Shown here one piece after another: positions 1 through 64,000 of a DNA stretch of 64,000 nucleotides (position 1 is the first letter of the stretch; the number at the start of each line of letters is the position of its first letter). Made by a program: the position numbers and the translations under genes. This stretch comes from Firmicutes bacterium HGW-Firmicutes-15 (GTDB lineage: Bacteria > Bacillota > Syntrophomonadia > Syntrophomonadales > Syntrophomonadaceae). Under the pieces are notes generated by a model. That model did no database searches. It saw nothing but the letters and a program-made list of their open reading frames with translations, and was not told the origin of the DNA. The stretch is from NCBI GenBank assembly GCA_002840245.1, contig PHAA01000005.1, positions 1 to 64,000 of the forward strand. Reading direction: 5' to 3'.

Positions 1-43
1 AGATAAACTCGCCTTTTGGGTTTTAATAAATATAAAATAGAAT

Positions 44-957
44 CTAGTTTTGGGCTTGTAAATACGTGTATAGCGAACCGGAAGCGGTACCGGTATCCAC
101 ATAATAAAGCCTTGCATATCTGGGGGTGATAGCGGCAGTAAAGAAAGCCCAGTTTCCACTTACAAATGTTCCTGAACTGTCAAATACATAATCGGAACTT
201 GTGGCCGCACCACCGCTCAAGGCACAAGTCTGCAACTGGACTGATACCATCTCACCGCTGTTACCACTATATTTTACAGCCAGGGTCCAGGAAGTATAGG
301 CAAGTATATCGTAGGAACCTTCGGAGAATGCTCCAGATTCACTAGGATTCATAGAAGTTAGAAGTGGTCCGGAATCAACAATGGAATGATCAAGTACAAG
401 GGTTCCACTAACAGCAACAGTGCCACTAACGGCAACAGCGCCACTGACAGCGACACTTCCGCTAACAGCAACAGCGCCACTAACAGCAACACTTCCGCTG
501 ACAGCAACAGCACCACTAACAGCAACGCTGCCGCTAATCTCAACCGGGCCGCTAACAGCAACAGCGCCACTGACAGCGACACTTCCGCAGCAACAGCGCC
601 ACTAACAGCAACACTTCCGCTGACAGCAACAGCGCCACTAACAGCAACACTTCCGCTGACAGCAACAGCACCACTAACAGCAACGCTGCCGCTAATCTCA
701 ACCGGGCCGCTAACGGCAACAGCGCCACTGACAGCGACACTTCCGCTGACAGCAACAGCACCACTAACAGCAACACTGCCGCTAATCTCAACCGGGCCGC
801 TAACAGCAACGCTTCCACTGGTGCCGACAATTCCGGTAACGTTCAGTATACCACTGCTAGTAGTCAAAAGTGGTTGAATAGCTCCGGTGCTGTCTCCACC
901 ATAAATCCTAACTCGCAGTGAATCAGCATAATCTTGGAAAGTTTTATAGTTCGGCAT
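44..957 (-). pseudogene. Repeat protein with DUF6385-like C-terminus, split by a 4-nt deletion
   Basis: Read on the minus strand, the ATG at 955-957 follows a strong AAGGAGTGAG ribosome site and opens a protein beginning MPNYKTFQDYADSLRVRIYG. Many six-residue repeats of the SGxVAV type follow. Between 588 and 589 one 18-nt repeat lacks 4 nt (TGAC, plus strand). The frame changes there, and the shifted frame runs on as low-complexity sequence to a stop at 358. Past the lesion the original frame is intact (DHSIVDSGPLL then MNPSESGAFSEG) and ends at a stop at 44-46. Restoring 4 nt gives one protein of about 305 residues. The last ~100 residues resemble what I remember as DUF6385, a family of unknown function. 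It could be a true pseudogene, a phase-variable gene or an assembly error. Confidence 0.75.
404..826. repeat. 18-nt tandem coding repeats
   Basis: Tandem variants of an 18-nt unit (plus strand AGCAACAGCGCCACTAAC and AGCAACACTTCCGCTGAC, with a third type containing ATCTCAACCGGGCC) fill this span. They encode alternating SGAVAV, SGSVAV and SGPVEI hexapeptides on the minus strand. The units abut with no spacers, so this is not a CRISPR array. One unit near 581-589 has lost 4 nt. Confidence 0.85.
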
Positions 958-1207
958 TTTTTCTCACTCCTTTTTACCGTATTAAGAGTCAACTTCATAG
1001 GTGAACTCCTTATGTAATTTATGAAACACAGATTCTAACGGTGCCTATATATACAAAAAATGGGATGAATATTTCTAACAGGAAATAAATGGTGTGCATG
1101 GTCTGCTTATGCCACTGCAATCAAACTATCTCTAAACATATGTATTTCAAGCACCAAATAGGGATTTTATACATATCGTAAAGTATCATTTGTATTTAGG
1201 GAGCGGC

Positions 1208-3178
1208 ATGCTTTTGCAAGTTACACTCAGTATCTGTTTGATAATAAAAAATGAAGGAAAATATCTATCCCGATGCCTTTACAGTATTAAAGATATCGCC
1301 AGCGAAATCATTGTCGTAGACACTGGTTCGACTGATAATTCCATGTTGATTGCATGCGAATACACTGACCAGATTTATTCTTATAAGTGGAAAGATGACT
1401 TCAGTTCCGCTCGAAATTTTTGCTTAGATAAAGCTGAGGGGGATTGGATTCTTGTTCTCGATGGAGATGAAGAAGTGGACCGGAAATGCCTGGATTTATT
1501 AAAGGAAATAATCCAGGTTCAAGACATTGACGTCTATTTCGTAACGATAAACAATAATCCTGATAATACGCAGGAAATAATGGCAATATCTGATTTGAAG
1601 CCGCGCTTGTTTAGAAACAATAAGCAATACAGATATAAGGGTATTATATATGAACAGATCATGGATAGTATCTTGGGCTCAAATGCCAGGATTGAAATAG
1701 CACGGGATATCCGCATAATGCATTATGGCTATGTTAAAGAAGATAGCGGAAACCGACATAGATTGATGCGCAACACAGATTTAATTAGCAAAGCCTGGTG
1801 CAGGGAAGAAGCGGTAAAGCATTTTTACTTAGGACGGGAATATTATCTTCATCACAAATTTGCAGATGCCCTGGTTCATTTTCTAGTTGTTTATGACCAA
1901 GCTGATCTTCAAGCGGATTATTTCCCCGAGCTGTTACGTTCCATTTCGGTCAGTCTGTATATGCTGGATAGAAACGCAGATGCTCTTACCTTCATAGACA
2001 ATGCGATTACATTCTTTGCTGATATGGGAGACCTTTATTATATAAAAGCGGTTATTTATAAAAATAGCTATGAATATGCTAAGGCTTACGAAGCTTATAA
2101 AATATGTCTGACACTTCCTGACCAATCACTTAATTACTATAGTGTCTATTGTCTGCATCAAGATAAAATATATTTTTATCTGGGCGGTCTGGCAGAATAC
2201 TTTATGGATAAAGACCAGGCCTTACACTTTTTCTTGGAATCTCTCAAACAGAATCCCTATATGCTTGATTCTCTTAGGCGAATAATTGCAATACTTAATC
2301 CCCGGGTCAATCCGGAATATACTACCCTGTCCTTAAACCGGGTTTTTGATTTGAGTGATCAGGCTCTGCAGATAGATATGGCCTTAATGTTCTATGAAGA
2401 AGGTGCGTATCAGCTTGCTCTTAATAATATAAACAAATTGGAAAATAGCGCGCCAATATCAGAGTACATTAGGGCCATCAAGGGTGCATGTTTACTGCGT
2501 AACAAGCAATATACAGAAGCAGAAGAAGAATTACAAAATATCAGCAGCAATAAAAACTTGTATATAAGTGCTCGTAAATATCTGCTTGTATACTACTGGT
2601 TGGTGCAGGATTGCCGTAAAGCTGCAGGATGTCTAAAAAGGATAAAAAATGCCGGGGCTGAGCCTGCCATAAACTATGTCTTAAACCTGTTGATCAGTGG
2701 ATATAGCGGTAAAACAAATACCGGTCAAGATCAGGCATATAATTTGGCGAAGCAAATTATGGAAATGGTAGTTGAATTCGATGACATTGACCGGGTAGAT
2801 GAAGCATTTCAGAATCTTGCTCCAATATTAGGAGAGCGGCCATCCCGTTTACTAGCGGAAATATTCTATAAATATGAAAAATATGAATTGGCTGAAAAAG
2901 AATTCAATTACCTGCTGGAAAAAGACAATACGGATGCCCAGGCATTTTATTATCTGGGTAAAACATTTTGGGTTCGGGGAGATTTACATGGCGCAGAAAA
3001 TTATTTATGCCAAGCGATAAATAAGGGCTTGGAAACTCCTAAAATAAGATGGGAAGTTGCCCGGCTGTACCAGGAACTGGCAATTGAATCTTTAAGAGAA
3101 GGACTTAAAGATTGTCCAGATAGTGAAGAAATGCAAAAGCTCCTTCAGGAGCTTAAGGATAAAATGCTAGAGGTATAA
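1208..3178 (+). CDS. Family 2 glycosyltransferase fused to TPR repeats
   Basis: The N-terminal ~230 residues are a GT-A fold glycosyltransferase: LSICLIIKNEGKYLSRCL, a VVDTGSTD nucleotide-sugar motif, and a DGDEE acidic motif for metal binding. The remaining ~430 residues are helical tetratricopeptide-type repeats (for example residues around 560-620 with YYLGKTFWVRGDLHGAENYL). Such SunS-like GT2-TPR proteins transfer sugars to peptides, proteins or surface polymers; the acceptor here is unknown. The start is placed at the ATG at 1208, which has AGGGAG six bases upstream. An in-frame ATG at 1190 has no such site. The gene stands alone, with no glycan cluster nearby. A role in modifying the adjacent repeat protein is possible but unsupported. 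Confidence 0.85.
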   Translation: MLLQVTLSICLIIKNEGKYLSRCLYSIKDIASEIIVVDTGSTDNSMLIACEYTDQIYSYKWKDDFSSARNFCLDKAEGDWILVLDGDEEVDRKCLDLLKEIIQVQDIDVYFVTINNNPDNTQEIMAISDLKPRLFRNNKQYRYKGIIYEQIMDSILGSNARIEIARDIRIMHYGYVKEDSGNRHRLMRNTDLISKAWCREEAVKHFYLGREYYLHHKFADALVHFLVVYDQADLQADYFPELLRSISVSLYMLDRNADALTFIDNAITFFADMGDLYYIKAVIYKNSYEYAKAYEAYKICLTLPDQSLNYYSVYCLHQDKIYFYLGGLAEYFMDKDQALHFFLESLKQNPYMLDSLRRIIAILNPRVNPEYTTLSLNRVFDLSDQALQIDMALMFYEEGAYQLALNNINKLENSAPISEYIRAIKGACLLRNKQYTEAEEELQNISSNKNLYISARKYLLVYYWLVQDCRKAAGCLKRIKNAGAEPAINYVLNLLISGYSGKTNTGQDQAYNLAKQIMEMVVEFDDIDRVDEAFQNLAPILGERPSRLLAEIFYKYEKYELAEKEFNYLLEKDNTDAQAFYYLGKTFWVRGDLHGAENYLCQAINKGLETPKIRWEVARLYQELAIESLREGLKDCPDSEEMQKLLQELKDKMLEV

Positions 3179-3337
3179 GCTTATAATTCTTGACTAGCAT
3201 AACGGAATGAAACAAAGACTAGGTTGAGAAACCATCAAAATGTTATAATTTTTAAAAAGTATTGAATATAGAACTTTAATGGTGTGAGTCTGGGCCTCAA
3301 GATTTAGATTTTCCGAACGCCATGTAGGGGGGATTAT

Positions 3338-4480
3338 ATGTCAAAGGTAGCTTTGGTCATGTGTACAAGCTATGATTATTCCGAAGTTAAGAAGGCTGTT
3401 AAAAGAGGTCTTGACCTCATCGGTGGGCCGTTAGCTTTTGTTAAACCGGGAGAGAATATCCTGCTGAAGCCTAATCTGCTGACTGGTGATCCTCCGGAGA
3501 AGTGTGTCACCACTCATCCTGAAGTGTTTAAGGCAGTGGGCGAGATTCTTCTAGGAGCTGGAGCTAATCTTAGCTATGGCGATTCACCTGGTTTCGGCAG
3601 TCCTGAGTCGGCCGCCAGAAAGGCTGGTATAGCTCAGGCTGCTGCGGACTTACATATAGAGTTGGCTGATTTTCGCAATGGGGAAGAAGTCTTTTTCGAA
3701 GCTGGGGTTCAGAATAAAAAATTCGTAATCGCCAAGGGTGCACTAGCCAGTGATGGAATCGTGAGCTTGCCCAAGCTGAAAACTCATGCTTTGACCCGCA
3801 TGACCGGCAGCATAAAAAACCAGTTTGGATGTGTACCAGGGGTGCTAAAAGGCGAGTACCATGTGAAGCTGCCTGATCTGAATAACTTTGCCCAAATGCT
3901 GGTTGATTTGAACAGCTTTTTAAAGCCTCGCTTATTTGTAATGGACGGGATTATGGCCATGGAGGGTAACGGACCTAGAGGCGGCAAGCCTCGCCAGATG
4001 AATGTATTATTGTTTTCTAGTGATCCGGTGGCTTTGGATGCCACGGTATGCAGGATGGTCGGTTTAAAGGCCGAATCTATTCCCACCCTGGAATTGGGCA
4101 TGAAATCGGGGCTGGGTAGTTATTTGGAGAGCGATATTGAACTTCTGGGTGATGATTTAAGCCAGTTTATTACATTTGATTTTGATGTCAAAAAAGAGTC
4201 TTCACCTTCTACTCGCAAAATCCCCAGCCTGCTCACTAATTTATTAGTACCTAAGCCTTTCATTAATAAGGAAGGTTGCGTGATGTGCGGAGTATGTGTC
4301 AATATGTGCCCGGTCATGCCCAAAGTTCTTGACTGGGATAAAGGCGATAAGACCAAGCCGCCGGTCTATGACTATAATCGCTGCATTAGGTGCTACTGTT
4401 GTCAGGAGTTGTGTCCGGAAAGCACCATTGTTGTGAAGGTTCCTCTTATGAGAAGGGGACTGGATAGGATAAAACGATGA
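3338..4480 (+). CDS. DUF362 protein with C-terminal 2[4Fe-4S] ferredoxin domain
   Basis: About 380 residues. The first ~290 match DUF362, marked by LLKPNLL near residue 45, the GDSPG loop near 85 and KLKTHALTRMTGSIKN near 150. The C-terminus carries two ferredoxin motifs (CVMCGVCVNMCP and CIRCYCCQELCP) expected to hold two [4Fe-4S] clusters. The family is common in anaerobes, and its biochemical role is not established; an electron-transfer or redox-cofactor job is inferred from the clusters. It is preceded by an AGGGGGG site just before the ATG and has no operon partner in the same direction within 100 bases, apart from the separately initiated gene downstream. Confidence 0.85.
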   Translation: MSKVALVMCTSYDYSEVKKAVKRGLDLIGGPLAFVKPGENILLKPNLLTGDPPEKCVTTHPEVFKAVGEILLGAGANLSYGDSPGFGSPESAARKAGIAQAAADLHIELADFRNGEEVFFEAGVQNKKFVIAKGALASDGIVSLPKLKTHALTRMTGSIKNQFGCVPGVLKGEYHVKLPDLNNFAQMLVDLNSFLKPRLFVMDGIMAMEGNGPRGGKPRQMNVLLFSSDPVALDATVCRMVGLKAESIPTLELGMKSGLGSYLESDIELLGDDLSQFITFDFDVKKESSPSTRKIPSLLTNLLVPKPFINKEGCVMCGVCVNMCPVMPKVLDWDKGDKTKPPVYDYNRCIRCYCCQELCPESTIVVKVPLMRRGLDRIKR

Positions 4481-4591
4481 GGGTTTGTACCCCGTAACAC
4501 ACCAGCTAGTCCCCTGCTAAAAAGAGAATTAAATTATGTGGCATAGTTAACCCTCCTTTTTAAATATAATGCTGAAAGGGAGGGATTTTAG

Positions 4592-5509
4592 TTGATTATT
4601 AACATTCATAAACATAGGTTCGCATTTGCCTTGTTGTCGATAGTGTTCTTTCTTGTCTCTGGATTGCTTATATATAAATATAATACTGGTAAAACCGGGA
4701 ATACCCCGCAGTCGGATAATGTGACATTGGTTGGAGCTTTTTTGAATTGGGATGAAGTGAAGGGCGATTTTCCTAAGAATGCTGAAGCTACTGTCATTGA
4801 CGTTGATTCCCAGCTATCTTTCCGGGTTCAGAGGAGGGGCGGCTATAATCATGTGGATGTACAGCCATTGACGTCAGCTGATAGTGCCACTATGAAGAAA
4901 ATATATAATGGCAACTGGACCTGGAAAAGGAAGGCGGTCGTGATTAAACTGGATAACGGACAAATGATTGCTGCTTCTATGAACGGAATGCCCCATGGTC
5001 AGGGTGCCATAAGCGGTAATGATTTTAACGGCCATTTCTGTATTCATTTCAAGAATAGTAAAACCCACGGCAGTAAAAAAGTAGACATGGCTCATCAGTT
5101 AATGATATGGAAAGCTGCCAACGTACTAGATCAACAATTAGCTTTGTTAAATCCGCAAGAAATAGTTGGGGTTTTTATTACCGCAATTGACCAAAAAGAT
5201 ATGAAAATAGCAGCAAAATTAATTGATTCCACAGATAACATTGAACCCTTGTTAAGAAGCCTGGAAACAATAGATAATATTAAGGCTGACAAAATTAATA
5301 AGGTCGAAGGCAATAGATTTAGGGTGGATTTACGATTAGTCTTCAATAATTCTAAGAATGAGATCCGAAAAAACATAGTCATTAATACGATAGAAAAGGA
5401 AGAATATTGGAAAATTGAAGCACAATCATTAACTGATTTGCTAGATCAAAATGTCCTAACTGAATTACAGCCGACCAGTGTTGTGACAATGGAAGAAGAT
5501 TGGGACTAA
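4592..5509 (+). CDS. Membrane-anchored exported protein of unknown function
   Basis: 305 residues with an N-terminal membrane anchor (about residues 10-30, FALLSIVFFLVSGLLIYK) and an extracytoplasmic remainder. A central block with NGMPHGQGAI, NDFNGHFCIHF and SKTHGS recalls a conserved domain of exported Firmicutes proteins that I cannot name. The C-terminal ~120 residues look like an NTF2-like or DUF4878-type fold (alternating charged helix and strands), but this is only an impression. The start is a TTG preceded by GGGAGGG. It faces the convergent lipoprotein gene at 6702-5539, ending 30 bases from its stop. Confidence 0.7.
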   Translation: MIINIHKHRFAFALLSIVFFLVSGLLIYKYNTGKTGNTPQSDNVTLVGAFLNWDEVKGDFPKNAEATVIDVDSQLSFRVQRRGGYNHVDVQPLTSADSATMKKIYNGNWTWKRKAVVIKLDNGQMIAASMNGMPHGQGAISGNDFNGHFCIHFKNSKTHGSKKVDMAHQLMIWKAANVLDQQLALLNPQEIVGVFITAIDQKDMKIAAKLIDSTDNIEPLLRSLETIDNIKADKINKVEGNRFRVDLRLVFNNSKNEIRKNIVINTIEKEEYWKIEAQSLTDLLDQNVLTELQPTSVVTMEEDWD

Positions 5510-5538
5510 CCTGGTCCTTGGCCAGAAGAACGATCAGA

Positions 5539-6702
5539 TCACTGACTGGAAGACTGCTGCCCTTGACCGGAAGGCTTACTGCTAAGCTTTTCCTCTAAGC
5601 TTTTAAGATTAGTCATTGCGATTTCGCCCTTGATCATGACTAGTTCCATTTGTTTGCTTGTAATGGCCTGTTGCAGATCTAATACTGCAAATTCAGTGCG
5701 ATTTAATATTTTGGGATCAGATTCTTTAGCCTGAGCACTTAAATAAACCCAACGCTCCTTAATCTTTGGAGCATGTTCCTCAGCTGCTGTCCAGTTCTTG
5801 CGGCTGGCTTCGAAAATAGCAGCCATAATTTCATATTTTAACTGATAAAATTCTGCAGGCACTGACGAAGTAAATAGCTGAGTTAAATCAGCATAATTCT
5901 TATAAAGCATAAGAGTTGAAGCAAGACTATCCTCTAGCTTTTGTTTACTTATATCCTGGGTAAGCTGGTCCAGAGACTTGGAGAATTGGTTGCGTGAATC
6001 GATACTCATACCTGCTGCAACGGCTTCTGGCATCAGATTATTCCAGCTAGTATGAAGAGTTTTCAGGCTGCTAAATTCTTTTTGCCAATCTGTAGATTGA
6101 TTTTGGGATTGTCCAATCTGCGACTGCCCGCCTTGAGTTTGAGTACCTTGAGATTGTGCACCCTGCGACTGCCCGCCTTGGGTTTGGGTACCTTGAGATT
6201 GTCCATTCTGTGACTGCCCACCTTGGGTTTGGGTACCTTGAGACTGTGCACCCTGCGACTGCCCACCTTGGGTTTGGGTACCTTGAGACTGTGCACCCTG
6301 CGACTGCCCGCCTTGGGTTTGGGTACCTTGAGATTGTCCACTCTGCGACTGCCCACTTTGAGCTTGGGTACCTTGAGACTGTGCACTCTGCGACTGTCCA
6401 CTTTGAGCTTGAGTACCTTGAGATTGTCCATTCTGCAATTGCCCACCCTGTGATTTCCCTTGAGGATTTAATTGAATATTTTGTTGCATTGTAGGCATTT
6501 TTTGAATTTTGAATTTTTTATCAAGTGCTGCTATTAACATATCCAATTCGCCGGCCATACTTTTTAATTCAGCTGGTGCTTCAGGCTTTTGCCCCACGGC
6601 GGTTGATGGTTTTTTTTCGGCAGAACTTTTAGAGGAGCATCCTATAAGAGATACCATAGAAACTATTATAATGAAGACGAGAATATTTCGCGATTTTATC
6701 AT
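5539..6702 (-). CDS. Lipoprotein with Gln/Gly/Ser-rich tandem repeats
   Basis: 387 residues. The N-terminus is a lipoprotein signal with lipobox LIGC (Cys22), so the protein should be lipid-anchored on the outside of the membrane. Residues ~85-195 hold seven near-identical 15-residue repeats of the pattern QSQGTQTQGGQSQGA. The C-terminal ~180 residues are predicted helical (LKTLHTSWNNLMPEAVAAG and EEHAPKIKERWVYLSAQAKE) and resemble a helical-bundle sensor or binding domain, with no family I can name. The repeat region is likely a flexible spacer lifting the helical domain through the wall. The gene is convergent with the preceding exported protein. Confidence 0.8.
   Translation of the reverse strand: MIKSRNILVFIIIVSMVSLIGCSSKSSAEKKPSTAVGQKPEAPAELKSMAGELDMLIAALDKKFKIQKMPTMQQNIQLNPQGKSQGGQLQNGQSQGTQAQSGQSQSAQSQGTQAQSGQSQSGQSQGTQTQGGQSQGAQSQGTQTQGGQSQGAQSQGTQTQGGQSQNGQSQGTQTQGGQSQGAQSQGTQTQGGQSQIGQSQNQSTDWQKEFSSLKTLHTSWNNLMPEAVAAGMSIDSRNQFSKSLDQLTQDISKQKLEDSLASTLMLYKNYADLTQLFTSSVPAEFYQLKYEIMAAIFEASRKNWTAAEEHAPKIKERWVYLSAQAKESDPKILNRTEFAVLDLQQAITSKQMELVMIKGEIAMTNLKSLEEKLSSKPSGQGQQSSSQ
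6131..6445. repeat. Seven 45-nt tandem repeats inside the lipoprotein gene
   Basis: Units of 45 nt follow one another with a few substitutions, each encoding about QSQGTQTQGGQSQGA on the minus strand. The last units vary to QSQGTQAQSGQSQSG. Because 45 is a multiple of three, copy-number change would keep the frame and only alter the spacer length. Confidence 0.85.
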
Positions 6703-6811
6703 GGCATATCACCTCAAGTTTCAATACTTTCATTATTCATTTTGTCCAGAACGGCAGCTAATAATACTAAAATGTTAAGTGCGTAGTTGATGCTGTTCAG
6801 AGGATACTATA

Positions 6812-6888
6812 GATGTCATGGGGACGGTCCTTTTGACACGCTCCCTAATCTAATTGAGGCGTGTCAAAAGGACCGTCCCCATGACATC
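6812..6888. repeat. Perfect 30-bp inverted repeat (REP-like hairpin)
   Basis: Arms 6812-6841 and 6859-6888 are perfect reverse complements around a 17-nt loop. Each arm contains the core GGGGACGGTCCTTTTGACAC. Similar GGGACGGT hairpins are dispersed in many Clostridia genomes and behave like REP elements. It lies between the lipoprotein start and the sigma-factor gene. No poly-T tract follows directly, so a terminator role is secondary. Confidence 0.8.
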
Positions 6889-6948
6889 CCCAAAAATTAG
6901 CAGGGTTTTTTAATTATCTTGCGTTAATATAAATGGACGGGAAAGGAG

Positions 6949-7512
6949 GTGGTTAAGGTTTGGAATGATGATGAATGGATTCAGCGTTTTCAGGTCGGCG
7001 ATATTCAAGCATTTGAAGCAATTATTGATCATTATAAGGCCTACGTATTTGCTATAGTACTTCGTTTCGTAAAAGAACCTGAGGATGTCCAGGATATTGC
7101 TCAAGATGTATTTCTTCAACTTTACCGCTCCTTGTCCGATTACCAAACCGACCACCTAAAGGCCTGGATTGGCAAAATATCAGCTAATAAGGCTATTGAT
7201 TGGAAGCGAAGACAGGCAAAATACGAATTGGAGGACGGGGAAACCGACCTGGCAAATCTAGCCGATAAACGATTGGCAAGTCCTGACCAAGTGCTTATTC
7301 AGCAAGAACGGGAATTTAACATTAGAGCTTTATATAGCACTTTACCGTCCCACTACAGCTCAATCGTTGTTAAATACCATTTCGAGGAGAAGTCATACCA
7401 GCAGATAGCGAGGGAGGAAGGAATTAGTGTAAAAACTGTAGAATCACGCCTTTATCGTGCCAGGAAGCTAATGAGAGATCGATGGAAGGAGGGAAAGAAT
7501 GAAGCATTTTGA
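6949..7512 (+). CDS. ECF-type RNA polymerase sigma factor
   Basis: 187 residues with the two sigma-70 domains of ECF factors. Region 2 is around residues 15-85 (AFEAIIDHYKAYVFAIV, DVQDIAQDVFLQLYR, KAWIGKISANKAID). Region 4 is around 125-180 (YSTLPSHYSSIVVKYHFEEKSYQQIAREEGISVKTVESRLYRARKLM) with a helix-turn-helix. The start is GTG at 6949, the only start codon after the upstream in-frame stop, although GGAGG lies unusually close to it. It overlaps the anti-sigma gene by 14 bases, as is typical for a coupled pair. Confidence 0.9.
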   Translation: MVKVWNDDEWIQRFQVGDIQAFEAIIDHYKAYVFAIVLRFVKEPEDVQDIAQDVFLQLYRSLSDYQTDHLKAWIGKISANKAIDWKRRQAKYELEDGETDLANLADKRLASPDQVLIQQEREFNIRALYSTLPSHYSSIVVKYHFEEKSYQQIAREEGISVKTVESRLYRARKLMRDRWKEGKNEAF

Positions 7513-8005
7513 CGTGCAGGAGTGGTTGCTTTTCAACCAGGGTGAAGCAGGTGAAGAAAAAGAGCACCTGATGGAAGAACACCTTGTCATTTGTGAGGAT
7601 TGTATGCAAATCTTTTTAGATGGAATAGATGAAATAGAAATCAATCGTGCCAATGCTATCATTACACCTGACTTCACTACCCGAACTATAGAGCTTGTTA
7701 AAGAACAGAGTGAAAGGCTTAATTATTTAAAGCAACCCAGTCTCCAATCCTACCAACATAAGGATCGTTGGAGAAGAAGACTGTTTTCATATTATGTAGC
7801 AGCGGCTGCGGTTACCTTAATGTTGATGAGTGGAGGCGTATTCCAATCAGCTATTCATCAAGTACCGAATATATCTATACCATATTCCCTGGAAGTGCCT
7901 GATAAAAAACACAATTTAATTTTCACCTGGCCTACCCAACTCAGAGAAAAAACCACGGGTTGGATAGGGTCCATAGAACTGAAAAATAGTAAGGAGGTTA
8001 AATAA
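7499..8005 (+). CDS. Anti-sigma factor, single-pass membrane protein
   Basis: 168 residues. The N-terminus carries an H-x3-C-x2-C zinc-finger remnant (EEHLVICEDCMQIF, residues ~27-40) typical of ZAS-type anti-sigma factors, and one membrane segment lies near residues 97-115 (YYVAAAAVTLMLMSGGVF). The extracytoplasmic tail is short. It should bind and hold the sigma factor encoded immediately upstream. The signal that releases sigma is unknown, and the downstream membrane genes may be part of the sensing or the target. Confidence 0.8.
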   Translation: MKHFDVQEWLLFNQGEAGEEKEHLMEEHLVICEDCMQIFLDGIDEIEINRANAIITPDFTTRTIELVKEQSERLNYLKQPSLQSYQHKDRWRRRLFSYYVAAAAVTLMLMSGGVFQSAIHQVPNISIPYSLEVPDKKHNLIFTWPTQLREKTTGWIGSIELKNSKEVK

Positions 8006-8784
8006 TGAGGAAAAAGAGTAAGTTCTTAGTATTTGTCCTATCTCCTATTCCAGGGCTCAGTCATCTTTATCTAGGTTGGAGTCAAAGGGCACTGACATTT
8101 TTCATAATATTTCTGGGCCTTTGCGCTGGTGGAATAATTTTAGGCAATATGGGTTTTGTAATGGGGGAGATGGTAGCGGCAATAACATTTTTTGCGCTAG
8201 CCTTGATCTGGTTTATGGCTCTTTCAGAAGCGCTTAGTTTGGTAGGGCAAGAAGGACCGTCTGGTGCTGACGAAAACGAATTTACAGAGGATAGTATAGG
8301 CAAGCAGGGAATATTCTCTTTCAGCAGTCGTAAAATGATTGCGATCGCTTTCTCAGTGATACCTGGAGCCGGTCATATGTACCTGGGTCTGCTGAAGCAG
8401 GGAGCCCAGCTGATGGCTAGCTTTTTCTTAATCATGTTGGTAAGCAACTGGCTGCAATTAGACCTATTGGCATTCATTGTTCCGGTAATATGGTTCTACA
8501 GTATGTTCGACGTTTATCATTTGCTGGAGGAAGATGACTTAAGATTAGATGGTTCTATCATTTTTGACTGGTTTTCTAACCATCCTGGTTGGGTCGGATG
8601 GGGCCTAATTATACTTGGAATTCTGACCATCATGCAGCGCATCGTTAGCCCGTTGCTTGTAACGCTATTAACTCCAGTTTTACGAAATTATATTGAAACC
8701 AGCTTCGTAGCACTGATATTAATTTTCGGTGGAATAAAACTCCTGCTGGGAAGTAAAAGCAAAGAAAAAGGGGAGGAATTGTAA
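8005..8784 (+). CDS. Polytopic membrane protein with two TM2-like repeats
   Basis: 259 residues with about six to seven membrane segments. Two related stretches, SPIPGLSHLYLGWSQRAL (~13-30) and VIPGAGHMYLGLLKQGAQ (~117-134), show the P-G-x-x-H-x-Y-L-G pattern of TM2-type membrane proteins, suggesting internal duplication. The start overlaps the anti-sigma stop (TAATG), and its own stop overlaps the next gene, so it is translationally coupled in the sigma operon. The function is unknown; a role in envelope-stress sensing is inferred only from context. Confidence 0.75.
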   Translation: MRKKSKFLVFVLSPIPGLSHLYLGWSQRALTFFIIFLGLCAGGIILGNMGFVMGEMVAAITFFALALIWFMALSEALSLVGQEGPSGADENEFTEDSIGKQGIFSFSSRKMIAIAFSVIPGAGHMYLGLLKQGAQLMASFFLIMLVSNWLQLDLLAFIVPVIWFYSMFDVYHLLEEDDLRLDGSIIFDWFSNHPGWVGWGLIILGILTIMQRIVSPLLVTLLTPVLRNYIETSFVALILIFGGIKLLLGSKSKEKGEEL

Positions 8785-9776
8785 TGAGGCAATGGCGGGT
8801 AGGTACTGTTTCCATGGGGTTACTGCTGCTGTTTAGCGGTATTGGTCTATTATACGCCCAGTTCAATCAGCTCACTGTTGCTCATGTAGCTCTGAAATGG
8901 TGGCCAGTATTATTTGTGGTCCTGGGGATTGAAGTGCTGGTGCAAAACTATCTGAATAAAAGCCCAGATAGTAAAATCAAATATGACATATTCAGCGTTT
9001 TTATAATTTTCTTAATCGTTGTGACTGGTCTGGGAATTCAGGCTGCCAGTGAAGTAGGCCTGGTAAAATACGCTCAGAATATGATAAGTATGCAGGATTA
9101 TTCTTTGCAAAGTCCCGCTGCGGAGATTCCCATCGACAAGCAAATTCAGAGAATTGTAGTTGAATGTGCAAGCAATACGGCAATGAAGATTCACACTGCT
9201 CCATCCAATTCTATTCAATATTATGGTACAGCTCTACTACGGGCTCAATCCAAAGAGGAGGCTCAAAATCTATTGCAACAAAGGGCAGAGGTTAATACTC
9301 ATCTGGCAGGTAACATCTTGTACCTCAATCTTAACCTTTCGGGTTCTGACCGGCTTTATCAAGGCAGTTATAACCTGGTTTTACCGGAAGGGTTGGCAGT
9401 GGAAATAGATCGCGGTGGTGCACCCTTGCAGATTCTTTCGGGAAAGATCAATAGTGATTGGAAGATACAGGGGAACGGAGAGACTGAAATCACTCTGCCT
9501 GCGGATTCTGATCTCTTGATAACAGCATTGACTAGCAATTCAACAATTATTAAAGGGAACTTGAATTGGATCAGGTCAGGTGGGGAGACTTTGCCAGGGC
9601 AGGTACGGGTTGAAGTAAATGGTAACGAGATGCAAGCGCAGGTCAAAGGTCAGGGAAAGCTTGAGATTAGTGATAACAAAGCTGGGAATACTCAGTATCA
9701 AGCCAAATTGAGCAGCGGCACTCATAAGCTTTCTATTATTAGCGATGACGAAATCACGATTAACCAGTTGCCTTAA
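8784..9776 (+). CDS. LiaF-like membrane protein with extracytoplasmic beta domain
   Basis: 330 residues. Two or three N-terminal helices (GLLLLFSGIGLLYAQF, LKWWPVLFVVLGIEVLVQNYL, FSVFIIFLIVVTGLGIQA) match the N-terminal membrane domain of LiaF/DUF5668 proteins. The rest, from ~residue 105, is beta-rich and resembles the DUF4097 adhesin-like domain (INSDWKIQGNGETEITLPADSDL). LiaF-type proteins restrain cell-envelope stress signalling. It is the last gene of the four-gene sigma operon and is followed by a terminator at 9877-9919. Confidence 0.75.
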   Translation: MRQWRVGTVSMGLLLLFSGIGLLYAQFNQLTVAHVALKWWPVLFVVLGIEVLVQNYLNKSPDSKIKYDIFSVFIIFLIVVTGLGIQAASEVGLVKYAQNMISMQDYSLQSPAAEIPIDKQIQRIVVECASNTAMKIHTAPSNSIQYYGTALLRAQSKEEAQNLLQQRAEVNTHLAGNILYLNLNLSGSDRLYQGSYNLVLPEGLAVEIDRGGAPLQILSGKINSDWKIQGNGETEITLPADSDLLITALTSNSTIIKGNLNWIRSGGETLPGQVRVEVNGNEMQAQVKGQGKLEISDNKAGNTQYQAKLSSGTHKLSIISDDEITINQLP

Positions 9777-9876
9777 AATAAATTCTCGGAATAATTGTAA
9801 TTTTACTCCACGGAAGATTTCTTATATTGCAGAATTCAAAGAGAGCTAAATCAGGGTAAATATTTTAGGACTAAGT

Positions 9877-9919
9877 AAAAGGGCCAGCATCCTCACTTTT
9901 GTGATTTGCCAGCCCTTTT
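9877..9919 (+). terminator. Intrinsic terminator of the sigma-factor operon
   Basis: AAAAGGGC at 9877-9884 pairs with GCCCTTTT at 9912-9919 around an inner stem (TCAC/GTGA), ending in a short T-run. It lies 100 bases after the last operon gene. Confidence 0.7.
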
Positions 9920-10529
9920 AATTTGGGGATGTACTGTACAATTCAGTACGCCCTCCTTCTTTTAGTCACCCTAACAAACCATTCCCCCCTAAATATGACC
10001 TGTGGTCGTTGGCTTGAGCACTCTGTCTCTATAAGCCGTTGTGTGGGGGTTTACCGTTTCCATTCTAGTTTTTACATCCTGTCCTCTTATCTCTTGGATA
10101 AGAATCCATTTAGCTACCAGCCTAGAATGGTTTAGGGTGCTTACCAGTACTTTAGGCTAAGCCTATTTCCTAGTAATTTAATTGTAAGGGGTGATTTAGA
10201 CAATAGCAAGGATTTTTCATGCTCGTGATTGTTCTCATTTTCTCGTGGGCGTGTAATGGAGGTCAATTCTTAGTTTCAAAGCGGTTGTTACTGCCAGAAC
10301 CTCTTGCACATAAGTTTCATTATGATTTATGCTTATGTCAATCCAGTCTTGCCGCTGTTTATGGGGTGGTATATTTTGGATGAATCGTTACTTGATGGAC
10401 ATTTCTATCGGCTATTAAGATAATATCGGAGGTGTCGGTGTATTCCGAGATTACTCGAAGGCACTGGGAGTGCAGGAAGAGTGAGCAAGAAATAATATAG
10501 GTAATAGGTATGGAAGAGGAGTGAGAAAC
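9920..10529. other. Gene-poor stretch before the diguanylate cyclase
   Basis: No convincing gene was found. A 70-residue frame at 9923-10135 has no ribosome site and unusual composition. A 54-codon frame at 10219-10383 has AAGGA six bases before its ATG (MLVIVLIFSWACNGGQF...), but it resembles nothing I know. The 9940-10150 part has a different texture from its surroundings and may be a remnant of something transferred. Confidence 0.4.
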
Positions 10530-12149
10530 ATGAACCATAATATTGCGGGGTATAGGAATTCCCAATGGAAGGCAGTTGTGTTAAGTCTCACGGTTCTCAT
10601 TTGCCTGGTGCTTGCGTCTGTTATTAACGTTCACTATAGAATTGATATTGTTTACACGCACTTTTTTTACCTGCCGATTATTCTGGCTGGTCTATGGTAT
10701 TACTGGAAGGCGTTGTGGCTTGCGGCTTTTTTGGGGATGGTACATATTATTTGCAATTTCATCGTAAATGATAATATGTCACCGGGGGTATTAATCCGCA
10801 CCCTGATGTTCTTGACGGTAGCTCTGGTAGTTGGAACACTTTCTAAAAGAAACAATAACCTTTATGAAGCGCTACAGGTGAGCGAAAAGGATCTGCGGCG
10901 GCTCAATAACACAATGCTGGATATAATTAGTCAAATAAACAGCCAAGGCATTTTTGAATATGTCAGTCCTTCGGTTAAAAGTGTTCTTGGTTACGAAAAT
11001 ACGAATTTGATTGGCAAGTCTCTCTTTGATTTTGTACATCCTGATGATGTGGGGCAGTTAAAGACTACTTTTAGAGCTGCTACTGATAGCCACTCCCCCA
11101 TGCGATTGGACTATCGTTACCTGCACATTGAAGGGTATTACCTATGGGTGGAATCGGTGGCTAACCCGATGCTCGATGCTGACGAATCGATTATTGTTTA
11201 TGTCTTCGGCAGCCGGGATATAACTGCTCGCAAGCGAGCGGAAGAAGCTCTACAGAAAAGTGAAGAACGTTGGCAGTTGGCCTTGCAGGGTAGTAATTCC
11301 GGGATTTGGGACTGGGATATTCAAACGGGGGAAGTTTTCTATTCCTCGCGCTGGAGGGAAATATCAGATTGTGAGGGTATAGAGATTAGCAATCGTTTAT
11401 ATGAGTGGGAGAATTGGATATATCCTGATGACAGGGACTGGGTCAAAGAAACTATCCAGGCGCACCTGGAAAAGAAGGCCGCTTATTACTGGGCTGAACA
11501 CCGTATTATTTGCCAGGATGGCAGTTATAAGTGGGTTATGGATCGGGGACAGGCGCTTTGGGATGAGGAGGGGAAACCTGTGCGCATGGTGGGTTCGCGG
11601 GATGATATTACTGACCGTAAGCTGAAGGAAAAGAAGTTAGAGTATCTGAGTTTGTATGATTCTCTCACCGGAGTCTACAATCGGACTTTCTTTGAGCAGG
11701 AGAAGCAGCGCCTGGATACTGGAAGGTATGATCCGGTAGGCGTAGTGATGTGTGATGTTGACGGGATGAAACTGGTAAATGATAATCTGGGCCATAAAGC
11801 AGGTGATAGTCTCTTGGTGGCAGCGGCAAATATTTTGAAAACCCAATTCCGGGCCAGTGACATTGTCGCCCGCATCGGTGGTGACGAATTTGCGGTGTTG
11901 TTACAGATGTGTCCTGAGAACTTAGTAGAAGAAGCCTGCCAGAGAGTTCGTGACGTCTTGGCAAACAGCTCATTAGAGGAATGGCAAATTCCAGTGAGGA
12001 TGTCTATGGGCTATGCGACTAGGAATGATCCATCCAGGAAAATGAATGAACTGGTTAAAGAAGCTGATAGCAATATGTACCTAGAAAAGCTACAACACCG
12101 GGAGAGGTATAGTGCTGTTTTTTCTAAAGTGCAAGCGCTTCGTGATTAG
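10530..12149 (+). CDS. Membrane diguanylate cyclase with two PAS domains
   Basis: 539 residues. The N-terminal ~100 hold four or so membrane helices (LSLTVLICLVLASVINVHYRI, FFYLPIILAGLWYYWKALWL). A first PAS domain follows at ~125-235 (LDIISQINSQGIFEYVSPS) and a second PAS/PAC at ~245-365 (GSNSGIWDWDIQTGEVFYSS). The C-terminal GGDEF domain (~375-530) has an intact RIGGDEF active site. An RASD inhibitory site lies five residues before it, so it should make cyclic di-GMP with product feedback. The start is ATG 10530, with GAGGAG ten bases upstream; the GTG at 10521 sits too close to that site. The input signal is unknown. Confidence 0.9.
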   Translation: MNHNIAGYRNSQWKAVVLSLTVLICLVLASVINVHYRIDIVYTHFFYLPIILAGLWYYWKALWLAAFLGMVHIICNFIVNDNMSPGVLIRTLMFLTVALVVGTLSKRNNNLYEALQVSEKDLRRLNNTMLDIISQINSQGIFEYVSPSVKSVLGYENTNLIGKSLFDFVHPDDVGQLKTTFRAATDSHSPMRLDYRYLHIEGYYLWVESVANPMLDADESIIVYVFGSRDITARKRAEEALQKSEERWQLALQGSNSGIWDWDIQTGEVFYSSRWREISDCEGIEISNRLYEWENWIYPDDRDWVKETIQAHLEKKAAYYWAEHRIICQDGSYKWVMDRGQALWDEEGKPVRMVGSRDDITDRKLKEKKLEYLSLYDSLTGVYNRTFFEQEKQRLDTGRYDPVGVVMCDVDGMKLVNDNLGHKAGDSLLVAAANILKTQFRASDIVARIGGDEFAVLLQMCPENLVEEACQRVRDVLANSSLEEWQIPVRMSMGYATRNDPSRKMNELVKEADSNMYLEKLQHRERYSAVFSKVQALRD

Positions 12150-12169
12150 GGGTGAAACTTTCTTTATCT

Positions 12170-12829
12170 TCAGGTCAATTGTTCTACTCGCTCAAGCATG
12201 CGATTAAAGGCATCAATTATGGAAGGCTGGGAAAGGTTCCATACAGAATGCTTTTGTAAAAAAAGATCGTGAATGCGTTCGCAATGGGGCAATAAATCAG
12301 CAATTCTTTCTTCTCCAAATGCCTCAGCCAATTCAAAGAGCCTTTGGCTATTAATTTTCCACTCTCCGCTATGAATCTGTACCGGAAGTAGCAGGTCAAT
12401 ACCTCGATCGTCCTGGCGATATCTTTTTACGCTGGATTGAAGGTCAAGTAGTTGATGACATTCAACTGGGCTTTGCAGGCGGGTACATGCAACTACTAAA
12501 TCGGAGCAGCGTACTCCCTGTTCACAAAAATAAGTATCATCACCTCCGATATTAAGGATAGCATAGTCATAGGCTAATTTTTCGAGTGTGAGTTCCAGGC
12601 CAGTAACTGGATAGACAAAATCTACCCCGCTGCTTGAAGAATATATTTGATCGAAGGATAATTCTTCCTCTGATGCACCTGTTCTGAGCCAATGAAATAT
12701 CCTCATGTTGTGGTTGAGGTTAACGAGTATTACTCGTTTGCTCCGCCTGGCTAAGCCCATCGCCAGGTTAACTGCTACTGTATTTTGGCCAGTACCTGAT
12801 TCCCATGAAACTAGTCCCACCGTCCGCAT
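12170..12829 (-). CDS. MinD/ParA-like protein with degenerate P-loop
   Basis: 219 residues with the overall MinD/ParA fold order: MRTVGLVSWESGTGQNTVAVNLAMGLA at the start, a VILVNLNHN switch-like strand and DYAILNIGGDD as a Walker B-like segment. The deviant Walker A that should read KGGxGKT is ESGTGQNT, lacking both the signature and the catalytic lysine, so normal ATP hydrolysis is doubtful. Such proteins can serve as pseudo-ATPase partners. It is convergent with the diguanylate cyclase and divergent from the Mrp group. The start is ATG with GGGGGG upstream. Confidence 0.7.
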   Translation of the reverse strand: MRTVGLVSWESGTGQNTVAVNLAMGLARRSKRVILVNLNHNMRIFHWLRTGASEEELSFDQIYSSSSGVDFVYPVTGLELTLEKLAYDYAILNIGGDDTYFCEQGVRCSDLVVACTRLQSPVECHQLLDLQSSVKRYRQDDRGIDLLLPVQIHSGEWKINSQRLFELAEAFGEERIADLLPHCERIHDLFLQKHSVWNLSQPSIIDAFNRMLERVEQLT

Positions 12830-12962
12830 GATATCCCCCCTTGCTTTCTTGTTTATAGTTTAACTCAACTTTACATTAGACTGGAAAAATATTTATCGTT
12901 CATAGAACTGTAAACAAGGGGTTTCGGCTGAAAGTCAATTCTGCCGACTAGCAAAAATATTA

Positions 12963-13020
12963 TTGACATATGACCATAAATATCATAAACTCATCTTAGA
13001 TAGTGAGCATATGACCATAA
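12963..13020 (+). promoter_or_regulatory. Promoter and paired direct repeats upstream of mrp-like gene
   Basis: TTGACA at 12963-12968 and TAAACT at 12986-12991 are 17 bases apart, a good vegetative promoter. The 13-base sequence CATATGACCATAA occurs twice, at 12967-12979 (overlapping the -35/spacer) and at 13008-13020 (downstream of the start point), spaced 41 bases apart. This suggests a repressor or activator binding on the same face of the DNA. The DUF134 regulator encoded in the same operon is a natural candidate (inference). Confidence 0.55.
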
Positions 13021-13048
13021 TTAAAAGATTAAGAAATGGGGAAGTTTT

Positions 13049-13864
13049 GTGGCTAATAATAAAGGAATGGAAATAAAGTTACCTGAATCTGGGGAAGAAC
13101 AGAATCTGGTGGGTTCCCTCAATAATATCAAGCATGTAGTAGCAGTAATGAGCGGCAAGGGTGGAGTGGGTAAATCCACGGTGACGGCTTTGATCGCCAG
13201 TACCCTAGTCAAATCTGGTTTCCGGGTTGGAATATTGGATGCTGATATAACGGGTCCCAGCCAGCCGCGGGCTTTTGGGATAAAGAGCCAGGGTTTAACG
13301 GGCAGTATGTTTGGAATCACCCCTATTGAAACCAGAAGCGGAATAAAGATGATATCCACTAATTTCATGCTGAAGGAAGAGGATGACCCGGTGGTCTGGA
13401 GAGGCCCATTGTTAGCGGGGGCAGTGAAGCAGTTCTGGGAAGAGACTGACTGGCAGGACCTGGATTACTTGGTAGTAGACCTTCCTCCTGGTACGGGTGA
13501 TGTACCTTTGACCGTGCTACAGACCCTGCCGGTTGATGGTCTGGTTATTGTATCTTCCCCTCAGGATTTAGCCTATATGGTAGTGAAGAAGGCCGTGAAA
13601 ATGGCTAACCAAATGCAGAAGCCTATTTTGGGCTTGATAGAAAACATGAGTGAGTTTATCTGCCCCCACTGTGGTGAGTCACACAAAATATTTGGTGAGA
13701 GTCAAGGCGAATCAGTATCTCAAAAGATGGGGATAGATTTCCTGGGCAGGCTACCCTGGGATACTAGTTTAAATAAGTTGGTGGATCAGGGTAAAGTGGA
13801 AGAATACTATTCGGCGGCAATGGCTTCCATTGTGGAGAAAATTACTGCTAAGACGGAATCATAG
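13049..13864 (+). CDS. mrp: Mrp/NBP35-type Fe-S cluster carrier ATPase
   Basis: 271 residues with the deviant Walker A SGKGGVGKST (~residues 37-46), DADITGPS and the DLPPGTGD motif typical of Mrp/NBP35. The CPHCG motif near residue 208 would bridge a [4Fe-4S] cluster in a dimer. These ATPases load or carry Fe-S clusters onto apo-enzymes. The start is GTG. It heads a three-gene group with a DUF134-NifX fusion and a NifX-like protein; this combination is common in anaerobes and points to metallocluster handling. Confidence 0.88.
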   Translation: MANNKGMEIKLPESGEEQNLVGSLNNIKHVVAVMSGKGGVGKSTVTALIASTLVKSGFRVGILDADITGPSQPRAFGIKSQGLTGSMFGITPIETRSGIKMISTNFMLKEEDDPVVWRGPLLAGAVKQFWEETDWQDLDYLVVDLPPGTGDVPLTVLQTLPVDGLVIVSSPQDLAYMVVKKAVKMANQMQKPILGLIENMSEFICPHCGESHKIFGESQGESVSQKMGIDFLGRLPWDTSLNKLVDQGKVEEYYSAAMASIVEKITAKTES

Positions 13865-13875
13865 GGAGGAAGACT

Positions 13876-14625
13876 ATGGCCAGAGAACCAAAATGCCGAC
13901 GGGTGGAATCTATTCCGAAAGTTACCATGTTTAAACCAGCAGGAGTACCTCTTTCCTGTTTAGAGGAAGTCATAGTAAAGCTCGAAGAACTGGAAGCCAT
14001 TCGCCTGAAAGACCTTGCAGGTCTGGAACAGGAAGAATGCGCCGAACAAATGGGGGTTTCCCGTCCTACCTTTCAGCGTATCCTGATCGAAGGCCGGGGA
14101 AAAATTGCAGCGGCTTTGATAGAAGGTAAGGCCATTCGCATTGAAGGAGGAAACTATTGCCTGGGACAGGAGCAGTGCAGGAAAGCTGAGCAGTTCCAAA
14201 AAAAACGTGACGATTGCCTTTATCGGGAGGATTATGCTAGAGAAAATACCGAAAGGAAAAATGGAATAGCTGGTACAAAAATTGTGATATGTGCCAGCGG
14301 TGAATTGCCGTCAGCTTCAGTGGATGGGCGTTTTGGGCGCTGTGCTTATTTTATGCTCTGGGATGATGAGCAAGGGAGTTTTGAGGCGATTAGTAATAGC
14401 GGGCCGGAGTTAAACCAGGGAGCTGGAACCGGAGCGGCTCAGGAATTGCTCCGCCGGGGAGTAGGGATACTAATTTGCAATCGTATTGGCCCTAAAGCTT
14501 TCAATGTTTTTCGCAGATCTGGAGTCAAGGTATATGGCGCAGTTGAAGGCTTGGACATGAAAACGGCTCTTAAGCAGTATAAGGCAGGAGAATTACCACC
14601 TATAGAAGCTGCCAATAATATATGA
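13876..14625 (+). CDS. DUF134 DNA-binding domain fused to NifX/NafY-type cluster-binding domain
   Basis: 249 residues. Residues ~1-100 are DUF134, a helix-turn-helix family (GLEQEECAEQMGVSRPTFQRILIEGRGKIA) with conserved N-terminal REPKCRRV. Residues ~135-245 form a dinitrogenase iron-molybdenum cofactor-like domain (VDGRFGRCAYFMLWD and GAGTGAAQELLRRGVGILIC), a fold that binds Fe-S or Fe-Mo clusters. The fusion suggests a regulator that senses cluster status. It starts 11 bases after the Mrp gene with a GGGAGGAAG site, so it is in the same operon. It might act on the CATATGACCATAA repeats upstream. Confidence 0.85.
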   Translation: MAREPKCRRVESIPKVTMFKPAGVPLSCLEEVIVKLEELEAIRLKDLAGLEQEECAEQMGVSRPTFQRILIEGRGKIAAALIEGKAIRIEGGNYCLGQEQCRKAEQFQKKRDDCLYREDYARENTERKNGIAGTKIVICASGELPSASVDGRFGRCAYFMLWDDEQGSFEAISNSGPELNQGAGTGAAQELLRRGVGILICNRIGPKAFNVFRRSGVKVYGAVEGLDMKTALKQYKAGELPPIEAANNI

Positions 14626-14703
14626 AGATGTTTTCAAATTAAGCGCTAATTACAGAGGGTGCAGCCATAGCATTTGTAGTACTGCTCATAAACTCATGGG
14701 TCA

Positions 14704-14738
14704 AAATTTAACATGAAGTCAGACTTCATGTTAAATTT
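14704..14738. promoter_or_regulatory. 35-bp near-perfect palindrome before the NifX-like gene
   Basis: AAATTTAACATGAAGTC (14704-14720) and its exact reverse complement (14722-14738) flank one A. No T-run follows at once. It sits 41 bases before the next start codon and could be an operator or an mRNA hairpin. Confidence 0.6.
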
Positions 14739-14779
14739 AAATAGTGTAAAGAATAATAAAGATTTGGAGTGTGGGATTA

Positions 14780-15136
14780 ATGAAAATAGCAATGCCTAAA
14801 GACGGAGAAATGGTGAATCAACATTTTGGTCAGAGTAAATATTTTCTAATTGTATCTGTGGAGAATCAACAAATTGTTGATAGGAAAGAGATAAGCAGCG
14901 AATCTTTGCAGCATAATCATGCCGGTCTTTCTGGTTTGTTTTTAACCGAAGGGGTGTCCCTGGTTATTACTGGCGGGATAGGGAAACCGGCATTGGATGC
15001 ACTGACAGAGAAAGGGCTGGAGGTTATTAAGGGAGCATCTGGCAAATGTGAAGAAGTCCTGGAGAAATACCTAGCAGGCAAGCTTGACGACCAAAATGTT
15101 ACCTGTAACCATCACGGGGAACACCATCATCAGTAA
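14780..15136 (+). CDS. NifX/NafY-family (dinitrogenase cofactor biosynthesis-like) protein
   Basis: 118 residues beginning MKIAMPKDGEMVNQHFGQSKYF, the standard opening of small NifX/NafY/MTH1175-type proteins that bind Fe-S or Fe-Mo clusters. GITGGIG-like sequence (VITGGIGKPALDAL) lies near the middle, and a His-rich tail (CNHHGEHHHQ) may bind metal. The start is set at ATG 14780 by family homology, with GGAG upstream; GTG 14771 is an in-frame alternative. It is probably co-functional with the Mrp and DUF134-NifX proteins just upstream and is closed by a terminator at 15148-15190. Confidence 0.85.
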   Translation: MKIAMPKDGEMVNQHFGQSKYFLIVSVENQQIVDRKEISSESLQHNHAGLSGLFLTEGVSLVITGGIGKPALDALTEKGLEVIKGASGKCEEVLEKYLAGKLDDQNVTCNHHGEHHHQ

Positions 15137-15147
15137 TCAAGATTAAG

Positions 15148-15190
15148 GACACAAGGGCGACACAGTAAAAGCTTCCCCTTGTGTCTTTTT
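15148..15190 (+). terminator. Intrinsic terminator after the NifX-like gene
   Basis: GACACAAGGG (15148-15157) pairs with CCCTTGTGTC (15176-15185) and is followed by TTTTT. It separates the plus-strand group from the convergent regulator gene. Confidence 0.85.
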
Positions 15191-15199
15191 ACTGCACGA

Positions 15200-15622
15200 C
15201 TACTTGCAATTCTGGCAGTATCCGTAAATTTCCAGTTTATGACCAGTAACATTAAAACCCATCTTGGATTGTAACAGTTCCCCATATTGCTCGAATGGGC
15301 AATCGTCTACCGCAAACATCTGCCTGCAACTCATACAGATAAAGTGATGCTTATGATCCATTTGATTCAATTCGAAAAGGCTTTTGTTTTCTCCAATAAT
15401 ATTTGTTTTTAATATTAAATCCTTAGAGACAAGTGTTTCCAGGATTCTATAAACCGTAGAGATGTTGATGGAAACATCATTTCTCTGCAGTTCCAGGAAG
15501 ACCTGATCAACTGTAATCGGTTGAGCACTCTTGGCTAGTGCTTCCAATATTGAATTCCTGCGTTTGGTATTCTTTAACCCATTATTTTTCAACAAACCCT
15601 TATAGGCATCGACTTTTTGCAC
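15200..15622 (-). CDS. zur: Fur-family regulator, probably zinc-responsive Zur
   Basis: 140 residues with the Fur winged helix (~residues 10-80: KNTKRRNSILEAL, TVYRILETLV) and a metal-binding dimerisation domain. HKHH near residue 90 and the CMSC and CQNC pairs form the structural zinc site. It is the last gene after znuCBA on the same strand, and a near-canonical Zur operator lies before znuA, so a zinc-sensing role is favoured over iron. The start is ATG; a Ser/Gly-free, weak ribosome site (GGGGTTG) precedes it. Confidence 0.85.
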   Translation of the reverse strand: MQKVDAYKGLLKNNGLKNTKRRNSILEALAKSAQPITVDQVFLELQRNDVSINISTVYRILETLVSKDLILKTNIIGENKSLFELNQMDHKHHFICMSCRQMFAVDDCPFEQYGELLQSKMGFNVTGHKLEIYGYCQNCK

Positions 15623-15717
15623 TATTTCAACCCCTTAAAACCTGATATGAATTGATTACACAGTAACACTTATTATTAAATTTTGTCAAAGTCCATATGC
15701 TGTATTAGCAAGGCAAT

Positions 15718-15746
15718 CAGAAGGTGTCCTTTAAGGACACCTTCTG
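15718..15746. terminator. Hairpin between znuA and the regulator gene
   Basis: CAGAAGGTGTCC and GGACACCTTCTG form a 12-bp stem with a 5-base loop. No strong T-run follows on the minus strand, so it may attenuate or stabilise message between znuA and zur rather than stop transcription fully. Confidence 0.5.
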
Positions 15747-15787
15747 CCGTAGCTATTTACAAATTCATTTAAAACATAGGTTAGTCA

Positions 15788-16705
15788 TCATTTAAGTGCA
15801 TCTTCTAATGACGTCAAGTTTTGTTCCATAATATTAATGTAAGAATTTAGAGTGGAGTCTCCGGTAACTACTGGATCTAATGTATATACCTTAGCGCCGG
15901 TTTCCCTTGCAATAGTTTCGGCGGCTTTGATTGAATATTGCGGCTCAGCAAATAGGGCCTTAATTTCGGAATCCTGAATCGTTTTTATAGTGTCTTTAAG
16001 TTCTTGGGGAGAAGGTTCTGAACCTGGCTCTCTCTCAACGACGGCAGCAATATGAAGGTTGAATTCTTGAGCGAAATATGGGAAGGCTTCATGGAATGTT
16101 ACAATATTTTTGTTTTTCACCCCATCAAGAGCCTCATGCATTTTATAATTTAAAGTCTCGAGCTTTTTAACATATTCCTCAGAATTGCTTTTATATTTTG
16201 GGGCGTTAATTATATCCGTTGCACCTAGCTGCTCTGCTATATTCTTGACCTGTGCAATATTGCTGCTGATGCTGACCCAAACGTGTGGGTTTTCTTCTCC
16301 CTTTTCATTTTTTAGCAGTTTAATTCCTTGGCTGGCTTCAATGATTTTTAGATTGGGCTGCTGTTTTATAACTTTATCTAGAAAGGCCTCCATTCCCGCA
16401 CCGCTAATTACGAAAACATCTGCTTTTTCAAGAGTTTTTAAATCATCCGGGGTTAGCTGATAATCGTGTAAACAGCCGGTCTGGGGCTTGGTCATATTAA
16501 CGACCTGGACGCCTGGTATATCTCTAGTAACATTAATAGTGGATATATAGATAGGATAGAACGAAGTAACAATCGTAATCTTTTTTTCGGAAACAGAACT
16601 GTTTGAAGATACCTGGTCATTGGTGCTTTTGCTTAGCCCGCATCCGCCTAAGATAATAAGACTAATCAGCAAAACGGGCAGAAATTTAGCTAATATCGAT
16701 TGCAT
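15788..16705 (-). CDS. znuA: Zinc ABC transporter substrate-binding lipoprotein
   Basis: The start is at ATG 16705, with GGGAGGG upstream, rather than the longer frame from 16780. It gives 305 residues beginning MQSILAKFLPVLLISLIILGGCG with lipobox LGGC. It is a cluster A-I (ZnuA/AdcA-type) solute-binding protein: FYPIYISTINV, GAGMEAFLDKV, NPHVWVS with the metal His, FHEAFPYFA with a second His, and EPQYSIKAAETIARETGAKV near the end. The His-rich loop of Gram-negative ZnuA is absent. With the permease and ATPase upstream and a Zur box before it, high-affinity zinc uptake is the likely job; manganese remains possible. Confidence 0.88.
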   Translation of the reverse strand: MQSILAKFLPVLLISLIILGGCGLSKSTNDQVSSNSSVSEKKITIVTSFYPIYISTINVTRDIPGVQVVNMTKPQTGCLHDYQLTPDDLKTLEKADVFVISGAGMEAFLDKVIKQQPNLKIIEASQGIKLLKNEKGEENPHVWVSISSNIAQVKNIAEQLGATDIINAPKYKSNSEEYVKKLETLNYKMHEALDGVKNKNIVTFHEAFPYFAQEFNLHIAAVVEREPGSEPSPQELKDTIKTIQDSEIKALFAEPQYSIKAAETIARETGAKVYTLDPVVTGDSTLNSYINIMEQNLTSLEDALK

Positions 16706-16718
16706 TTTAGACCCTCCC

Positions 16719-16739
16719 AAATAGTAATGATTCGCATTT
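16719..16739. promoter_or_regulatory. Zur operator candidate upstream of znuA
   Basis: AAATAGTAATGATTCGCATTT matches the Bacillus-type Zur box AAATCGTAATNATTACGATTT at all but four positions and is an imperfect palindrome with an AAT-N-ATT core. It lies 14 bases before the znuA start, so znuA can be repressed separately from the upstream genes. Confidence 0.7.
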
Positions 16740-16822
16740 GCATTTACATTGTATATCTTCCCTGGATATTTGTCTAGCATTTGGTAAAAAATAGTTTTCG
16801 TCCATATTCTTACCAGGGAGAC

Positions 16823-17662
16823 CTAGCGGGATTTCAATTTGATGAAGAGGGTTAAGAGGAAGAATGCTGCCGAGCACAATACGATGGTTGCTCCCGTAGC
16901 AGTACCCCAATAATAGGATAAGAGAAGTCCGGCTAGACCGGAGAGTAGGGCAATGCTGACCGAAAATAGGTGATACTGCCTCATATCGTGGGATATATTA
17001 CGGGCGGAAGCGGCCGGTAAAATTAAGAGGGAATTGATAATTAGTAAGCCTACCCACTGAATAGAAATAGTTACAATTACTGCCATGATGATACTGAAAA
17101 GAATTTCCAATAGGCGGACATTGGAGCCTCGGCTACGGGCTAGGGATGGGTTAATGCTTACCAGCAGCAGCTGATTGAACATAAATACCCAAAAAACCAA
17201 AACTCCCAGCACGAGGAAAACCAGCATCAGCAATTCGTTTGGACTAATACTTAAGAGGTCACCGATAAGAAAACGGGAGTATTTTGTAAAACCACCCGAG
17301 CGGGATAGGATGACGATTCCCAGAGCCACTGCAGTAGCCGAAAATACTCCGATGATGGTATCCGGAGAAGAAGTACTTGATGCTTTAACAATGGATATTC
17401 CTATAGCCAGGAGGATGGAGAAGGCCAGCATGGCCCATAATGGGTCGGACATTCCCAGGATAACACCAATAGCAATCCCGGTAAGAGCAGAATGACCTAG
17501 GGCATCCGAGAAGAAGGCCATTTTATTATTAACAACCATCGTTCCTAAAATACCGAACAGGGGGGTTACTAGCAGGACGGCCAAGAGGGCATTCTGCATG
17601 AAGATGTGGGTGGCCCATTCAAACGGAAGCAATTGGGGTATCCAGGTATAGTAAATAGCCAC
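16823..17662 (-). CDS. znuB: Zinc ABC transporter permease
   Basis: 279 residues with about eight membrane helices in the ABC-3 family pattern. Typical marks are FFSDALGHSALTGIAIG (~50-66), the coupling-helix region, and VGLLIINSLLILPAASARN (~205-223). The GTG start overlaps the last base of the ATPase stop (TAGTG), showing translational coupling. It forms the membrane channel of the zinc importer with the ATPase upstream and the lipoprotein downstream. Confidence 0.9.
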   Translation of the reverse strand: MAIYYTWIPQLLPFEWATHIFMQNALLAVLLVTPLFGILGTMVVNNKMAFFSDALGHSALTGIAIGVILGMSDPLWAMLAFSILLAIGISIVKASSTSSPDTIIGVFSATAVALGIVILSRSGGFTKYSRFLIGDLLSISPNELLMLVFLVLGVLVFWVFMFNQLLLVSINPSLARSRGSNVRLLEILFSIIMAVIVTISIQWVGLLIINSLLILPAASARNISHDMRQYHLFSVSIALLSGLAGLLLSYYWGTATGATIVLCSAAFFLLTLFIKLKSR

Positions 17663-18468
17663 TATTGATTCCTGCCTCCTTCTTTAGGGTCTATACAAGT
17701 TGCTTCGCTTAATACACGGCCAAAGGTCTGAATGACTTTTTCGTTGTTGAAAACGACTGCCGGAGTACCTACACATTGCACGGTTTGGTTTAAAAAAACT
17801 ACCCGGTCGGCATATTGGGCCACCAGTTTTAAATCGTGGGAAACCAGGATGATTGAGAGATCATATTGCAGGCGCAGATCAGCCACCTTACGGAAAAACA
17901 TTTCCATACCCAGCTGGTCTATGCCGGAAACCGGCTCGTCTAAGAGTAAGAGATCAGGCAATGGATCTAGGGCTAAGGCCAGAAGAATGCGCTGTAACTC
18001 TCCTCCCGACAAATCTCCCAGGCGGCGGTCAATTAGTTTTTCAGCTTGCATCCGAGAAAGAATTTCCCGGGTATGTTCCCTTAGCTTGCGTGCATGGGTC
18101 AGCCATACCGGGATACTGCTGCGGCTGGCGGCAAAGAGATCCAAGACGCTTAAGGGTGATCCGGCATCAAAATCCAGCCGTTGAGGCACATAGCCAATTA
18201 TGGGCTTTCCCGTATGGCGGTCATTGTAGTCCAGGTATTTTAATTCTCCGCGATGAGGGATTTCTCCCAAAATAGCTTTCAGGAGCGTGCTCTTTCCGGC
18301 TCCATTGGGGCCAATCAGGGCGGTCAGTTCCCCGCAATGGATATGTAGATTGATGTCTTTGAGAATTTCTGTATTACCGCGAGTCACATCGAAATTTTCG
18401 ATTTTAGTACAGCACAATCCGCAGAAATGGTTTTTGGCCTGGTATTCGCGGTCGAGATTTATCCTCAT
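17662..18468 (-). CDS. znuC: Zinc ABC transporter ATP-binding protein
   Basis: 268 residues from ATG 18468 (GAGGC upstream); a TTG six codons earlier is less well placed. Walker A is GPNGAGKST (~60), signature LSGGELQR (~155), Walker B LLLLDEP and the switch SHD. The N-terminal CGLCCTKIEN is a feature I recall in clostridial ZnuC proteins. It is the first gene of the minus-strand znuCBA-zur group and powers the import. Confidence 0.9.
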   Translation of the reverse strand: MRINLDREYQAKNHFCGLCCTKIENFDVTRGNTEILKDINLHIHCGELTALIGPNGAGKSTLLKAILGEIPHRGELKYLDYNDRHTGKPIIGYVPQRLDFDAGSPLSVLDLFAASRSSIPVWLTHARKLREHTREILSRMQAEKLIDRRLGDLSGGELQRILLALALDPLPDLLLLDEPVSGIDQLGMEMFFRKVADLRLQYDLSIILVSHDLKLVAQYADRVVFLNQTVQCVGTPAVVFNNEKVIQTFGRVLSEATCIDPKEGGRNQ

Positions 18469-18686
18469 TATTTGAGCCTCTTTCAACTTTTTTCATTAAA
18501 ATTCACTATATGTTAATATACAAAGCACATACAAATTATCAGTTTTTTTGGTCGGAAAGAAAAAACTATTAATAATTCTATATGATTATAGAGTCGCGTT
18601 GTCAAGTGATGTGGACGAGGGTCAGGCCTGACCTCCGGCCCTTGTCGATTCTTGCCAGTTACCATCTTTATTATACTGCAAGAATA

Positions 18687-18820
18687 TGGATTTCCCTAAA
18701 CAATGTGTTATATTGTTTTCCAAAAAGGAGTGGAGGGGAACTTTTGAAGGTTGCAGTAGTGGATGGCCAAGGAGGCGGGATAGGAAGAATTATCCTCGAA
18801 AAGCTGTGCTAAGAGATGAG
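18687..18820 (+). pseudogene. Truncated duplicate of the DUF3842 gene start
   Basis: About 130 bases here, from TGGATTTCCCTAAACAATGT through the ribosome site GGAGTGGAGGGGAA and TTG start (18744), are nearly identical to 22165-22294. That second site is the upstream region and first ~22 codons of the DUF3842 gene. Here the frame reads LKVAVVDGQGGGIGRIILEKLC and stops at 18810-18812. It is a non-functional fragment left by duplication or recombination, sitting just beyond the end of the [FeFe] hydrogenase operon. Confidence 0.85.
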
Positions 18821-18905
18821 ACGGTTCTCTGTCACAATCCTTCAAACAGTATGCGGCCTGGATGGAACCAGACCGCAGATCTAAAATAACATTTGCAAGT
18901 TTTAA

Positions 18906-19565
18906 TCAGTCAGCTTCCTTTAGCTCAGCAAACCATTTGGCGTTATGATGCGCACTGATTTCAGCATCAATATAACCATCCAGCATCATAGAAGAAAATT
19001 CTACTCTGGATTTAGGATGGATGGCTGCCAGGAAGAAATGGCCACCGACCAATAATATCATAATCATAGCCGTCCAAAAATGAATATCATAACAAAAACC
19101 AAGAAATGCAGCAGGTAGACTGTGACGCCATAACCACATGGGGAAGCCGGTTAATATAATCAGTATACAACCGAAAATTATCATCCAGCCCAACATTTTT
19201 TGGCCAGCGTTGTATTTATCCTGGGGAGGAGCTTCATCAACCTTTATAAAGGGTATATATCCGCCCATTACTTTTAACCATTGAAAATCTTCTTTGGAAA
19301 AGTTAGATATGGTGTCGATGAAGCGGGAAAACCTATCAAAATTTAATAGGATGTAGAGAGCAGGGCCGACCGTAAAAACAACTCCTGCCCATCTGTGTAT
19401 AAGCGAAGCATTGGCGAAACCGCCAAATATATTGCCTATGATATCAATATTCCAGTAAAAAGCAATTCCAGTCAGACCAAGAATAGTAAAAGCTATTAGA
19501 TGTACCCAATGCATGGTCCTGGTTTGGGTGCCATGTTTTAAGACCTTTCCTTTGATATTGCTCAT
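18906..19565 (-). CDS. Cytochrome b subunit of [FeFe] hydrogenase (HydC/FdhC-like)
   Basis: 219 residues with four membrane helices and haem-ligand histidines, including H19 in RTMHWVHLIAF, a histidine in SLIHRWAG and two in FWTAMIMILLVGGHFFLAAIHP. This is the di-haem cytochrome b561 family that passes electrons between a periplasmic-side hydrogenase or formate dehydrogenase and the quinone pool. It follows the small subunit by 17 bases in the same operon. In fatty-acid oxidising syntrophs such a module lets electrons from menaquinone leave as H2. Confidence 0.85.
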   Translation of the reverse strand: MSNIKGKVLKHGTQTRTMHWVHLIAFTILGLTGIAFYWNIDIIGNIFGGFANASLIHRWAGVVFTVGPALYILLNFDRFSRFIDTISNFSKEDFQWLKVMGGYIPFIKVDEAPPQDKYNAGQKMLGWMIIFGCILIILTGFPMWLWRHSLPAAFLGFCYDIHFWTAMIMILLVGGHFFLAAIHPKSRVEFSSMMLDGYIDAEISAHHNAKWFAELKEAD

Positions 19566-19581
19566 TGATTCCCCTCCCTAA

Positions 19582-19941
19582 TTATGCAGCTTCATTTTGC
19601 TTGCTTTTCAATTCAGTTATGAAATTCGGGATGTCCTTGCCATATTTGGTATGAAGCAAATGATGGGCCTTTTCGCTAACCGGCTTTACTTCACCGGGAG
19701 AGAGAAAATCCTTGTAAATCTGAGCTATTTCTGGATTTTCATGAGATTTTCTAATGGCCATCTTCTCATCCAATGCATACAGTCCGGCTGCTCTTTTTTC
19801 AATATAGTCAGTACTTGCAGCAAAAGCATCAAATCCTAACTTGCTAAAAGCACCCAGAAATATAGCCGAGACGGTCAGCATTCCAGCTCCTTTAAAAAAC
19901 TGCCGTCTGGTCATGCCTTCTCTTTCGCCAAAAAACTTCAT
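19582..19941 (-). CDS. [FeFe] hydrogenase small subunit with Tat signal
   Basis: 119 residues from ATG 19941, which has GGAGGGAAAT upstream. A longer reading from 19992 would run into the large-subunit gene. The N-terminus MTRRQFFKGAGML is a twin-arginine signal followed by a hydrophobic segment ending at AFAA. The rest (KMAIRKSHENPEIAQIYKDFL and LLHTKYG) matches the Fe-hydrogenase small subunit (HydB of Desulfovibrio type). The complex is therefore exported folded to the outer face of the membrane, next to the cytochrome b encoded downstream. Confidence 0.88.
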   Translation of the reverse strand: MKFFGEREGMTRRQFFKGAGMLTVSAIFLGAFSKLGFDAFAASTDYIEKRAAGLYALDEKMAIRKSHENPEIAQIYKDFLSPGEVKPVSEKAHHLLHTKYGKDIPNFITELKSKQNEAA

Positions 19942-19954
19942 TTTTATTTCCCTC

Positions 19955-21118
19955 CTAATGCATTTCTCTTCGGATGGGCTGCCCACCACCATTTATACAT
20001 CCTCCAGGACAGTTCATAACTTCTATAAAATGATATTTGCTTCGACCTGCCAGTACATCTTCTATAAGCTTATCCACATGTTTGGTTCCAGTTACAATTG
20101 CTACATTTACTGGCAGAGCTTTGCCCAGAGCCTTAACTGGTATTTCTACGCTGGCTTCCCTGACGGACTGAAGGCCTCTGACTGCCTTCAAGTCAACTTC
20201 ATCTAATGTACTCCCACTCAATATTTCATAGGCGGTTCTCAGGGCCGCTTCCATGACGCCTCCGCTTACTCCAAATATGGTGGCCGCTCCAGTCGAAGCT
20301 CCGATGAACTTATCGGCTTCTTCAGCCGGTAACTTGTTAAAATCAATCCCCTTCTCCTTGATCAAGGCTGCCAATTCGCGGGTGGTTATTACGGCGTCAA
20401 CATCCTGGTATCCGCTGGATATAAATTCAGGACGGTTGCACTCGGCTTTTTTAGCCGTGCAGGGCATTACTGATACCGAATAAATATTTGCCGGATTTAC
20501 ATTAAGCTTGGTAGGCAAATAGGTCTTGGATATCGCGCCAAACATCTGTTGAGGAGATTTGGCAGTAGATAGATAGGGAATAATTTTAGGATACTTGTCC
20601 TCTGCGTACTTAATCCAAGCCGGGCAACAGGAGGTAAACTGAGGTAAGGGTCCCTTGTTCTCATAGCCTTTCACCCCCAAGGCACCATATACACGGCCAA
20701 TTAATTCAGTCCCTTCCTCCATAATGGTGAGGTCGGCTGTAAACTCGGTATCATATACCTTCTTGAATCCTAGTCTCCTTAAAGCTGCATACATCTTGTT
20801 CTTGACATTCGTTCCCGGCTCCAGGCCAAATTCTTCTCCCAGTGCCACTCTGACTGCCGGAGCTTCCTGAACAATTACGAATTTACTGGGATCAGCCAGC
20901 GCCTTTTTAACCAGGTCAACCATACTGGCATCCTCGATTCTGCCAAAAGGACAGTTTATTAAGCATTGCCCACAATTGATACAAAGATTATGGTCGATTT
21001 TGTGCCTCTGTCCTAACAGCCCACTAATTGCGCCCGTGGGACATATAGAAGTGCAATGATCACAGGCTCTACAATCACTGGTTACATTAATAATACCTTG
21101 GGTTAATACTGTACTCAT
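19955..21118 (-). CDS. hydA: [FeFe] hydrogenase large (catalytic) subunit
   Basis: 387 residues. Two ferredoxin motifs (CRACDHCTSICP, CINCGQCLINCP) precede the H-cluster domain. All three H-cluster signatures are intact: TSCCPAW (~165), MPCTAKKAE (~220) and EVMNCPGGCINGGGQP (~365). The short C-terminus, with the remaining part on a separate small subunit, is the Desulfovibrio-type dimer; the Tat signal on the partner carries both out. It makes or consumes H2. The accessory HydEFG genes are not in this window. The operon has a long leader containing a MITE and, ~640 bases up, a Moco-type riboswitch. Confidence 0.95.
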   Translation of the reverse strand: MSTVLTQGIINVTSDCRACDHCTSICPTGAISGLLGQRHKIDHNLCINCGQCLINCPFGRIEDASMVDLVKKALADPSKFVIVQEAPAVRVALGEEFGLEPGTNVKNKMYAALRRLGFKKVYDTEFTADLTIMEEGTELIGRVYGALGVKGYENKGPLPQFTSCCPAWIKYAEDKYPKIIPYLSTAKSPQQMFGAISKTYLPTKLNVNPANIYSVSVMPCTAKKAECNRPEFISSGYQDVDAVITTRELAALIKEKGIDFNKLPAEEADKFIGASTGAATIFGVSGGVMEAALRTAYEILSGSTLDEVDLKAVRGLQSVREASVEIPVKALGKALPVNVAIVTGTKHVDKLIEDVLAGRSKYHFIEVMNCPGGCINGGGQPIRREMH

Positions 21119-21188
21119 ATCTTTCCTCCTTTGATGCAGTACTGTAAATTATTAGGCTAAGTCATAACACCTCCTGTTCATAGGTTGG

Positions 21189-21346
21189 TACACTGTTAAC
21201 CCTAATTCTGTGTTTTATTCGGCGAGATAAATTTTTGTAGGACAAGGCGGAGGATTGAGTAATACTGTATGTATTGCGATTGACGACAACGCAGTCATAC
21301 GAAAATTTAACCGACGAGAACATATAGAATTAGGGTTAACAGTGTA
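21189..21346. mobile_element. MITE, 158 bp with long terminal inverted repeats
   Basis: TACACTGTTAACCCTAATTCT at the left end is mirrored as AGAATTAGGGTTAACAGTGTA at the right. The arms stay complementary deeper in (ATAAATTTTTGTAGGAC against GTCATACGAAAATTTAA), leaving a short central part. There is no reading frame. It sits in the leader of the [FeFe] hydrogenase operon, so it can affect the distance or folding of that leader. Confidence 0.8.
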
Positions 21347-21521
21347 CTAACAACCCCTATAAAAATTGACCTATGCAACCATCTCCTGCTGCATTTCGAC
21401 CTCCCCCTCATTAAGATGCATCAAGCAAATGAGTATATAAGCTCCATTTGGAGCGTTGTTTGAGATAGACCCGCCAAACTAGGACTTTGACGGGTTAAAT
21501 AAAAATTTGGGGGGACTAGAA

Positions 21522-21573
21522 CAAAAAAACCACGAAAGCGTTACCCCTAGGGGCAAACCTTCGTGGTTTTGTT
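21522..21573 (-). terminator. Strong hairpin terminator in the hydrogenase leader
   Basis: AAACCACGAA and TTCGTGGTTT pair around an inner CCCCTAGGGG stem. On the minus strand the hairpin is followed by a run of T. It stands between the riboswitch and the hydrogenase gene. Confidence 0.7.
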
Positions 21574-21757
21574 CACATATTAAAACAAGTAAATAAAAAA
21601 TAATTTTAGCACTATTCTAAATGCTATATTTAAAATGCTAAGCCGCTGCAATTAAGGTTTCATACCTTTACTTGCAATTAGCAGCTGTTTTCTTTCCAAT
21701 CATCATGATAGGTTCAGTAATAGTTGACCCACCTACCCGATCAGGCCAATAAATATA

Positions 21758-21915
21758 CAAAAAGCCAGACCCTGTGTAAAGGTCTGGTAAAAAGGCCACA
21801 ACAATTAAGCCTTTCTAGCTTCCCCTTTCCACACTGGGAGGTGCAACCGTTTCCCGTTACACCCTATAGGTCTCAGAACCATCGATACAACTTTAGGTCA
21901 TGAGACTCGGAGACT
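21758..21915 (-). ncRNA. Moco-type riboswitch (copy A) with terminator
   Basis: Read on the minus strand, the order CTCCGAGTCTC, GACCTAAAG, GAGACCTATAGGGTG, ACGGGAAACGG, GCACCTCCCAG and GGAAAGGGG matches the Moco RNA motif (molybdenum or tungsten cofactor sensing). A terminator follows at 21758-21787: CCAGACC and GGTCTGG, then CTTTTTG. The nearest downstream gene on this strand is the [FeFe] hydrogenase, 640 bases away. Family assignment is by consensus from memory; which cofactor it binds cannot be told from sequence alone. Confidence 0.8.
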
Positions 21916-22221
21916 AAAGACTAATAATTAATTACTAGTTTATACTAGTGTGATTCTACACCGCATCTTTAATTTGTGCAATAGATATATTTTGTGATTT
22001 ATTCCAGGCTGGAAGAACCGGGAAGAGAAGCAAGGAAATCTTAGAGGGCATTTTGCCCTTTATGATTCTGCGATCATTCCCAATATTGATGAGATATAAT
22101 AATTTTGCTTTGCTTTTTATTAATCATGTGAGGTTCATTATTTCATTGCCAAGGTAGATATGCGTGGATTTCCCTAAACAATGTGTTATACTGTTGTCCA
22201 AAAAGGAGTGGAGGGGAAGTT

Positions 22222-22638
22222 TTGAAGGTTGCGGTAGTGGATGGGCAGGGAGGCGGGATAGGGAGAATTATCGTCGAAAAGCTGCGCCAGGAAATGAGAG
22301 ATGACTGCCATATAATTGGATTGGGAACCAATGCTGTGGCCACTTCCCTGATGTTAAAAGCCGGTGCCAATGAGGGAGCCAGTGGTGAAAATGCGGTGGC
22401 TTACTGTGCAGCAAGAGTTGATGTGATTGTAGGCTCTATTGCCATTATTGCTGCCAATTCTTTTTCGGGTGAACTCACCCCGCGTATGGCAGAGGCGATT
22501 GCTTCGGCCGATGCAGTCAAGGTACTTATTCCCCTTAACCGCTACGGCATAGAAATCAGCGGGGTGGTTGATGAGCCCTTGCCCTTGCAAGTTGCTAATT
22601 TGGTTAGTCGGGTGAGGCAGATATATAATAAGCGGTGA
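22222..22638 (+). CDS. DUF3842 family protein
   Basis: 138 residues from TTG 22222, which has GGAGTGGAGGGG upstream. The longer frame from 22183 runs through the ribosome site. The start LKVAVVDGQGGGIGRII has a glycine-rich loop like a nucleotide-binding Rossmann fold, and IIAANSFSGELTPRMAEAI is a second conserved block. DUF3842 is an anaerobe-associated family of unknown function, often near metal or electron-transfer genes. It heads the FmdE / CooT-DUF4198 / ECF group. A truncated copy of its 5' end lies at 18687-18820. Confidence 0.85.
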   Translation: MKVAVVDGQGGGIGRIIVEKLRQEMRDDCHIIGLGTNAVATSLMLKAGANEGASGENAVAYCAARVDVIVGSIAIIAANSFSGELTPRMAEAIASADAVKVLIPLNRYGIEISGVVDEPLPLQVANLVSRVRQIYNKR

Positions 22639-22683
22639 ATATGCTTGTAAATAGTTTATATATGGAAAGGTGGGAGAAGATAA

Positions 22684-23268
22684 ATGTGTAAAAATATGCC
22701 GCCTATGGAGTTGGCGATACAATTTCACGGGCATATCTGTCCGGGCCTCCTAATGGGTATTCGGGTAGCGGAATTTGCGCAAAAGCACTTGGACGTGAGC
22801 CAGGACTATGATGAGGAACTGCTGGCGGTGGTAGAGACCAATTCCTGCGGCGTGGATGCTATCCAAGCCATACTGGGATGCACCTTTGGTAAGGGCAATC
22901 TGATTTTCAAGGACTACGGGAAGAATGTGTATACGATTGCCAGTAGAGACAAGAACCGGGCGGTGCGTATCGCTCAAAAGTTCAAGGATCGTCCCGATCC
23001 AGACTCTGTGCGTTATCGCCAGTTGAACCAAAAAGCAGATTTGACTGATACGGAAGTCAATGAGAAGGAAAACTTGCTCGGGGTAATTTTCGAGAAGATT
23101 ATGAGTATGCCGTTTGAGGAAATATTCAACTGGCAGGAGATAGAATTTGATTTTCCAGAGAAAGCGCAAATATATCCCACTGTTCAATGTGCTCTTTGCG
23201 GGGAAGGGGTTATGGAACCGCGCGCCATTAAGAATGAGCAAGGATATATCTGTCCCACATGTGTATAA
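22684..23268 (+). CDS. FmdE-family protein
   Basis: 194 residues. The N-terminal domain carries the FmdE hallmark FHGHICPGLLMGIRVAE (residues ~14-30), with further cysteines at ETNSCGVDAIQ and LGCTFGKGN. The C-terminus is a CxxC-CxxC zinc ribbon (CALCGEGVM, CPTCV). The family is named for subunit E of molybdenum formylmethanofuran dehydrogenase, but stand-alone copies like this one occur widely and probably bind metal or deliver cofactor. It starts 45 bases after DUF3842 and overlaps the frame before CooT-DUF4198, in an operon with nickel uptake. Confidence 0.87.
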   Translation: MCKNMPPMELAIQFHGHICPGLLMGIRVAEFAQKHLDVSQDYDEELLAVVETNSCGVDAIQAILGCTFGKGNLIFKDYGKNVYTIASRDKNRAVRIAQKFKDRPDPDSVRYRQLNQKADLTDTEVNEKENLLGVIFEKIMSMPFEEIFNWQEIEFDFPEKAQIYPTVQCALCGEGVMEPRAIKNEQGYICPTCV

Positions 23269-23285
23269 AGGATGGAGGTATGAAA

Positions 23286-24086
23286 ATGTGTGAAGCCAAC
23301 GTTTATATCAACCGAAGCGGGCAGGAGGAACTGCTCATGGAGAGTGTAGATCGGATAGTTCCGGGAGAAGATCACAGTATTTTTATGGAAAACATCTTTG
23401 GTGAACGCCGGGTAATCAAAGCTCGAATCAGGGAAATGGAACTAGTGCATCATCGTATCATTCTGGAGGAGATAAGGGAGGCATCTGAAAGCCGACATTT
23501 GGAGTTGTGGTTGGAACCGGACACGAATCATGGCCATTTCCATCCCGGGGAAGAAGTTAGCTTGAAGCTGCATAAGGGCTATAACATGTGTATTGACAGT
23601 GAAGCTGGATTTTCCGTTCTGCAGGCGTTTTTGGTTAATGAAGGGGTGTTAGAAGAGGTCGATATGCATGACCATCACGGAACGATGGAGATAGGTATAA
23701 ATCAGAAGTTAGATGGGTTGGTGCAGGTATATGTGAGGGAGCAAGGGGATCAAGAGAGATATGCCATCACCCTGGTAGAGGTTGGACATCATCACCATCA
23801 TGGTATGAAGCCAGCTGGTCTTCCTCTGGAAATTGTTCCCTGCGACTACAGCCATGCGCGCTTGGGAGAAAACTACGAGATACAGGTGTTGAAAGAAGGA
23901 CAGCCCCTGGCCGGAGTAGAAGTGCGGGTGACCTATAGCAGCACCCAGAACCGGGATTATCCGCACCGCTTAACGACAGATGAAGAGGGTCGGGCGAAGT
24001 TGTTTCTTACCGCCCGTGGCAATTATTTGTTTTCGGTGAGTGATGACAACATCATTAGTACTTTTACTCTTATAAAAAGTTTTTAA
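23286..24086 (+). CDS. CooT nickel-binding domain fused to DUF4198
   Basis: 266 residues. The start is ATG 23286 (MCEANVYI), eight bases after GGAGG. This puts Cys2 where CooT carries its nickel ligand; the upstream ATGs at 23259 and 23280 would displace it. Residues 1-65 are CooT (SVDRIVPGEDHSIFMENIFGERRVIKARI). Residues ~70-266 hold a DUF4198-type beta domain (FHPGEEVSLKL, PLAGVEVRVTYSS, EGRAKLFLTARG) with His-rich insertions DMHDHHGT and GHHHHHG. DUF4198 proteins accompany nickel ECF transporters. The fusion points to nickel storage or delivery for the hydrogenase made 10 kb downstream. Confidence 0.85.
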   Translation: MCEANVYINRSGQEELLMESVDRIVPGEDHSIFMENIFGERRVIKARIREMELVHHRIILEEIREASESRHLELWLEPDTNHGHFHPGEEVSLKLHKGYNMCIDSEAGFSVLQAFLVNEGVLEEVDMHDHHGTMEIGINQKLDGLVQVYVREQGDQERYAITLVEVGHHHHHGMKPAGLPLEIVPCDYSHARLGENYEIQVLKEGQPLAGVEVRVTYSSTQNRDYPHRLTTDEEGRAKLFLTARGNYLFSVSDDNIISTFTLIKSF

Positions 24087-24427
24087 ATAACTCGGAGTCA
24101 TACTCGAGGTATTATGAATTTGAACGAAATGAGTCAGAGAACGTCCCATAAATTATTTTAAAAAAATTTTATTAAAAAAAGGAATAATAAAAGTTGATAG
24201 CGAATAACTAAAAATAATGTGAGCTATGAAGGCGCACGCTAATAACATGGACTCTAGAATTAATTTAAGAAACATTATTACCATGAAGGTATTGGCTGTC
24301 TGAAGACTGCCATAATTTTTCATGGTTTTTTTGTGCTTGAAATATGCTTAAGCAGAGCAGGGTATGTTTTCGAAAAAACCAAAATTTACACCCTTCATGG
24401 GTTACTTTTTGTAGAGGAGTTGGTAAA
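24087..24427 (+). promoter_or_regulatory. Leader of the ECF transporter operon with attenuator-like hairpin
   Basis: No gene. CCATGAA (24281-24287) and TTCATGG (24319-24325) enclose an inner stem (GGCTGTC, GACTGCC) and are followed by TTTTTTT, a classic terminator 95 bases before the CbiM start. A terminator there suggests regulated read-through. I do not recognise the upstream part (24120-24280) as a known riboswitch. Confidence 0.55.
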
Positions 24428-25483
24428 ATGCACATGGCGGATGCTTTGATTTCACCTCTCGTAGGTGGAACTATGTGGGTTGTTACTGCCGGAGTCGCGG
24501 CCTATTCGATGAAAAAAATTAAGAATGATATGGATGAAAAGAAAATACCATTAATGGGCGTAATGGGAGCTTTTATTTTTGCTGCCCAGATGATTAATTT
24601 TACAATCCCTGGTACCGGTTCAAGTGGTCACCTTGGAGGCGGTATGTTGCTTGCCATTCTACTTGGCCCTTATGCCGGATTTCTTACTATGGCTTCGGTT
24701 CTTTTTATTCAAGCCTTGTTCTTTGCGGATGGGGGCTTCTTGGCCTATGGCTGTAATGTATTTAATCTTGGCTTTTTCACTTGCTTTGTTGCTTATCCAT
24801 TTATTTACAAATGGTTTACACGCAAGGGATATTCTAAAAAAAGCATTATGACTGCATCGATGATTTCTGCACTTATTGGGCTACAGTTGGGGGCATTTAG
24901 CGTAGTGATTGAAACTCTATTATCTGGAAAGACTGAGTTACCATTTGGAACCTTTGTTTTGCTAATGCAGCCCATTCATCTTGGTATTGGTGTGGTGGAA
25001 GGACTTGTTACAGCAGCGATTGTTTCATTTATTTGGCAGGCTCGACCGGAAATTATTGAAAAATCTGCTTCGGGAGACGCTCTGGGCAGTGTCTCGATAA
25101 AAAGAGTTTTAACTACTCTAGCAATAGCAGTGCTTATTGTCGGCAGCTCGCTTTCGTGGTTTGCTTCAGCAAATCCTGATGGTTTAGAATGGTCCATGAT
25201 GAAAACTGCAGGAATAGCTGAACTTGAAGCTCCAGATGGAATTCATAAGACCCTGTCATCATTCCAAAGTGAGACGGCATTTTTACCCGGTTACGGCTTT
25301 AAGAGTGCTGAGAATGAACCTGAAGAGAGTACTGGCTCCGAGGAGGCATGGCCGGCTGTAAGTGTTGGCACCAGCGTTTCCGGGCTGGTTGGCAGTGCGT
25401 CAACACTTATCCTGGCGGCTCTTACAGGCTTAATCATTAGTATGTATAAAAGAAGAAGCAGCACCAGAAATATAGAAGCCTAA
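24428..25483 (+). CDS. nikM: ECF nickel/cobalt transporter substrate subunit (CbiM/NikM with NikN-like C-terminus)
   Basis: 351 residues from ATG 24428, set by GAGGAG upstream and by the required opening MHMADALISP, where the second-residue His is a metal ligand. Residues ~1-215 are the seven-helix CbiM/NikM core with HLGGGMLLAILLGPYAGF and GCNVFNLGFF. The C-terminal part (SSLSWFASANPDGLEWSM, GFKSAENEPEES, ILAALTGLIIS) is the NikN/PDGLE extension. The nearby CooT-DUF4198 and [NiFe] hydrogenase favour nickel over cobalt (inference). Confidence 0.88.
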   Translation: MHMADALISPLVGGTMWVVTAGVAAYSMKKIKNDMDEKKIPLMGVMGAFIFAAQMINFTIPGTGSSGHLGGGMLLAILLGPYAGFLTMASVLFIQALFFADGGFLAYGCNVFNLGFFTCFVAYPFIYKWFTRKGYSKKSIMTASMISALIGLQLGAFSVVIETLLSGKTELPFGTFVLLMQPIHLGIGVVEGLVTAAIVSFIWQARPEIIEKSASGDALGSVSIKRVLTTLAIAVLIVGSSLSWFASANPDGLEWSMMKTAGIAELEAPDGIHKTLSSFQSETAFLPGYGFKSAENEPEESTGSEEAWPAVSVGTSVSGLVGSASTLILAALTGLIISMYKRRSSTRNIEA

Positions 25484-25556
25484 ATCTTACGCAGGCAGAC
25501 CGAGCAAAGGAAGTAAAGAGCTAGGCTTTCAAAAAGTACGTGATTGAGGCGTTTAA

Positions 25557-25604
25557 GGTATGGGGACACACCTCCCCTACGGGTAACGAATGTCCCCGTA
25601 TAAA
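25557..25604. repeat. REP-like hairpin between nikM and nikQ
   Basis: TATGGGGACA and TGTCCCCGTA pair across ~25 bases. This resembles the GGGGAC-type hairpin at 6812-6888, but it is shorter and imperfect. Confidence 0.45.
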
Positions 25605-25661
25605 CGTTGATTGAGCGGGTTTTGAAAAATGACGCTGAGATTCTCTTTTATCAACGGCCTA

Positions 25662-25694
25662 GGCAGGGTTCATAACCCTGCCTTTCAATTTTTT
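25662..25694 (+). terminator. Intrinsic terminator upstream of nikQ
   Basis: GGCAGGGTT (25662-25670) pairs with AACCCTGCC (25674-25682), followed by TTTCAATTTTTT. It may partly uncouple nikQO from nikM. Confidence 0.75.
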
Positions 25695-25714
25695 GTTGGG
25701 ATTTGATTATTGAT

Positions 25715-26524
25715 ATGGCAAACATCATGAATTCATTATATGATATGCGGCTTCTGGACGATCTGGCTCGCAAGGAAACATTCATACACAGGCTTCACCC
25801 TATGGTGAAGTTAGTGATTACGATTGTTTATTTGATTGCTGTTGTATCCTTTGATAGATATGAGATCGGGGCTCTACTGTCCTTTCTTTTTTATCCTGTG
25901 CTGGTCTTTGCATTTGCAGAGCTTCCAATTGCCTCCATACTGAAAAGAGTACTGCTTATTGAACCGTTTATTATCGGGATAGGTATCCTAAATCCATTCT
26001 TTGACCACCAGCTCATAGTGATAGGCGGAATTACGATATCTAGAGGATGGGTTACTTTTCTTTCTCTTTTTATTAAGTGTGGATTAACAGTCACTGCTGC
26101 CCTCTTACTTATTGCTACTACAGGAATGGACAGGTTAGCAGGGGCATTGAGGATGTTAAAAATACCACGTCTGTTTGTACTCCAATTACTGCTTACATAT
26201 CGCTATATCTCAGTGCTAATGGAGGAAGTTGCCAGGACATTACGCGCATATTCGTTAAGAGCTCCTGCACAGCAAGGGATTCACCGCAGCGTTTGGGGAT
26301 CATTGGCAGGACAGCTAATACTGAGGACATTCGAAAGGGCACAACGAGTATATCAAGCTATGTGTTTAAGGGGTTTTACTGGTGAGTACCTTACTGGAGT
26401 AAACGAAAAAATTAAAACCTTAGATGTGGCTTATTTGGTTGCTTGGATTTTGTTTTTTGCAGTTGCCAGAATTTATAACATTCCAATGTTGATAGGTTTA
26501 TTAATAACAGGAGTGATTAAATGA
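25715..26524 (+). CDS. cbiQ: ECF transporter T subunit (CbiQ/NikQ)
   Basis: 269 residues from ATG 25715; a TTG at 25703 is an alternative with an equally weak ribosome site. Five to six membrane helices and the two coupling motifs typical of EcfT are seen as ALRMLKIPRLFVLQLLLTYRYI and ERAQRVYQAMCLRGF (A-R-G-type arginine motif). It couples ATP hydrolysis to the substrate subunit encoded upstream. Its last four bases overlap the ATPase start. Confidence 0.88.
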   Translation: MANIMNSLYDMRLLDDLARKETFIHRLHPMVKLVITIVYLIAVVSFDRYEIGALLSFLFYPVLVFAFAELPIASILKRVLLIEPFIIGIGILNPFFDHQLIVIGGITISRGWVTFLSLFIKCGLTVTAALLLIATTGMDRLAGALRMLKIPRLFVLQLLLTYRYISVLMEEVARTLRAYSLRAPAQQGIHRSVWGSLAGQLILRTFERAQRVYQAMCLRGFTGEYLTGVNEKIKTLDVAYLVAWILFFAVARIYNIPMLIGLLITGVIK

Positions 26525-27288
26525 GTCACCATAAAGTTGAGGTAAAAAATTTACATTACACTTATCCGGATGGACATAAAGCAGTAAATGACCTATCATT
26601 TCAGATTCACCATGGAGAGTCGGTGGGAATTATAGGAGCCAACGGAGCTGGAAAGTCTACGCTGCTGCTGTTACTAATGGGCGTTCTTTTTCCATCCCAG
26701 GGTGAGGTTTGCGTTGGAGACGTACATGTTACAAAAAAGACTTTGCCCAATATTCGACAAAGGATGGGCATGGTTTTCCAGGATCCTGATGATCAATTAT
26801 TTATGACCACGGTCTATGATGATGTAGCATTTGGTCCCCGCAATTATAAGCTGGATGAAAAGGAAGTTGAACAACGTGTTCTGCAAGCCCTGGAAATGGT
26901 TGGAATTCTTCATCTAAAAGACCGAGCCCCTTTCAAGCTGTCCGGAGGAGAAAAACGTTCTGCGGCAATCGCGTCCGTGCTTTCTATGCATCCGGATATT
27001 CTAATTATGGATGAGCCAACTGCTGCTCTTGATCCTAAATCCAGGCGACGAGTCATGAGACTGCTTAAAAGTTTTGAGCACACCAAAATAATAACTAGCC
27101 ACGATTTGGATATGGTCTTTGAGCTTTGCGATAGAACCATTGTGATAAATAAGGGTGAAATCGTAGTTGATGGACTTAGTTCAGAAATTCTGGCGAATGC
27201 AGAATTACTGGATACATGTGGGCTTGAGATGCCGTTGGGTCTTCAAAACTGTCCCATCTGTGGAATTACAGTCAAAAATGAAAAGTGA
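26521..27288 (+). CDS. cbiO: ECF transporter ATPase (CbiO/NikO)
   Basis: 255 residues. Walker A is GANGAGKST (~40), Q-loop FQDPDDQLF, signature LSGGEKR (~140), Walker B ILIMDEPTAALD and SHDLD. The C-terminus ends with CPICGITVKNEK, a short cysteine pair. The ATG overlaps the cbiQ stop (ATGA), so the two are coupled. The next frame, beginning inside this gene's last codons, is a decayed second ATPase, so this one must work as a homodimer. Confidence 0.9.
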   Translation: MSHHKVEVKNLHYTYPDGHKAVNDLSFQIHHGESVGIIGANGAGKSTLLLLLMGVLFPSQGEVCVGDVHVTKKTLPNIRQRMGMVFQDPDDQLFMTTVYDDVAFGPRNYKLDEKEVEQRVLQALEMVGILHLKDRAPFKLSGGEKRSAAIASVLSMHPDILIMDEPTAALDPKSRRRVMRLLKSFEHTKIITSHDLDMVFELCDRTIVINKGEIVVDGLSSEILANAELLDTCGLEMPLGLQNCPICGITVKNEK

Positions 27289-27667
27289 AGAACGAACTGA
27301 GATTTCGGCTATGCTTCTGGCGAGCCGATTTTTCGTGATATTAGCCTGGAAATTAGAGCTGGAGAGAAGGTATGCCTACTGGGGGCAAATGGCTCGGGAA
27401 AATCCACTCTTTTAAAAATGTTGTGCGCCTTAATTTTTCCCGTGCAGGGTCGTTTCGAAGTATATATGCAGGAAATTACTGAGGATCGGATGGAGGATGA
27501 CCAAGTTGTCGATCCCTGGTTCTTTCGGAGTCCCATGAACTGATCTGTGACGGTTCTACCAGGGACATTCTAGAAAACCGGAAATTATTGATGCCGTTAA
27601 TCTTATCGACGAATACTGCCATGTCCATGGCGAGAGTGAGTATATACATCGTTATACCCATGGATAA
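27278..27667 (+). pseudogene. Decayed second ECF ATPase gene
   Basis: An ATG at 27278 overlaps the end of cbiO. After a small frame break the sequence reads GYASGEPIFRDISLEIRAGE and Walker A LLGANGSGKSTLLKMLCAL, then VQGRFEVYMQEITEDRM. Everything from the Q-loop through Walker B is missing. The sequence resumes with ESHELICDGSTRDILENRKLL and, after a 1-nt loss, DAVNLIDEYCHVHGESEYIH to a stop at 27665-27667. Only ~390 bases of a ~800-base gene remain, with at least two frame breaks. Confidence 0.85.
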
Positions 27668-27792
27668 ATATTCACACAAGAGAAAGGAAACAATCTATGG
27701 AATATAAAGGAAAATAGTTCGTTTTATAGTATAATTGTTTTCGTATGGCAGAGATTCTTGTCTGACTATTCCGGAGATTAAGGAGTTTAGAC

Positions 27793-29196
27793 TTGATATA
27801 TAAGCAACAGCAAGAACAAACTACTCAGAGAAATTATATTTTTTACGAGTTCACCAACAGCCTTTGCCCGCTTTGCTTGCAGAGAGTTCCTGCCAAGGTA
27901 ATCTTGCAGGACCAACAGGTCTATCTGTTAAAATACTGCCCGGTTCACGGAGAGCAATGCGAAATCCTGGAAGAGAGCGTGGATTACCATCTTAGAAAGA
28001 GACAGTATGATAAGCCCGGGACGGTTGCGAAGATCCATACCCGGGTAGAAAAGGGATGCCCTTTTGATTGTGGCACCTGCCCGCAGCATAATCAGCATGC
28101 CTGTATTGGTTTGATTGAGATTACCAATAAGTGCAATTTGCACTGTCCGCTGTGTTACGCGGATGCCGGCGAAGGTAGTTTTCTTCCCATAGAAACCATT
28201 AGCAAAATGATGGATTTTTTTCAGGAATCAGAAGACGGGCAGGCTGAAATCTTGCAGATCAGTGGCGGAGAGCCCACCTTGCATCCGGAGATAGAAAATA
28301 TAATACGTCTGGCTAAATCCAAACTATTCAAGTATGTGATGCTCAATACCAATGGAATACGAATGGCTGAGGATGAAGGTTTTGTGAAAAGTTTACAGCA
28401 ATTCGCAGGGGGCTTTGAGGTCTATCTCCAGTTTGACGGGTTTAAGGAATCTACCTATCTCAAGCTGCGGGGCCAGAACCTCTTGGAAAAGAAGCTTAAG
28501 GCCATAGATAATCTTTCTCGTTACAAAATTCCTACTACCCTGGTATCAACCATTTCCAAAGGAATTAATGACTCCGAACTGGGCCAACTCTTTGCCTTTG
28601 CCTTAAAGCAGCCCTATGTCAGGGGGATAAACTTTCAACCCACCGCTTTTTTTGGGAGAAGCAATCAAGATAGTAAGGAGCATCGGATTACCCTGTCCGG
28701 AATTCTGCAAGGATTATCAGCCCAAAGCAGCGGGATGTTGAAAATTGATGATTTTGTCCCTTTGCCCTGCAATGTGGAACGGATTGCGATAACCTATCTA
28801 TACCGAACATCCCAAGGCGGCTTTATACCTATCACCAGAGACGCCAGAATACCAGACTATCTGCACTTAATCAATAACACCTTTGCTTTCACCATTGAAG
28901 ACGCCTTGAAAAATGCAGGCAAGAGCATAAACGATATAAAAGCTGGCCTTGATTGCTGCAGATTTTTATATGATTTCCGCCATATAGTTCCCTGGAACTT
29001 TTTCATGAAGAGCCGAGAACAAAAGATGGAGTACATCGACCAGAATACATTTCGCATCAGTGTCAGTTCTTTCTTGGATGCCTATAATTTTGATGTGAAA
29101 TCCATGCAAAAAGAATGTGTTCACGTTATTACTCCCGATCTGAGAAAGATCCCTTTTTCAGCCTACAACATTATACATCGAGGTGGAACCATATGA
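27793..29196 (+). CDS. Radical SAM enzyme of the tetraether-synthase (Tes/MJ0619)-like family
   Basis: 467 residues. The N-terminus has a rubredoxin/zinc-ribbon-like block (CPLCLQRV, YCPVHG, CPFDCGTCPQH) followed by the radical SAM core with cluster motif CNLHCPLC (~residues 115-122), SGGEPTLHPE and LNTNG. The C-terminal ~150 residues include further cysteines (LPCNVER, LDCCRFLY) that could hold auxiliary clusters. This arrangement matches MJ0619/Tes and related bacterial enzymes that join lipid tails by C-C bond formation. TTG start with AAGGAG upstream. The downstream genes overlap by 4-8 bases or lie close, forming a five-gene membrane-lipid-looking operon. The substrate is inferred, not shown. 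Confidence 0.85.
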   Translation: MIYKQQQEQTTQRNYIFYEFTNSLCPLCLQRVPAKVILQDQQVYLLKYCPVHGEQCEILEESVDYHLRKRQYDKPGTVAKIHTRVEKGCPFDCGTCPQHNQHACIGLIEITNKCNLHCPLCYADAGEGSFLPIETISKMMDFFQESEDGQAEILQISGGEPTLHPEIENIIRLAKSKLFKYVMLNTNGIRMAEDEGFVKSLQQFAGGFEVYLQFDGFKESTYLKLRGQNLLEKKLKAIDNLSRYKIPTTLVSTISKGINDSELGQLFAFALKQPYVRGINFQPTAFFGRSNQDSKEHRITLSGILQGLSAQSSGMLKIDDFVPLPCNVERIAITYLYRTSQGGFIPITRDARIPDYLHLINNTFAFTIEDALKNAGKSINDIKAGLDCCRFLYDFRHIVPWNFFMKSREQKMEYIDQNTFRISVSSFLDAYNFDVKSMQKECVHVITPDLRKIPFSAYNIIHRGGTI

Positions 29197-29819
29197 GTGC
29201 GTTTCTGGAACAAGATTGGTTTTATATTGGCATTGAAAGTATCATCTGTTTATGTGTGTTTCTCTTGTTCGTCTCTATAATCATTGATTTCAGCTTATAT
29301 TCTCGAGAAGAAGATGTACAAGCAGAAAAGAAATCCATTGTGGCAACGGGCAGCATGACTATGTTTTTCCTTTTATTCTATCTCCTATTGCGAAGCGGCA
29401 TATGGGTATGGCGGATATCTCCTGGCAGCGTCCAAGAGATATTGATATTACTGGGGACAACGATGATTGTGGCAGGTTGTTTTATGAATATAAGCGGAAG
29501 ATTCCACCTGGGGAAAAACTGGGCTAATCAGATAAAAATCTATGAAAAGCACAGTCTGATACAGACCGGCATGTATAGATGGGTTCGACATCCTTTATAT
29601 GCCTCCATTATCCTCATGTTTTTTGGGGCTTGCCTCGTATTCAGAAATATCGCTGCCCTCCTGGCAGTCACCGTGGTATTCGTCCCTTTTATGTATTACC
29701 GGGCGTTGCAGGAGGAAAGGCTTTTAATGCAAAGGTTTTCCCAGTATGAGGAATACCGGCGAAAGACCGGGATGTTCTTTCCCCTAATGCTTAAAAAGGA
29801 GGTGGTTTCTGATGATTGA
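29193..29819 (+). CDS. Isoprenylcysteine carboxyl methyltransferase-like membrane protein
   Basis: 208 residues from ATG 29193, overlapping the radical SAM stop (ATGA), with GAGGTGG upstream. Four to five membrane helices. The C-terminal half has the ICMT/PEMT pattern: LIQTGMYRWVRHPLYASIIL (~120-140), and EERLLMQRFSQYEEYRRKTG with the conserved E-E-x-L and Y motifs that bind S-adenosylmethionine. Members methylate lipids or protein cysteine carboxylates. In this operon a lipid substrate or product of the radical SAM enzyme is a reasonable guess. Confidence 0.82.
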   Translation: MSAFLEQDWFYIGIESIICLCVFLLFVSIIIDFSLYSREEDVQAEKKSIVATGSMTMFFLLFYLLLRSGIWVWRISPGSVQEILILLGTTMIVAGCFMNISGRFHLGKNWANQIKIYEKHSLIQTGMYRWVRHPLYASIILMFFGACLVFRNIAALLAVTVVFVPFMYYRALQEERLLMQRFSQYEEYRRKTGMFFPLMLKKEVVSDD

Positions 29820-30279
29820 GTTGCGCCCTGTGGAAATACCCAATGCTGCCTTTAATTTTTGCAAATATATTATTTCTTTATTATTATGGGTATCTTTAAT
29901 CATCCACAGCAAAATCCTGGTATGGATTTGTTTCGCCATCCTGGTATTATCGGCCTTGCTGAAAGTAAAGCGTGCCCCTCTGGTCTGGTTCTATACCCAG
30001 ACATTAAATCGTCTCTTTCCCTCGCCAGCAATTATCCTGGATGAAAATGCGGTGAGGTTTACCCATATTGTAGGTGCAGTGATTGCAGTCGATGCGCTGG
30101 TGTTCATATATATTTTCAATCCCCTTATCGGCTGGGTAACTATAGGGGTACTGGCAGTGTTGAAAACTTCCGGGGCCTTCGGGCTTTGTGGCGCTATGAA
30201 GTTGTATGGCTGTCTCAATGATCCCAACGGACAATGCTGCCGGGTGGGTAAAGGAATTAAAAAATGTCAACGTAGTTAA
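29812..30279 (+). CDS. DUF4395 membrane protein
   Basis: 155 residues with about four helices (FCKYIISLLLWVSLII, WICFAILVLSALL, HIVGAVIAVDALVFIYIF, GWVTIGVLAVLKTSGAFGLC) and a cysteine-containing tail, NDPNGQCCRVGKGIKKC. It matches DUF4395, a family of unknown function often found beside thioredoxin-like or lipid genes. It starts eight bases before the end of the methyltransferase gene, with AAGGAGG upstream. Confidence 0.78.
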   Translation: MIELRPVEIPNAAFNFCKYIISLLLWVSLIIHSKILVWICFAILVLSALLKVKRAPLVWFYTQTLNRLFPSPAIILDENAVRFTHIVGAVIAVDALVFIYIFNPLIGWVTIGVLAVLKTSGAFGLCGAMKLYGCLNDPNGQCCRVGKGIKKCQRS

Positions 30280-30302
30280 CCATCTGAAAGGGGAAGAGAA
30301 CA

Positions 30303-31061
30303 ATTAACACCGACTGGGGCTTAAAGCCAGTACTCTTTTACCTCCATGGCTTTCCGGTAGAGGCATATCCGGTTTTTGTTTTGCTGGCTTTGCTGAGCGG
30401 TATTTTCGTTTATCTCATTGAATTGCGAAGAGACCGAATAGAGAGTGCAAATGCCTTTTATATTGCTATGTTTGCCATCGTGGGAGGCATCATTGGCTCC
30501 AAGCTTCCCATCATTCTAATCTATTGGCGGGAACTGAATTCCTCCCCCAATCCTTTAGATGTGTTATTATCAGGCCGGACCATTGTGGGGGGACTTATTG
30601 GTGGTGCACTGGGAACCTTTTTAGCCAAGAAATTCTTCCATATAAAAGAGCGTCTGGGAAATCAGATTGCCATTCCGGTAGCCGTCGGAATGGCTGTAGG
30701 AAGGGTAGGCTGTCTCTTAAGAGGTTGCTGCTATGGTCAGGCTACCTCACTACCCTGGGGTATTGACTTGGGAGATCACATAGCTAGACATCCCACCCAG
30801 CTTTACGAAATGTTTTTTGATATATTATTGGCGTTTTATCTGGCCTGGAGAAAGAAACAGGGGGTGGAACCGGGTGAACTATTCAAGATATTTCTTAACG
30901 GTTATTTAAGTTTTCGTTTTTTATTGGAATTTATCCGAGATGAGAGAATAGCTTTTATAGGATTAACTAATTTTCAAGTGCTTTGTGTGATCAGTTTAGT
31001 CTATATTAATCGCAATCTGGGTTCTATGTTATTCAACAGAAAGAAGGTGCAAAAGGCATGA
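30303..31061 (+). CDS. Prolipoprotein diacylglyceryl transferase-like protein, apparent AUU start
   Basis: 252 residues if begun at ATT 30303. From there the frame reads INTDWGLKPVLFYLHGFPVEAYPVFVLLALL without interruption, matching the N-terminal strand and first helix of Lgt. AAAGGGGAAGAG ends a few bases before it, and an in-frame stop lies at 30285. The first ordinary start, TTG 30381, would cut off that conserved part and has no ribosome site. The core motif reads GRVGCLLRGCCYG where true Lgt has GRxGNFxNGExYG, so the functional Asn is Cys here. HPTQLYE and RFLLEFIRDE are kept. It is probably an Lgt paralogue with another acceptor or donor, linked to the radical SAM enzyme. Confidence 0.78.
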   Translation: MNTDWGLKPVLFYLHGFPVEAYPVFVLLALLSGIFVYLIELRRDRIESANAFYIAMFAIVGGIIGSKLPIILIYWRELNSSPNPLDVLLSGRTIVGGLIGGALGTFLAKKFFHIKERLGNQIAIPVAVGMAVGRVGCLLRGCCYGQATSLPWGIDLGDHIARHPTQLYEMFFDILLAFYLAWRKKQGVEPGELFKIFLNGYLSFRFLLEFIRDERIAFIGLTNFQVLCVISLVYINRNLGSMLFNRKKVQKA

Positions 31062-31387
31062 ATGATTTGTCACCTAATGGAGATGATTCAAGCGGCAATA
31101 ATAACAGCCCTCCCAACCATAATAAAACCCCAGATACCGGGACGGAAATATTATTGGGCATGGGTCTGGCGGCGATATGCTACACACTATGTATAAGGAT
31201 ATCATATACCAGCCTATCCAATACGATGCAAGGATTGGCGGTCTTAGCTATTTTGTTAGTCGTAGCCATAGGCAATGTCAAGCTATTTAAATCCCAACAT
31301 CGTACCGCAGCCATTGCTCTGCTAATAGCCACGTCCCCTCTTTATCTGGGCGCATTGCTTTTGGGAACATGTTCCGTACTATTCTAA
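31058..31387 (+). CDS. Small membrane protein of unknown function
   Basis: 109 residues. The first ~30 are polar and Asn/Pro-rich (NDLSPNGDDSSGNNNSPPNH); then three helices follow: ILLGMGLAAICYTLCIRI, GLAVLAILLVVAIGNVKL and AIALLIATSPLYLGALLL. Its ATG overlaps the Lgt-like stop by four bases, so it is coupled to that operon. I recognise no family. Confidence 0.7.
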   Translation: MNDLSPNGDDSSGNNNSPPNHNKTPDTGTEILLGMGLAAICYTLCIRISYTSLSNTMQGLAVLAILLVVAIGNVKLFKSQHRTAAIALLIATSPLYLGALLLGTCSVLF

Positions 31388-31564
31388 ATGGGGAAGCTGG
31401 GTGACGTTCTTGTTGATTCCTTTCTTCATTCAAGCTTTAAAACTATGTTCTAGTACAACCCTATCACGCGCGGAGGCAAATGGGGACGGGTCTTGCTTTG
31501 CATAAATAATATGTTGTAAATGGCAGGATTCGAAAAACCCAATAATCGTTTCTGTGTTTTCGCG

Positions 31565-31599
31565 CAAAAAAAAGAGCCCTTTGCACGAGGCAAAGGGCA
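31565..31599 (-). terminator. Intrinsic terminator (minus strand)
   Basis: GCCCTTTG and CAAAGGGC pair at 31576-31598, and on the minus strand the hairpin is followed by eight T. It lies downstream of riboswitch copy B. A related module recurs at 32455-32527. Confidence 0.8.
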
Positions 31600-31705
31600 G
31601 AGAAAAAGATTGGGATTGGATACTAGAAAAAGTCCGCTTCATCTCTACTCACACAGTACGGCCACTGTTGTAACCTTTGCAACATGGCAACCAAAAAGGA
31701 GCATC

Positions 31706-31728
31706 AATAGTACCCGCAGGGTACTATT
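31706..31728. repeat. Perfect 10-bp hairpin
   Basis: AATAGTACCC and GGGTACTATT flank GCA, a strong stem with a three-base loop. It lies between riboswitch copy B and its downstream terminator; its role is unknown. Confidence 0.6.
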
Positions 31729-31772
31729 GTTTCTGGGCTAGAACTGCCTATGGTCAACGCAGTTCCACACAC

Positions 31773-31930
31773 AAAAAGCCAGACCCCACGAAAAGGTCTG
31801 GCTAAAAGGCATAACTTAATAGGCCCTCTAAGCTTACTCCTTTCCACACTGGGAGGCGTAACCGTTTCCCGTTACACCCAACGGTCTCAAAACCATAGAT
31901 AACACTTTAGGTCATGAGACTCGGAGATTG
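31773..31930 (-). ncRNA. Moco-type riboswitch (copy B), orphan
   Basis: About 80% identical to copy A on the same strand: CTCCGAGTCTC, GACCTAAAGTG, GAGACCGTTGGGTG, ACGGGAAACGG, GCCTCCCAG and GGAAAGGAG. The terminator CCAGACC...GGTCTGG with CTTTTTG follows at 31773-31803. No minus-strand gene follows for more than 10 kb, so it controls nothing visible. It stands back to back with copy C, sharing the region 31930-32187. Confidence 0.8.
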
Positions 31931-32186
31931 AAGACTGAAACACTTTGACTTATTCTAATAACAGTAATCATACACATCTTTTTTAATTATTGCAAGAATA
32001 AATTATTGCTAATTAATTTAGAACTTAAATGAAACAAAAACGGAATTATAAAAAAACAGGTGCTCCAAAGATTATCGGCTTTTTTAGGTGTCGAAAGAAG
32101 AGGCAAAATAAAACATTTTACTTTTTTGCAGGATTTGATATATTATCTGTAGAATAGTAAAAACATAAATTAAATATATTATTTAT

Positions 32187-32377
32187 TCTCCGAGTCTGGT
32201 CTCCTAAGGCAGAAGCTAAGGTAACCAGGCCTGTAGGGTACGTATGGAAACGTTCGTGCCTTCCATTGTGAAAAGGAGATGCTCAGTTTACGCAGGTTTA
32301 AGCAAGCTCATGAAGAGCTTAGTTGCTTATGTATTTATGCGTCTACGCTCGGCATTTCTGTGCCGGGCTTTTTTATT
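32187..32377 (+). ncRNA. Moco-type riboswitch (copy C) with terminator
   Basis: CTCCGAGTCTGG, CCTAAGGCAGAAGCTAAGG, CCAGGCCTGTAGGGT, ATGGAAACGT, TGCCTTCCATT and GAAAAGGAG match the Moco aptamer order. A long hairpin (ACGCA/TGCGT, AAGCAA/TTGCTT, AGCTC/GAGCT) and a terminator (CTCGGCA...TGCCGGG with TTTTTT, 32347-32377) follow. The next plus-strand gene is hypA, 850 bases on. Confidence 0.8.
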
Positions 32378-32454
32378 TAATAGGGGTAAAAATTCAGAAG
32401 GGAAACAATATAAATCGAATCTCAATCCTACTCATTATTTACGATAGCTTTTTT

Positions 32455-32527
32455 GCAAAAAAAGACACCCCTTGCAAGGCAAAGGGTTGGCAAAAAGATT
32501 GGGATTAGATACTAGAATAAGACCGTT
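32455..32527 (-). repeat. Repeated terminator module
   Basis: ACCCCTTG (32467-32474) pairs with CAAAGGGT (32480-32487), with a T-run on the minus strand. The flank AAAAAGATTGGGATTAGATA is nearly the same as at 31603-31626, so this ~75-base module occurs twice in the region. Confidence 0.65.
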
Positions 32528-33048
32528 TTATTTCTGATTACCTAGTGTTAGTTATAGACTCATACCAGTAGTAATTGTTTGTTGGTTATAACCCTCAAGA
32601 TATCTATGCTACTAAATTCACATGAAGTTAGAAACTAACGCAACAATAGTTTGTTGTCCCGAGACTACAACTATAACCTATATTTATACATTATAAGTAA
32701 AAAAATAGGTTAGGGATCGGCTCAGAAATAATTAGGACAATTCTAGTTAGCGTGATATTACACCTATTTACCAATTATTGCAATCATAATTTTTAAGCTA
32801 AACGATGCTGATATAATCGAATAAAATGCCTGAATAAAGCCTTTTATAAGGATTGTTGAGGATGACGATTAAACCGACAAATATCTGTATACAGTATACA
32901 TAATATGGAATATATTTAAATGCAGGATTTGTGAATAAAATACCGAAACTCTGATGAGATATAACTAATTGATTTTTATTTTATGATTATGGGAACATAT
33001 ATTAATTGTCTTTAAAAGGCCAATTTTAAATGGGAAATTAAAAAATAT

Positions 33049-33175
33049 ATGCACCTATGGTTGTGGAAAAGAGATGCTCAGTTTACGCAGGAAATAAGCG
33101 AGCTCATGAAGAGCTCTTACTGCTTATATATTTGTGCGTTTATGCCCGGCATTTCAAAGTTGGGCTTTTTTATTT
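33049..33175 (+). ncRNA. Partial Moco-type leader (copy E) directly before hypA
   Basis: GCACCTATGG and GGAAAAGAG match the 3' end of the aptamer, but the 5' half is not recognisable. The following segment (GATGCTCAGTTTACGCAGG, AAGCGAGCTCATGAAGAGCT, TGCGT, then a terminator-like CCCGGCATTTC...TTGGGC with TTTTTT) is strongly conserved with copy C. It ends 54 bases before the hypA start, so it is placed to control the hyp-hydrogenase operon. Confidence 0.6.
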
Positions 33176-33229
33176 GGATAAATGGATATAATAACCAAAG
33201 GTACTAAATTGAATTCGAGGTAGAAAAAC

Positions 33230-33580
33230 GTGCATGAGTTGTCCATAGTAGAAGGGGTCATGAACATGGTCAGAGAAAGTGCTCTGCAAAGCAATATAAA
33301 GAAAGTAAACAAACTCAAGCTGGTGATTGGCAGGCTTTCGATGGTTCTTCCTGACAGTATGCAGTTTTGCTTTCAGGCTTTAAGCCAGGACGAATTTTTT
33401 CGGGATGCTGTTCTAGAAATTGAGCAAAGGGAAATTCTAATCCGATGTAAAAAATGCGAGCAGCAGTCTGTTTTGGAAGATATTTATTGTTATATTTGCC
33501 CGGGATGCGGGGCTAACGAGGTGGAAATAATTCAAGGGCGTGAATTGTACCTTGATTATTATGAAGGAGAAGAAAACTGA
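33230..33580 (+). CDS. hypA: Hydrogenase nickel incorporation protein HypA
   Basis: 116 residues beginning MHELSIVEGV, where His2 is the nickel ligand. The zinc ribbon is CKKCEQ and CPGCGAN. It delivers nickel with HypB to the [NiFe] active site. GTG start with GAGGT upstream. Its stop overlaps the hypB start. It heads the plus-strand hyp-hydrogenase operon and is preceded by the partial riboswitch copy E. Confidence 0.93.
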   Translation: MHELSIVEGVMNMVRESALQSNIKKVNKLKLVIGRLSMVLPDSMQFCFQALSQDEFFRDAVLEIEQREILIRCKKCEQQSVLEDIYCYICPGCGANEVEIIQGRELYLDYYEGEEN

Positions 33581-34239
33581 TGGTGCAGGTTAAAATGGAA
33601 AGCAATCTATTAGGAGCAAATGAACTTTTGGCGAGAAAAAATCGCAGCTTGTTTGCCGGGCAGGGACTCTTGGTGGTAAACCTGATGAGTTCTCCGGGTT
33701 CTGGCAAGACTACCATCTTGGAACGAACCATTGATTCTCTCGATGGGCAGTTAAATATGGGAGTAATCGAGGGAGATCTCTATACAGATCAAGATGCGCA
33801 GCGTATTGAAAAAAAAGGTGTCCAGGTTATTCAAATTAACACTGAGGGAGCCTGTCACTTGGATGCGGGCATGGTGGGGAATGCTTTTGGGCAATTACCC
33901 TCGGGTGACATGGATATGATCTTTATAGAAAATGTTGGAAATCTGGTCTGCCCAGCAGAGTTCGACCTAGGAGAGGACTTTAGAGCTGTAGTAATAAGTA
34001 CCACGGAAGGTAATGACAAACCGCTTAAGTATCCTTTCATTTTTAGTCAGGCCGGAGTGATACTACTTAATAAAATTGATCTCCTACCTTACACTGATTT
34101 TAGTCTGGACAAGTTCAGCGATGATCTTGCCCGGCTTAATCCCTCTGCTCCGGTATTTATGGTCTCGGGACGAACCGGGGAGGGTATAAAAACCTGGACC
34201 GAATGGTTGCTGGGGGAGGTGAAGAGGAAAAAACCTTAA
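33580..34239 (+). CDS. hypB: Hydrogenase maturation GTPase HypB
   Basis: 219 residues with P-loop MSSPGSGKTT (~37-46), EGDLYTDQDA, and HLDAGM where metal-site Cys/His lie (GACHLDAG), and NKIDLL for guanine specificity. The His-rich N-terminal nickel store of some HypB proteins is absent. The separate CooT-DUF4198 protein with its His runs may fill that role. It works with HypA in nickel insertion. It overlaps hypA by one base. Confidence 0.93.
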   Translation: MVQVKMESNLLGANELLARKNRSLFAGQGLLVVNLMSSPGSGKTTILERTIDSLDGQLNMGVIEGDLYTDQDAQRIEKKGVQVIQINTEGACHLDAGMVGNAFGQLPSGDMDMIFIENVGNLVCPAEFDLGEDFRAVVISTTEGNDKPLKYPFIFSQAGVILLNKIDLLPYTDFSLDKFSDDLARLNPSAPVFMVSGRTGEGIKTWTEWLLGEVKRKKP

Positions 34240-34336
34240 AACATAGATAGATATAAAGCGGTAATACGCTAATTGTTAGATTGGGATTAGGATAAGTGTT
34301 GATGGGAGAATTTATAAATTGGGGGGAATGTTAAAA

Positions 34337-35395
34337 ATGCCAAGTAAACTAAGTCGTCGTGACTTTATGCGCGTCTGCGCCGGTTCGGCTGCGGTCGTAT
34401 CCCTGTCGGGTTACCTGCTGCCCTATATGGCTGAGGCTGCGGAAGCTGGCGCTCCTCCGGTAATCTGGCTCCAGGGTGCCAGTTGTACGGGATGCTCTAT
34501 TTCTTTTTTAAATACCGTTAATCCGAGTATTCAAGATGTCTTATTGAAAACCATAAGCTTAAAGTATCATCCCAATGTAATGGCGGCGGCAGGTGATTTA
34601 GCGATTCAAGATGCCTGTTATAAAATTGCTGCTGAAAACAAAGGCAAATTCTTCCTGGTTGTGGAAGGTTCTGTACCGACCGGAGCAGGAGGCAAGTTCT
34701 GTATGGTAGGCGAACAAAATGAACAGCCTATTATGTTTGATAAGTTAGTCAAGGATATCGGTAGTCAGGCTCAGGCTATCCTGAGCGTTGGAACTTGTTC
34801 TGCTTACGGTGGCGTCCCGGCGACTTCACCTAATCCTACCGGTTGCAAAGCGGTTTCCGAAATAGTTAAAAATGTACCAGTTGTTAATATACCAGGTTGT
34901 CCCCCTCATCCAGATTGGATGATCGGTACCTTAGCTCACGTTTTACTATATAAAGATATTCCAGAACTGGATAGCTTCGGTCGTCCTAAAATGTTCTTTA
35001 ATACTATTATCCATGACAATTGTCCGCGTCGACAGTATTTCGACAACGCGATATTTGCTAAGACCTTTGGCGAAATGGGTTGTATGCTGGAACTGGGCTG
35101 CAAAGGACCAATAGCTCACTGTGATGCTGCTTCTCGTCAATTTAATAACGGGGTAAACTGGTGCGTTAAATGTGGCGGAGTTTGTATCGGATGTACTGAA
35201 CCTGAATTCCCGGCCTGGCCAATGTATGAGAGAATGCCGGAAATGCCTATTGCTCCTGCTATAACAGCAACAGTCGATCAGATCGGTATGGTTCTGGGCG
35301 GAGCAACTGTCTTGGGCATCGGTGGCCATTTGGCTGGGAATGTTATGACCGGCCGCATTGGACCCCACAAGGACGAGAAGGAAGGTGACGATTAA
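34337..35395 (+). CDS. hyaA: [NiFe] hydrogenase small subunit, Tat-exported
   Basis: 352 residues from ATG 34337, nine bases after GGGGGGA. TTG 34319 and ATG 34328 are too near or before that site. The Tat signal SRRDFMRVC runs to about AEAAEA. Cluster ligands appear as GASCTGCSIS (proximal), then GTCSAYGG, PGCPPHP, HDNCPRR, and further cysteines CVKCGGVCIGC in the C-terminal part. A C-terminal hydrophobic stretch (GMVLGGATVLGIGGHLAG) may anchor it in the membrane. The large subunit starts inside its stop. Confidence 0.93.
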   Translation: MPSKLSRRDFMRVCAGSAAVVSLSGYLLPYMAEAAEAGAPPVIWLQGASCTGCSISFLNTVNPSIQDVLLKTISLKYHPNVMAAAGDLAIQDACYKIAAENKGKFFLVVEGSVPTGAGGKFCMVGEQNEQPIMFDKLVKDIGSQAQAILSVGTCSAYGGVPATSPNPTGCKAVSEIVKNVPVVNIPGCPPHPDWMIGTLAHVLLYKDIPELDSFGRPKMFFNTIIHDNCPRRQYFDNAIFAKTFGEMGCMLELGCKGPIAHCDAASRQFNNGVNWCVKCGGVCIGCTEPEFPAWPMYERMPEMPIAPAITATVDQIGMVLGGATVLGIGGHLAGNVMTGRIGPHKDEKEGDD

Positions 35396-36840
35396 TGGCG
35401 GCACAGAAAATAATAGTTGATCCCGTAACTCGTATTGAAGGCCATCTCAAACTGGAAGTAGAGGTGGACAACGGGGTCGTGGTTGATGCCAAATGTGGTG
35501 GCACATTATTTCGTGGTTTTGAATTAATCCTGCAGGGTAGGGATCCCCGGGACGCCGAGCAAATCGTTCAAAGGATATGCGGCGTATGTCCAACTGGTCA
35601 TGCAACTGCTGGGGTTCTAGCACTTGATGATGCTTTTGGCATTGAACCTCCGCCCAATGGCAGAATTATTAGAAATCTGATTTTAGGTTCTAATTTTGTT
35701 CAATCTCATATTCTTCATTTTTTCCACTTAGCAGCCCTGGATTATGTGAAAGGTCCTGATGTGGCACCTTTTACCCCACGCTATGAAGCTGATTATCGCT
35801 TACCACCTGATATAAATGCTCAGGCTGTAAACCATTATCTAGAAGCATTGAATATGCGCCGGAAAGCCCATGAAATGCTTGCGATATGGGGAGGCAAGAT
35901 GCCGCACGTGCAGGCAATTGTACCTGGCGGAGTATCAGAAGTACCTGATACCCAGAAGATTTTTGAGTTCAAAACCCGCCTGGCCGAGTTGATAGCTTTT
36001 GTGGATAATGTTTATGTTCCTACCGTTAAAGCAGTGGCCGGGGTCTATTCAGATTGGCTCAGTATTGGCAAGGGTTGTTCCAACATGCTGGCCTATGGAG
36101 GATTCCCCCTGGAAGAGGGAATGGATCATATTAAAAAAGCTAAGTTCTTCCCTGCGGGGGTATATGTTCGCGGGCAGTATAAGGAATTGAATCCTGATTA
36201 TATTGCTGAAGAAGTTAAGTACTCCTGGTATAAAGATGAGACAGGCGGCAACAAACCAACTGAAGCTGTAGTCGTTCCCGAACCGAACAAGAAGGATGCA
36301 TATTCCTGGATGAAATCTCCGCGTTATAACGGTGAAGCTATGGAGGTAGGTCCCTTAGCTCGCATGTGGGTCATGAAGCAAAAAGACGTTGTAGCACTGG
36401 GAGATAAAGCCTTCTCAGTTATGGGACGCCATTTTGCTAGGGCCGTTGAATGTTCAATGGTGGCTCATGCCATGGATGAATGGGTTATGAAACTGCAAGC
36501 AGGGCAACCGGTTTGTGTACCTCATAAAGTACCAAGTTCAGCTCAAGGCATGGGCTTAGCTGAAGCAGCTCGCGGAGCTCTAGGACATTGGAACAAGATT
36601 GAACATGGCAGAACAGCAGTATACAATGCGGTTGTTCCAACTACCTGGAATGCTTCTCCGAAGGATGTCAGAAATGTACCCGGACCGATGGAACAGGCTA
36701 TTATTGGCACAGCGGTCAAAGATGCCAAGAATCCCGTAGAATTGGTGAGAATTGTTAGATCTATGGATCCTTGCTTCGGATGTGCGATCCATGTTATGAC
36801 TCCTGACCAAAAGGTAATCAGCCAGTTTACGATAAACTAG
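35395..36840 (+). CDS. hyaB: [NiFe] hydrogenase large subunit
   Basis: 481 residues. The nickel ligands are in RICGVCPTGH (~residue 61) and DPCFGCAIH near the C-terminus. These last residues are Cys, not selenocysteine. The 15-residue tail after His (VMTPDQKVISQFTIN) is the usual peptide removed by the maturation protease encoded downstream. The TRIEGHLKLEVEV start is typical. It is carried out with the Tat small subunit and linked to the cytochrome b that follows, so electrons flow to or from quinone. Confidence 0.95.
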   Translation: MAAQKIIVDPVTRIEGHLKLEVEVDNGVVVDAKCGGTLFRGFELILQGRDPRDAEQIVQRICGVCPTGHATAGVLALDDAFGIEPPPNGRIIRNLILGSNFVQSHILHFFHLAALDYVKGPDVAPFTPRYEADYRLPPDINAQAVNHYLEALNMRRKAHEMLAIWGGKMPHVQAIVPGGVSEVPDTQKIFEFKTRLAELIAFVDNVYVPTVKAVAGVYSDWLSIGKGCSNMLAYGGFPLEEGMDHIKKAKFFPAGVYVRGQYKELNPDYIAEEVKYSWYKDETGGNKPTEAVVVPEPNKKDAYSWMKSPRYNGEAMEVGPLARMWVMKQKDVVALGDKAFSVMGRHFARAVECSMVAHAMDEWVMKLQAGQPVCVPHKVPSSAQGMGLAEAARGALGHWNKIEHGRTAVYNAVVPTTWNASPKDVRNVPGPMEQAIIGTAVKDAKNPVELVRIVRSMDPCFGCAIHVMTPDQKVISQFTIN

Positions 36841-36855
36841 GGGGGGTGGAATAAA

Positions 36856-37509
36856 ATGATAAAAAAGATGGAGTTAAGACATCCCCTGTGGCTCAGGTTA
36901 CTGCATTGGAGTAATATGATCTCTATTACCATGCTGTGTCTGACTGGCTATTATATTCATGCACCGCGAACATTCAGCCTGTTCAGCAGCATGGATGTAG
37001 CTCGGATGGTTCATTTTGGCATGGCCTATGTATTAGTTTTTGGTATGGTGCTGAGGGTTTATTTCGGTATAGTAACTAAGGAGTGGCATAATGTAATTTA
37101 TTCGCCCATTAAAGACACCATGAAACTGCCCAGCATGATCAAATATTATTTGTTCTTAGCCAAGGATCATCCTTTTTACGGGAAATACAACCCTGGGCAG
37201 AAGGGTATGTATACAGGTGTTCTGGTTCTAGCTATATGTCAGATGGTAACCGGCTTTATACTATACAGTCCTCTTTATTTTACGCATGCAGCCGGTGTCC
37301 TGGGTGGCTATATGACCATTAGACTCATCCATTATATAATCACTTGGATCTTTGTATTAATGGTATTTGTTCATGTATACCTTGATGTAGCGGAAGGCAT
37401 TCCGGTCCTGATGTCCATATTTACAGGTAAGATCCCTGCGGATTTCCATCACGGTTATCATGAGGATGAAATGGATATGCCTCATAGTGGAAAAGGAATA
37501 GGCGCCTAA
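36856..37509 (+). CDS. hyaC: Cytochrome b subunit of [NiFe] hydrogenase
   Basis: 217 residues with four helices and the haem histidines of the HyaC/HydC family (LRLLHWSNMISI, RMVHFGMAYVLVF, LIHYIITWIFVLMVFVHVYLDV). A GGGGGG site lies before its ATG, 15 bases after the large subunit. The C-terminal His-rich tail (FHHGYHED) is cytoplasmic. It joins the hydrogenase to the menaquinone pool. Confidence 0.9.
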   Translation: MIKKMELRHPLWLRLLHWSNMISITMLCLTGYYIHAPRTFSLFSSMDVARMVHFGMAYVLVFGMVLRVYFGIVTKEWHNVIYSPIKDTMKLPSMIKYYLFLAKDHPFYGKYNPGQKGMYTGVLVLAICQMVTGFILYSPLYFTHAAGVLGGYMTIRLIHYIITWIFVLMVFVHVYLDVAEGIPVLMSIFTGKIPADFHHGYHEDEMDMPHSGKGIGA

Positions 37510-37525
37510 TCAAGGAGGATATCAT

Positions 37526-37993
37526 TTGAAAAAAATTATGGTGGTGGGTATTGGCAATCTGATCATGCAGGATGATGGTGTAGGTGTACATGCTATTCGT
37601 CAACTGGAAGAATTGGGGTTGCCTGAGGAAATTGGCCTCGTAGATGGAGGAACCCACAGTTATGACCTGGTGGATATTTTCTGCGAAGCAAACAAATTAA
37701 TAATTATAGATGCCATGCAAGCTGGGGGAGAGCCGGGTACTATTTACCGGGCTCCCCTGGAAGAATTGGGATTAAAAGAAGCAGCTAATGATTGTATTTC
37801 GCTTCATCAGTTGCATTTTGTCGATGCTATGCATATGGTGAACCTGCTGGGACATCAACCCCAGGCAATCGTTTTTGGGGTGGAACCCGCCGTAGTAGAT
37901 TTAGGGCTTGAGTTGAGCCCGGAGGTAGCCAAGAAAATGCCTCGTTTAATCGAATTAATCCAGATAGAGATTCAAACCCTCATGTCCGAATAG
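37526..37993 (+). CDS. hyaD: Hydrogenase maturation endopeptidase
   Basis: 155 residues beginning KKIMVVGIGNLIMQDDGVGV, with the metal-contacting Asp in MQDDG, the second acidic residue in VDGGTHSYDL and His in LHQLHFVD. It cleaves the large-subunit C-terminal peptide once nickel is inserted. TTG start with AAGGAGG upstream, 16 bases after the cytochrome gene. Confidence 0.9.
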   Translation: MKKIMVVGIGNLIMQDDGVGVHAIRQLEELGLPEEIGLVDGGTHSYDLVDIFCEANKLIIIDAMQAGGEPGTIYRAPLEELGLKEAANDCISLHQLHFVDAMHMVNLLGHQPQAIVFGVEPAVVDLGLELSPEVAKKMPRLIELIQIEIQTLMSE

Positions 37994-38043
37994 AAAGATT
38001 ATAGAGTTGATGGATGGGAATTCGTTGCGAAGCAGGGTGAAAG

Positions 38044-40314
38044 ATGCAGGCAGGTATTAGCAGTTACCAGATAAGGGTTCAGGGAATTGTCCAGGGGGTA
38101 GGATTTAGACCTTACGTCTATCGCCTGGCACGGGAGTTCAGTTTGAACGGATGGGTTCTGAACTCCTCTGCTGGTGTTTTTATAGAGGTGGAAGGTGATG
38201 ATGGGCAGCTGAAGGAGTTTGCCCGGAGACTGGTGGATGATCCTCCACCCCTGGCCTTAATTAGGAACTGTGAGATTAAGGAGATTGAACCTCAGGGATT
38301 TAAGGATTTCACCATACGGGAGAGCGATGACCAGGATGAAAAAACAGTCATGGTATCGCCGGATATTGCTATATGTAGGGAATGCCAGCAGGAAGTAGCG
38401 AATCCGGGTGATCGGCGCTATGGCTACCCTTTCATTAATTGCACCAATTGCGGGCCTCGCTTTACGATCATAAAGGATCTGCCTTATGACCGAGCTAAGA
38501 CAACCATGGCAGATTTTCCAATGTGCCCGGTCTGCCAGGAAGAATATGATAACCCTCTCTACCGGCGCTTTCACGCCCAGCCCAACGCCTGCCCGGTCTG
38601 CGGACCACATACTCAGCTATTGGACAAGCGTGGCCAGGCGGTGCAAAGCACCCCGGCAGAACTTTTGCGACAGGGATATATCATAGCGGTTAAAGGTCTG
38701 GGAGCGTTTCACCTAGCGGCGGATGCCACCAACATAGAAGCGGTTCGTACTCTGCGCCAGCGTAAGCGGCGCGATGCTAAACCATTTGCGGTTATGGCCC
38801 GGGATCTGGGGGTGGCAGATAAATACTGCGTTATGAATTCCACCGAAAGGTTCTGGTTAACCTCGCCGCAAGCTCCAATTGTGGTAATGGAGAGAAAAGA
38901 AGCCAGTCAATTATCAGGCGAAATAATACACCCGGGGATCAATACCCTGGGTGTAATGTTGCCTTATACCCCGTTGCATTATCTCTTGTTTGATAAAGAG
39001 CTGGAATTGCTAATCATGACCAGCGCGAATATCAGTGATGAACCGCTCATTACTGACAACCAGGAGGCTGTTGATAAATTACAGGATGTGGCTGATTTCT
39101 TTTTGGTCCATAATCGCGAAATATATAATTCCTGTGATGATTCGGTAATGCGGGTCACTCCTATGCTTACACCCCAGTTATTTAGGCGGGCTCGAGGTTT
39201 GGTTCCTATGGGAATTATTGTGCCGCCTCGTTCTAAATCGGTATTAGCTCTGGGGGGGGAGATGAAAAACACCTTCTGTATAACTCGGCAGGGAGAAGCA
39301 TTCTTAAGTCAGCATTGGGGGGACTTGAACCATTATCTAAATTATTGCAAGTTCCAGCAGGGCATAGAACGTTTTAAACGTATGCTGGCCGTTGAACCGC
39401 AGATAATTGCGCATGACCTGCATCCTAACTATCAAACCACACGTTGGGCGAAGGAACAGAAACATATACCTAGAATCGAAATTCAGCATCACTATGCACA
39501 TATGGCCTCCGCCATGGCTGAAAATGGACTGGAAGGAGAGGTGTTGGGTTTAATCTGTGACGGTACCGGATGGGGTACCGATGGCGCCGTTTGGGGCTGC
39601 GAAATCCTAAGAGGTGATTACCGGCAGTTTACGCGCCTGGCCCATCTTAAATACCTGCCGCTGCCTGGGGGAGATTTGAGCGCCCGTAAGCCCTACCGTA
39701 TGGCCTTTGTTTATTTACTGGAAACGCTGGGCCAAGAGGGGGTAGAAATAGCCAATCAACTACTGCCTGCTTTAGTCAGTGAAGAAAGAGATATAATCTT
39801 GCACCGCTGGCAAAATGGTCTGCCGGAAGTCCGAACTTCATCGTGTGGACGACTTTTTGATGCGGCAGCAGCCCTATTGGGGATTTGTGATGTGAACCGC
39901 TATGAGGGTCAAGCGGCGATTGAACTTGAATCCCGATCCGATCCCCGGGAAAAAGGGAGTTATAGTTTTCGTTTGGAAGAAAACGGGCCTATGTGGCTTA
40001 TGGATGTTTTCCCTATGTGGAATGAACTGCTGGACGATATTAAAAAAGGGGTGCCGGTAGGGGGAATGGCTCAGAAATTTCACCTTACCCTGGTCAATCT
40101 ATTCGTAATGGCCTTGTGCAGATTGCGGGATGAAACTGGTCTGAACCGGGTAGTCTTAAGTGGAGGGGTTTTCCATAATCAGATAATCCTGCTAGAGTTA
40201 ATACATAGTTTACAATCCCATGATTTTATGGTGTACCAGCACCAGCAGGTTCCGCCAGGTGATGGAGGAATATCGCTGGGGCAGGCGATTATAGCGAGTG
40301 AGGTGAATGCCTAA
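38044..40314 (+). CDS. hypF: Carbamoyltransferase HypF
   Basis: 756 residues, full length. Domains in order: acylphosphatase (VQGVGFRPYVYRLA, 14-100), two zinc fingers (CRECQQEVANPG with CTNCGPR, then CPVCQEEY with ACPVCG, 110-195), YrdC-like (GLGAFHLAADATN, 200-390) and Kae1-like carbamoyltransferase (HHYAHMASAMAENGL, 480 on). It makes the thiocarbamate on HypE that becomes cyanide on iron. It is joined to hypC by a one-base overlap. Confidence 0.93.
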   Translation: MQAGISSYQIRVQGIVQGVGFRPYVYRLAREFSLNGWVLNSSAGVFIEVEGDDGQLKEFARRLVDDPPPLALIRNCEIKEIEPQGFKDFTIRESDDQDEKTVMVSPDIAICRECQQEVANPGDRRYGYPFINCTNCGPRFTIIKDLPYDRAKTTMADFPMCPVCQEEYDNPLYRRFHAQPNACPVCGPHTQLLDKRGQAVQSTPAELLRQGYIIAVKGLGAFHLAADATNIEAVRTLRQRKRRDAKPFAVMARDLGVADKYCVMNSTERFWLTSPQAPIVVMERKEASQLSGEIIHPGINTLGVMLPYTPLHYLLFDKELELLIMTSANISDEPLITDNQEAVDKLQDVADFFLVHNREIYNSCDDSVMRVTPMLTPQLFRRARGLVPMGIIVPPRSKSVLALGGEMKNTFCITRQGEAFLSQHWGDLNHYLNYCKFQQGIERFKRMLAVEPQIIAHDLHPNYQTTRWAKEQKHIPRIEIQHHYAHMASAMAENGLEGEVLGLICDGTGWGTDGAVWGCEILRGDYRQFTRLAHLKYLPLPGGDLSARKPYRMAFVYLLETLGQEGVEIANQLLPALVSEERDIILHRWQNGLPEVRTSSCGRLFDAAAALLGICDVNRYEGQAAIELESRSDPREKGSYSFRLEENGPMWLMDVFPMWNELLDDIKKGVPVGGMAQKFHLTLVNLFVMALCRLRDETGLNRVVLSGGVFHNQIILLELIHSLQSHDFMVYQHQQVPPGDGGISLGQAIIASEVNA

Positions 40315-40538
40315 TGTGTCTGGGTGTACCCGGAAAAATACTGCAGATAATGGAACATGGCGTAGCCAGGGTGGATGTGGACGGAAATCAAACGGATATA
40401 AGCATCAAACTAACGCCTGAGGTTGAACTGGGGCAATTTGTGTTGATCCATGCGGGATTTGCCATGGAAATAATTGACCAAGAGGTGGCGGAGGAAACCA
40501 TGTATCTCTTAAAGGAGTTGCTCCAGTATGAAGAATGA
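40314..40538 (+). CDS. hypC: Hydrogenase assembly chaperone HypC
   Basis: 74 residues starting MCLGVPGKI with the essential Cys2. It carries the Fe(CN)2CO unit with HypD. The start overlaps the hypF stop, and the end overlaps hypD by 11 bases. Confidence 0.93.
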   Translation: MCLGVPGKILQIMEHGVARVDVDGNQTDISIKLTPEVELGQFVLIHAGFAMEIIDQEVAEETMYLLKELLQYEE

Positions 40539-41604
40539 TCACAAAAGCTATATGCAGCAATTACTGCAGGAAATACAGGCTGAGACCATGGAAGCCTCAC
40601 TTATGGAGGTTTGTGGTACCCATACCATGGCGATAGCCAGGAGTGGCATCAGGAGCCTGGTGCCTCCCAATCTCAAACTGCTTTCTGGTCCTGGTTGCCC
40701 AGTATGTGTAACAGCCCAGGGTGACATTGACGGTGTCATTGAACTGGTAAGGGAGCCAGGTATTACTTTGCTGACCTTTGGAGATATGATGCGGGTTCCC
40801 GGAACCGAGAGTTCCCTGCAGGAAGAGCGTAGTAAGGGAGCCGACATACGGGTGGTTTATTCACCGCTGGATGCGCTCACAGCAGCCAAAAGCATGCCAG
40901 ATAGAGAGGTCGTTTTCCTGGGGATAGGCTTTGAGACCACTGCTCCTGCGGTTGCGATTACCGTAGAAGAAGCTATGGAAAATGGCATCCATAACTTTTC
41001 TCTGTTTTCCCTGCATAAGCTGGTACCCCCAGCATTAGAAATTATTTTTTCTGATCCTAATATAAATGTAGATGGTTTAATCTGTCCAGGACACGTTGCA
41101 GCAGTCACTGGAGTAGAACCATATCGCCTTCTGGCTGAAAAATATGGCAAACCCTGCGTAATTACTGGTTTTGAAGCAATGGACATTCTAGAAGGTGTGG
41201 TAATGCTGCTCAGGCAGCTGCACCAGGATAAAGCCACGGTTGAGATTCAATATCGTCGGGTAGTTAAAAAGGAGGGCAATCTGGTTGCGCAGGCAACCCT
41301 TAAGAGAGTATTCCAAGCGACCGAGGCGCGCTGGCGGGGCTTAAGTTCTATACCTGGAACAGGACTCAAACTTCGACCGGCTTATGAAGAGATGGATGCT
41401 CGCAAAAAATTTGGGGTTCGCGAAATAGAGGATGTGCCAATTAAAGGCTGTGCCTGTGGAGAGGTATTAACGGGCAAAATTACACCTCATGATTGTGCCC
41501 TTTTCGGCAAAGGATGTACGCCCTTGCGTCCGATCGGCCCCTGTATGGTTTCGCAGGAAGGAGCCTGCGCGGCCTATTATCGATATACTCCATTAAGGGA
41601 TTAA
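40528..41604 (+). CDS. hypD: Hydrogenase formation protein HypD
   Basis: 358 residues. MEVCGTHTMAIARSGI, LSGPGCPVCVT, GIGFETTAPA, and the C-terminal [4Fe-4S] cysteines in GCACGEVL, CALFGKGC and GPCMVSQEGAC are all present. It assembles the Fe(CN)2CO moiety with HypC. It begins inside the hypC gene. Confidence 0.93.
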   Translation: MKNDHKSYMQQLLQEIQAETMEASLMEVCGTHTMAIARSGIRSLVPPNLKLLSGPGCPVCVTAQGDIDGVIELVREPGITLLTFGDMMRVPGTESSLQEERSKGADIRVVYSPLDALTAAKSMPDREVVFLGIGFETTAPAVAITVEEAMENGIHNFSLFSLHKLVPPALEIIFSDPNINVDGLICPGHVAAVTGVEPYRLLAEKYGKPCVITGFEAMDILEGVVMLLRQLHQDKATVEIQYRRVVKKEGNLVAQATLKRVFQATEARWRGLSSIPGTGLKLRPAYEEMDARKKFGVREIEDVPIKGCACGEVLTGKITPHDCALFGKGCTPLRPIGPCMVSQEGACAAYYRYTPLRD

Positions 41605-41617
41605 AGGGAGAGATTAG

Positions 41618-42628
41618 ATGAAAGTGGATAGAGTTTTAATGGCCCATGGCAGTGGTGGACTTATGAGCCAGGAGTTAATTGAATCAGTATTTAAAAAAAG
41701 TTGGGATAATCCGTACTTAGAACCCATGTTGGATGGTGCTTTGCTCGATTTACCCCCGGGACGAGTGGCGATGTCTACCGATTCTTTTGTCATTACCCCG
41801 CTGTTTTTTCCCGGAGGAGACATAGGCAAGCTTGCTATATGCGGAACGGTCAATGATCTGGTAGCCTGTGGGGCACGTCCTCTCTATTTGTCGACGGCCT
41901 TCATTATAGAGGAGGGTTTGCCTCTGTCTGATCTTAAGAAAATAGTTGAGTCGATGGCTAAAACCGCTAAGGAGGCCGGGGTGAACCTGGTAACCGGAGA
42001 TACTAAAGTAGTAGAAAAAGGTAGTGCGGATGGTATATTTATTAATACCACCGGGATTGGCATAATGCCAGAGGGTATTGATTACCGTCCCAGCCGTATC
42101 CAGGCCGGAGATCAAATTATTGTAACTGGTCCGGTGGGTGATCATGGCCTGGCCATCCTGGCTCAGCGTGAGGGTTTGCGTTTCGCGACCCCGACCATGA
42201 GTGACTGTGCTCCACTGGTCAGAATTGGGAAAGTTCTGGAAAAATACGGAGGAGCTGTCCGATGCATGCGTGACCCTACCCGGGGCGGACTGGCGACGGT
42301 CTTGAATGAATTGGCCCAGCAGGCGAGGATGGGGGTGCTGGTTCAAGAACATAGAATACCGGTATCCCGCACTGTACAGGGTGCCTGTGATATGCTGGGT
42401 TTGGATTCTCTCTATATGGCGAATGAAGGCAAGATGGTTCTCTTTGTGGCTCGGGAGCAGGCCTTGGAAATCATAGCGGATTTAAATAATCTGCCTGAGG
42501 CCGAAGGGTCTGCCATTATTGGTGAGGCTCGAAATGAGCCTTCGGGAATGGTCTTGATGGAGACGGAGCTGGGAGCCCAACGTATATTAGGGATGCTGGA
42601 GGGAGAGCATCTACCCCGAATTTGCTAG
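41618..42628 (+). CDS. hypE: Carbamoyl-phosphate-derived cyanide synthase HypE
   Basis: 336 residues of the AIR synthase/PurM fold (HGSGGLMSQELIE, GDIGKLAICGTVNDLVACGA, CMRDPTRGGLATVLNE). The C-terminus ends GEHLPRIC, so the cyanide-carrying Cys is the last residue as required. It is the last gene of the hyp-hydrogenase operon. Confidence 0.94.
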   Translation: MKVDRVLMAHGSGGLMSQELIESVFKKSWDNPYLEPMLDGALLDLPPGRVAMSTDSFVITPLFFPGGDIGKLAICGTVNDLVACGARPLYLSTAFIIEEGLPLSDLKKIVESMAKTAKEAGVNLVTGDTKVVEKGSADGIFINTTGIGIMPEGIDYRPSRIQAGDQIIVTGPVGDHGLAILAQREGLRFATPTMSDCAPLVRIGKVLEKYGGAVRCMRDPTRGGLATVLNELAQQARMGVLVQEHRIPVSRTVQGACDMLGLDSLYMANEGKMVLFVAREQALEIIADLNNLPEAEGSAIIGEARNEPSGMVLMETELGAQRILGMLEGEHLPRIC

Positions 42629-42897
42629 GAAGAGTAGCGATAATATTAAGTGATATTAGATATAAAATATGCTTATATAAAACCTTCGATTGGTATATTT
42701 GCAGGGATAAACATATTTTTGTCGAAGTGTTTGTAGAAGAAAATTATAGAAAGAAATAGGACGTGGAGATAGTCCTTTTCGAAGGTTTTAAAGGTGAACC
42801 TGGATTTAAGATCGAGATTTATCGACAGTATTATCCCTATAACATGATCGATTCAATGAAATAGATTGTATAATATATTACAATTACATAAATTTTG

Positions 42898-43100
42898 ATT
42901 CCGAGCTTTGTGGCCTAAAGTTAGATGCCATGGTACAAAGCCTATGGGTAAATCTGGAAACGGATTTGCCTCCCGTGGTTGGAAAGGAGTTATAATTGCA
43001 GTAGCCTCCAGATGATGGACGTTTCTATGTGTGGCATTTACTTGTCATACTATGGTGCAGTTACCCTTGCCTCCAGCCTCGGCTGGAGGTTTTTTATTTT
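42898..43100 (+). ncRNA. Moco-type riboswitch (copy D) with terminator before fdhA
   Basis: ATTCCGAGC, GTGGCCTAAAG, AAAGCCTATGGGTA, CTGGAAACGG, TGCCTCCCGTGG and GGAAAGGAG follow the Moco consensus well. The expression platform ends in CCTCCAGCC/GGCTGGAGG with TTTTTT (43070-43100), and an upstream GCCTCCAG (43002-43010) could act as the alternative partner. A TATAAT at 42869-42874 is a likely -10. It sits 43 bases before the formate dehydrogenase start, the classic position for a molybdenum or tungsten cofactor sensor. Confidence 0.88.
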
Positions 43101-43142
43101 CTGGCCTGAGTAGCAGGTGATATTTTGAAAGGAGTGATGGGA

Positions 43143-45824
43143 GTGGAACTAATCAAACTTATCATCGATGGAAAGGAGGTTGAAGCCCCGGCAGGGAGTA
43201 CGGTACTCCAGGCTGCCGAGAATGCAGGGATTAATATCCCCAGGTTGTGTTACGATCCAGAGCTAAGTAAATTAGGAGCATGCCGTTTATGCGTGGTAGA
43301 AATAGAAGGCAATCGCCTTTTACCCGCCTCATGCGTAACACCGGTAATGCAGGGAATGGTAGTAAACACCGAATCGCCAGCGGTAATCGAAGCGAGACGG
43401 ACGATTCTGGAACTAACTATTGCCAATCATCCCCTGGACTGCATGACCTGTGATAAGATGGGAGACTGCAAACTGGCAGAATATGCTTATCGTTACGGCG
43501 TAAAAGAGAGTCCTTTTGAAGGTGAAAAACATGATTATGTCATAGATGACAGCAATCCGTTTATCATCCGTGATCTGAACAAATGTATTTTATGCGGTGC
43601 CTGTGTGAGAGCCTGTGAAGAAATGACTGGTGCGGATAACCTGTCCTATTTAAATCGGGGTTTCCACCGTAAGGCAACAACAGCAGCAGATGTACCGTAT
43701 ATTGATTCGGATTGTGTTTTCTGTGGGCAATGCGTAGCGGTTTGTCCTACCGGAGCCTTAACTGAAAAGACCATGTCAGGCCTTGCTCGTCGCTGGGACA
43801 TAGACCGGGTTAGAACTACCTGCCCCTTCTGTGGAACTGGTTGTAACTTTGACCTGGCCGTAAAAGACAAGAAAGTCATTGGAGTTCTTTCCAATCCAGA
43901 TAGTCCGGTTAATGGACGCAGCCTATGTGTCAAAGGACGCTTTGGATGGGATTATATCTATAACGAAAACCGCCTTACAACACCTTTGATAAAAAAGAAT
44001 GGAAAATTTGAACATGCATCTTGGGATGAAGCTTATGATTTGATTGCGCTTAAGTTCAACGAGATCAAGGATAAATATGGTCCCGATTCCTTTGCAGCTC
44101 TTAGTTCAGCTCGCTGTACTAACGAGGAAAACTTCTTAGTTCAGAAGTTCAGCCGTGCGGTTATGGGGACCAACAATGTCGATCATTGCGCACGCACCTG
44201 ACACGCGCCTACCGTGGCCGGTCTGGCCACTACTTTTGGAAGCGGCGCTATGACAAACCCGATAAGTGATATTACCAATGAGGCCGAGCTCATGTTCCTG
44301 ATCGGTACCAATCCTACCGAAGCTCATCCGGTTATTGGTTATAAGATGAGACAGGCAGCTCGTAACGGAGCTAAAATGGTAGTATGTGATCCACGTCATA
44401 TTGACTTGGTAGATGAAGCTGATTATTGGCTGCGTCTGAAGCCAGGTACCGATATACCTCTTCTTAATGGACTAATGCACATAATTATTAAAGAAGGCCT
44501 TGAAGACAAGAAATTCATAGAGGAACGTACCGAGAATTATGAAGAACTCAAGGCAATTGTGGAAAGTTATACCCCGGAGAGAGTTGCAGAACTGACTGGT
44601 CTTTCCGTAGATGATCTGTATGCGGTGGCGCGGCTTTATGCCACCACTGATAAAGCCATGATCTTCTACACTCTGGGTATTACCGAGCATATATGCGGAA
44701 CCCGCAACGTAATGAGCTGTGCCAATCTGGCTATGTTAACCGGACATCTGGGTCGCCCGGGAACCGGAGTCTGCCCGCAGCGCGGCCAGAATAACGTGCA
44801 GGGTGCCTGTGATATGGGAGCGTTACCTAACGTATATTCAGGCTATCAGGCAGTAACCGTAGACGCTGCGCGGGAAAAACACGAACAAGCCTGGGGGGCG
44901 TCTCTTCCTAACAAAGTGGGACTTAAGATTCCGGAAATGTTTGCTGCTGCTCATGATGGCAAAGTAAAAGCCATGTATATCCTGGGTGAGAATCCGGTCT
45001 TAACTGATCCTGATGCCAATCATATCCGGGCTGCATTAGAACATTTAGAATTTCTGGTGGTGCAGGAACTGTTCCTCACCGAAACTGCTCAATATGCGGA
45101 TGTAATTCTGCCAGCGGCCAGTTTTGCTGAGTGCGATGGTACCTTTTCCAATACCGAGCGGCGCGTCCAAAGGGTTCGTAAGGCTATTGAACCTATCCCC
45201 GGTCAGGCCAACTGGCAGACCATTTGTCAGATGGTTACCAGAATCGGCTATCCTATGAACTATGACAGCCCCAAAGAGATATGGGATGAGATGGCGTCTC
45301 TGTCACCCTCCATGGCTGGTATCAATTACGATAGAATAGACCAACAGAACAGCATACAATGGCCGTGTCCGACCTTAGAACATCCAGGTACCCCGGTCCT
45401 GCATGTTGGCAAATTTACTCGCGGTCTTGGTTCGTTCCAGCCTTCGGAGCATATACCTCCAGGTGAAATGCCTGATGCAGAATACCCATTCCTTCTGTCC
45501 ACCGGCAGAATACTACAACATTATAATGTAACAACTCCGTATTCAAAAGGTATCAGCAGTATATGGAATAAGGAAATGTCGGAACTTAACCCGGTAGATG
45601 CTGAAAAATTAGGCGTGAAAACCGGTGAGCAAGTTAAAGTAACCTCCCGACGGGGAGAGGCGGTCACACAAATCAAAGTAACAGATAGAGTATTGCCAGG
45701 GGTAATATGGATGTCCTTCCATTACAATGCTACACCGACTAATGCCCTTACCAGCCATCATCTGGACCCTATTACCGGAACTGGTGAGTATAAGGTGGCG
45801 GCAGTAAAAATAGAAAAGCTTTAG
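43143..45824 (+). CDS. fdhA: Selenocysteine formate dehydrogenase catalytic subunit
   Basis: 893 residues if the in-frame TGA at 44199-44201 is read as selenocysteine (residue 353, in DHCART-U-HAPTVAG). The N-terminal 2Fe-2S domain (CYDPELSKLGACRLC), the HPLDCMTCDKMGDC cluster site and two ferredoxin motifs (CILCGACVRAC, CVFCGQCVAVC) resemble NuoG. The molybdopterin domain follows, with its own CPFCGTGC cluster. GTG 43143 has AAAGGAG eight bases upstream; TTG 43125 lies before that site. A SECIS-like hairpin follows the TGA. It oxidises formate or reduces CO2 in the cytoplasm and passes electrons to the NuoE- and NuoF-like proteins encoded downstream. Confidence 0.94.
44199..44235 (+). promoter_or_regulatory. 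Selenocysteine TGA codon and SECIS hairpin
   Basis: After TGA (44199-44201) comes GTGGCC (44214-44219), loop GGTCT (44220-44224), GGCCAC (44225-44230). The six-pair stem and the GGUCU apical loop match the bacterial SECIS of E. coli fdhF in loop sequence and distance from the codon. Confidence 0.9.
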
Positions 45825-45835
45825 GAGGTAAGTAA

Positions 45836-46861
45836 ATGCGTAAGGTACCGGTAGGAGAAGCAGTAGGTTTGACGCTGGGCTATGATATTACGAAAATTAT
45901 TCCTGGACGTGAAAAATACCGGGCCTTTCGTAAAGGACAAGTCATTACTAAACAAGATATAAGCAAACTCAAGGATATAGGAAAAGAGCACATCTATATC
46001 TGGGAGCTAGATGAAAAATTAATCCATGAAGATGAAGCCGCACTGCGCTTGGCTAAATTGGCGGTTGGTCCCGGTCTTACCTGGACTGAACCCAATCAGG
46101 GCAGAGTTAACATTTGGGCTGATCATGATGGGCTCCTCAAAGTTCAGGTCGAACGTCTGAATCAGATCAATAACTTGGACGAGATTGTTTTTGCTACTCT
46201 GCATAATGATCGAGTGGTAATTGAGGGGCAGACAGTAGCCGGAACCAGGGTGGTTCCAGTTGCGGTGGAGCATAGCATAATTGAAGATGCTGAAAAAATC
46301 TGTGCGGGGCTAACGCCAATGCTCATGATAAAGCCATTTATGCCCTTATGGGTAGGGGTGGTTACGACTGGTACCGAGGTAAACAGCGGTCGAATAAAAG
46401 ATGGTTTTGCCAGAATTATACGTCAGAAGATTGCCCCCTTTGGAGGACGTTGGATGGGACAGGTTATTGTTCCTGATGATACTGACCTGATTACCAGGGA
46501 AATTCAAAACTTTGTTGCCGAAGGAGCAGGGCTGGTTGTTGTTACCGGGGGTATGTCGGTAGATGCCGATGATGCAACCCCTCAGGGAATAAGAGACACG
46601 GGAGCTGATGTAGTCTTTTATGGAGCTCCAATTTTACCCGGTTCCCAGTTTATGTTGGCTTATCAGGGACATGTGCCAATATGTGGCGTACCTGGAGGAG
46701 CCTTGTTCAGTCGCAAAACTACCCTGGATCTCTTGTTGCCGCGCATATTTGCCGGAGATATAATAGATCGCTTGGATATTGTGGCTATGGGCCATGGAGG
46801 TCTGTGTGAAGAGTGCCAGATTTGCCATTTTCCCCAGTGTCCCTTTGGCAAAGCCACCTAG
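45836..46861 (+). CDS. Molybdopterin-binding (MoCF-domain) protein with C-terminal Cys cluster
   Basis: 341 residues. The C-terminal half contains a MoeA/MogA-type molybdopterin-binding domain (GVVTTGTEVNSGRIKD, VVVTGGMSVDADDATP, PGSQFMLAY, GVPGGALFSRKTTLDLLLPR). It ends in CEECQICHFPQCPFG, a four-cysteine motif not found in MoeA. It begins 11 bases after fdhA with AGGAGG. A role in giving Mo/W-bis-MGD or sulphur to the formate dehydrogenase is inferred from position. Confidence 0.85.
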   Translation: MRKVPVGEAVGLTLGYDITKIIPGREKYRAFRKGQVITKQDISKLKDIGKEHIYIWELDEKLIHEDEAALRLAKLAVGPGLTWTEPNQGRVNIWADHDGLLKVQVERLNQINNLDEIVFATLHNDRVVIEGQTVAGTRVVPVAVEHSIIEDAEKICAGLTPMLMIKPFMPLWVGVVTTGTEVNSGRIKDGFARIIRQKIAPFGGRWMGQVIVPDDTDLITREIQNFVAEGAGLVVVTGGMSVDADDATPQGIRDTGADVVFYGAPILPGSQFMLAYQGHVPICGVPGGALFSRKTTLDLLLPRIFAGDIIDRLDIVAMGHGGLCEECQICHFPQCPFGKAT

Positions 46862-46885
46862 CTTTATGAACGGAGGATCTGCCAG

Positions 46886-48094
46886 GTGTTAATTAATACA
46901 AGTTTAGAAGAAGCCCAGATGCATATTATAAATCATACCCCGCGTTTATCAGAGGAGTCGATATCCATATTAATGGCGGTCGGACGAATCAGTGCAGTAG
47001 ATGTATTTGCTGATAGTGATTTGCCTGCCTGTCAACAGTCAGCTGTGGATGGCTATGCGGTTGCTGATGAAGACGAAAAGGGAACGGATAAGTATTGCAT
47101 TACGGGGCACCTTTATCTGGGAGATACTCCTCAGGTTCTTCTGGAGCTGGGTCAAGCTATGGGAGTTTTGACCGGGGGTAATTTGCCAATTGGAACCAAG
47201 GCAGTTGTGCCTCATGAAAAGGTTGAAATTAAGGATAATTATCTTAGCTCCATGGAACTAATTAAAGCAGGCAACAATATCAAACAAGCTGGAGAAGATT
47301 ATGTTCGAGGTGATCAGCTGGTAGCTCGAGGTTCAGTATTAGACCCGGGAGTCATCAGTTTACTAGCCGCCTATGGTAAGGCTAGTATTAGCGTTTACCG
47401 GAAACCACGGGTGGCAGTGCTCTGCCTGAGCAGGCATGTTGTCCCCTGGGAGTTGAACCCTGAGCCAGGTCAAATAAGAGACAGCAATGGTCCGTTACTA
47501 TCAGCCCTGGTGATACAGGATGGTGGTATACCAGTATCGATAAAAATAGCAGGAAAAGATGATACTTCAGTTAAAACACTTGCGCTAGATTTACTTGAGC
47601 AAGCAGACATTCTCATTATTACCGGTGGAACCTATGCACAAGGTAGTAATGAAGCCCGCTTGTTGATGGAGGATTTAGGAGCAGAATTACTTTACTGGGA
47701 TGTACCAATTCAACCAGGAAGTCATACTGGAGCTGCTATTTGGAAATCCCACCTGCTTTTTGCCTTATCGGGAAATCCAGCTGCCTGTGCGGTAGGATAT
47801 CAACTTTTTGCTGCACCGGCGATACGTACTATGCAGAGATTAACTCTGCGTTTGCAGAGTGTTAAGGCCAGATGTACAAACGGTTTTCCTAAAAAATCAG
47901 GCTCCAGGCGTTTCATACGGGGTCATGCCAGTTGGGACGAAGAGGGCTGGAAGGTTGCTGTGCTACCTGGGCAAAAACCCAGTATGATAAGTTCACTGGT
48001 TAATTGCAATGCACTTATTGATATGCCAGCTGAAAGTCCGCTGGTAGAGGCAGGGCAGGAAGTGTCAATCTTATTTTTAAAATCCTTATATTAA
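46886..48094 (+). CDS. moeA: Molybdopterin molybdenumtransferase MoeA
   Basis: 402 residues of MoeA: SAVDGYAVADED, GVLTGGNLPIGTKAVVP, the mid MoCF-like part with LIITGGTYAQGSNEA, and SGNPAACAVGYQLF near the C-terminus. GTG start with GGAGG. It inserts molybdate or tungstate into molybdopterin. The SGG/DSN-type motif reads GQIRDSNGP. Placing it between the formate dehydrogenase and its diaphorase subunits ties cofactor supply to enzyme synthesis. Confidence 0.88.
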   Translation: MLINTSLEEAQMHIINHTPRLSEESISILMAVGRISAVDVFADSDLPACQQSAVDGYAVADEDEKGTDKYCITGHLYLGDTPQVLLELGQAMGVLTGGNLPIGTKAVVPHEKVEIKDNYLSSMELIKAGNNIKQAGEDYVRGDQLVARGSVLDPGVISLLAAYGKASISVYRKPRVAVLCLSRHVVPWELNPEPGQIRDSNGPLLSALVIQDGGIPVSIKIAGKDDTSVKTLALDLLEQADILIITGGTYAQGSNEARLLMEDLGAELLYWDVPIQPGSHTGAAIWKSHLLFALSGNPAACAVGYQLFAAPAIRTMQRLTLRLQSVKARCTNGFPKKSGSRRFIRGHASWDEEGWKVAVLPGQKPSMISSLVNCNALIDMPAESPLVEAGQEVSILFLKSLY

Positions 48095-48188
48095 GGCTAT
48101 TACTGAGAAAAGCAAGAAACTAAAAACATGAATATGCAAATGAGCATAAATCATTGATGTTATTTAGCATACAGGAGGTGAATGAATA

Positions 48189-48635
48189 ATGGCAGACTAC
48201 AAGGAGATTATCAGCGCATACCAGAATCTGCCTGGCGGCCTTATTGAAGCGTACCATGCTATTCAAAAAGAATATAGCTACATCCCAGAAGACGCAGTAG
48301 TTGCAGCCGCCCAGGCCTTTGATATATCGAAAGCTAGAGCTTATGGAGTAGCGACCTTCTATTCCTACTTGAAAGTGGGTAAACGGGGCAAGAACGTGAT
48401 ACGCATTTGTGAAAGCGCTCCTTGCCATGTAGCCGGCGCTGATAAAGTAGTGGCTGCTCTTGAAAAGGAATTAGGTATTAAGATGGGTGAAACTACGCCG
48501 GATGGCAAGTTTACCCTGGAGTTTACCGAGTGTGTTGGACAGTGTCAGGCAACCCCGGTTATTACTATCAACAGTAAGCCGTATGGGGATGTGACTGCTG
48601 AGACGATTACTGGCATCTTAGCAGGATATAAATAA
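48189..48635 (+). CDS. NuoE-like [2Fe-2S] subunit
   Basis: 148 residues with the four NuoE cysteines in CESAPCHVAGAD and TECVGQCQATP, binding one [2Fe-2S]. An AGGAGGTG site precedes the start. It relays electrons between the formate dehydrogenase and the flavin subunit encoded next. Confidence 0.9.
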   Translation: MADYKEIISAYQNLPGGLIEAYHAIQKEYSYIPEDAVVAAAQAFDISKARAYGVATFYSYLKVGKRGKNVIRICESAPCHVAGADKVVAALEKELGIKMGETTPDGKFTLEFTECVGQCQATPVITINSKPYGDVTAETITGILAGYK

Positions 48636-48652
48636 GAACGAAAGGAGGGAAC

Positions 48653-49879
48653 ATGATGGCCGAGGAGATGCGCATTGTTTTGCGCAACTATGGAAAAATT
48701 GATCCGCTTAAAATCGATGACTATATTAACGTAGGTGGTTATCAATCACTTGCTAAAGCCCGTAGCATAAGTCAGGCCGAAGTCATTGACGTGGTAAAAA
48801 GTTCAGGTCTGCGTGGACGCGGCGGAGCTGGTTTTAATGCTGGTATGAAATGGAGCTTCAGTTATGGCACCCCAGCCGACCAGAAATATGTGGTGTGCAA
48901 TGCTGATGAAGGTGAACCAGGTACCTATAAAGATCGCATCATAATGGAAAACGACCCCCATGCCGTTATAGAAGGAATGGCTATATGTGGTTATGCTATC
49001 GGGGCTACCAAAGGATATATTTACTGTCGTGGGGAATATCCCTATGTAGTTGATATTTTGAATGAAGCCATTGCCCAGGCCAAAGCCAAGGGAGTTTTGG
49101 GAGATTTTGACGTCGAGGTACGGATGGGCGCTGGTGCTTATGTATGCGGCGAAGAAACTGCCCTTCTGGAATCAATCGAAGGCAGCCGGGGAGAACCTCG
49201 TTTTAAACCACCTTTCCCAGGCGTAGCTGGTTTGTGGGGAAAACCAACTGTAGTAAATAATGTGGAGACCTTTGCTAACATTGCGATTATTCTGGAAAAA
49301 GGAGCAGATTGGTTCAAAGGTATAGGAGCAAGTAATTATCCCGGAACCAAAGTGTTTACTTTAACAGGTGATGTAGTCAATAAGACCGTTTATGAACTAC
49401 CTACCAACGCCAGCATTCGTGACGTAGTCTTTGGAATGGGCGGAGGAGTTGCTGGTGGCAAGAAGTTCAAGGCAGTGCAAATCGGTGGAACCTCCGGTGG
49501 ATTTATTCCCGAATCAATGCTGGATACCCCGGTTGACTTTGATTCCATGAACGCCATTGGAGCAACCCTGGGATCGGGAGCAGTTTTCGTAATGGACGAG
49601 ACTGTCGATCTGGTAGATGTCGTTGAAAGAATCACCAAGTTCTTTGAGCATGAATCTTGTGGTAAATGTACTCCTTGCCGGGAAGGCACCAAGAGAATGC
49701 ACGAGATTCTGAAGAAGATTAACAGCGGCAAGGGAACGACTCAGGATATAGCTTTGTCCGAAAGACTGGGCCAGGTTATGACCAGGGCTTGCCTGTGTGG
49801 CTTAGGACAGGCAGCGCCTAGTCCGGTATTGACTACCCTGAAGAACTTCAGACCGGATTACAATGCCAAATTAGGTTAG
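48653..49879 (+). CDS. NuoF-like FMN/NAD(H)-binding subunit
   Basis: 408 residues. The NAD/FMN site GRGGAGFNAGMKW (~58), CNADEGEPGTYKDR, CGEETALLESIEGSRGEPRFKPPFP and the [4Fe-4S] site CGKCTPCREGT (~335) are all present. The N-terminal thioredoxin-like and C-terminal ferredoxin domains found in HydB-type electron-bifurcating subunits are absent. Formate oxidation is therefore probably NAD-linked. It ends the fdh operon with a terminator at 49915-49957. Confidence 0.9.
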   Translation: MMAEEMRIVLRNYGKIDPLKIDDYINVGGYQSLAKARSISQAEVIDVVKSSGLRGRGGAGFNAGMKWSFSYGTPADQKYVVCNADEGEPGTYKDRIIMENDPHAVIEGMAICGYAIGATKGYIYCRGEYPYVVDILNEAIAQAKAKGVLGDFDVEVRMGAGAYVCGEETALLESIEGSRGEPRFKPPFPGVAGLWGKPTVVNNVETFANIAIILEKGADWFKGIGASNYPGTKVFTLTGDVVNKTVYELPTNASIRDVVFGMGGGVAGGKKFKAVQIGGTSGGFIPESMLDTPVDFDSMNAIGATLGSGAVFVMDETVDLVDVVERITKFFEHESCGKCTPCREGTKRMHEILKKINSGKGTTQDIALSERLGQVMTRACLCGLGQAAPSPVLTTLKNFRPDYNAKLG

Positions 49880-49914
49880 TAATTACTGAACAAAAAATAG
49901 CTGAAAATATTAAG

Positions 49915-49957
49915 AGCAGGCTCGTTGGGAGTAACCCCAACCGGGCCTGCTTTTTTG
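49915..49957 (+). terminator. Intrinsic terminator of the formate dehydrogenase operon
   Basis: AGCAGGC (49915-49921) pairs with GCCTGCT (49945-49951), with inner TTGGG/CCCAA, then TTTTTT. Confidence 0.88.
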
Positions 49958-50149
49958 TTCTCTGTCCTTCCGAATAAACATTATTGAACAATCATTCTAT
50001 TTCTTTGATCTATTGTAATAATAGGTCACGCTCAGTAGGAATCAGTAGTATATTATGAGTTATATATATTGACATATTTTATAACATTAATTATAATTTA
50101 GTTGAATCATGTTATGTGCATTTATGTAACGTTATGTAATGGTAATCCC

Positions 50150-50300
50150 ATATAGGTGCTACAAAAAGTCTTGCCATCACTCTGGGGGATGTCCGCATAG
50201 CCGCAATACCGATGCTGGCTTGTGGCATCCCTTTAGTTTTATTTCATTGGCAAGTTAATTTAGTATGCCTGGGCAAGAAGGAAGCTGAGCTCTAAATAAA
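50150..50300 (+). ncRNA. Candidate structured leader RNA of the nitrogenase-like operon
   Basis: CTTGCCA (50170-50176) can pair with TGGCAAG (50248-50254), closing a region that contains GGGATG with CATCCC, CGCA with TGTG, and TAGCC with GGCT. The outcome looks like a multi-branched RNA just before the first gene of the operon (start 50319, site AGAGGAGG). It does not match the Moco consensus or any riboswitch I know. The preceding 49960-50150 bases are AT-rich and contain nothing else I can name. Confidence 0.45.
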
Positions 50301-50318
50301 CAAGAGGAGGTGATCGAC

Positions 50319-50948
50319 TTGGACTTGAAACCTATGAGTCTTTTATCGGAAAAACAGCAAACAAATGAAGAGCTAAGATCAGAAGAGGGTGCAAAAGAGA
50401 TGTTTATTAACGCACCTGGCACTGGTGACAGATTAATAATTGCCGGATCAGGTAATGTTGCTTTAAATATTTATAAAATTGCTTCAATCTTGGGCTACAG
50501 CATAACCCTTATTGACCATAGAGCCGAAACGCTAACCCGGGAAAGATTCCCGGAAGCCAGTAAGTTGCTCCTGGGCAATATTGTCGAACTGCTGGAGGCT
50601 TGTGATATCACCGAAACCACCAGCATAGTTTTAGTAACCTATAACCATGAATTTGATCTACCAGCATTGCAGGCGGTTGTTAAATCTCAGGCTAGGTATA
50701 TAGGGGTGCTAGGCAACAAACGGAAGGTAACTGCCTATTTTAGCAAGCTAAAAATACTAGGGATTTATGAGGAGCTTATTGACAGGGTTCATATACCGAT
50801 TGGGCTTGATTTAGGAGGCCAGCTAGCCGCAGAAATAGCCCTGGCGGCAGTGGCGGAAATACAGGCAGTTAAATATGGACGTCCCGGAGGCTTTGTTATC
50901 ATAAAACATGTTAGTAAGGAGATTGAAAAACATGATGAATTATTTTGA
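50319..50948 (+). CDS. XdhC-like Rossmann-fold protein
   Basis: 209 residues from TTG 50319, eight bases after AGAGGAGG; GTG 50310 is part of that site. The fold is the XdhC C-terminal domain: DRLIIAGSGNVALNIYKIASILGYSITLIDHRAETLTRERFP, then VLVTYNHEFDLPAL and YIGVLGNKRKVTAYF. XdhC/CoxI proteins bind Moco and help insert the sulphurated cofactor into molybdenum hydroxylases. No such hydroxylase is nearby, so a molybdenum, tungsten or other metal-cofactor role in this operon is inferred. Its end overlaps the FmdE gene. Confidence 0.82.
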   Translation: MDLKPMSLLSEKQQTNEELRSEEGAKEMFINAPGTGDRLIIAGSGNVALNIYKIASILGYSITLIDHRAETLTRERFPEASKLLLGNIVELLEACDITETTSIVLVTYNHEFDLPALQAVVKSQARYIGVLGNKRKVTAYFSKLKILGIYEELIDRVHIPIGLDLGGQLAAEIALAAVAEIQAVKYGRPGGFVIIKHVSKEIEKHDELF

Positions 50949-51480
50949 GCAGGACTTAAAAAAGGCTCATGAATTTCATGGACACATCTGTACCGGCATC
51001 ATCTTTGGAGTAAGAATAGCTAGAATTGGTTTGAACTATCTGGGCATAAACGATCCTGCTGAAAACAAAGATTTTATCGTATTTGTCGAAGCTGATCGCT
51101 GTATTGCCGATGCCGTAGCTTCGGTTACCGGCTGTTCCCTAGGGAAAAGACGCCTGAAGTGGTTTGATTACGGTAAAATGGCGGCGACATTTGTAGACAT
51201 GAATAATAATAAAGGGATCAGAATCGTTACCGCTGCCAAACAGCAGGCAGAAGATCTAGATGATATTGTAGCGTTTTGGAGCAGGGTCCCAGATGAAGAA
51301 TTGTTCAAGATTGAGCCCGTAACCGTTAACCTAAAACCGGAAGACCTCCCCGGCAAGCCTTTAAGCAGAGTAAAATGCGAAAACTGCGGCGAAAATGTCA
51401 TGGATGGCAGGGAACTGCTGGTTGATGGCAAGACCTTGTGCCGAGCCTGTGCTAACGGTGCATATTATGAAAAGCTATAA
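50932..51480 (+). CDS. FmdE-family protein (second copy)
   Basis: 182 residues from ATG 50932, ten bases after AAGGAG; ATG 50908 lies before that site. The FmdE signature is FHGHICTGIIFGVRIARIG; here CTG replaces the CPG of the first copy at 22684. Further cysteines are at VEADRCIADAVA and TGCSLGKRR, and the zinc ribbon is CENCGENVM with CRACANG. It overlaps the XdhC-like gene by 17 bases. It probably binds the metal or cofactor handled by this operon. Confidence 0.86.
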   Translation: MMNYFEQDLKKAHEFHGHICTGIIFGVRIARIGLNYLGINDPAENKDFIVFVEADRCIADAVASVTGCSLGKRRLKWFDYGKMAATFVDMNNNKGIRIVTAAKQQAEDLDDIVAFWSRVPDEELFKIEPVTVNLKPEDLPGKPLSRVKCENCGENVMDGRELLVDGKTLCRACANGAYYEKL

Positions 51481-51497
51481 GAAATGGGGCACCACCA

Positions 51498-52244
51498 GTG
51501 TGGAAAATTTATGATGAGCTAATTGATTTGATACCGGAGGATTTATTGGTACTTGATTGTATGGTCGGTCTTCACTGGACCCTGATTCGCTCGGAAAAAG
51601 GGATAGGAGCGGCAATGACCTTAAAGGGAGGTCAGACAGGAAAGGAACTTACCAGCATTACCGGAAGGCCACTCAAAGAGCTGGCCGCTTACGTTAAATC
51701 CTGGAATATGCTTCAGGCATCACTGGGTCAGGCTGCTATCAACTCGGTATTAAATACTCCCAGCAATATTATAACGATTACCAGCCAGGCCGTTACTAAA
51801 ACGGCGGAACCGGACGAGGCCAACGCATTTGCCCAATTCTTACCGGAAATTGCCAGCAAAAAGGTTGCCGTTATCGGACATTTTCCCAACATTGAGTCTC
51901 TGGGCAAAATATGCCAGCTATCTATACTTGAAAGAGAACCACAGGATGGTGATTATCCGGATACAGCCAGTGAATACATACTTCCTCTGCAAGACTATGT
52001 CTTCATAACAGGCACTGCATTTATCAATAAAACCATGCCTCGGCTCCTTGAATTGTCTGGGAATGCCAAAATAATTCTAGTTGGGCCAAGCGTCCCGATA
52101 TCTCCCGTTCTTTTTAATTACGGGGTAGAGGCCTTGGCAGGGATGGTTATTTTAGATGAAAAAATAAGCTGGCAAGTTGTTCAGGAAGGCGGGAAAACCA
52201 AGGCGTTCAAGCAGGGCGGGCAAATGCTCTGCATAAGGCGTTGA
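51498..52244 (+). CDS. DUF364/DUF4213 putative heavy-metal chelation protein
   Basis: 248 residues. An N-terminal DUF4213-like part (LIPEDLLVLDCMVGLHWTLIRS) is followed by DUF364 (KKVAVIGHFPNIESL, DYVFITGTAFINKTMPRLLEL, VGPSVPISPVLFNYGVEALAGMVI). Such proteins accompany Fec-type ABC transporters and FmdE proteins and are thought to bind metals or chelates. GTG start. The next gene begins at its stop. Confidence 0.85.
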   Translation: MWKIYDELIDLIPEDLLVLDCMVGLHWTLIRSEKGIGAAMTLKGGQTGKELTSITGRPLKELAAYVKSWNMLQASLGQAAINSVLNTPSNIITITSQAVTKTAEPDEANAFAQFLPEIASKKVAVIGHFPNIESLGKICQLSILEREPQDGDYPDTASEYILPLQDYVFITGTAFINKTMPRLLELSGNAKIILVGPSVPISPVLFNYGVEALAGMVILDEKISWQVVQEGGKTKAFKQGGQMLCIRR

Positions 52245-52270
52245 TACCGCCCTTGGCTCGGAAGAAACTC

Positions 52271-53299
52271 ATGAATAAGCATTTTATGTGGCTAGATTTA
52301 GGATTTATACAAGTAACCCTACTTATTCTAGTACCTATAGCGGCGTTTCTTTTCTCGTTTGCTATTGGGCGCTATGGGATACCAGTATCCCAGCTTTTAT
52401 CAACAATTTATATGCATTATTTTGGCAGCAGTACTGCCCAGGCAACCAATCTGGACACGGTAGTATTTAACATCAGGTTGCCGCGCATCATAGCCGGAAT
52501 GCTGGTTGGAGCCGCTCTTGCTACTGCTGGTGCGGCCTATCAGGGGATGTTCAAAAACCCTCTGGTATCTCCAGATATCCTGGGTGCCTCTGCTGGTGCC
52601 GGGTTTGGAGCCTGTTTGGCCATTTTTTTATCTCAATCTGTATATGTAATACAGATTTCGGCTTTTGTTTTTGGGCTGATCGCCGTACTTTTAGCCTGCC
52701 TGATAAATAAGCATCTGGATTACGATCCTACTCTGGGTCTGGTATTAGGCGGTATACTTATCAGCACCCTATTTTCCTCAGGGATTGGTGCCATAAAATA
52801 TTTTGCTGATGCCAATGATAAGCTGCCCGAAATTACCTTTTGGTTGATGGGGAGCCTGTCATCCGTGGATAAGAGGGATATCTTAAGCATTATTATCCCT
52901 ATGTTACTAGGCTTTATACCCCTTTTTATTGTCAGGTGGAGAATAAATGTTTTGGCGTTTGGGGAAGAGGAAGCCCGTACTTTAGGGATTAACACCCAAA
53001 GGTTAAGACTAATCGTTATCATTGGTTCAACCTTGATAACCGCCGCATCTGTTTCCATATGTGGCATGATCGGATGGATCGGATTGGTGGTTCCCCATCT
53101 GGCCCGTTCTATAGTCGGTCCTAACTATAGAACTCTCCTGCCGGTAACATTTATCTTGGGAGCAAGCTGCCTGTTGCTCGTCGACGATCTGGCTCGCTGC
53201 TTGGGGTCGGTGGAAGTACCCTTGGGTATACTCACAGCATTACTGGGGGTACCGTTTTTCATTATTATATTTAAGAACAATGTCAGGGGGTGGAAGTAG
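52271..53299 (+). CDS. FecCD-type ABC transporter permease (first)
   Basis: 342 residues from ATG 52271; TTG 52241, overlapping the previous stop, is possible. Nine to ten helices with FecCD motifs: FNIRLPRIIAGMLVGAALATAGAAYQGMFKNPLVSPDILGASAGAGFG and GMIGWIGLVVPHLARSIVGPNYR. The family imports iron-siderophores, haem, cobalamin or, in MolB-type members, molybdate. It is paired with the ATPase and binding proteins that follow. Confidence 0.9.
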   Translation: MNKHFMWLDLGFIQVTLLILVPIAAFLFSFAIGRYGIPVSQLLSTIYMHYFGSSTAQATNLDTVVFNIRLPRIIAGMLVGAALATAGAAYQGMFKNPLVSPDILGASAGAGFGACLAIFLSQSVYVIQISAFVFGLIAVLLACLINKHLDYDPTLGLVLGGILISTLFSSGIGAIKYFADANDKLPEITFWLMGSLSSVDKRDILSIIIPMLLGFIPLFIVRWRINVLAFGEEEARTLGINTQRLRLIVIIGSTLITAASVSICGMIGWIGLVVPHLARSIVGPNYRTLLPVTFILGASCLLLVDDLARCLGSVEVPLGILTALLGVPFFIIIFKNNVRGWK

Positions 53300-53355
53300 C
53301 ATTTCAAGTCAGGTATGTATCCGAATACTTAAGAACAATGTCAGGGGGGAGAAGT

Positions 53356-54180
53356 GTGCTGGACCTTAGAAATGTATACTACAGTTACGATAAAAGCCAG
53401 GTGATTCACGATCTTTCTTTCAAGGTTGAAAGAGGTGAATTTCTTTGCGTATTAGGCCCCAATGGCTGTGGAAAAACTACTCTGTTAAAAAACATTCTTG
53501 GATTACTATCTCCATCTTCCGGTTCTATCCTTATAGATGGAGAAGATGTACAAGAAATGCCCATAACCAGGCTGGCCAAAATTATGGGATACATTCCTCA
53601 GGCCCACACGCCCCCGTTCCCGTTCAAGGTATTTGACGTTGTTCTGATGGGTAGAACTTCTTATTTATCCAGTCTGGCTGTACCCGGTAAAGAGGATGAA
53701 AAAATAGCCTTTGCATCTCTGGACGAACTTAATATAAGCCATTTAAAAGATAAGATTTATACCAAAATTAGCGGGGGTGAAAGGCAATTGGTCTTAATCG
53801 CCCGGGCTCTGGCTCAGCAGCCTAAAATACTCGTAATGGACGAGCCCACAGCCAGCCTTGACTTTGGGAAACAGCATTTGGTTCTGGAACACATGAGACT
53901 TCTTTCGAAAAAGGGAATAAGCATAGTTATGGTAACCCATGATCCAGATCAGGCACTTTTTTGTGCTAACAAAGTGGTATTAATGAAAAAGGGCCGGCTC
54001 CTAAGCATGGGGACTCCCGAAGAAACGATTATTGAGGATTCCATGAAGAAAATGTACGATATCGATGTTAAAATCAACGGCATGAAGCTGCCGGATAATA
54101 GAACCATCCGGGTTTGCATTCCTGTTCCTAAACCTTTGAAAGCCAGGTTAAGAGCGATAAACGGTAATAGCATAATTTAA
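53356..54180 (+). CDS. Fec-type ABC transporter ATPase (first)
   Basis: 274 residues from GTG 53356, directly after GGGGGGAGAA. This aligns its start with the second ATPase of the operon; the frame from 53290 would run through a duplicated stretch. Walker A GPNGCGKTT, signature ISGGERQ, Walker B ILVMDEPTASLD and THD are intact. The 21-base TTAAGAACAATGTCAGGGGGG stretch before the gene repeats one at 53271, indicating a local 58-base duplication. Confidence 0.88.
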   Translation: MLDLRNVYYSYDKSQVIHDLSFKVERGEFLCVLGPNGCGKTTLLKNILGLLSPSSGSILIDGEDVQEMPITRLAKIMGYIPQAHTPPFPFKVFDVVLMGRTSYLSSLAVPGKEDEKIAFASLDELNISHLKDKIYTKISGGERQLVLIARALAQQPKILVMDEPTASLDFGKQHLVLEHMRLLSKKGISIVMVTHDPDQALFCANKVVLMKKGRLLSMGTPEETIIEDSMKKMYDIDVKINGMKLPDNRTIRVCIPVPKPLKARLRAINGNSII

Positions 54181-54197
54181 TAGGGGGATGTTTAATA

Positions 54198-55301
54198 ATG
54201 TTTAAACAAAGGAAGTTCAAAACTGCGACTATAATAACAATGTTGTTTATATTGATATGCACGCTATTTACTGGCTGCAGCAGTAAAAAGACCACGACTT
54301 CAACATCTCAGCCAACCTCAAAAACCATAACCGATCATGCAGGAAGGTCAATAACCATTCCTGCCAACATTAATAAAGTCTATTACACCAGCCCTCTAAG
54401 TATGATCATGGTATATACCCTGGTGCCTGAGAAAATGGCGGGGTTATCCATGCAATTTACAGAAAACGACAAGAAGTACCTACTTCCCCAGGTAAAAGAA
54501 CTCCCCTATCTGGGCGGGCTGCAAATGAATGCCAAGATAAATACCGAAGAACTGGCTAAGGCCAAACCGGATGTTATATTTTCCATAGGGCCTGATCCGC
54601 TCAGTGAAACTTCAATATGCACGGCAGATAAACTGCAGCAGCAGCTTAATATACCCGTAATAGTGCTTGACGGGGATATTAATAGTACTGAAAAAACATT
54701 TGCCTTTTTAGGCCAGATGCTGGGAGTTGAAGACCGGGCCAAGGAACTAATAGCTTATTGTAATAAGACCATGCAGGAGATCGTGGAAATAGCCAAAACT
54801 ATACCAGAAGAAAAGAAGATTCGAGTATATTATGCTGAAGGTCCGAAAGGACTGGCGACTGAACCTAAAACCTCGCCCCATGCATTGCTTCTAAATATAA
54901 TAAATGCGCAAAATGTGGCCGAGGTGGAGGCCAAAGGCGGCAGCGGTATGAGCAACGTTTCTTTGGAGCAGGTTTTGAAATGGAATCCGGATGTAATTTT
55001 GTCCTGGGGCACTGACCGCGGCGGGGCCTATGATCTGATTCTTACCAGTCCGGATTGGAAAAATATTAGTGCCGTAAAGAACCAAAAAGTATATGAAGTT
55101 CCCAATTCTCCTTTTAACTGGTTCGACCGTCCGCCTTCAGTAAACCGCTTTTTAGGATTGAAATGGCTTACCGCTACACTATACCCCGATGTTTATAAAC
55201 CAGACATGGTAAAAGAGGTAAAGGATTTCTATAAATTGTTTTACCATGTTGACTTAAGCGACCAGGATGCTAAAAGCTTACTTAAGACTTCCCTCCATTA
55301 A
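54198..55301 (+). CDS. Fec-type ABC transporter substrate-binding lipoprotein (first)
   Basis: 367 residues. The lipoprotein signal ends at FTGC (Cys27). The cluster A-II periplasmic-binding fold is marked by KTITDHAGRSITIPANI, NTEELAKAKPDVIFS, VYYAEGP and the C-terminal SPFNWFDRPPSVNRFLGLKWL. The substrate cannot be read from sequence; iron chelates, tetrapyrroles and oxyanions are all known for this class. A second, related lipoprotein follows. Confidence 0.88.
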   Translation: MFKQRKFKTATIITMLFILICTLFTGCSSKKTTTSTSQPTSKTITDHAGRSITIPANINKVYYTSPLSMIMVYTLVPEKMAGLSMQFTENDKKYLLPQVKELPYLGGLQMNAKINTEELAKAKPDVIFSIGPDPLSETSICTADKLQQQLNIPVIVLDGDINSTEKTFAFLGQMLGVEDRAKELIAYCNKTMQEIVEIAKTIPEEKKIRVYYAEGPKGLATEPKTSPHALLLNIINAQNVAEVEAKGGSGMSNVSLEQVLKWNPDVILSWGTDRGGAYDLILTSPDWKNISAVKNQKVYEVPNSPFNWFDRPPSVNRFLGLKWLTATLYPDVYKPDMVKEVKDFYKLFYHVDLSDQDAKSLLKTSLH

Positions 55302-55414
55302 AAATTACGAATGAATGCAATCAACACGCTATGAATCTGACTTTTTTATCATAAATTAGAGGACTGAGAAAAATGGAAATAAATTTAACGAGTTCACTTA
55401 AGGGAGGAACAAGA

Positions 55415-56539
55415 ATGTTAAAAATATGTTTCAAAAGGTCTATATTCAAACGGGTGATAAGCTTAATTTGCCTATGTATAATGACATTTATGGTGACCGG
55501 TTGCGGAAGTCAAACGGCCACGACGTCGGGCAATTCGGGGTTAAATACTCGGGTAATAACGGATATGGCAGGAAGAAAGGTTGAAATTCCGACGAAAATC
55601 AATACCGTTTATTGTGCCGTACCGACTTGTGAAGCAATGATATATTCGCTGGCCCCGGAAAAGATGGCTGCTTGGGTCAACGCGCCTACCGACGATCTGA
55701 AAAAGTACTTAAGCGACCGAGCAAAAGCGCTCCCGGTTCTGGGTGGTTGGATGGGTGAAAAATGCACTGCCAATCTTGAAGAAATAGCCAAACTGGCTCC
55801 GGATCTCATCATTTTTATGACGGATCTCGATCCCGTCAATAAAGTGAGTGCAGGGCAAACAGCCGACAGCATCATGGGCCAGACCAAGAGACCTGTAATT
55901 GTTATAGACTCCATATTTTCATCTACACCTGAAGTCTACAGGAACATGGGAGATATTTTAGGAGTTCCGGACCGGGCCGAAAAGCTGGCGACCTATTCTG
56001 AGAAAAAAATGGCGACAATCAGCGATATGGTCGTAAAAATCCCCGAAGACAAGCTGGTGAGCGTGTACTACGCAGAAGGAACTGCTGGGCTTGCTACCGA
56101 TCCGGCCGATTCGCACCATGCAGAAGTCTTAAAGTTTGTCAGAGGCAAGAACGTTGCCGATGTGCCGGCCAAGGGCGGGCAAGGTATGTCTGCCGTTTCG
56201 ATGGAACAGGTACTTTCCTGGAACCCCGATATTGTTTTAATAAGCTCCTCAACGGGGGGGTTCAAAAATTATCAAAGCATATTGAGCGATGTTTCTTGGG
56301 GTAAGATTGATGCCGTTAAAAACAAAAAAGTCTACATAACTCCTTCACTTCCTTTCGGTTGGTTCGATCGTCCACCCAATATCATGAGGGTTATTGGAAT
56401 CGAATGGCTCGGCAACGTGCTGTATCCAGAATATGTAAAAGTTGACCTGAATAAAGAAACAAAAGAATACTTCTCACTCTTTTTTAATATGGATTTGACA
56501 GATATACAGGTTAATGAGCTGCTCAAGAATGCCGTATAA
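55415..56539 (+). CDS. Fec-type ABC transporter substrate-binding lipoprotein (second)
   Basis: 374 residues from ATG 55415 (GGGAGG upstream; the frame from 55373 is before it). Lipobox VTGC. It is about as long as the first and shares its pattern: VITDMAGRKVEIPTKI, NLEEIAKLAPDLIIF, VYYAEGTAGLATDPA, and LPFGWFDRPPNIMRVIGIEWL. Two binding proteins with two permeases and two ATPases suggest a duplicated transport module with different specificities or one shared system. Confidence 0.88.
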   Translation: MLKICFKRSIFKRVISLICLCIMTFMVTGCGSQTATTSGNSGLNTRVITDMAGRKVEIPTKINTVYCAVPTCEAMIYSLAPEKMAAWVNAPTDDLKKYLSDRAKALPVLGGWMGEKCTANLEEIAKLAPDLIIFMTDLDPVNKVSAGQTADSIMGQTKRPVIVIDSIFSSTPEVYRNMGDILGVPDRAEKLATYSEKKMATISDMVVKIPEDKLVSVYYAEGTAGLATDPADSHHAEVLKFVRGKNVADVPAKGGQGMSAVSMEQVLSWNPDIVLISSSTGGFKNYQSILSDVSWGKIDAVKNKKVYITPSLPFGWFDRPPNIMRVIGIEWLGNVLYPEYVKVDLNKETKEYFSLFFNMDLTDIQVNELLKNAV

Positions 56540-56639
56540 CAACGGAATTGTGATGGATCGACCAAGCGCTGAAAGGCGCTTGGTCTACCTGTTTATGTTT
56601 TAGGCATGTATTAGGATTGCATATAAGGAGCGGGCAGAT

Positions 56640-56771
56640 ATGAATATAACTTTGAAACAGCTAATGGATCTGGAAGGCTATAGCCTGTTGGACTTCTATA
56701 TTTCCCCCAATAATTTGCAAAACGTGGGGCCTGAAAAGATTGAGCGGAGTGCGGTTGATGCGGTTTCCTAA
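56640..56771 (+). CDS. Small 43-residue open frame
   Basis: ATG 56640 has AAGGAG eight bases upstream and opens a frame reading MNITLKQLMDLEGYSLLDFY to a stop at 56769-56771. It overlaps the start of the second permease by 14 bases, as coupled genes do. I recognise no family, and it could be a translational leader. Confidence 0.45.
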   Translation: MNITLKQLMDLEGYSLLDFYISPNNLQNVGPEKIERSAVDAVS

Positions 56772-57849
56772 TGCTGTGAACGATGAATCTGTACAGAATA
56801 AGGCTGTAGCAGCTAATGTTCCCCCGAAGGTCAAGCTAATAAGGAGCAGGCTGGTGCTTGTAATTTTATTTATCATACTGGTCGTCATATTTTTCTGGTC
56901 TTTCACCGTTGGTCGCTACGCAATCCCTTTGCCGGAGTTGCTTACGGTATTTTTTCGAAAGATGTTCGGGCTTTCGGCCACCTGGTCGGCCACGATGGAA
57001 ACTGTATTGTTCAATATTCGGATACCAAGAATTATTGTAGCTCTCATTATTGGTGCAGCGCTTGCGGCATCAGGCGCTGCCTACCAGGGCCTTTTCCGCA
57101 ACCCCATGGTATCGCCTGACATCCTGGGAGCTTCCGCGGGTGCAGGTTTTGGTGCTGCAATGGCAATTCTGTATTCTGCCGACGCACTAACAATTCAACT
57201 GGCGGCCTTTGTTTTCGGAATTATTGCCGTTATGCTGACATATTTTATCAGTCGTCTTATAGCTAAGGGGAATAATTCCGTTCTTGTTCTGGTCTTGACA
57301 GGTATGGTTGTGACCAGCCTGTTTGCGGCTTTCATTTCGCTGGCCAAATATACCGCTGATCCCAACAATAAATTACCGGAAATATCCTTTTGGTTTATGG
57401 GAGGACTTGCTTCGATAACAGCTAAAAACATTTCCAGGAGTCTGATTCCGTTTGTGATCGGCATCATTCCCATGTTGCTGTTCAGGTACAAGCTTAATGC
57501 CCTTTCTTTCGGAGAGGAGGAAGCACAGTCCCTGGGTGTAGATACCAAAAAGATCCGTTTTATTTTCATAATATGTGCGACTCTTCTAACGGCTTCGGCG
57601 GTGGCGACCGGAGGCATGATCGGATGGGTGGGCCTCATTATCCCCCACCTGGCACGGATGCTGGTTGGTCCCAATTACAAGTTTATGCTGCCGGCGTCGG
57701 TTCTGCTGGGCGGGGCCTATCTGCTGCTGATTGATGATCTTTCGCGTACTATTTTTGCAGTTGAGATACCTCTAAGTATCTTAACTGCCATTATCGGCGC
57801 ACCATTTTTTATCTATCTGTTATTTAAAGGAAAGGATTCGTGGACATGA
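56758..57849 (+). CDS. FecCD-type ABC transporter permease (second)
   Basis: 363 residues from ATG 56758 (GGAG upstream). The same motifs as the first permease occur: FNIRIPRIIVALIIGAALAASGAAYQGLFRNPMVSPDILGASAGAGFG and GGMIGWVGLIIPHLARMLVGPNYK. A longer N-terminal cytoplasmic segment (~35 residues) precedes the first helix. Its stop overlaps the second ATPase start. Confidence 0.9.
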   Translation: MRFPNAVNDESVQNKAVAANVPPKVKLIRSRLVLVILFIILVVIFFWSFTVGRYAIPLPELLTVFFRKMFGLSATWSATMETVLFNIRIPRIIVALIIGAALAASGAAYQGLFRNPMVSPDILGASAGAGFGAAMAILYSADALTIQLAAFVFGIIAVMLTYFISRLIAKGNNSVLVLVLTGMVVTSLFAAFISLAKYTADPNNKLPEISFWFMGGLASITAKNISRSLIPFVIGIIPMLLFRYKLNALSFGEEEAQSLGVDTKKIRFIFIICATLLTASAVATGGMIGWVGLIIPHLARMLVGPNYKFMLPASVLLGGAYLLLIDDLSRTIFAVEIPLSILTAIIGAPFFIYLLFKGKDSWT

Positions 57850-58625
57850 TACTGGAAATAAAGGATGCATCTTTCGGTTATTCAAAAAGGACAGTTCTCA
57901 GGAATATCTCCTTTGAGGTCGGCACCAGTGAATTCCTTTGTCTGCTCGGTCCCAACGGTGTCGGAAAAACAACTCTTTTTAAATCCATCTTAGGTTTTAT
58001 TGCTTTAAAAGACGGAGAGATAAATCTTGATGGACAAAATATAAAAAAATGGTCCAGGTCATGTTTGGCCAAGGTAATTGGATATGTCCCACAGGCGCAT
58101 ACAACTCCTTTTCCCTATACAGTCATGGATGTTGTTTTGATGGGGCGAATAGCGCATCTGGGTTCATTCTCGTCCCCTTCCCGGGACGACGTTAAGATTG
58201 CTGAAGAATCTCTGGAGAGACTGGGCATTTCCTTTCTGAAATATATGACCTATACCGAGATAAGTGGCGGCGAGAGACAAATGGTGATTATTGCGCGCGC
58301 GCTTACCCAAAGGCCTCAAATTCTGATCTTAGATGAGCCCACCTCCAATTTGGATTACGGCAATCAGGTGAGAGTTCTGCTGCAAATAAAAAAACTGTCG
58401 GAAGAGGGGATTGGTGTCGTCATGACCTCCCATTTTCCCAATCACGCCTTCCTTTGCTCCTCCAAAGTGGCATTGCTTAACAAGAATGGGTTTGAGATCG
58501 GTACGGCAGACGATATCATAACCGAGACCAACATGAGAGAAACCTATGGAATCAATGTGAGGATAACAAGACTCGCCGACAATCATGGCGTTGATATTAA
58601 AAGCTGTGTCCCACTGGCCAACTAA
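57846..58625 (+). CDS. Fec-type ABC transporter ATPase (second)
   Basis: 259 residues from ATG 57846 in the ATGA overlap with the permease. Walker A GPNGVGKTT, Q-loop PQAHTTPFPYTV, signature ISGGERQ, Walker B ILILDEPTSNLD and switch SHF (His retained) are intact. The PQAHT-PFP segment is shared with the first ATPase, so the two modules are close relatives. Confidence 0.9.
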   Translation: MILEIKDASFGYSKRTVLRNISFEVGTSEFLCLLGPNGVGKTTLFKSILGFIALKDGEINLDGQNIKKWSRSCLAKVIGYVPQAHTTPFPYTVMDVVLMGRIAHLGSFSSPSRDDVKIAEESLERLGISFLKYMTYTEISGGERQMVIIARALTQRPQILILDEPTSNLDYGNQVRVLLQIKKLSEEGIGVVMTSHFPNHAFLCSSKVALLNKNGFEIGTADDIITETNMRETYGINVRITRLADNHGVDIKSCVPLAN

Positions 58626-58647
58626 TTTTTAAGACGGAGTGATTTTA

Positions 58648-59271
58648 ATGAACACCAGAGATGACTTTGACAAAATTGCTAATGAAATATTTTTTCCTAT
58701 TTATGAAGTTATTGCTAAAAATGCCTTGAAAATGTCCGGGCAAAAAAGCGGAGCTTGCCTTGACGTGGGCTGCGGCGGTGGGCATCTGGGACTTAGTGTT
58801 GCCAGGGCGAGTGATATGCATATTACCTTAATGGACATAAAGGAGGATTCCTTAAAAATCGCCGATAAGCGGATCAAGGATTGGGGGCTTGAGGATAGAT
58901 CCTCCACCCTAGTTGGTGACGTGCGGAAAATAAGCCATCCGGATAACTGCTTCAATTTAGTCGTAAGTCGGGGTTCCATCGGCTTTTGGGGAGATAAGGA
59001 CGAGATGAAGCAAGCTTTTTCGGAAATTTACAGGGTGCTTGCTCCTAATGGAACAACATATATTGGCAAAGGCTTCGGAAGTGCAGAACTGGCAACAGAA
59101 ATCATAGCAAAAATGAAGGTTCTGCACCCGGAGTGGCCAAAATCCGTGCAAGATGCCAGTAATGGATTTCGGGCCGAGGACTACGCCGAATTTTTACGGG
59201 AACTCGGGATTGAAGCGGATATCATCAATGATGAACGGGGTGTCTGGGTTATGATGAAAAAAACGACCTAG
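58648..59271 (+). CDS. Class I SAM-dependent methyltransferase
   Basis: 207 residues from ATG 58648, nine bases after GACGGAG. Motif I is LDVGCGGGHLGL (~38-49), then MDIKEDSL, GDVRKISHPDNCFNLVVSRGSIGFW and RVLAPNGTTYIGKG. It is a small-molecule methyltransferase of the Methyltransf_11/25 type. It sits between the transporters and the nitrogenase-like genes, so its substrate may be the imported or reduced compound. Confidence 0.86.
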   Translation: MNTRDDFDKIANEIFFPIYEVIAKNALKMSGQKSGACLDVGCGGGHLGLSVARASDMHITLMDIKEDSLKIADKRIKDWGLEDRSSTLVGDVRKISHPDNCFNLVVSRGSIGFWGDKDEMKQAFSEIYRVLAPNGTTYIGKGFGSAELATEIIAKMKVLHPEWPKSVQDASNGFRAEDYAEFLRELGIEADIINDERGVWVMMKKTT

Positions 59272-59294
59272 GATGGTTTCAAAATGGAGGTTGA

Positions 59295-60167
<873 letters not shown>

Positions 60168-60172
60168 AAGAA

Positions 60173-61684
60173 ATGGTATCGATAACTGAGCGTAAAAACA
60201 TGGCGAACAAGGTCCTTACCGGGGAAAGGGCGATTAGCAGCTTAATGATGGACATGCCTGGCATGGTGTGCAAGCATGGTTGCTCCTATGTGGCTTGCCG
60301 GGGTTTGGTATTAACTCCAATAAGCGGTATTTTAATAATTACTCACGGACCGGTGGGCTGTTCATATTATTCCTGGGGGGGAAATCGCCTCCGGCACCAA
60401 GCAGCGAATGCGCAACACGATTATTTCAGCAATAGTTTTTCTACGCATATGGACGAAAGCGATATCATTTTTGGTGGAGAAAAAAAGCTTAAACAGGCGA
60501 TTAAAGAGGCGGTGGAAATCTTTCGTCCTCCGGTCATAGCCATTTGTTCTACTTGCCCGATAGGACTCATTGGCGATGATGTGCAAAGCATAGCAGAAGC
60601 AGCCGAGAAGGAATACGGTGTCAAAGTGATATCTTTTTCCTGTGAAGGATTTCGAAGTATCCCCGGCTATAGAATAGCTAATATGGGTATAATTGAGAAC
60701 GTTATTGGCACTGGGCAAAATAATGTAGGCAAATATCCGGTAAATATAATAGGAGAATTCTATAATGGTCAACGAGCAAAAGAAATTGCCCGGATATTTA
60801 AACATATCGGTTATGATATCGTAGCGGTATTAATGGGGGATGGAAACTATGATGACCTTAAAAACGCCCATCAGGCAAAATTAAATTTATTCAACAGTGA
60901 TAAGGTCGTGGCGGATTTGGTGGAAGTCATGCAGGATAAGTTTGGCACTGACTGGATGGGATTTAACTTTATTGGGTTGGATAATATTATTAATTCTTTG
61001 AAAAACATGGCAGATTTTTTTGGCACCCCAGAGCTTTTAAGCAAAACAGAAGATTTAATTGCAGATGAATTGGCCAAGATTCAAGACAGTATGGATGATT
61101 ATAAAATGAAATTGAAAAACAGAATTGCGGTAATTCAGGAAGATGAATTTGTATCCCGCCATTACCAAGCCTTGTTTTCCGACTTGGATGTTAATCCCGT
61201 CATGGTAGGCAATGAGTTATTTTGCCGTCCCGGGCAAAATGAAATGAGCTTTATGTCTGCGGTGGAAAGGGGTTGCAGTACTCCCGATACCAAATTGGGA
61301 GTGCGGTATGATACTGACCTGGAACATTACCATATTAACCTTCCTGTCAGGTTATATGAACAAATAAAAACGAAAACAACGATTAATGATACAAATGGTG
61401 TTCATTCCAAAATGGCTTACGATAGTATCCTGATACCCAATCTCACCCATGGGGAAACTGAACAATTGCTCAATACAATTCAACCTGATATTTATTTCCC
61501 GGGGATAAAAGAAAATTTTGCGGGAGTTGGGACGGGATACCGTTCCTGTTTCTTTAATGCCGACGATTACCGCTTTGATTATGGAGGTTTTCGTGGCGCC
61601 ATCCATTTTGCGCAGGATTTATTAATGGCTATTAATATGTCGGTTTGGCAAAACAATGTCGCACCCTGGAAAATTGATCAATAA
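60173..61684 (+). CDS. NifD-like subunit lacking FeMo-cofactor ligands
   Basis: 503 residues from ATG 60173 (GGGGAG ten bases upstream). The three P-cluster cysteines are kept: C37 (GCSYVACRG), C63 (HGPVGCSYYSW) and C128 (CPIGLIGDD). The first two are 26 apart, as in NifD C62/C88; the third is 65 on (66 in NifD). Where NifD has the cofactor ligand Cys275 the sequence reads ADLVEVMQDKFG, and where it has His442 it reads YRSCFFNADDYRF, without His. The GQSLGHHIAN substrate-site motif is also lost (FRSIPGYRIAN). It is a nitrogenase-like reductase with an unassigned active site. Confidence 0.9.
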   Translation: MVSITERKNMANKVLTGERAISSLMMDMPGMVCKHGCSYVACRGLVLTPISGILIITHGPVGCSYYSWGGNRLRHQAANAQHDYFSNSFSTHMDESDIIFGGEKKLKQAIKEAVEIFRPPVIAICSTCPIGLIGDDVQSIAEAAEKEYGVKVISFSCEGFRSIPGYRIANMGIIENVIGTGQNNVGKYPVNIIGEFYNGQRAKEIARIFKHIGYDIVAVLMGDGNYDDLKNAHQAKLNLFNSDKVVADLVEVMQDKFGTDWMGFNFIGLDNIINSLKNMADFFGTPELLSKTEDLIADELAKIQDSMDDYKMKLKNRIAVIQEDEFVSRHYQALFSDLDVNPVMVGNELFCRPGQNEMSFMSAVERGCSTPDTKLGVRYDTDLEHYHINLPVRLYEQIKTKTTINDTNGVHSKMAYDSILIPNLTHGETEQLLNTIQPDIYFPGIKENFAGVGTGYRSCFFNADDYRFDYGGFRGAIHFAQDLLMAINMSVWQNNVAPWKIDQ

Positions 61685-61715
61685 AATAACATGAACACCG
61701 GGGAGGTAAATAAGC

Positions 61716-63074
61716 ATGATTGACTTAACATCGAAAGAGCCAGTAACTAGACAGGCACTGCGCATTAATCCGATAGCTGGTTGCCAACCTCTGGGGGCTA
61801 TGTATGCCTCTTTGGGTATCCATGGCTGTATGCCGCACAGCTACGGGACATCGGGCTGCAGCCGATTTCAAAAAACCTTATTAAAAAGACATTTTCGCAA
61901 ATCATCTAAGGTAACGACCAGTGTATTAAAGGAATCCGCCGCCATATTTGGCGGTGATGCCAATCTGAAAACTGCCATAAAGAATATTTTCGAAACATAT
62001 AATCCAGAAATTGTTGCGGTACATACTACCTGCCTCAGTGAAACAATCGGGGATGATATTAAAGCTTGCCTGTACGATTTCCCTATACCTGAAGGAAAAT
62101 ACCTTATTCATGCCAATACCCCCAGCTATACCGGTTCCCATATAACCGGATTTTCCAACATGGTATCTTCAGCTATACAGTATTTGGCTCAAGTAACAGC
62201 AAACCCCAATAATAAGGCATGCATCCTACCGGGATTTATTAACCCTGGCGATATGAAGGAAATTAAACGGATTAGCCGCCTTATGGGAGTAGATAATATA
62301 ATGTTTCCCGATACCTGTGGGGTATTTGGACAACGTGGAGTGGAAAGGATTAATGAATATCCTGCCGGCGGTACCAAAGTAGCGAACATAATAGACCTGG
62401 GTAATTGTAAAAAGACTTTTGCTTTGGGGAAATATGCATCGGAAGCTGCTGCCGTCCAACTCAAAAATCAATGCGGAGTACCCTTCAAATTAATGGATTT
62501 GCCTATTGGTATTGAAGCTACGGATCGCTTTATTATGGAACTAAAACAGTTAGGGCAGCAGGATGTTGCGAATGATTTGGAAGAGGAAAGGGAGCAGTTA
62601 ATTGATATCATATTGGATGCGCATTCATTTTTTTATAACAAAAAAGTGGCTTTGTTTGGTGACCCTGATATAATAATAGCCCTTTCAGAGTTCATTGCGG
62701 GCATTGGTATGATCCCCCAATATGCTGTTACCGGAACTCCAGGAGCATATTTTGAGGATCGAATGCAGCAGATTTTTTCTAAATACGATATTGATGGTAT
62801 TGCAAAAAGCTCGGCCGACCTTTTTGATTTGCAGCAATGGCTAAAAAATGATCCGGTGGATCTACTTATGGGCGATACCCATGGCAAACTATTGGCGAGA
62901 GCCGAAGATGTACCTTTGGTTAGAATAGGATTTCCCATAATGGATAGACATGTTCATTCTTACTTGCCGATCGTTGGATACCGGGGAGCCATTCGCATCT
63001 TGGAGATGATTTTAAATGCACTGATGGATAGGTTTGACAGGGATCATCCGGAAAATGATTTGGTATTTATTTAA
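61716..63074 (+). CDS. NifK-like subunit with intact P-cluster ligands
   Basis: 452 residues. C23 (NPIAGCQPLGA), C48 (YGTSGC) and C106 (HTTCLSETIGDD) are spaced 25 and 58 apart, exactly as NifK C70, C95 and C153. RHFRKSSKVTTSVLKESAAIFGG and ANTPSYTGSHITGFSNM also match NifK. The length is shorter than NifK (~520), mainly at the N-terminus. With the NifD-like partner it should form a heterotetramer carrying P-clusters. It starts 31 bases after the D gene with GGGGAGG. Confidence 0.92.
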   Translation: MIDLTSKEPVTRQALRINPIAGCQPLGAMYASLGIHGCMPHSYGTSGCSRFQKTLLKRHFRKSSKVTTSVLKESAAIFGGDANLKTAIKNIFETYNPEIVAVHTTCLSETIGDDIKACLYDFPIPEGKYLIHANTPSYTGSHITGFSNMVSSAIQYLAQVTANPNNKACILPGFINPGDMKEIKRISRLMGVDNIMFPDTCGVFGQRGVERINEYPAGGTKVANIIDLGNCKKTFALGKYASEAAAVQLKNQCGVPFKLMDLPIGIEATDRFIMELKQLGQQDVANDLEEEREQLIDIILDAHSFFYNKKVALFGDPDIIIALSEFIAGIGMIPQYAVTGTPGAYFEDRMQQIFSKYDIDGIAKSSADLFDLQQWLKNDPVDLLMGDTHGKLLARAEDVPLVRIGFPIMDRHVHSYLPIVGYRGAIRILEMILNALMDRFDRDHPENDLVFI

Positions 63075-63211
63075 CTATTAGCGTTTGGAATAAGTATCTA
63101 GGGTCATTGGAAAAAGAAATTATCGAGGAACAGGATTTGTTTTGGTCATCCCAAACGGGTCGGTTTTATTTTGGTATTTGGGTAAACTAAAATAAAAAGG
63201 AGTGGCTAATT

Positions 63212-63667
63212 ATTAACAAAATAGATTTTAAGAGCATTATGGATATGGCCATTGATGCCGAGGTTGAAGCGTATGAATTTTACCAGGACGCTGCAGCAAA
63301 AGTTTCAGACCAAGGAATGAAAAAATTGTTGCAGGAATTTGCTGCAGAAGAACAGGGACACAAAAAAGCCCTGGAAAACATTAAAGTAAAAGAGATTCAG
63401 AACTTTAGCTTTTCTGGAGGAGCGGATTACAAGGTATCAGAGACGGTCGAATTACCCAGGCTGTCAATGACTATGAAGCCGATGGATGCTATTGCTCTTG
63501 CTATGAAGAAAGAGGAGGAGGCAATGAAGATATATACCCGATTGGCTTCTGATACAAACGATCCAGAAAAGCAAAGAATTTTTGAAGGATTGGCCAAGAT
63601 GGAGGAAGGGCATAAAGTACAAATGGAAGAGATGTATACTAATACAGCTTTCCCAGAAGTATGGTAA
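63212..63667 (+). CDS. Ferritin-like di-iron (rubrerythrin-type) protein
   Basis: Two ferritin-like helix pairs with di-iron ligands: DAEVEAYEFYQDAA with EEQGHKKAL, and KKEEEAMKIYTRLA with MEEGHKVQME. There is no rubredoxin zinc site. The ATG 63239 start (142 residues) has no strong ribosome site. AAAAAGGAG at 63194-63202 instead fits ATT 63212, from which the frame reads INKIDFKSIMDMAIDAE and gives 151 residues. I favour that AUU start but am unsure. It probably guards the oxygen-sensitive nitrogenase-like enzyme or stores iron. Confidence 0.75.
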   Translation: MNKIDFKSIMDMAIDAEVEAYEFYQDAAAKVSDQGMKKLLQEFAAEEQGHKKALENIKVKEIQNFSFSGGADYKVSETVELPRLSMTMKPMDAIALAMKKEEEAMKIYTRLASDTNDPEKQRIFEGLAKMEEGHKVQMEEMYTNTAFPEVW

Positions 63668-63707
63668 CTAGTGCATTTGGAGTCGAATCCCAAACGGGGA
63701 TTTAATT

Positions 63708-63743
63708 AATGAGGCTGTGGGTAATCCAACCCACAGCCTCATT
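63708..63743. terminator. Bidirectional intrinsic terminator
   Basis: AATGAGGCTGTGGGT and ACCCACAGCCTCATT form a perfect 15-bp stem with a six-base loop between the ferritin-like gene and the convergent ABC ATPase. Confidence 0.85.
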
Positions 63744-63779
63744 ATAGCCGAACCATTATTCTCACTGAACCCGCAGACT

Positions 63780-64000
63780 TCAACTACTAATTACACTTTG
63801 TTTTTCTGTACATTTTCCATTTTCGATCCTTACCACGATGTCTCCTAAAAAATTGGCATCTTCTTCATCATGAGTAACTAGTATAAAGGGTATTTGCCAT
63901 TCTTTATGCAGTCTCTTTATCTCTTGCCTTAAGCTCACTTTGTTGTGCTTGTCTAGAGCACTAAAGGGCTCATCAAGTAGAAGTAATTTCGGTTCTACCA
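63780..64000 (-). CDS. ABC transporter ATPase, C-terminal part (cut by window edge)
   Basis: Read on the minus strand from the window edge: VEPKLLLLDEPFSALDKHNK (Walker B and D-loop), LRQEIKRLHKEWQIPFILVTHDEEDA (switch His), then GDIVVRIENGKCTEKQSV and a stop at 63780-63782. The DEPFSALD and THDxEEA patterns are those of ModC/CysA/PotA-type importers. With the surrounding molybdenum genes, molybdate or tungstate transport is the first guess. The C-terminal regulatory domain of many ModC proteins is missing, so it is a short form. Confidence 0.8.
   Translation of the reverse strand, partial: VEPKLLLLDEPFSALDKHNKVSLRQEIKRLHKEWQIPFILVTHDEEDANFLGDIVVRIENGKCTEKQSVISS

Follow-up and report, generated by a model that had tools for sequence, protein, structure and literature searches.

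A conserved bacterial operon of a Tes-like radical SAM protein, an Lgt paralogue and a small membrane protein suggests an undescribed membrane-lipid modification

Introduction

What might a bacterium do with a Tes-like radical SAM enzyme whose gene is tightly coupled to that of an Lgt paralogue? Hundreds of bacterial Tes homologues have been reported without a known role and have been guessed to be the makers of the brGDGT lipids used as climate proxies (PMC8941075). The operon studied here occupies positions 27793-31387 of a window of 64,000 nt, the whole stretch of DNA analysed, which comprises positions 1-64,000 of contig PHAA01000005.1 (GCA_002840245.1) from Firmicutes bacterium HGW-Firmicutes-15. 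A sequence-only reading of this DNA had described a membrane-lipid operon of five coupled genes with an altered Lgt paralogue, and had proposed an undescribed lipid-modification pathway that perhaps makes or uses tail-linked lipids. Here we follow the operon through fold and residue comparisons, trees and gene neighborhoods.

Results

Layout of the operon

All five genes proposed by that reading are present on the plus strand and are tightly coupled, and the junction of the radical SAM (rSAM) and ICMT-like genes is an ATGA overlap. The features are as follows.

27780..27785, + strand: ribosome-binding site AAGGAG, upstream of the rSAM TTG start (direct sequence reading)
27793..29196, + strand: Tes-like rSAM protein, 467 aa (NCBIfam, 7TOL, fold of 7TOM, per-group residue table)
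29193..29819, + strand: ICMT/PEMT-type membrane methyltransferase, 208 aa (Pfam ICMT 1.9e-13, PEMT 1.8e-11)
29812..30279, + strand: DUF4395 membrane protein, 155 aa (Pfam 2.4e-13)
about 30303..31061, + strand: Lgt paralogue of 252 aa, probably starting at an ATT (Pfam LGT 5e-38, fold of 5AZB, residue table, tree)
31058..31387, + strand: small membrane protein of 109 aa with three helices, a candidate acceptor (recurring neighbor that has a Cys near its C-terminus)

The first ATG, GTG or TTG codon of the Lgt-like frame is found only at 30381, and a start there would remove part of helix 1; alignment with relatives points to the ATT at 30303 as the sole plausible upstream start, and we regard it as probable.

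The rSAM protein has the Tes fold with a remodelled C-terminal site

The rSAM protein has the complete fold of archaeal Tes, with a TM-score of 0.82 to 7TOM (next match 0.37) and an E value of 4e-79 against 7TOL, which confirms its description as Tes-like. It shares with Tes, or GDGT-MAS (MJ0619, 7TOL/7TOM), a rubredoxin motif CxxC-x20-CxxH (aligned here as C25/C28/C49/H52), the C-C-C-H ligands of the [Fe4S4]N site (C89/C93/C96/H99), the CNLxCPxC core with its RS cluster (C114/C118/C121) and a DAYNFD C-terminal region. It therefore retains three of the four metal sites of Tes. Unlike Tes, to which it is 31% identical, the protein is linked to an Lgt and a small membrane protein, and its fourth metal site, the catalytic Fe-S site at the C-terminus, has altered ligands: the remodelled site has C326, C388 and C442, of which C326 and C388 are new, PFC has become PFS456 and the HCG cysteine is absent. 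Met439 and Tyr459, which are strictly conserved in archaeal Tes, correspond to S425 and V445 in the window protein. The per-group residue table gives S/T for Met439 and EC for RCC in the cassette, V/I for Tyr459, and S, E or D for the PFC cysteine. The Tes reaction passes through a thiolated lipid, and the C-terminal cluster holds the radical intermediate; the changed ligands of this coupling cluster make a loss of tail coupling possible. Of the earlier proposal, the assignment to the Tes family stands; joining of tails in the manner of Tes is uncertain.

Pfam identifies Radical_SAM (5e-21) and Zn_ribbon_HMPTM (2e-16) domains. The best NCBIfam match is TrsS (NF045646, 6e-110, 368 bits against a cut-off of 490), followed by Tes (NF045702, 3e-93, 313 bits against 450), and both scores lie below the curated cut-offs. 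TrsS falls in a different clade (branch support 100) and has no Lgt nearby; its neighbors, a C_GCAxxG_C_C protein, an AMP ligase and a methyltransferase, differ from those of the rSAM operon. A relation to Mss of Thermotoga maritima had also been suggested. This enzyme carries out the same kind of reaction, and PMC13274423 likens its architecture to that of Tes. The suggestion found no support in published screens, which query Tes and Mss separately and find Mss matches without any Tes match in Cloacimonadota (PMC11868695); on the strength of this later literature we treat Mss as probably separate from Tes. The window rSAM gene has no selenocysteine, and a candidate selenocysteine at an in-frame stop of the Clostridium lacusfryxellense homologue was rejected because the codon is TAA, not TGA. 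The protein has no evident membrane or export segment and is predicted to be cytoplasmic.

The Lgt paralogue is a second, divergent copy

The Lgt-like protein matches the fold of E. coli Lgt (5AZB; 1.4e-7, TM 0.63) and scores 86 bits on TIGR00544, below the cut-off of 118.9. Another Lgt is encoded elsewhere in this genome (C39:73873), so the operon gene is a true second copy, and the other cassette genomes likewise carry a normal Lgt beside the paralogue. The roles of Arg143, Arg239 and His103 in the E. coli enzyme have been described, and the His of the HGGL motif is needed for activity (PMC4728403). As in E. coli Lgt, the window paralogue has a GRxG motif and equivalents of Arg143, Glu202, Tyr235, Arg239, Glu243 and Arg246; unlike the E. 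coli enzyme it has Val at His103. Among the paralogues Arg143 is kept in 47/47, Arg239 in 46/47 and His103 in 0/47; Tyr235 and Glu202 are retained as well, and both Asn146 and Glu151 are Cys in those of the cassettes. The paralogue keeps the phosphatidylglycerol-site residues and lacks the HGGL-motif His. The view of an altered Lgt paralogue is borne out. The loss of His103 is weakened as a sign that the paralogue is dead or special, because only 6 of 12 housekeeping Lgts have this residue and this genome's own copy is among those that lack it. In the tree the linked Lgts group together (99), separate from the housekeeping Lgts (99), and their subgroups match those of the rSAM tree.

The cassette is a subtype of a wider three-part system

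The order rSAM, ICMT, DUF4395, Lgt paralogue and small membrane protein recurs in Syntrophomonas, Clostridium (including psychrophilic Clostridium), an Erysipelotrichaceae MAG, Bacteroidota and Acidobacteriota. Nine named loci, spread over Bacillota, Bacteroidota and Acidobacteriota, keep it, as do more genomes besides. Because three phyla share this order, with rSAM identities of 50-73%, the operon is not a chance arrangement; it is a conserved, lipid-related one. The nickel and hydrogenase genes nearby (CbiQ, HypA, HypB) were rejected as parts of the system because the flanks are different in every other cassette.

The cassette rSAMs form a single clade (100), within a wider distribution of Lgt-linked rSAMs that, with one exception (L211), share a single clade (96). 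Outside the cassette, 24 of 26 Bacteroidota relatives, and 16 of 18 from Acidobacteriota, have an Lgt paralogue no more than 1.5 kb from the rSAM gene, as against 0/25 TrsS-like loci and 0/23 Chloroflexota relatives of another group; some members of the rSAM clade (L128, L141 and L174) have no Lgt within this distance. The gene pair is common in Bacteroidota, and in Persicobacter psychrovividus the Lgt, rSAM and small-protein genes form an overlapping trio. The cassette thus belongs, as one subtype, to an older system that is present in at least four phyla and has three parts: the Tes-like rSAM, the Lgt paralogue and a membrane protein of 57-150 aa. These three are the conserved core, the two enzymes co-evolving across at least four phyla, and ICMT and DUF4395 are accessory. 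In the nine cassettes the ICMT-like protein has an invariant RHPLY sequence (R132 H133 P134 L135 Y136), an instance of the RHPxY motif of ICMT/PEMT enzymes, and the E174 E175 of their C-terminal EE region; the DUF4395 protein has invariant C17, C126, C134 and C142. A literature search found no paper connecting Lgt with Tes, nor one connecting DUF4395 with the two, in keeping with the claim of an undescribed pathway.

The small protein carries a Cys at a predicted outer helix end

The small protein matched no named family in Pfam or NCBIfam. A small hydrophobic ORF adjoins 44 of 57 Lgt-linked loci compared with 2 of 76 controls, and the gene is often duplicated in tandem, which is consistent with a substrate role. 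Cys105 of the window protein (codon 31370-31372) lies in ...LLLGTCSVLF, a stretch preceded by a K/R-rich loop and then the last helix. Random small hydrophobic ORFs are mostly spurious frames and were unusable as background, and we relied instead on within-protein Cys density and control loci. A Cys is found within the last 16 residues of 40/43 small proteins, or in 14/17 clusters (the other three clusters lack a C-terminal Cys), and the C-terminal Cys density, taken within proteins with one protein per cluster, gives p=2e-4. Net charge is +2.5 ahead of the helix and 0 past the Cys, in the same direction in 42 of 45 proteins; this charge bias alone predicts that the Cys, usually C-terminal, lies where a helix preceded by a K/R-rich loop reaches the outer face. 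Such a layout resembles the prolipoprotein lipobox in its K/R-rich segment, its hydrophobic helix of about 16-23 residues and its small residue or residues before a Cys at the predicted outer face. It differs in that the Cys mostly belongs to the last helix and lies 4-15 residues before the C-terminus, and in that the motif is mainly G-x-C, in place of the lipobox L-A/S-G-C or the [LVI][AST][GA]C that ends an N-terminal signal peptide. CaaX-type prenylation, which the ICMT and the ending CSVLF might suggest, was rejected, as 4 to 14 residues follow the Cys in the cassettes.

Discussion

The coupling of these genes is established by genomics, and the chemistry is what we infer from it. We propose, at slightly less than even confidence, that the operon, with its five genes, represents one subtype of an ancient membrane system of three parts, in which the rSAM alters lipid tails and the Lgt paralogue lipidates the Cys of the small protein. 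On the cytoplasmic side, a 5'-deoxyadenosyl radical generated by the rSAM would activate a glycerophospholipid tail, which would gain a new bond, either a tail-to-tail C-C bond as in Tes or a C-S bond. At the outer face, the Lgt paralogue would move a diacylglyceryl group, possibly from the modified lipid, onto the thiol of the small-protein Cys. As the rSAM is predicted to be cytoplasmic and the Cys to lie outside, the lipid would have to flip or be delivered between these steps. In the five-gene subtype, the ICMT-like methyltransferase and DUF4395 may finish or assist the modification. More speculatively, and with rather low confidence, this could be a new form of protein lipidation, with a lipobox-like site on a C-terminal helix, a dedicated Lgt paralogue and tails altered beforehand by a Tes-like rSAM, the product being a small protein on a radical-modified, possibly membrane-spanning, lipid.

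The same genes could instead make membrane-spanning lipids, the rSAM joining phosphatidylglycerol-type tails, with the roles of the Lgt paralogue, the ICMT and the small protein limited to preparing headgroups, accepting them or organising the lipids. The entire Tes fold and its three intact metal sites fit such a role, the altered Met439 and Tyr459 positions are dispensable in Tes in vitro (PMC9433317), and a brGDGT role has been proposed for bacterial homologues (PMC8941075). The changed ligands lie, however, at the very cluster that holds the radical intermediate, and such a role gives no reason for the conserved small-protein Cys. The distribution of the genes also speaks against this role: we know of no diabolic lipids in psychrophilic Clostridium or Bacteroidota. 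On balance we consider it unlikely.

Sulfur, selenium or arsenic lipid chemistry, in which the rSAM would form a C-S (or C-Se) bond on a lipid tail, draws on the best NCBIfam match being TrsS, on the thiolated lipid intermediate of Tes and on two neighborhoods: an Lgt-linked relative (L093) is followed by an ArsP_1 permease, a Se_S_carrier and a Sulf_transp-ICMT fusion, and a Chloroflexota homologue (L228) by an ArsP_1 permease. Neither the cassette nor the majority of Lgt-rSAM pairs have such partners, and the window gene is without selenocysteine; we regard this chemistry as improbable. The small gene adjoining the rSAM, its tandem copies and its single conserved Cys would also suit a RiPP-like maturase that forms a thioether or a tail-to-Cys cross-link on the small protein, with the Lgt paralogue supplying or anchoring the lipid. 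Yet the fold is that of Tes and not of a SPASM maturase, and net charge places the Cys outside, away from an rSAM without an evident membrane or export segment; we think this very unlikely.

The operon suggests that bacteria of at least four phyla attach or modify membrane lipids in an undescribed way. It ties a large and well-defined clade of bacterial Tes homologues to two partners, the Lgt paralogue and the small membrane protein, and cautions that a bacterial Tes match is not automatically a tetraether maker. The unit of rSAM, Lgt paralogue and small protein is testable; if the small protein is indeed the acceptor, lipoprotein-type lipidation would extend beyond N-terminal signal peptides or ordinary diacylglyceryl groups.

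Organization of the operon

The five genes recognized from sequence alone were found where they had been placed in the window, on the + strand and overlapping or nearly touching, and the families assigned to them agree with Pfam and NCBIfam searches.

Genes of the operon, in order
27793-29196, + strand: Tes-like radical SAM gene, read from the sequence with a TTG start and AAGGAG ahead
next, + strand: ICMT-like gene, its ATG overlapping the radical SAM stop (ATGA)
next, + strand: DUF4395 gene, overlapped by the ICMT-like gene
from 30303 (probable start), + strand: Lgt paralogue
to 31387, + strand: small membrane protein gene, its start overlapping the Lgt paralogue stop

The first ATG, GTG or TTG in the Lgt paralogue frame occurs only at 30381, within helix 1; since the N-terminus shared with its relatives begins near an ATT at 30303, preceded by GGGGAAGAG, this ATT is probably a rare start codon. 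Just 5' of the operon (27289-27700) lies the remnant of a second CbiO-type ATPase, short and with a broken frame, in which the Walker A motif GANGSGKST is readable; it is preceded by an intact CbiQ (25703) and ATPase (26521). The hypA and hypB genes lie about 1.8 kb past the operon (33230-34239), and no linkage of hypA/hypB to the cassette was seen in the other cassette genomes.

Conservation of the cassette

The co-occurrence survey proposed in the sequence-only reading shows that the gene order of the operon recurs in nine named loci. Our scan of 84,980 species genomes, a sample because only two peptide patterns were used, returned 11 loci with at least 50% identity, nine of which had enough sequence. 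All nine carry radical SAM, ICMT, DUF4395 and Lgt genes in identical order, followed in each case by a small membrane protein gene. They belong to four Clostridium strains (including C. bowmanii and C. lacusfryxellense), Syntrophomonas DTU019, a Bacillota MAG and an Erysipelotrichaceae MAG and, beyond Bacillota, to Mangrovibacterium marinum and an Acidobacteria MAG. The flanking genes vary between loci, which argues that the order is kept by selection. All nine cassette genomes to which these loci led have at least two Lgt matches, one of them partial in the Acidobacteria MAG. The cassette is rare, occurring in one of 398 sampled genomes of the window's phylum (its own genome only) and in 3/7 sampled members of its genus, itself included.

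Radical SAM protein

Against PDB sequences the radical SAM protein matches archaeal tetraether synthase (Tes, 7TOL) at 4e-79, and the next entry at 1e-9. Its AlphaFold model (pLDDT 80, pTM 0.83) aligns over the full length with 7TOM/7TOL (TM 0.82-0.83); other structures among the matches listed reach at most 0.37 on query length. Its NCBIfam scores stay below the curated cut-offs, at 313 bits against 450 for Tes and 368 against 490 for TrsS. All ligands of the rubredoxin site and of the [Fe4S4]N and radical SAM clusters are retained, and the C-terminal cluster is remodelled relative to Tes, with the HCG cysteine absent. The PFC motif of Tes, retained by archaeal relatives and Lgt-free Chloroflexota relatives, is PFS in 12/12 cassette proteins and PF(E/D) in 39/42 other Lgt-linked proteins. 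The equivalent of Tes Met439 is Ser or Thr in the cassette and Met in 32 of the 42 others. Cys326 is a new conserved cysteine of Lgt-linked proteins, as is Cys388 in the cassette. In Tes the first substrate radical is stored at the C-terminal cluster in the form of a C-S bond, and Met439 and Tyr459 can be mutated with activity retained (PMC9433317). As the ligands have changed, yet these Tes mutants stay active, we read the C-terminal site as ligand-exchanged rather than proven lost. In C. lacusfryxellense the gene carries an in-frame stop inside the [Fe4S4]N motif (locus L023, 5187-5189), from a decayed copy or sequencing error; selenocysteine is ruled out by the codon, TAA.

Lgt-linked relatives

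For each of three phyla, those of M. marinum, the Acidobacteria MAG and a Chloroflexi MAG, we sampled approximately 350-400 genomes. More distant radical SAM relatives (37-42%) usually adjoin an Lgt paralogue, even without ICMT and DUF4395: one lies within 1.5 kb in 24/26 Bacteroidota and 16/18 Acidobacteriota cases, and adjoining pairs are also seen at L093 and L095, both from Bacillota, and in some Chloroflexota. Within the same distance, Lgt was found near none of 25 TrsS-like loci and none of 23 loci of another Chloroflexota radical SAM group. In a tree built by a quick method and with some long branches, the Lgt-linked proteins form one clade (support 96; cassette 100), except for that of locus L211, which falls in the other Chloroflexota group. 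In the Lgt tree, linked and housekeeping copies stand apart (99 each) and the linked copies mirror the radical SAM subgroups (cassette, pair, Chloroflexota).

L211 has Lgt and a small Cys protein near a radical SAM gene of an otherwise Lgt-free group, possibly through an independent link or transfer. The early-branching, Lgt-linked radical SAM gene of L093 (8770-14645) shares an operon with an ArsP_1 permease, Se_S_carrier and a fusion of a sulfur transporter with ICMT. At L228 (7175-8074), from a Chloroflexota subgroup also bearing the Lgt paralogue, an ArsP_1 permease lies directly 3' of the radical SAM gene. Several TrsS-like genes in L176, L181 and other Acidobacteriota matches have a single in-frame TGA, as selenoprotein genes would.

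Lgt paralogue and small membrane protein

The Lgt paralogue model matches 5AZB (E 1.4e-7, TM 0.63). Across 47 paralogues Arg143, Glu202, Tyr235 and Arg239 are retained (with a gap in one fragment), Cys replaces Asn146 in 44, and none has His103. In E. coli Lgt, Arg143 and Arg239 serve to bind phosphatidylglycerol and activate it, and His103 is located at the peptide-binding motif (PMC4728403). Since His103 also varies among housekeeping copies, we take its loss as supporting evidence only.

The adjoining small proteins (57-150 residues, two or three helices) match no Pfam or NCBIfam family. By one rule throughout, such a protein is adjacent in 44/57 Lgt-linked loci; among the controls, 2/76 loci have a comparable ORF alongside. 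They form 17 BLAST clusters, 14 of which have Cys in the last 16 residues, where Cys density is 3.6-fold above the remainder (p=2e-4, one protein per cluster). Net charge is +2.5 ahead of the Cys helix and none after it, with the same direction in 42/45, and the median distance from the last Lys/Arg to the Cys is 19 residues. In two outliers the Cys closes the first helix, likewise after Lys/Arg and a hydrophobic stretch. About ten loci have tandem copies. On plasmid pPP1 of Persicobacter psychrovividus, Lgt, radical SAM and a 59-residue protein ending GTGICGSLLS are contiguous, all overlapping.

Proposed activity

From gene neighbourhoods, trees, conserved residues and the topology bias, all computed here, we infer two reactions and their order: the radical SAM protein would alter lipid tails, and the Lgt paralogue would pass a diacylglyceryl group to the small-protein Cys at the outer face. 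This appears the cheapest account of all the parts; its main weakness is that predictions put the radical SAM protein on one side of the membrane and the Cys on the other. Alternatively, the radical SAM protein may act directly on the small protein, or the system may synthesize membrane-spanning lipids without protein lipidation. Sulfur, selenium or arsenic chemistry on lipids is a further rival, hinted at by two early-branching loci with neighbours of the ArsP_1, Se_S_carrier and sulfur-transport types.

Bacterial Tes homologues are already known and have been guessed to make brGDGTs (PMC8941075, PMC10087280); we found no link of these to Lgt in the open literature. The earlier comparison with Thermotoga Mss holds for function and no further, since Mss was screened as an enzyme distinct from Tes (PMC11868695). 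There is an appreciable chance that the system as a whole represents a new kind of protein lipidation.
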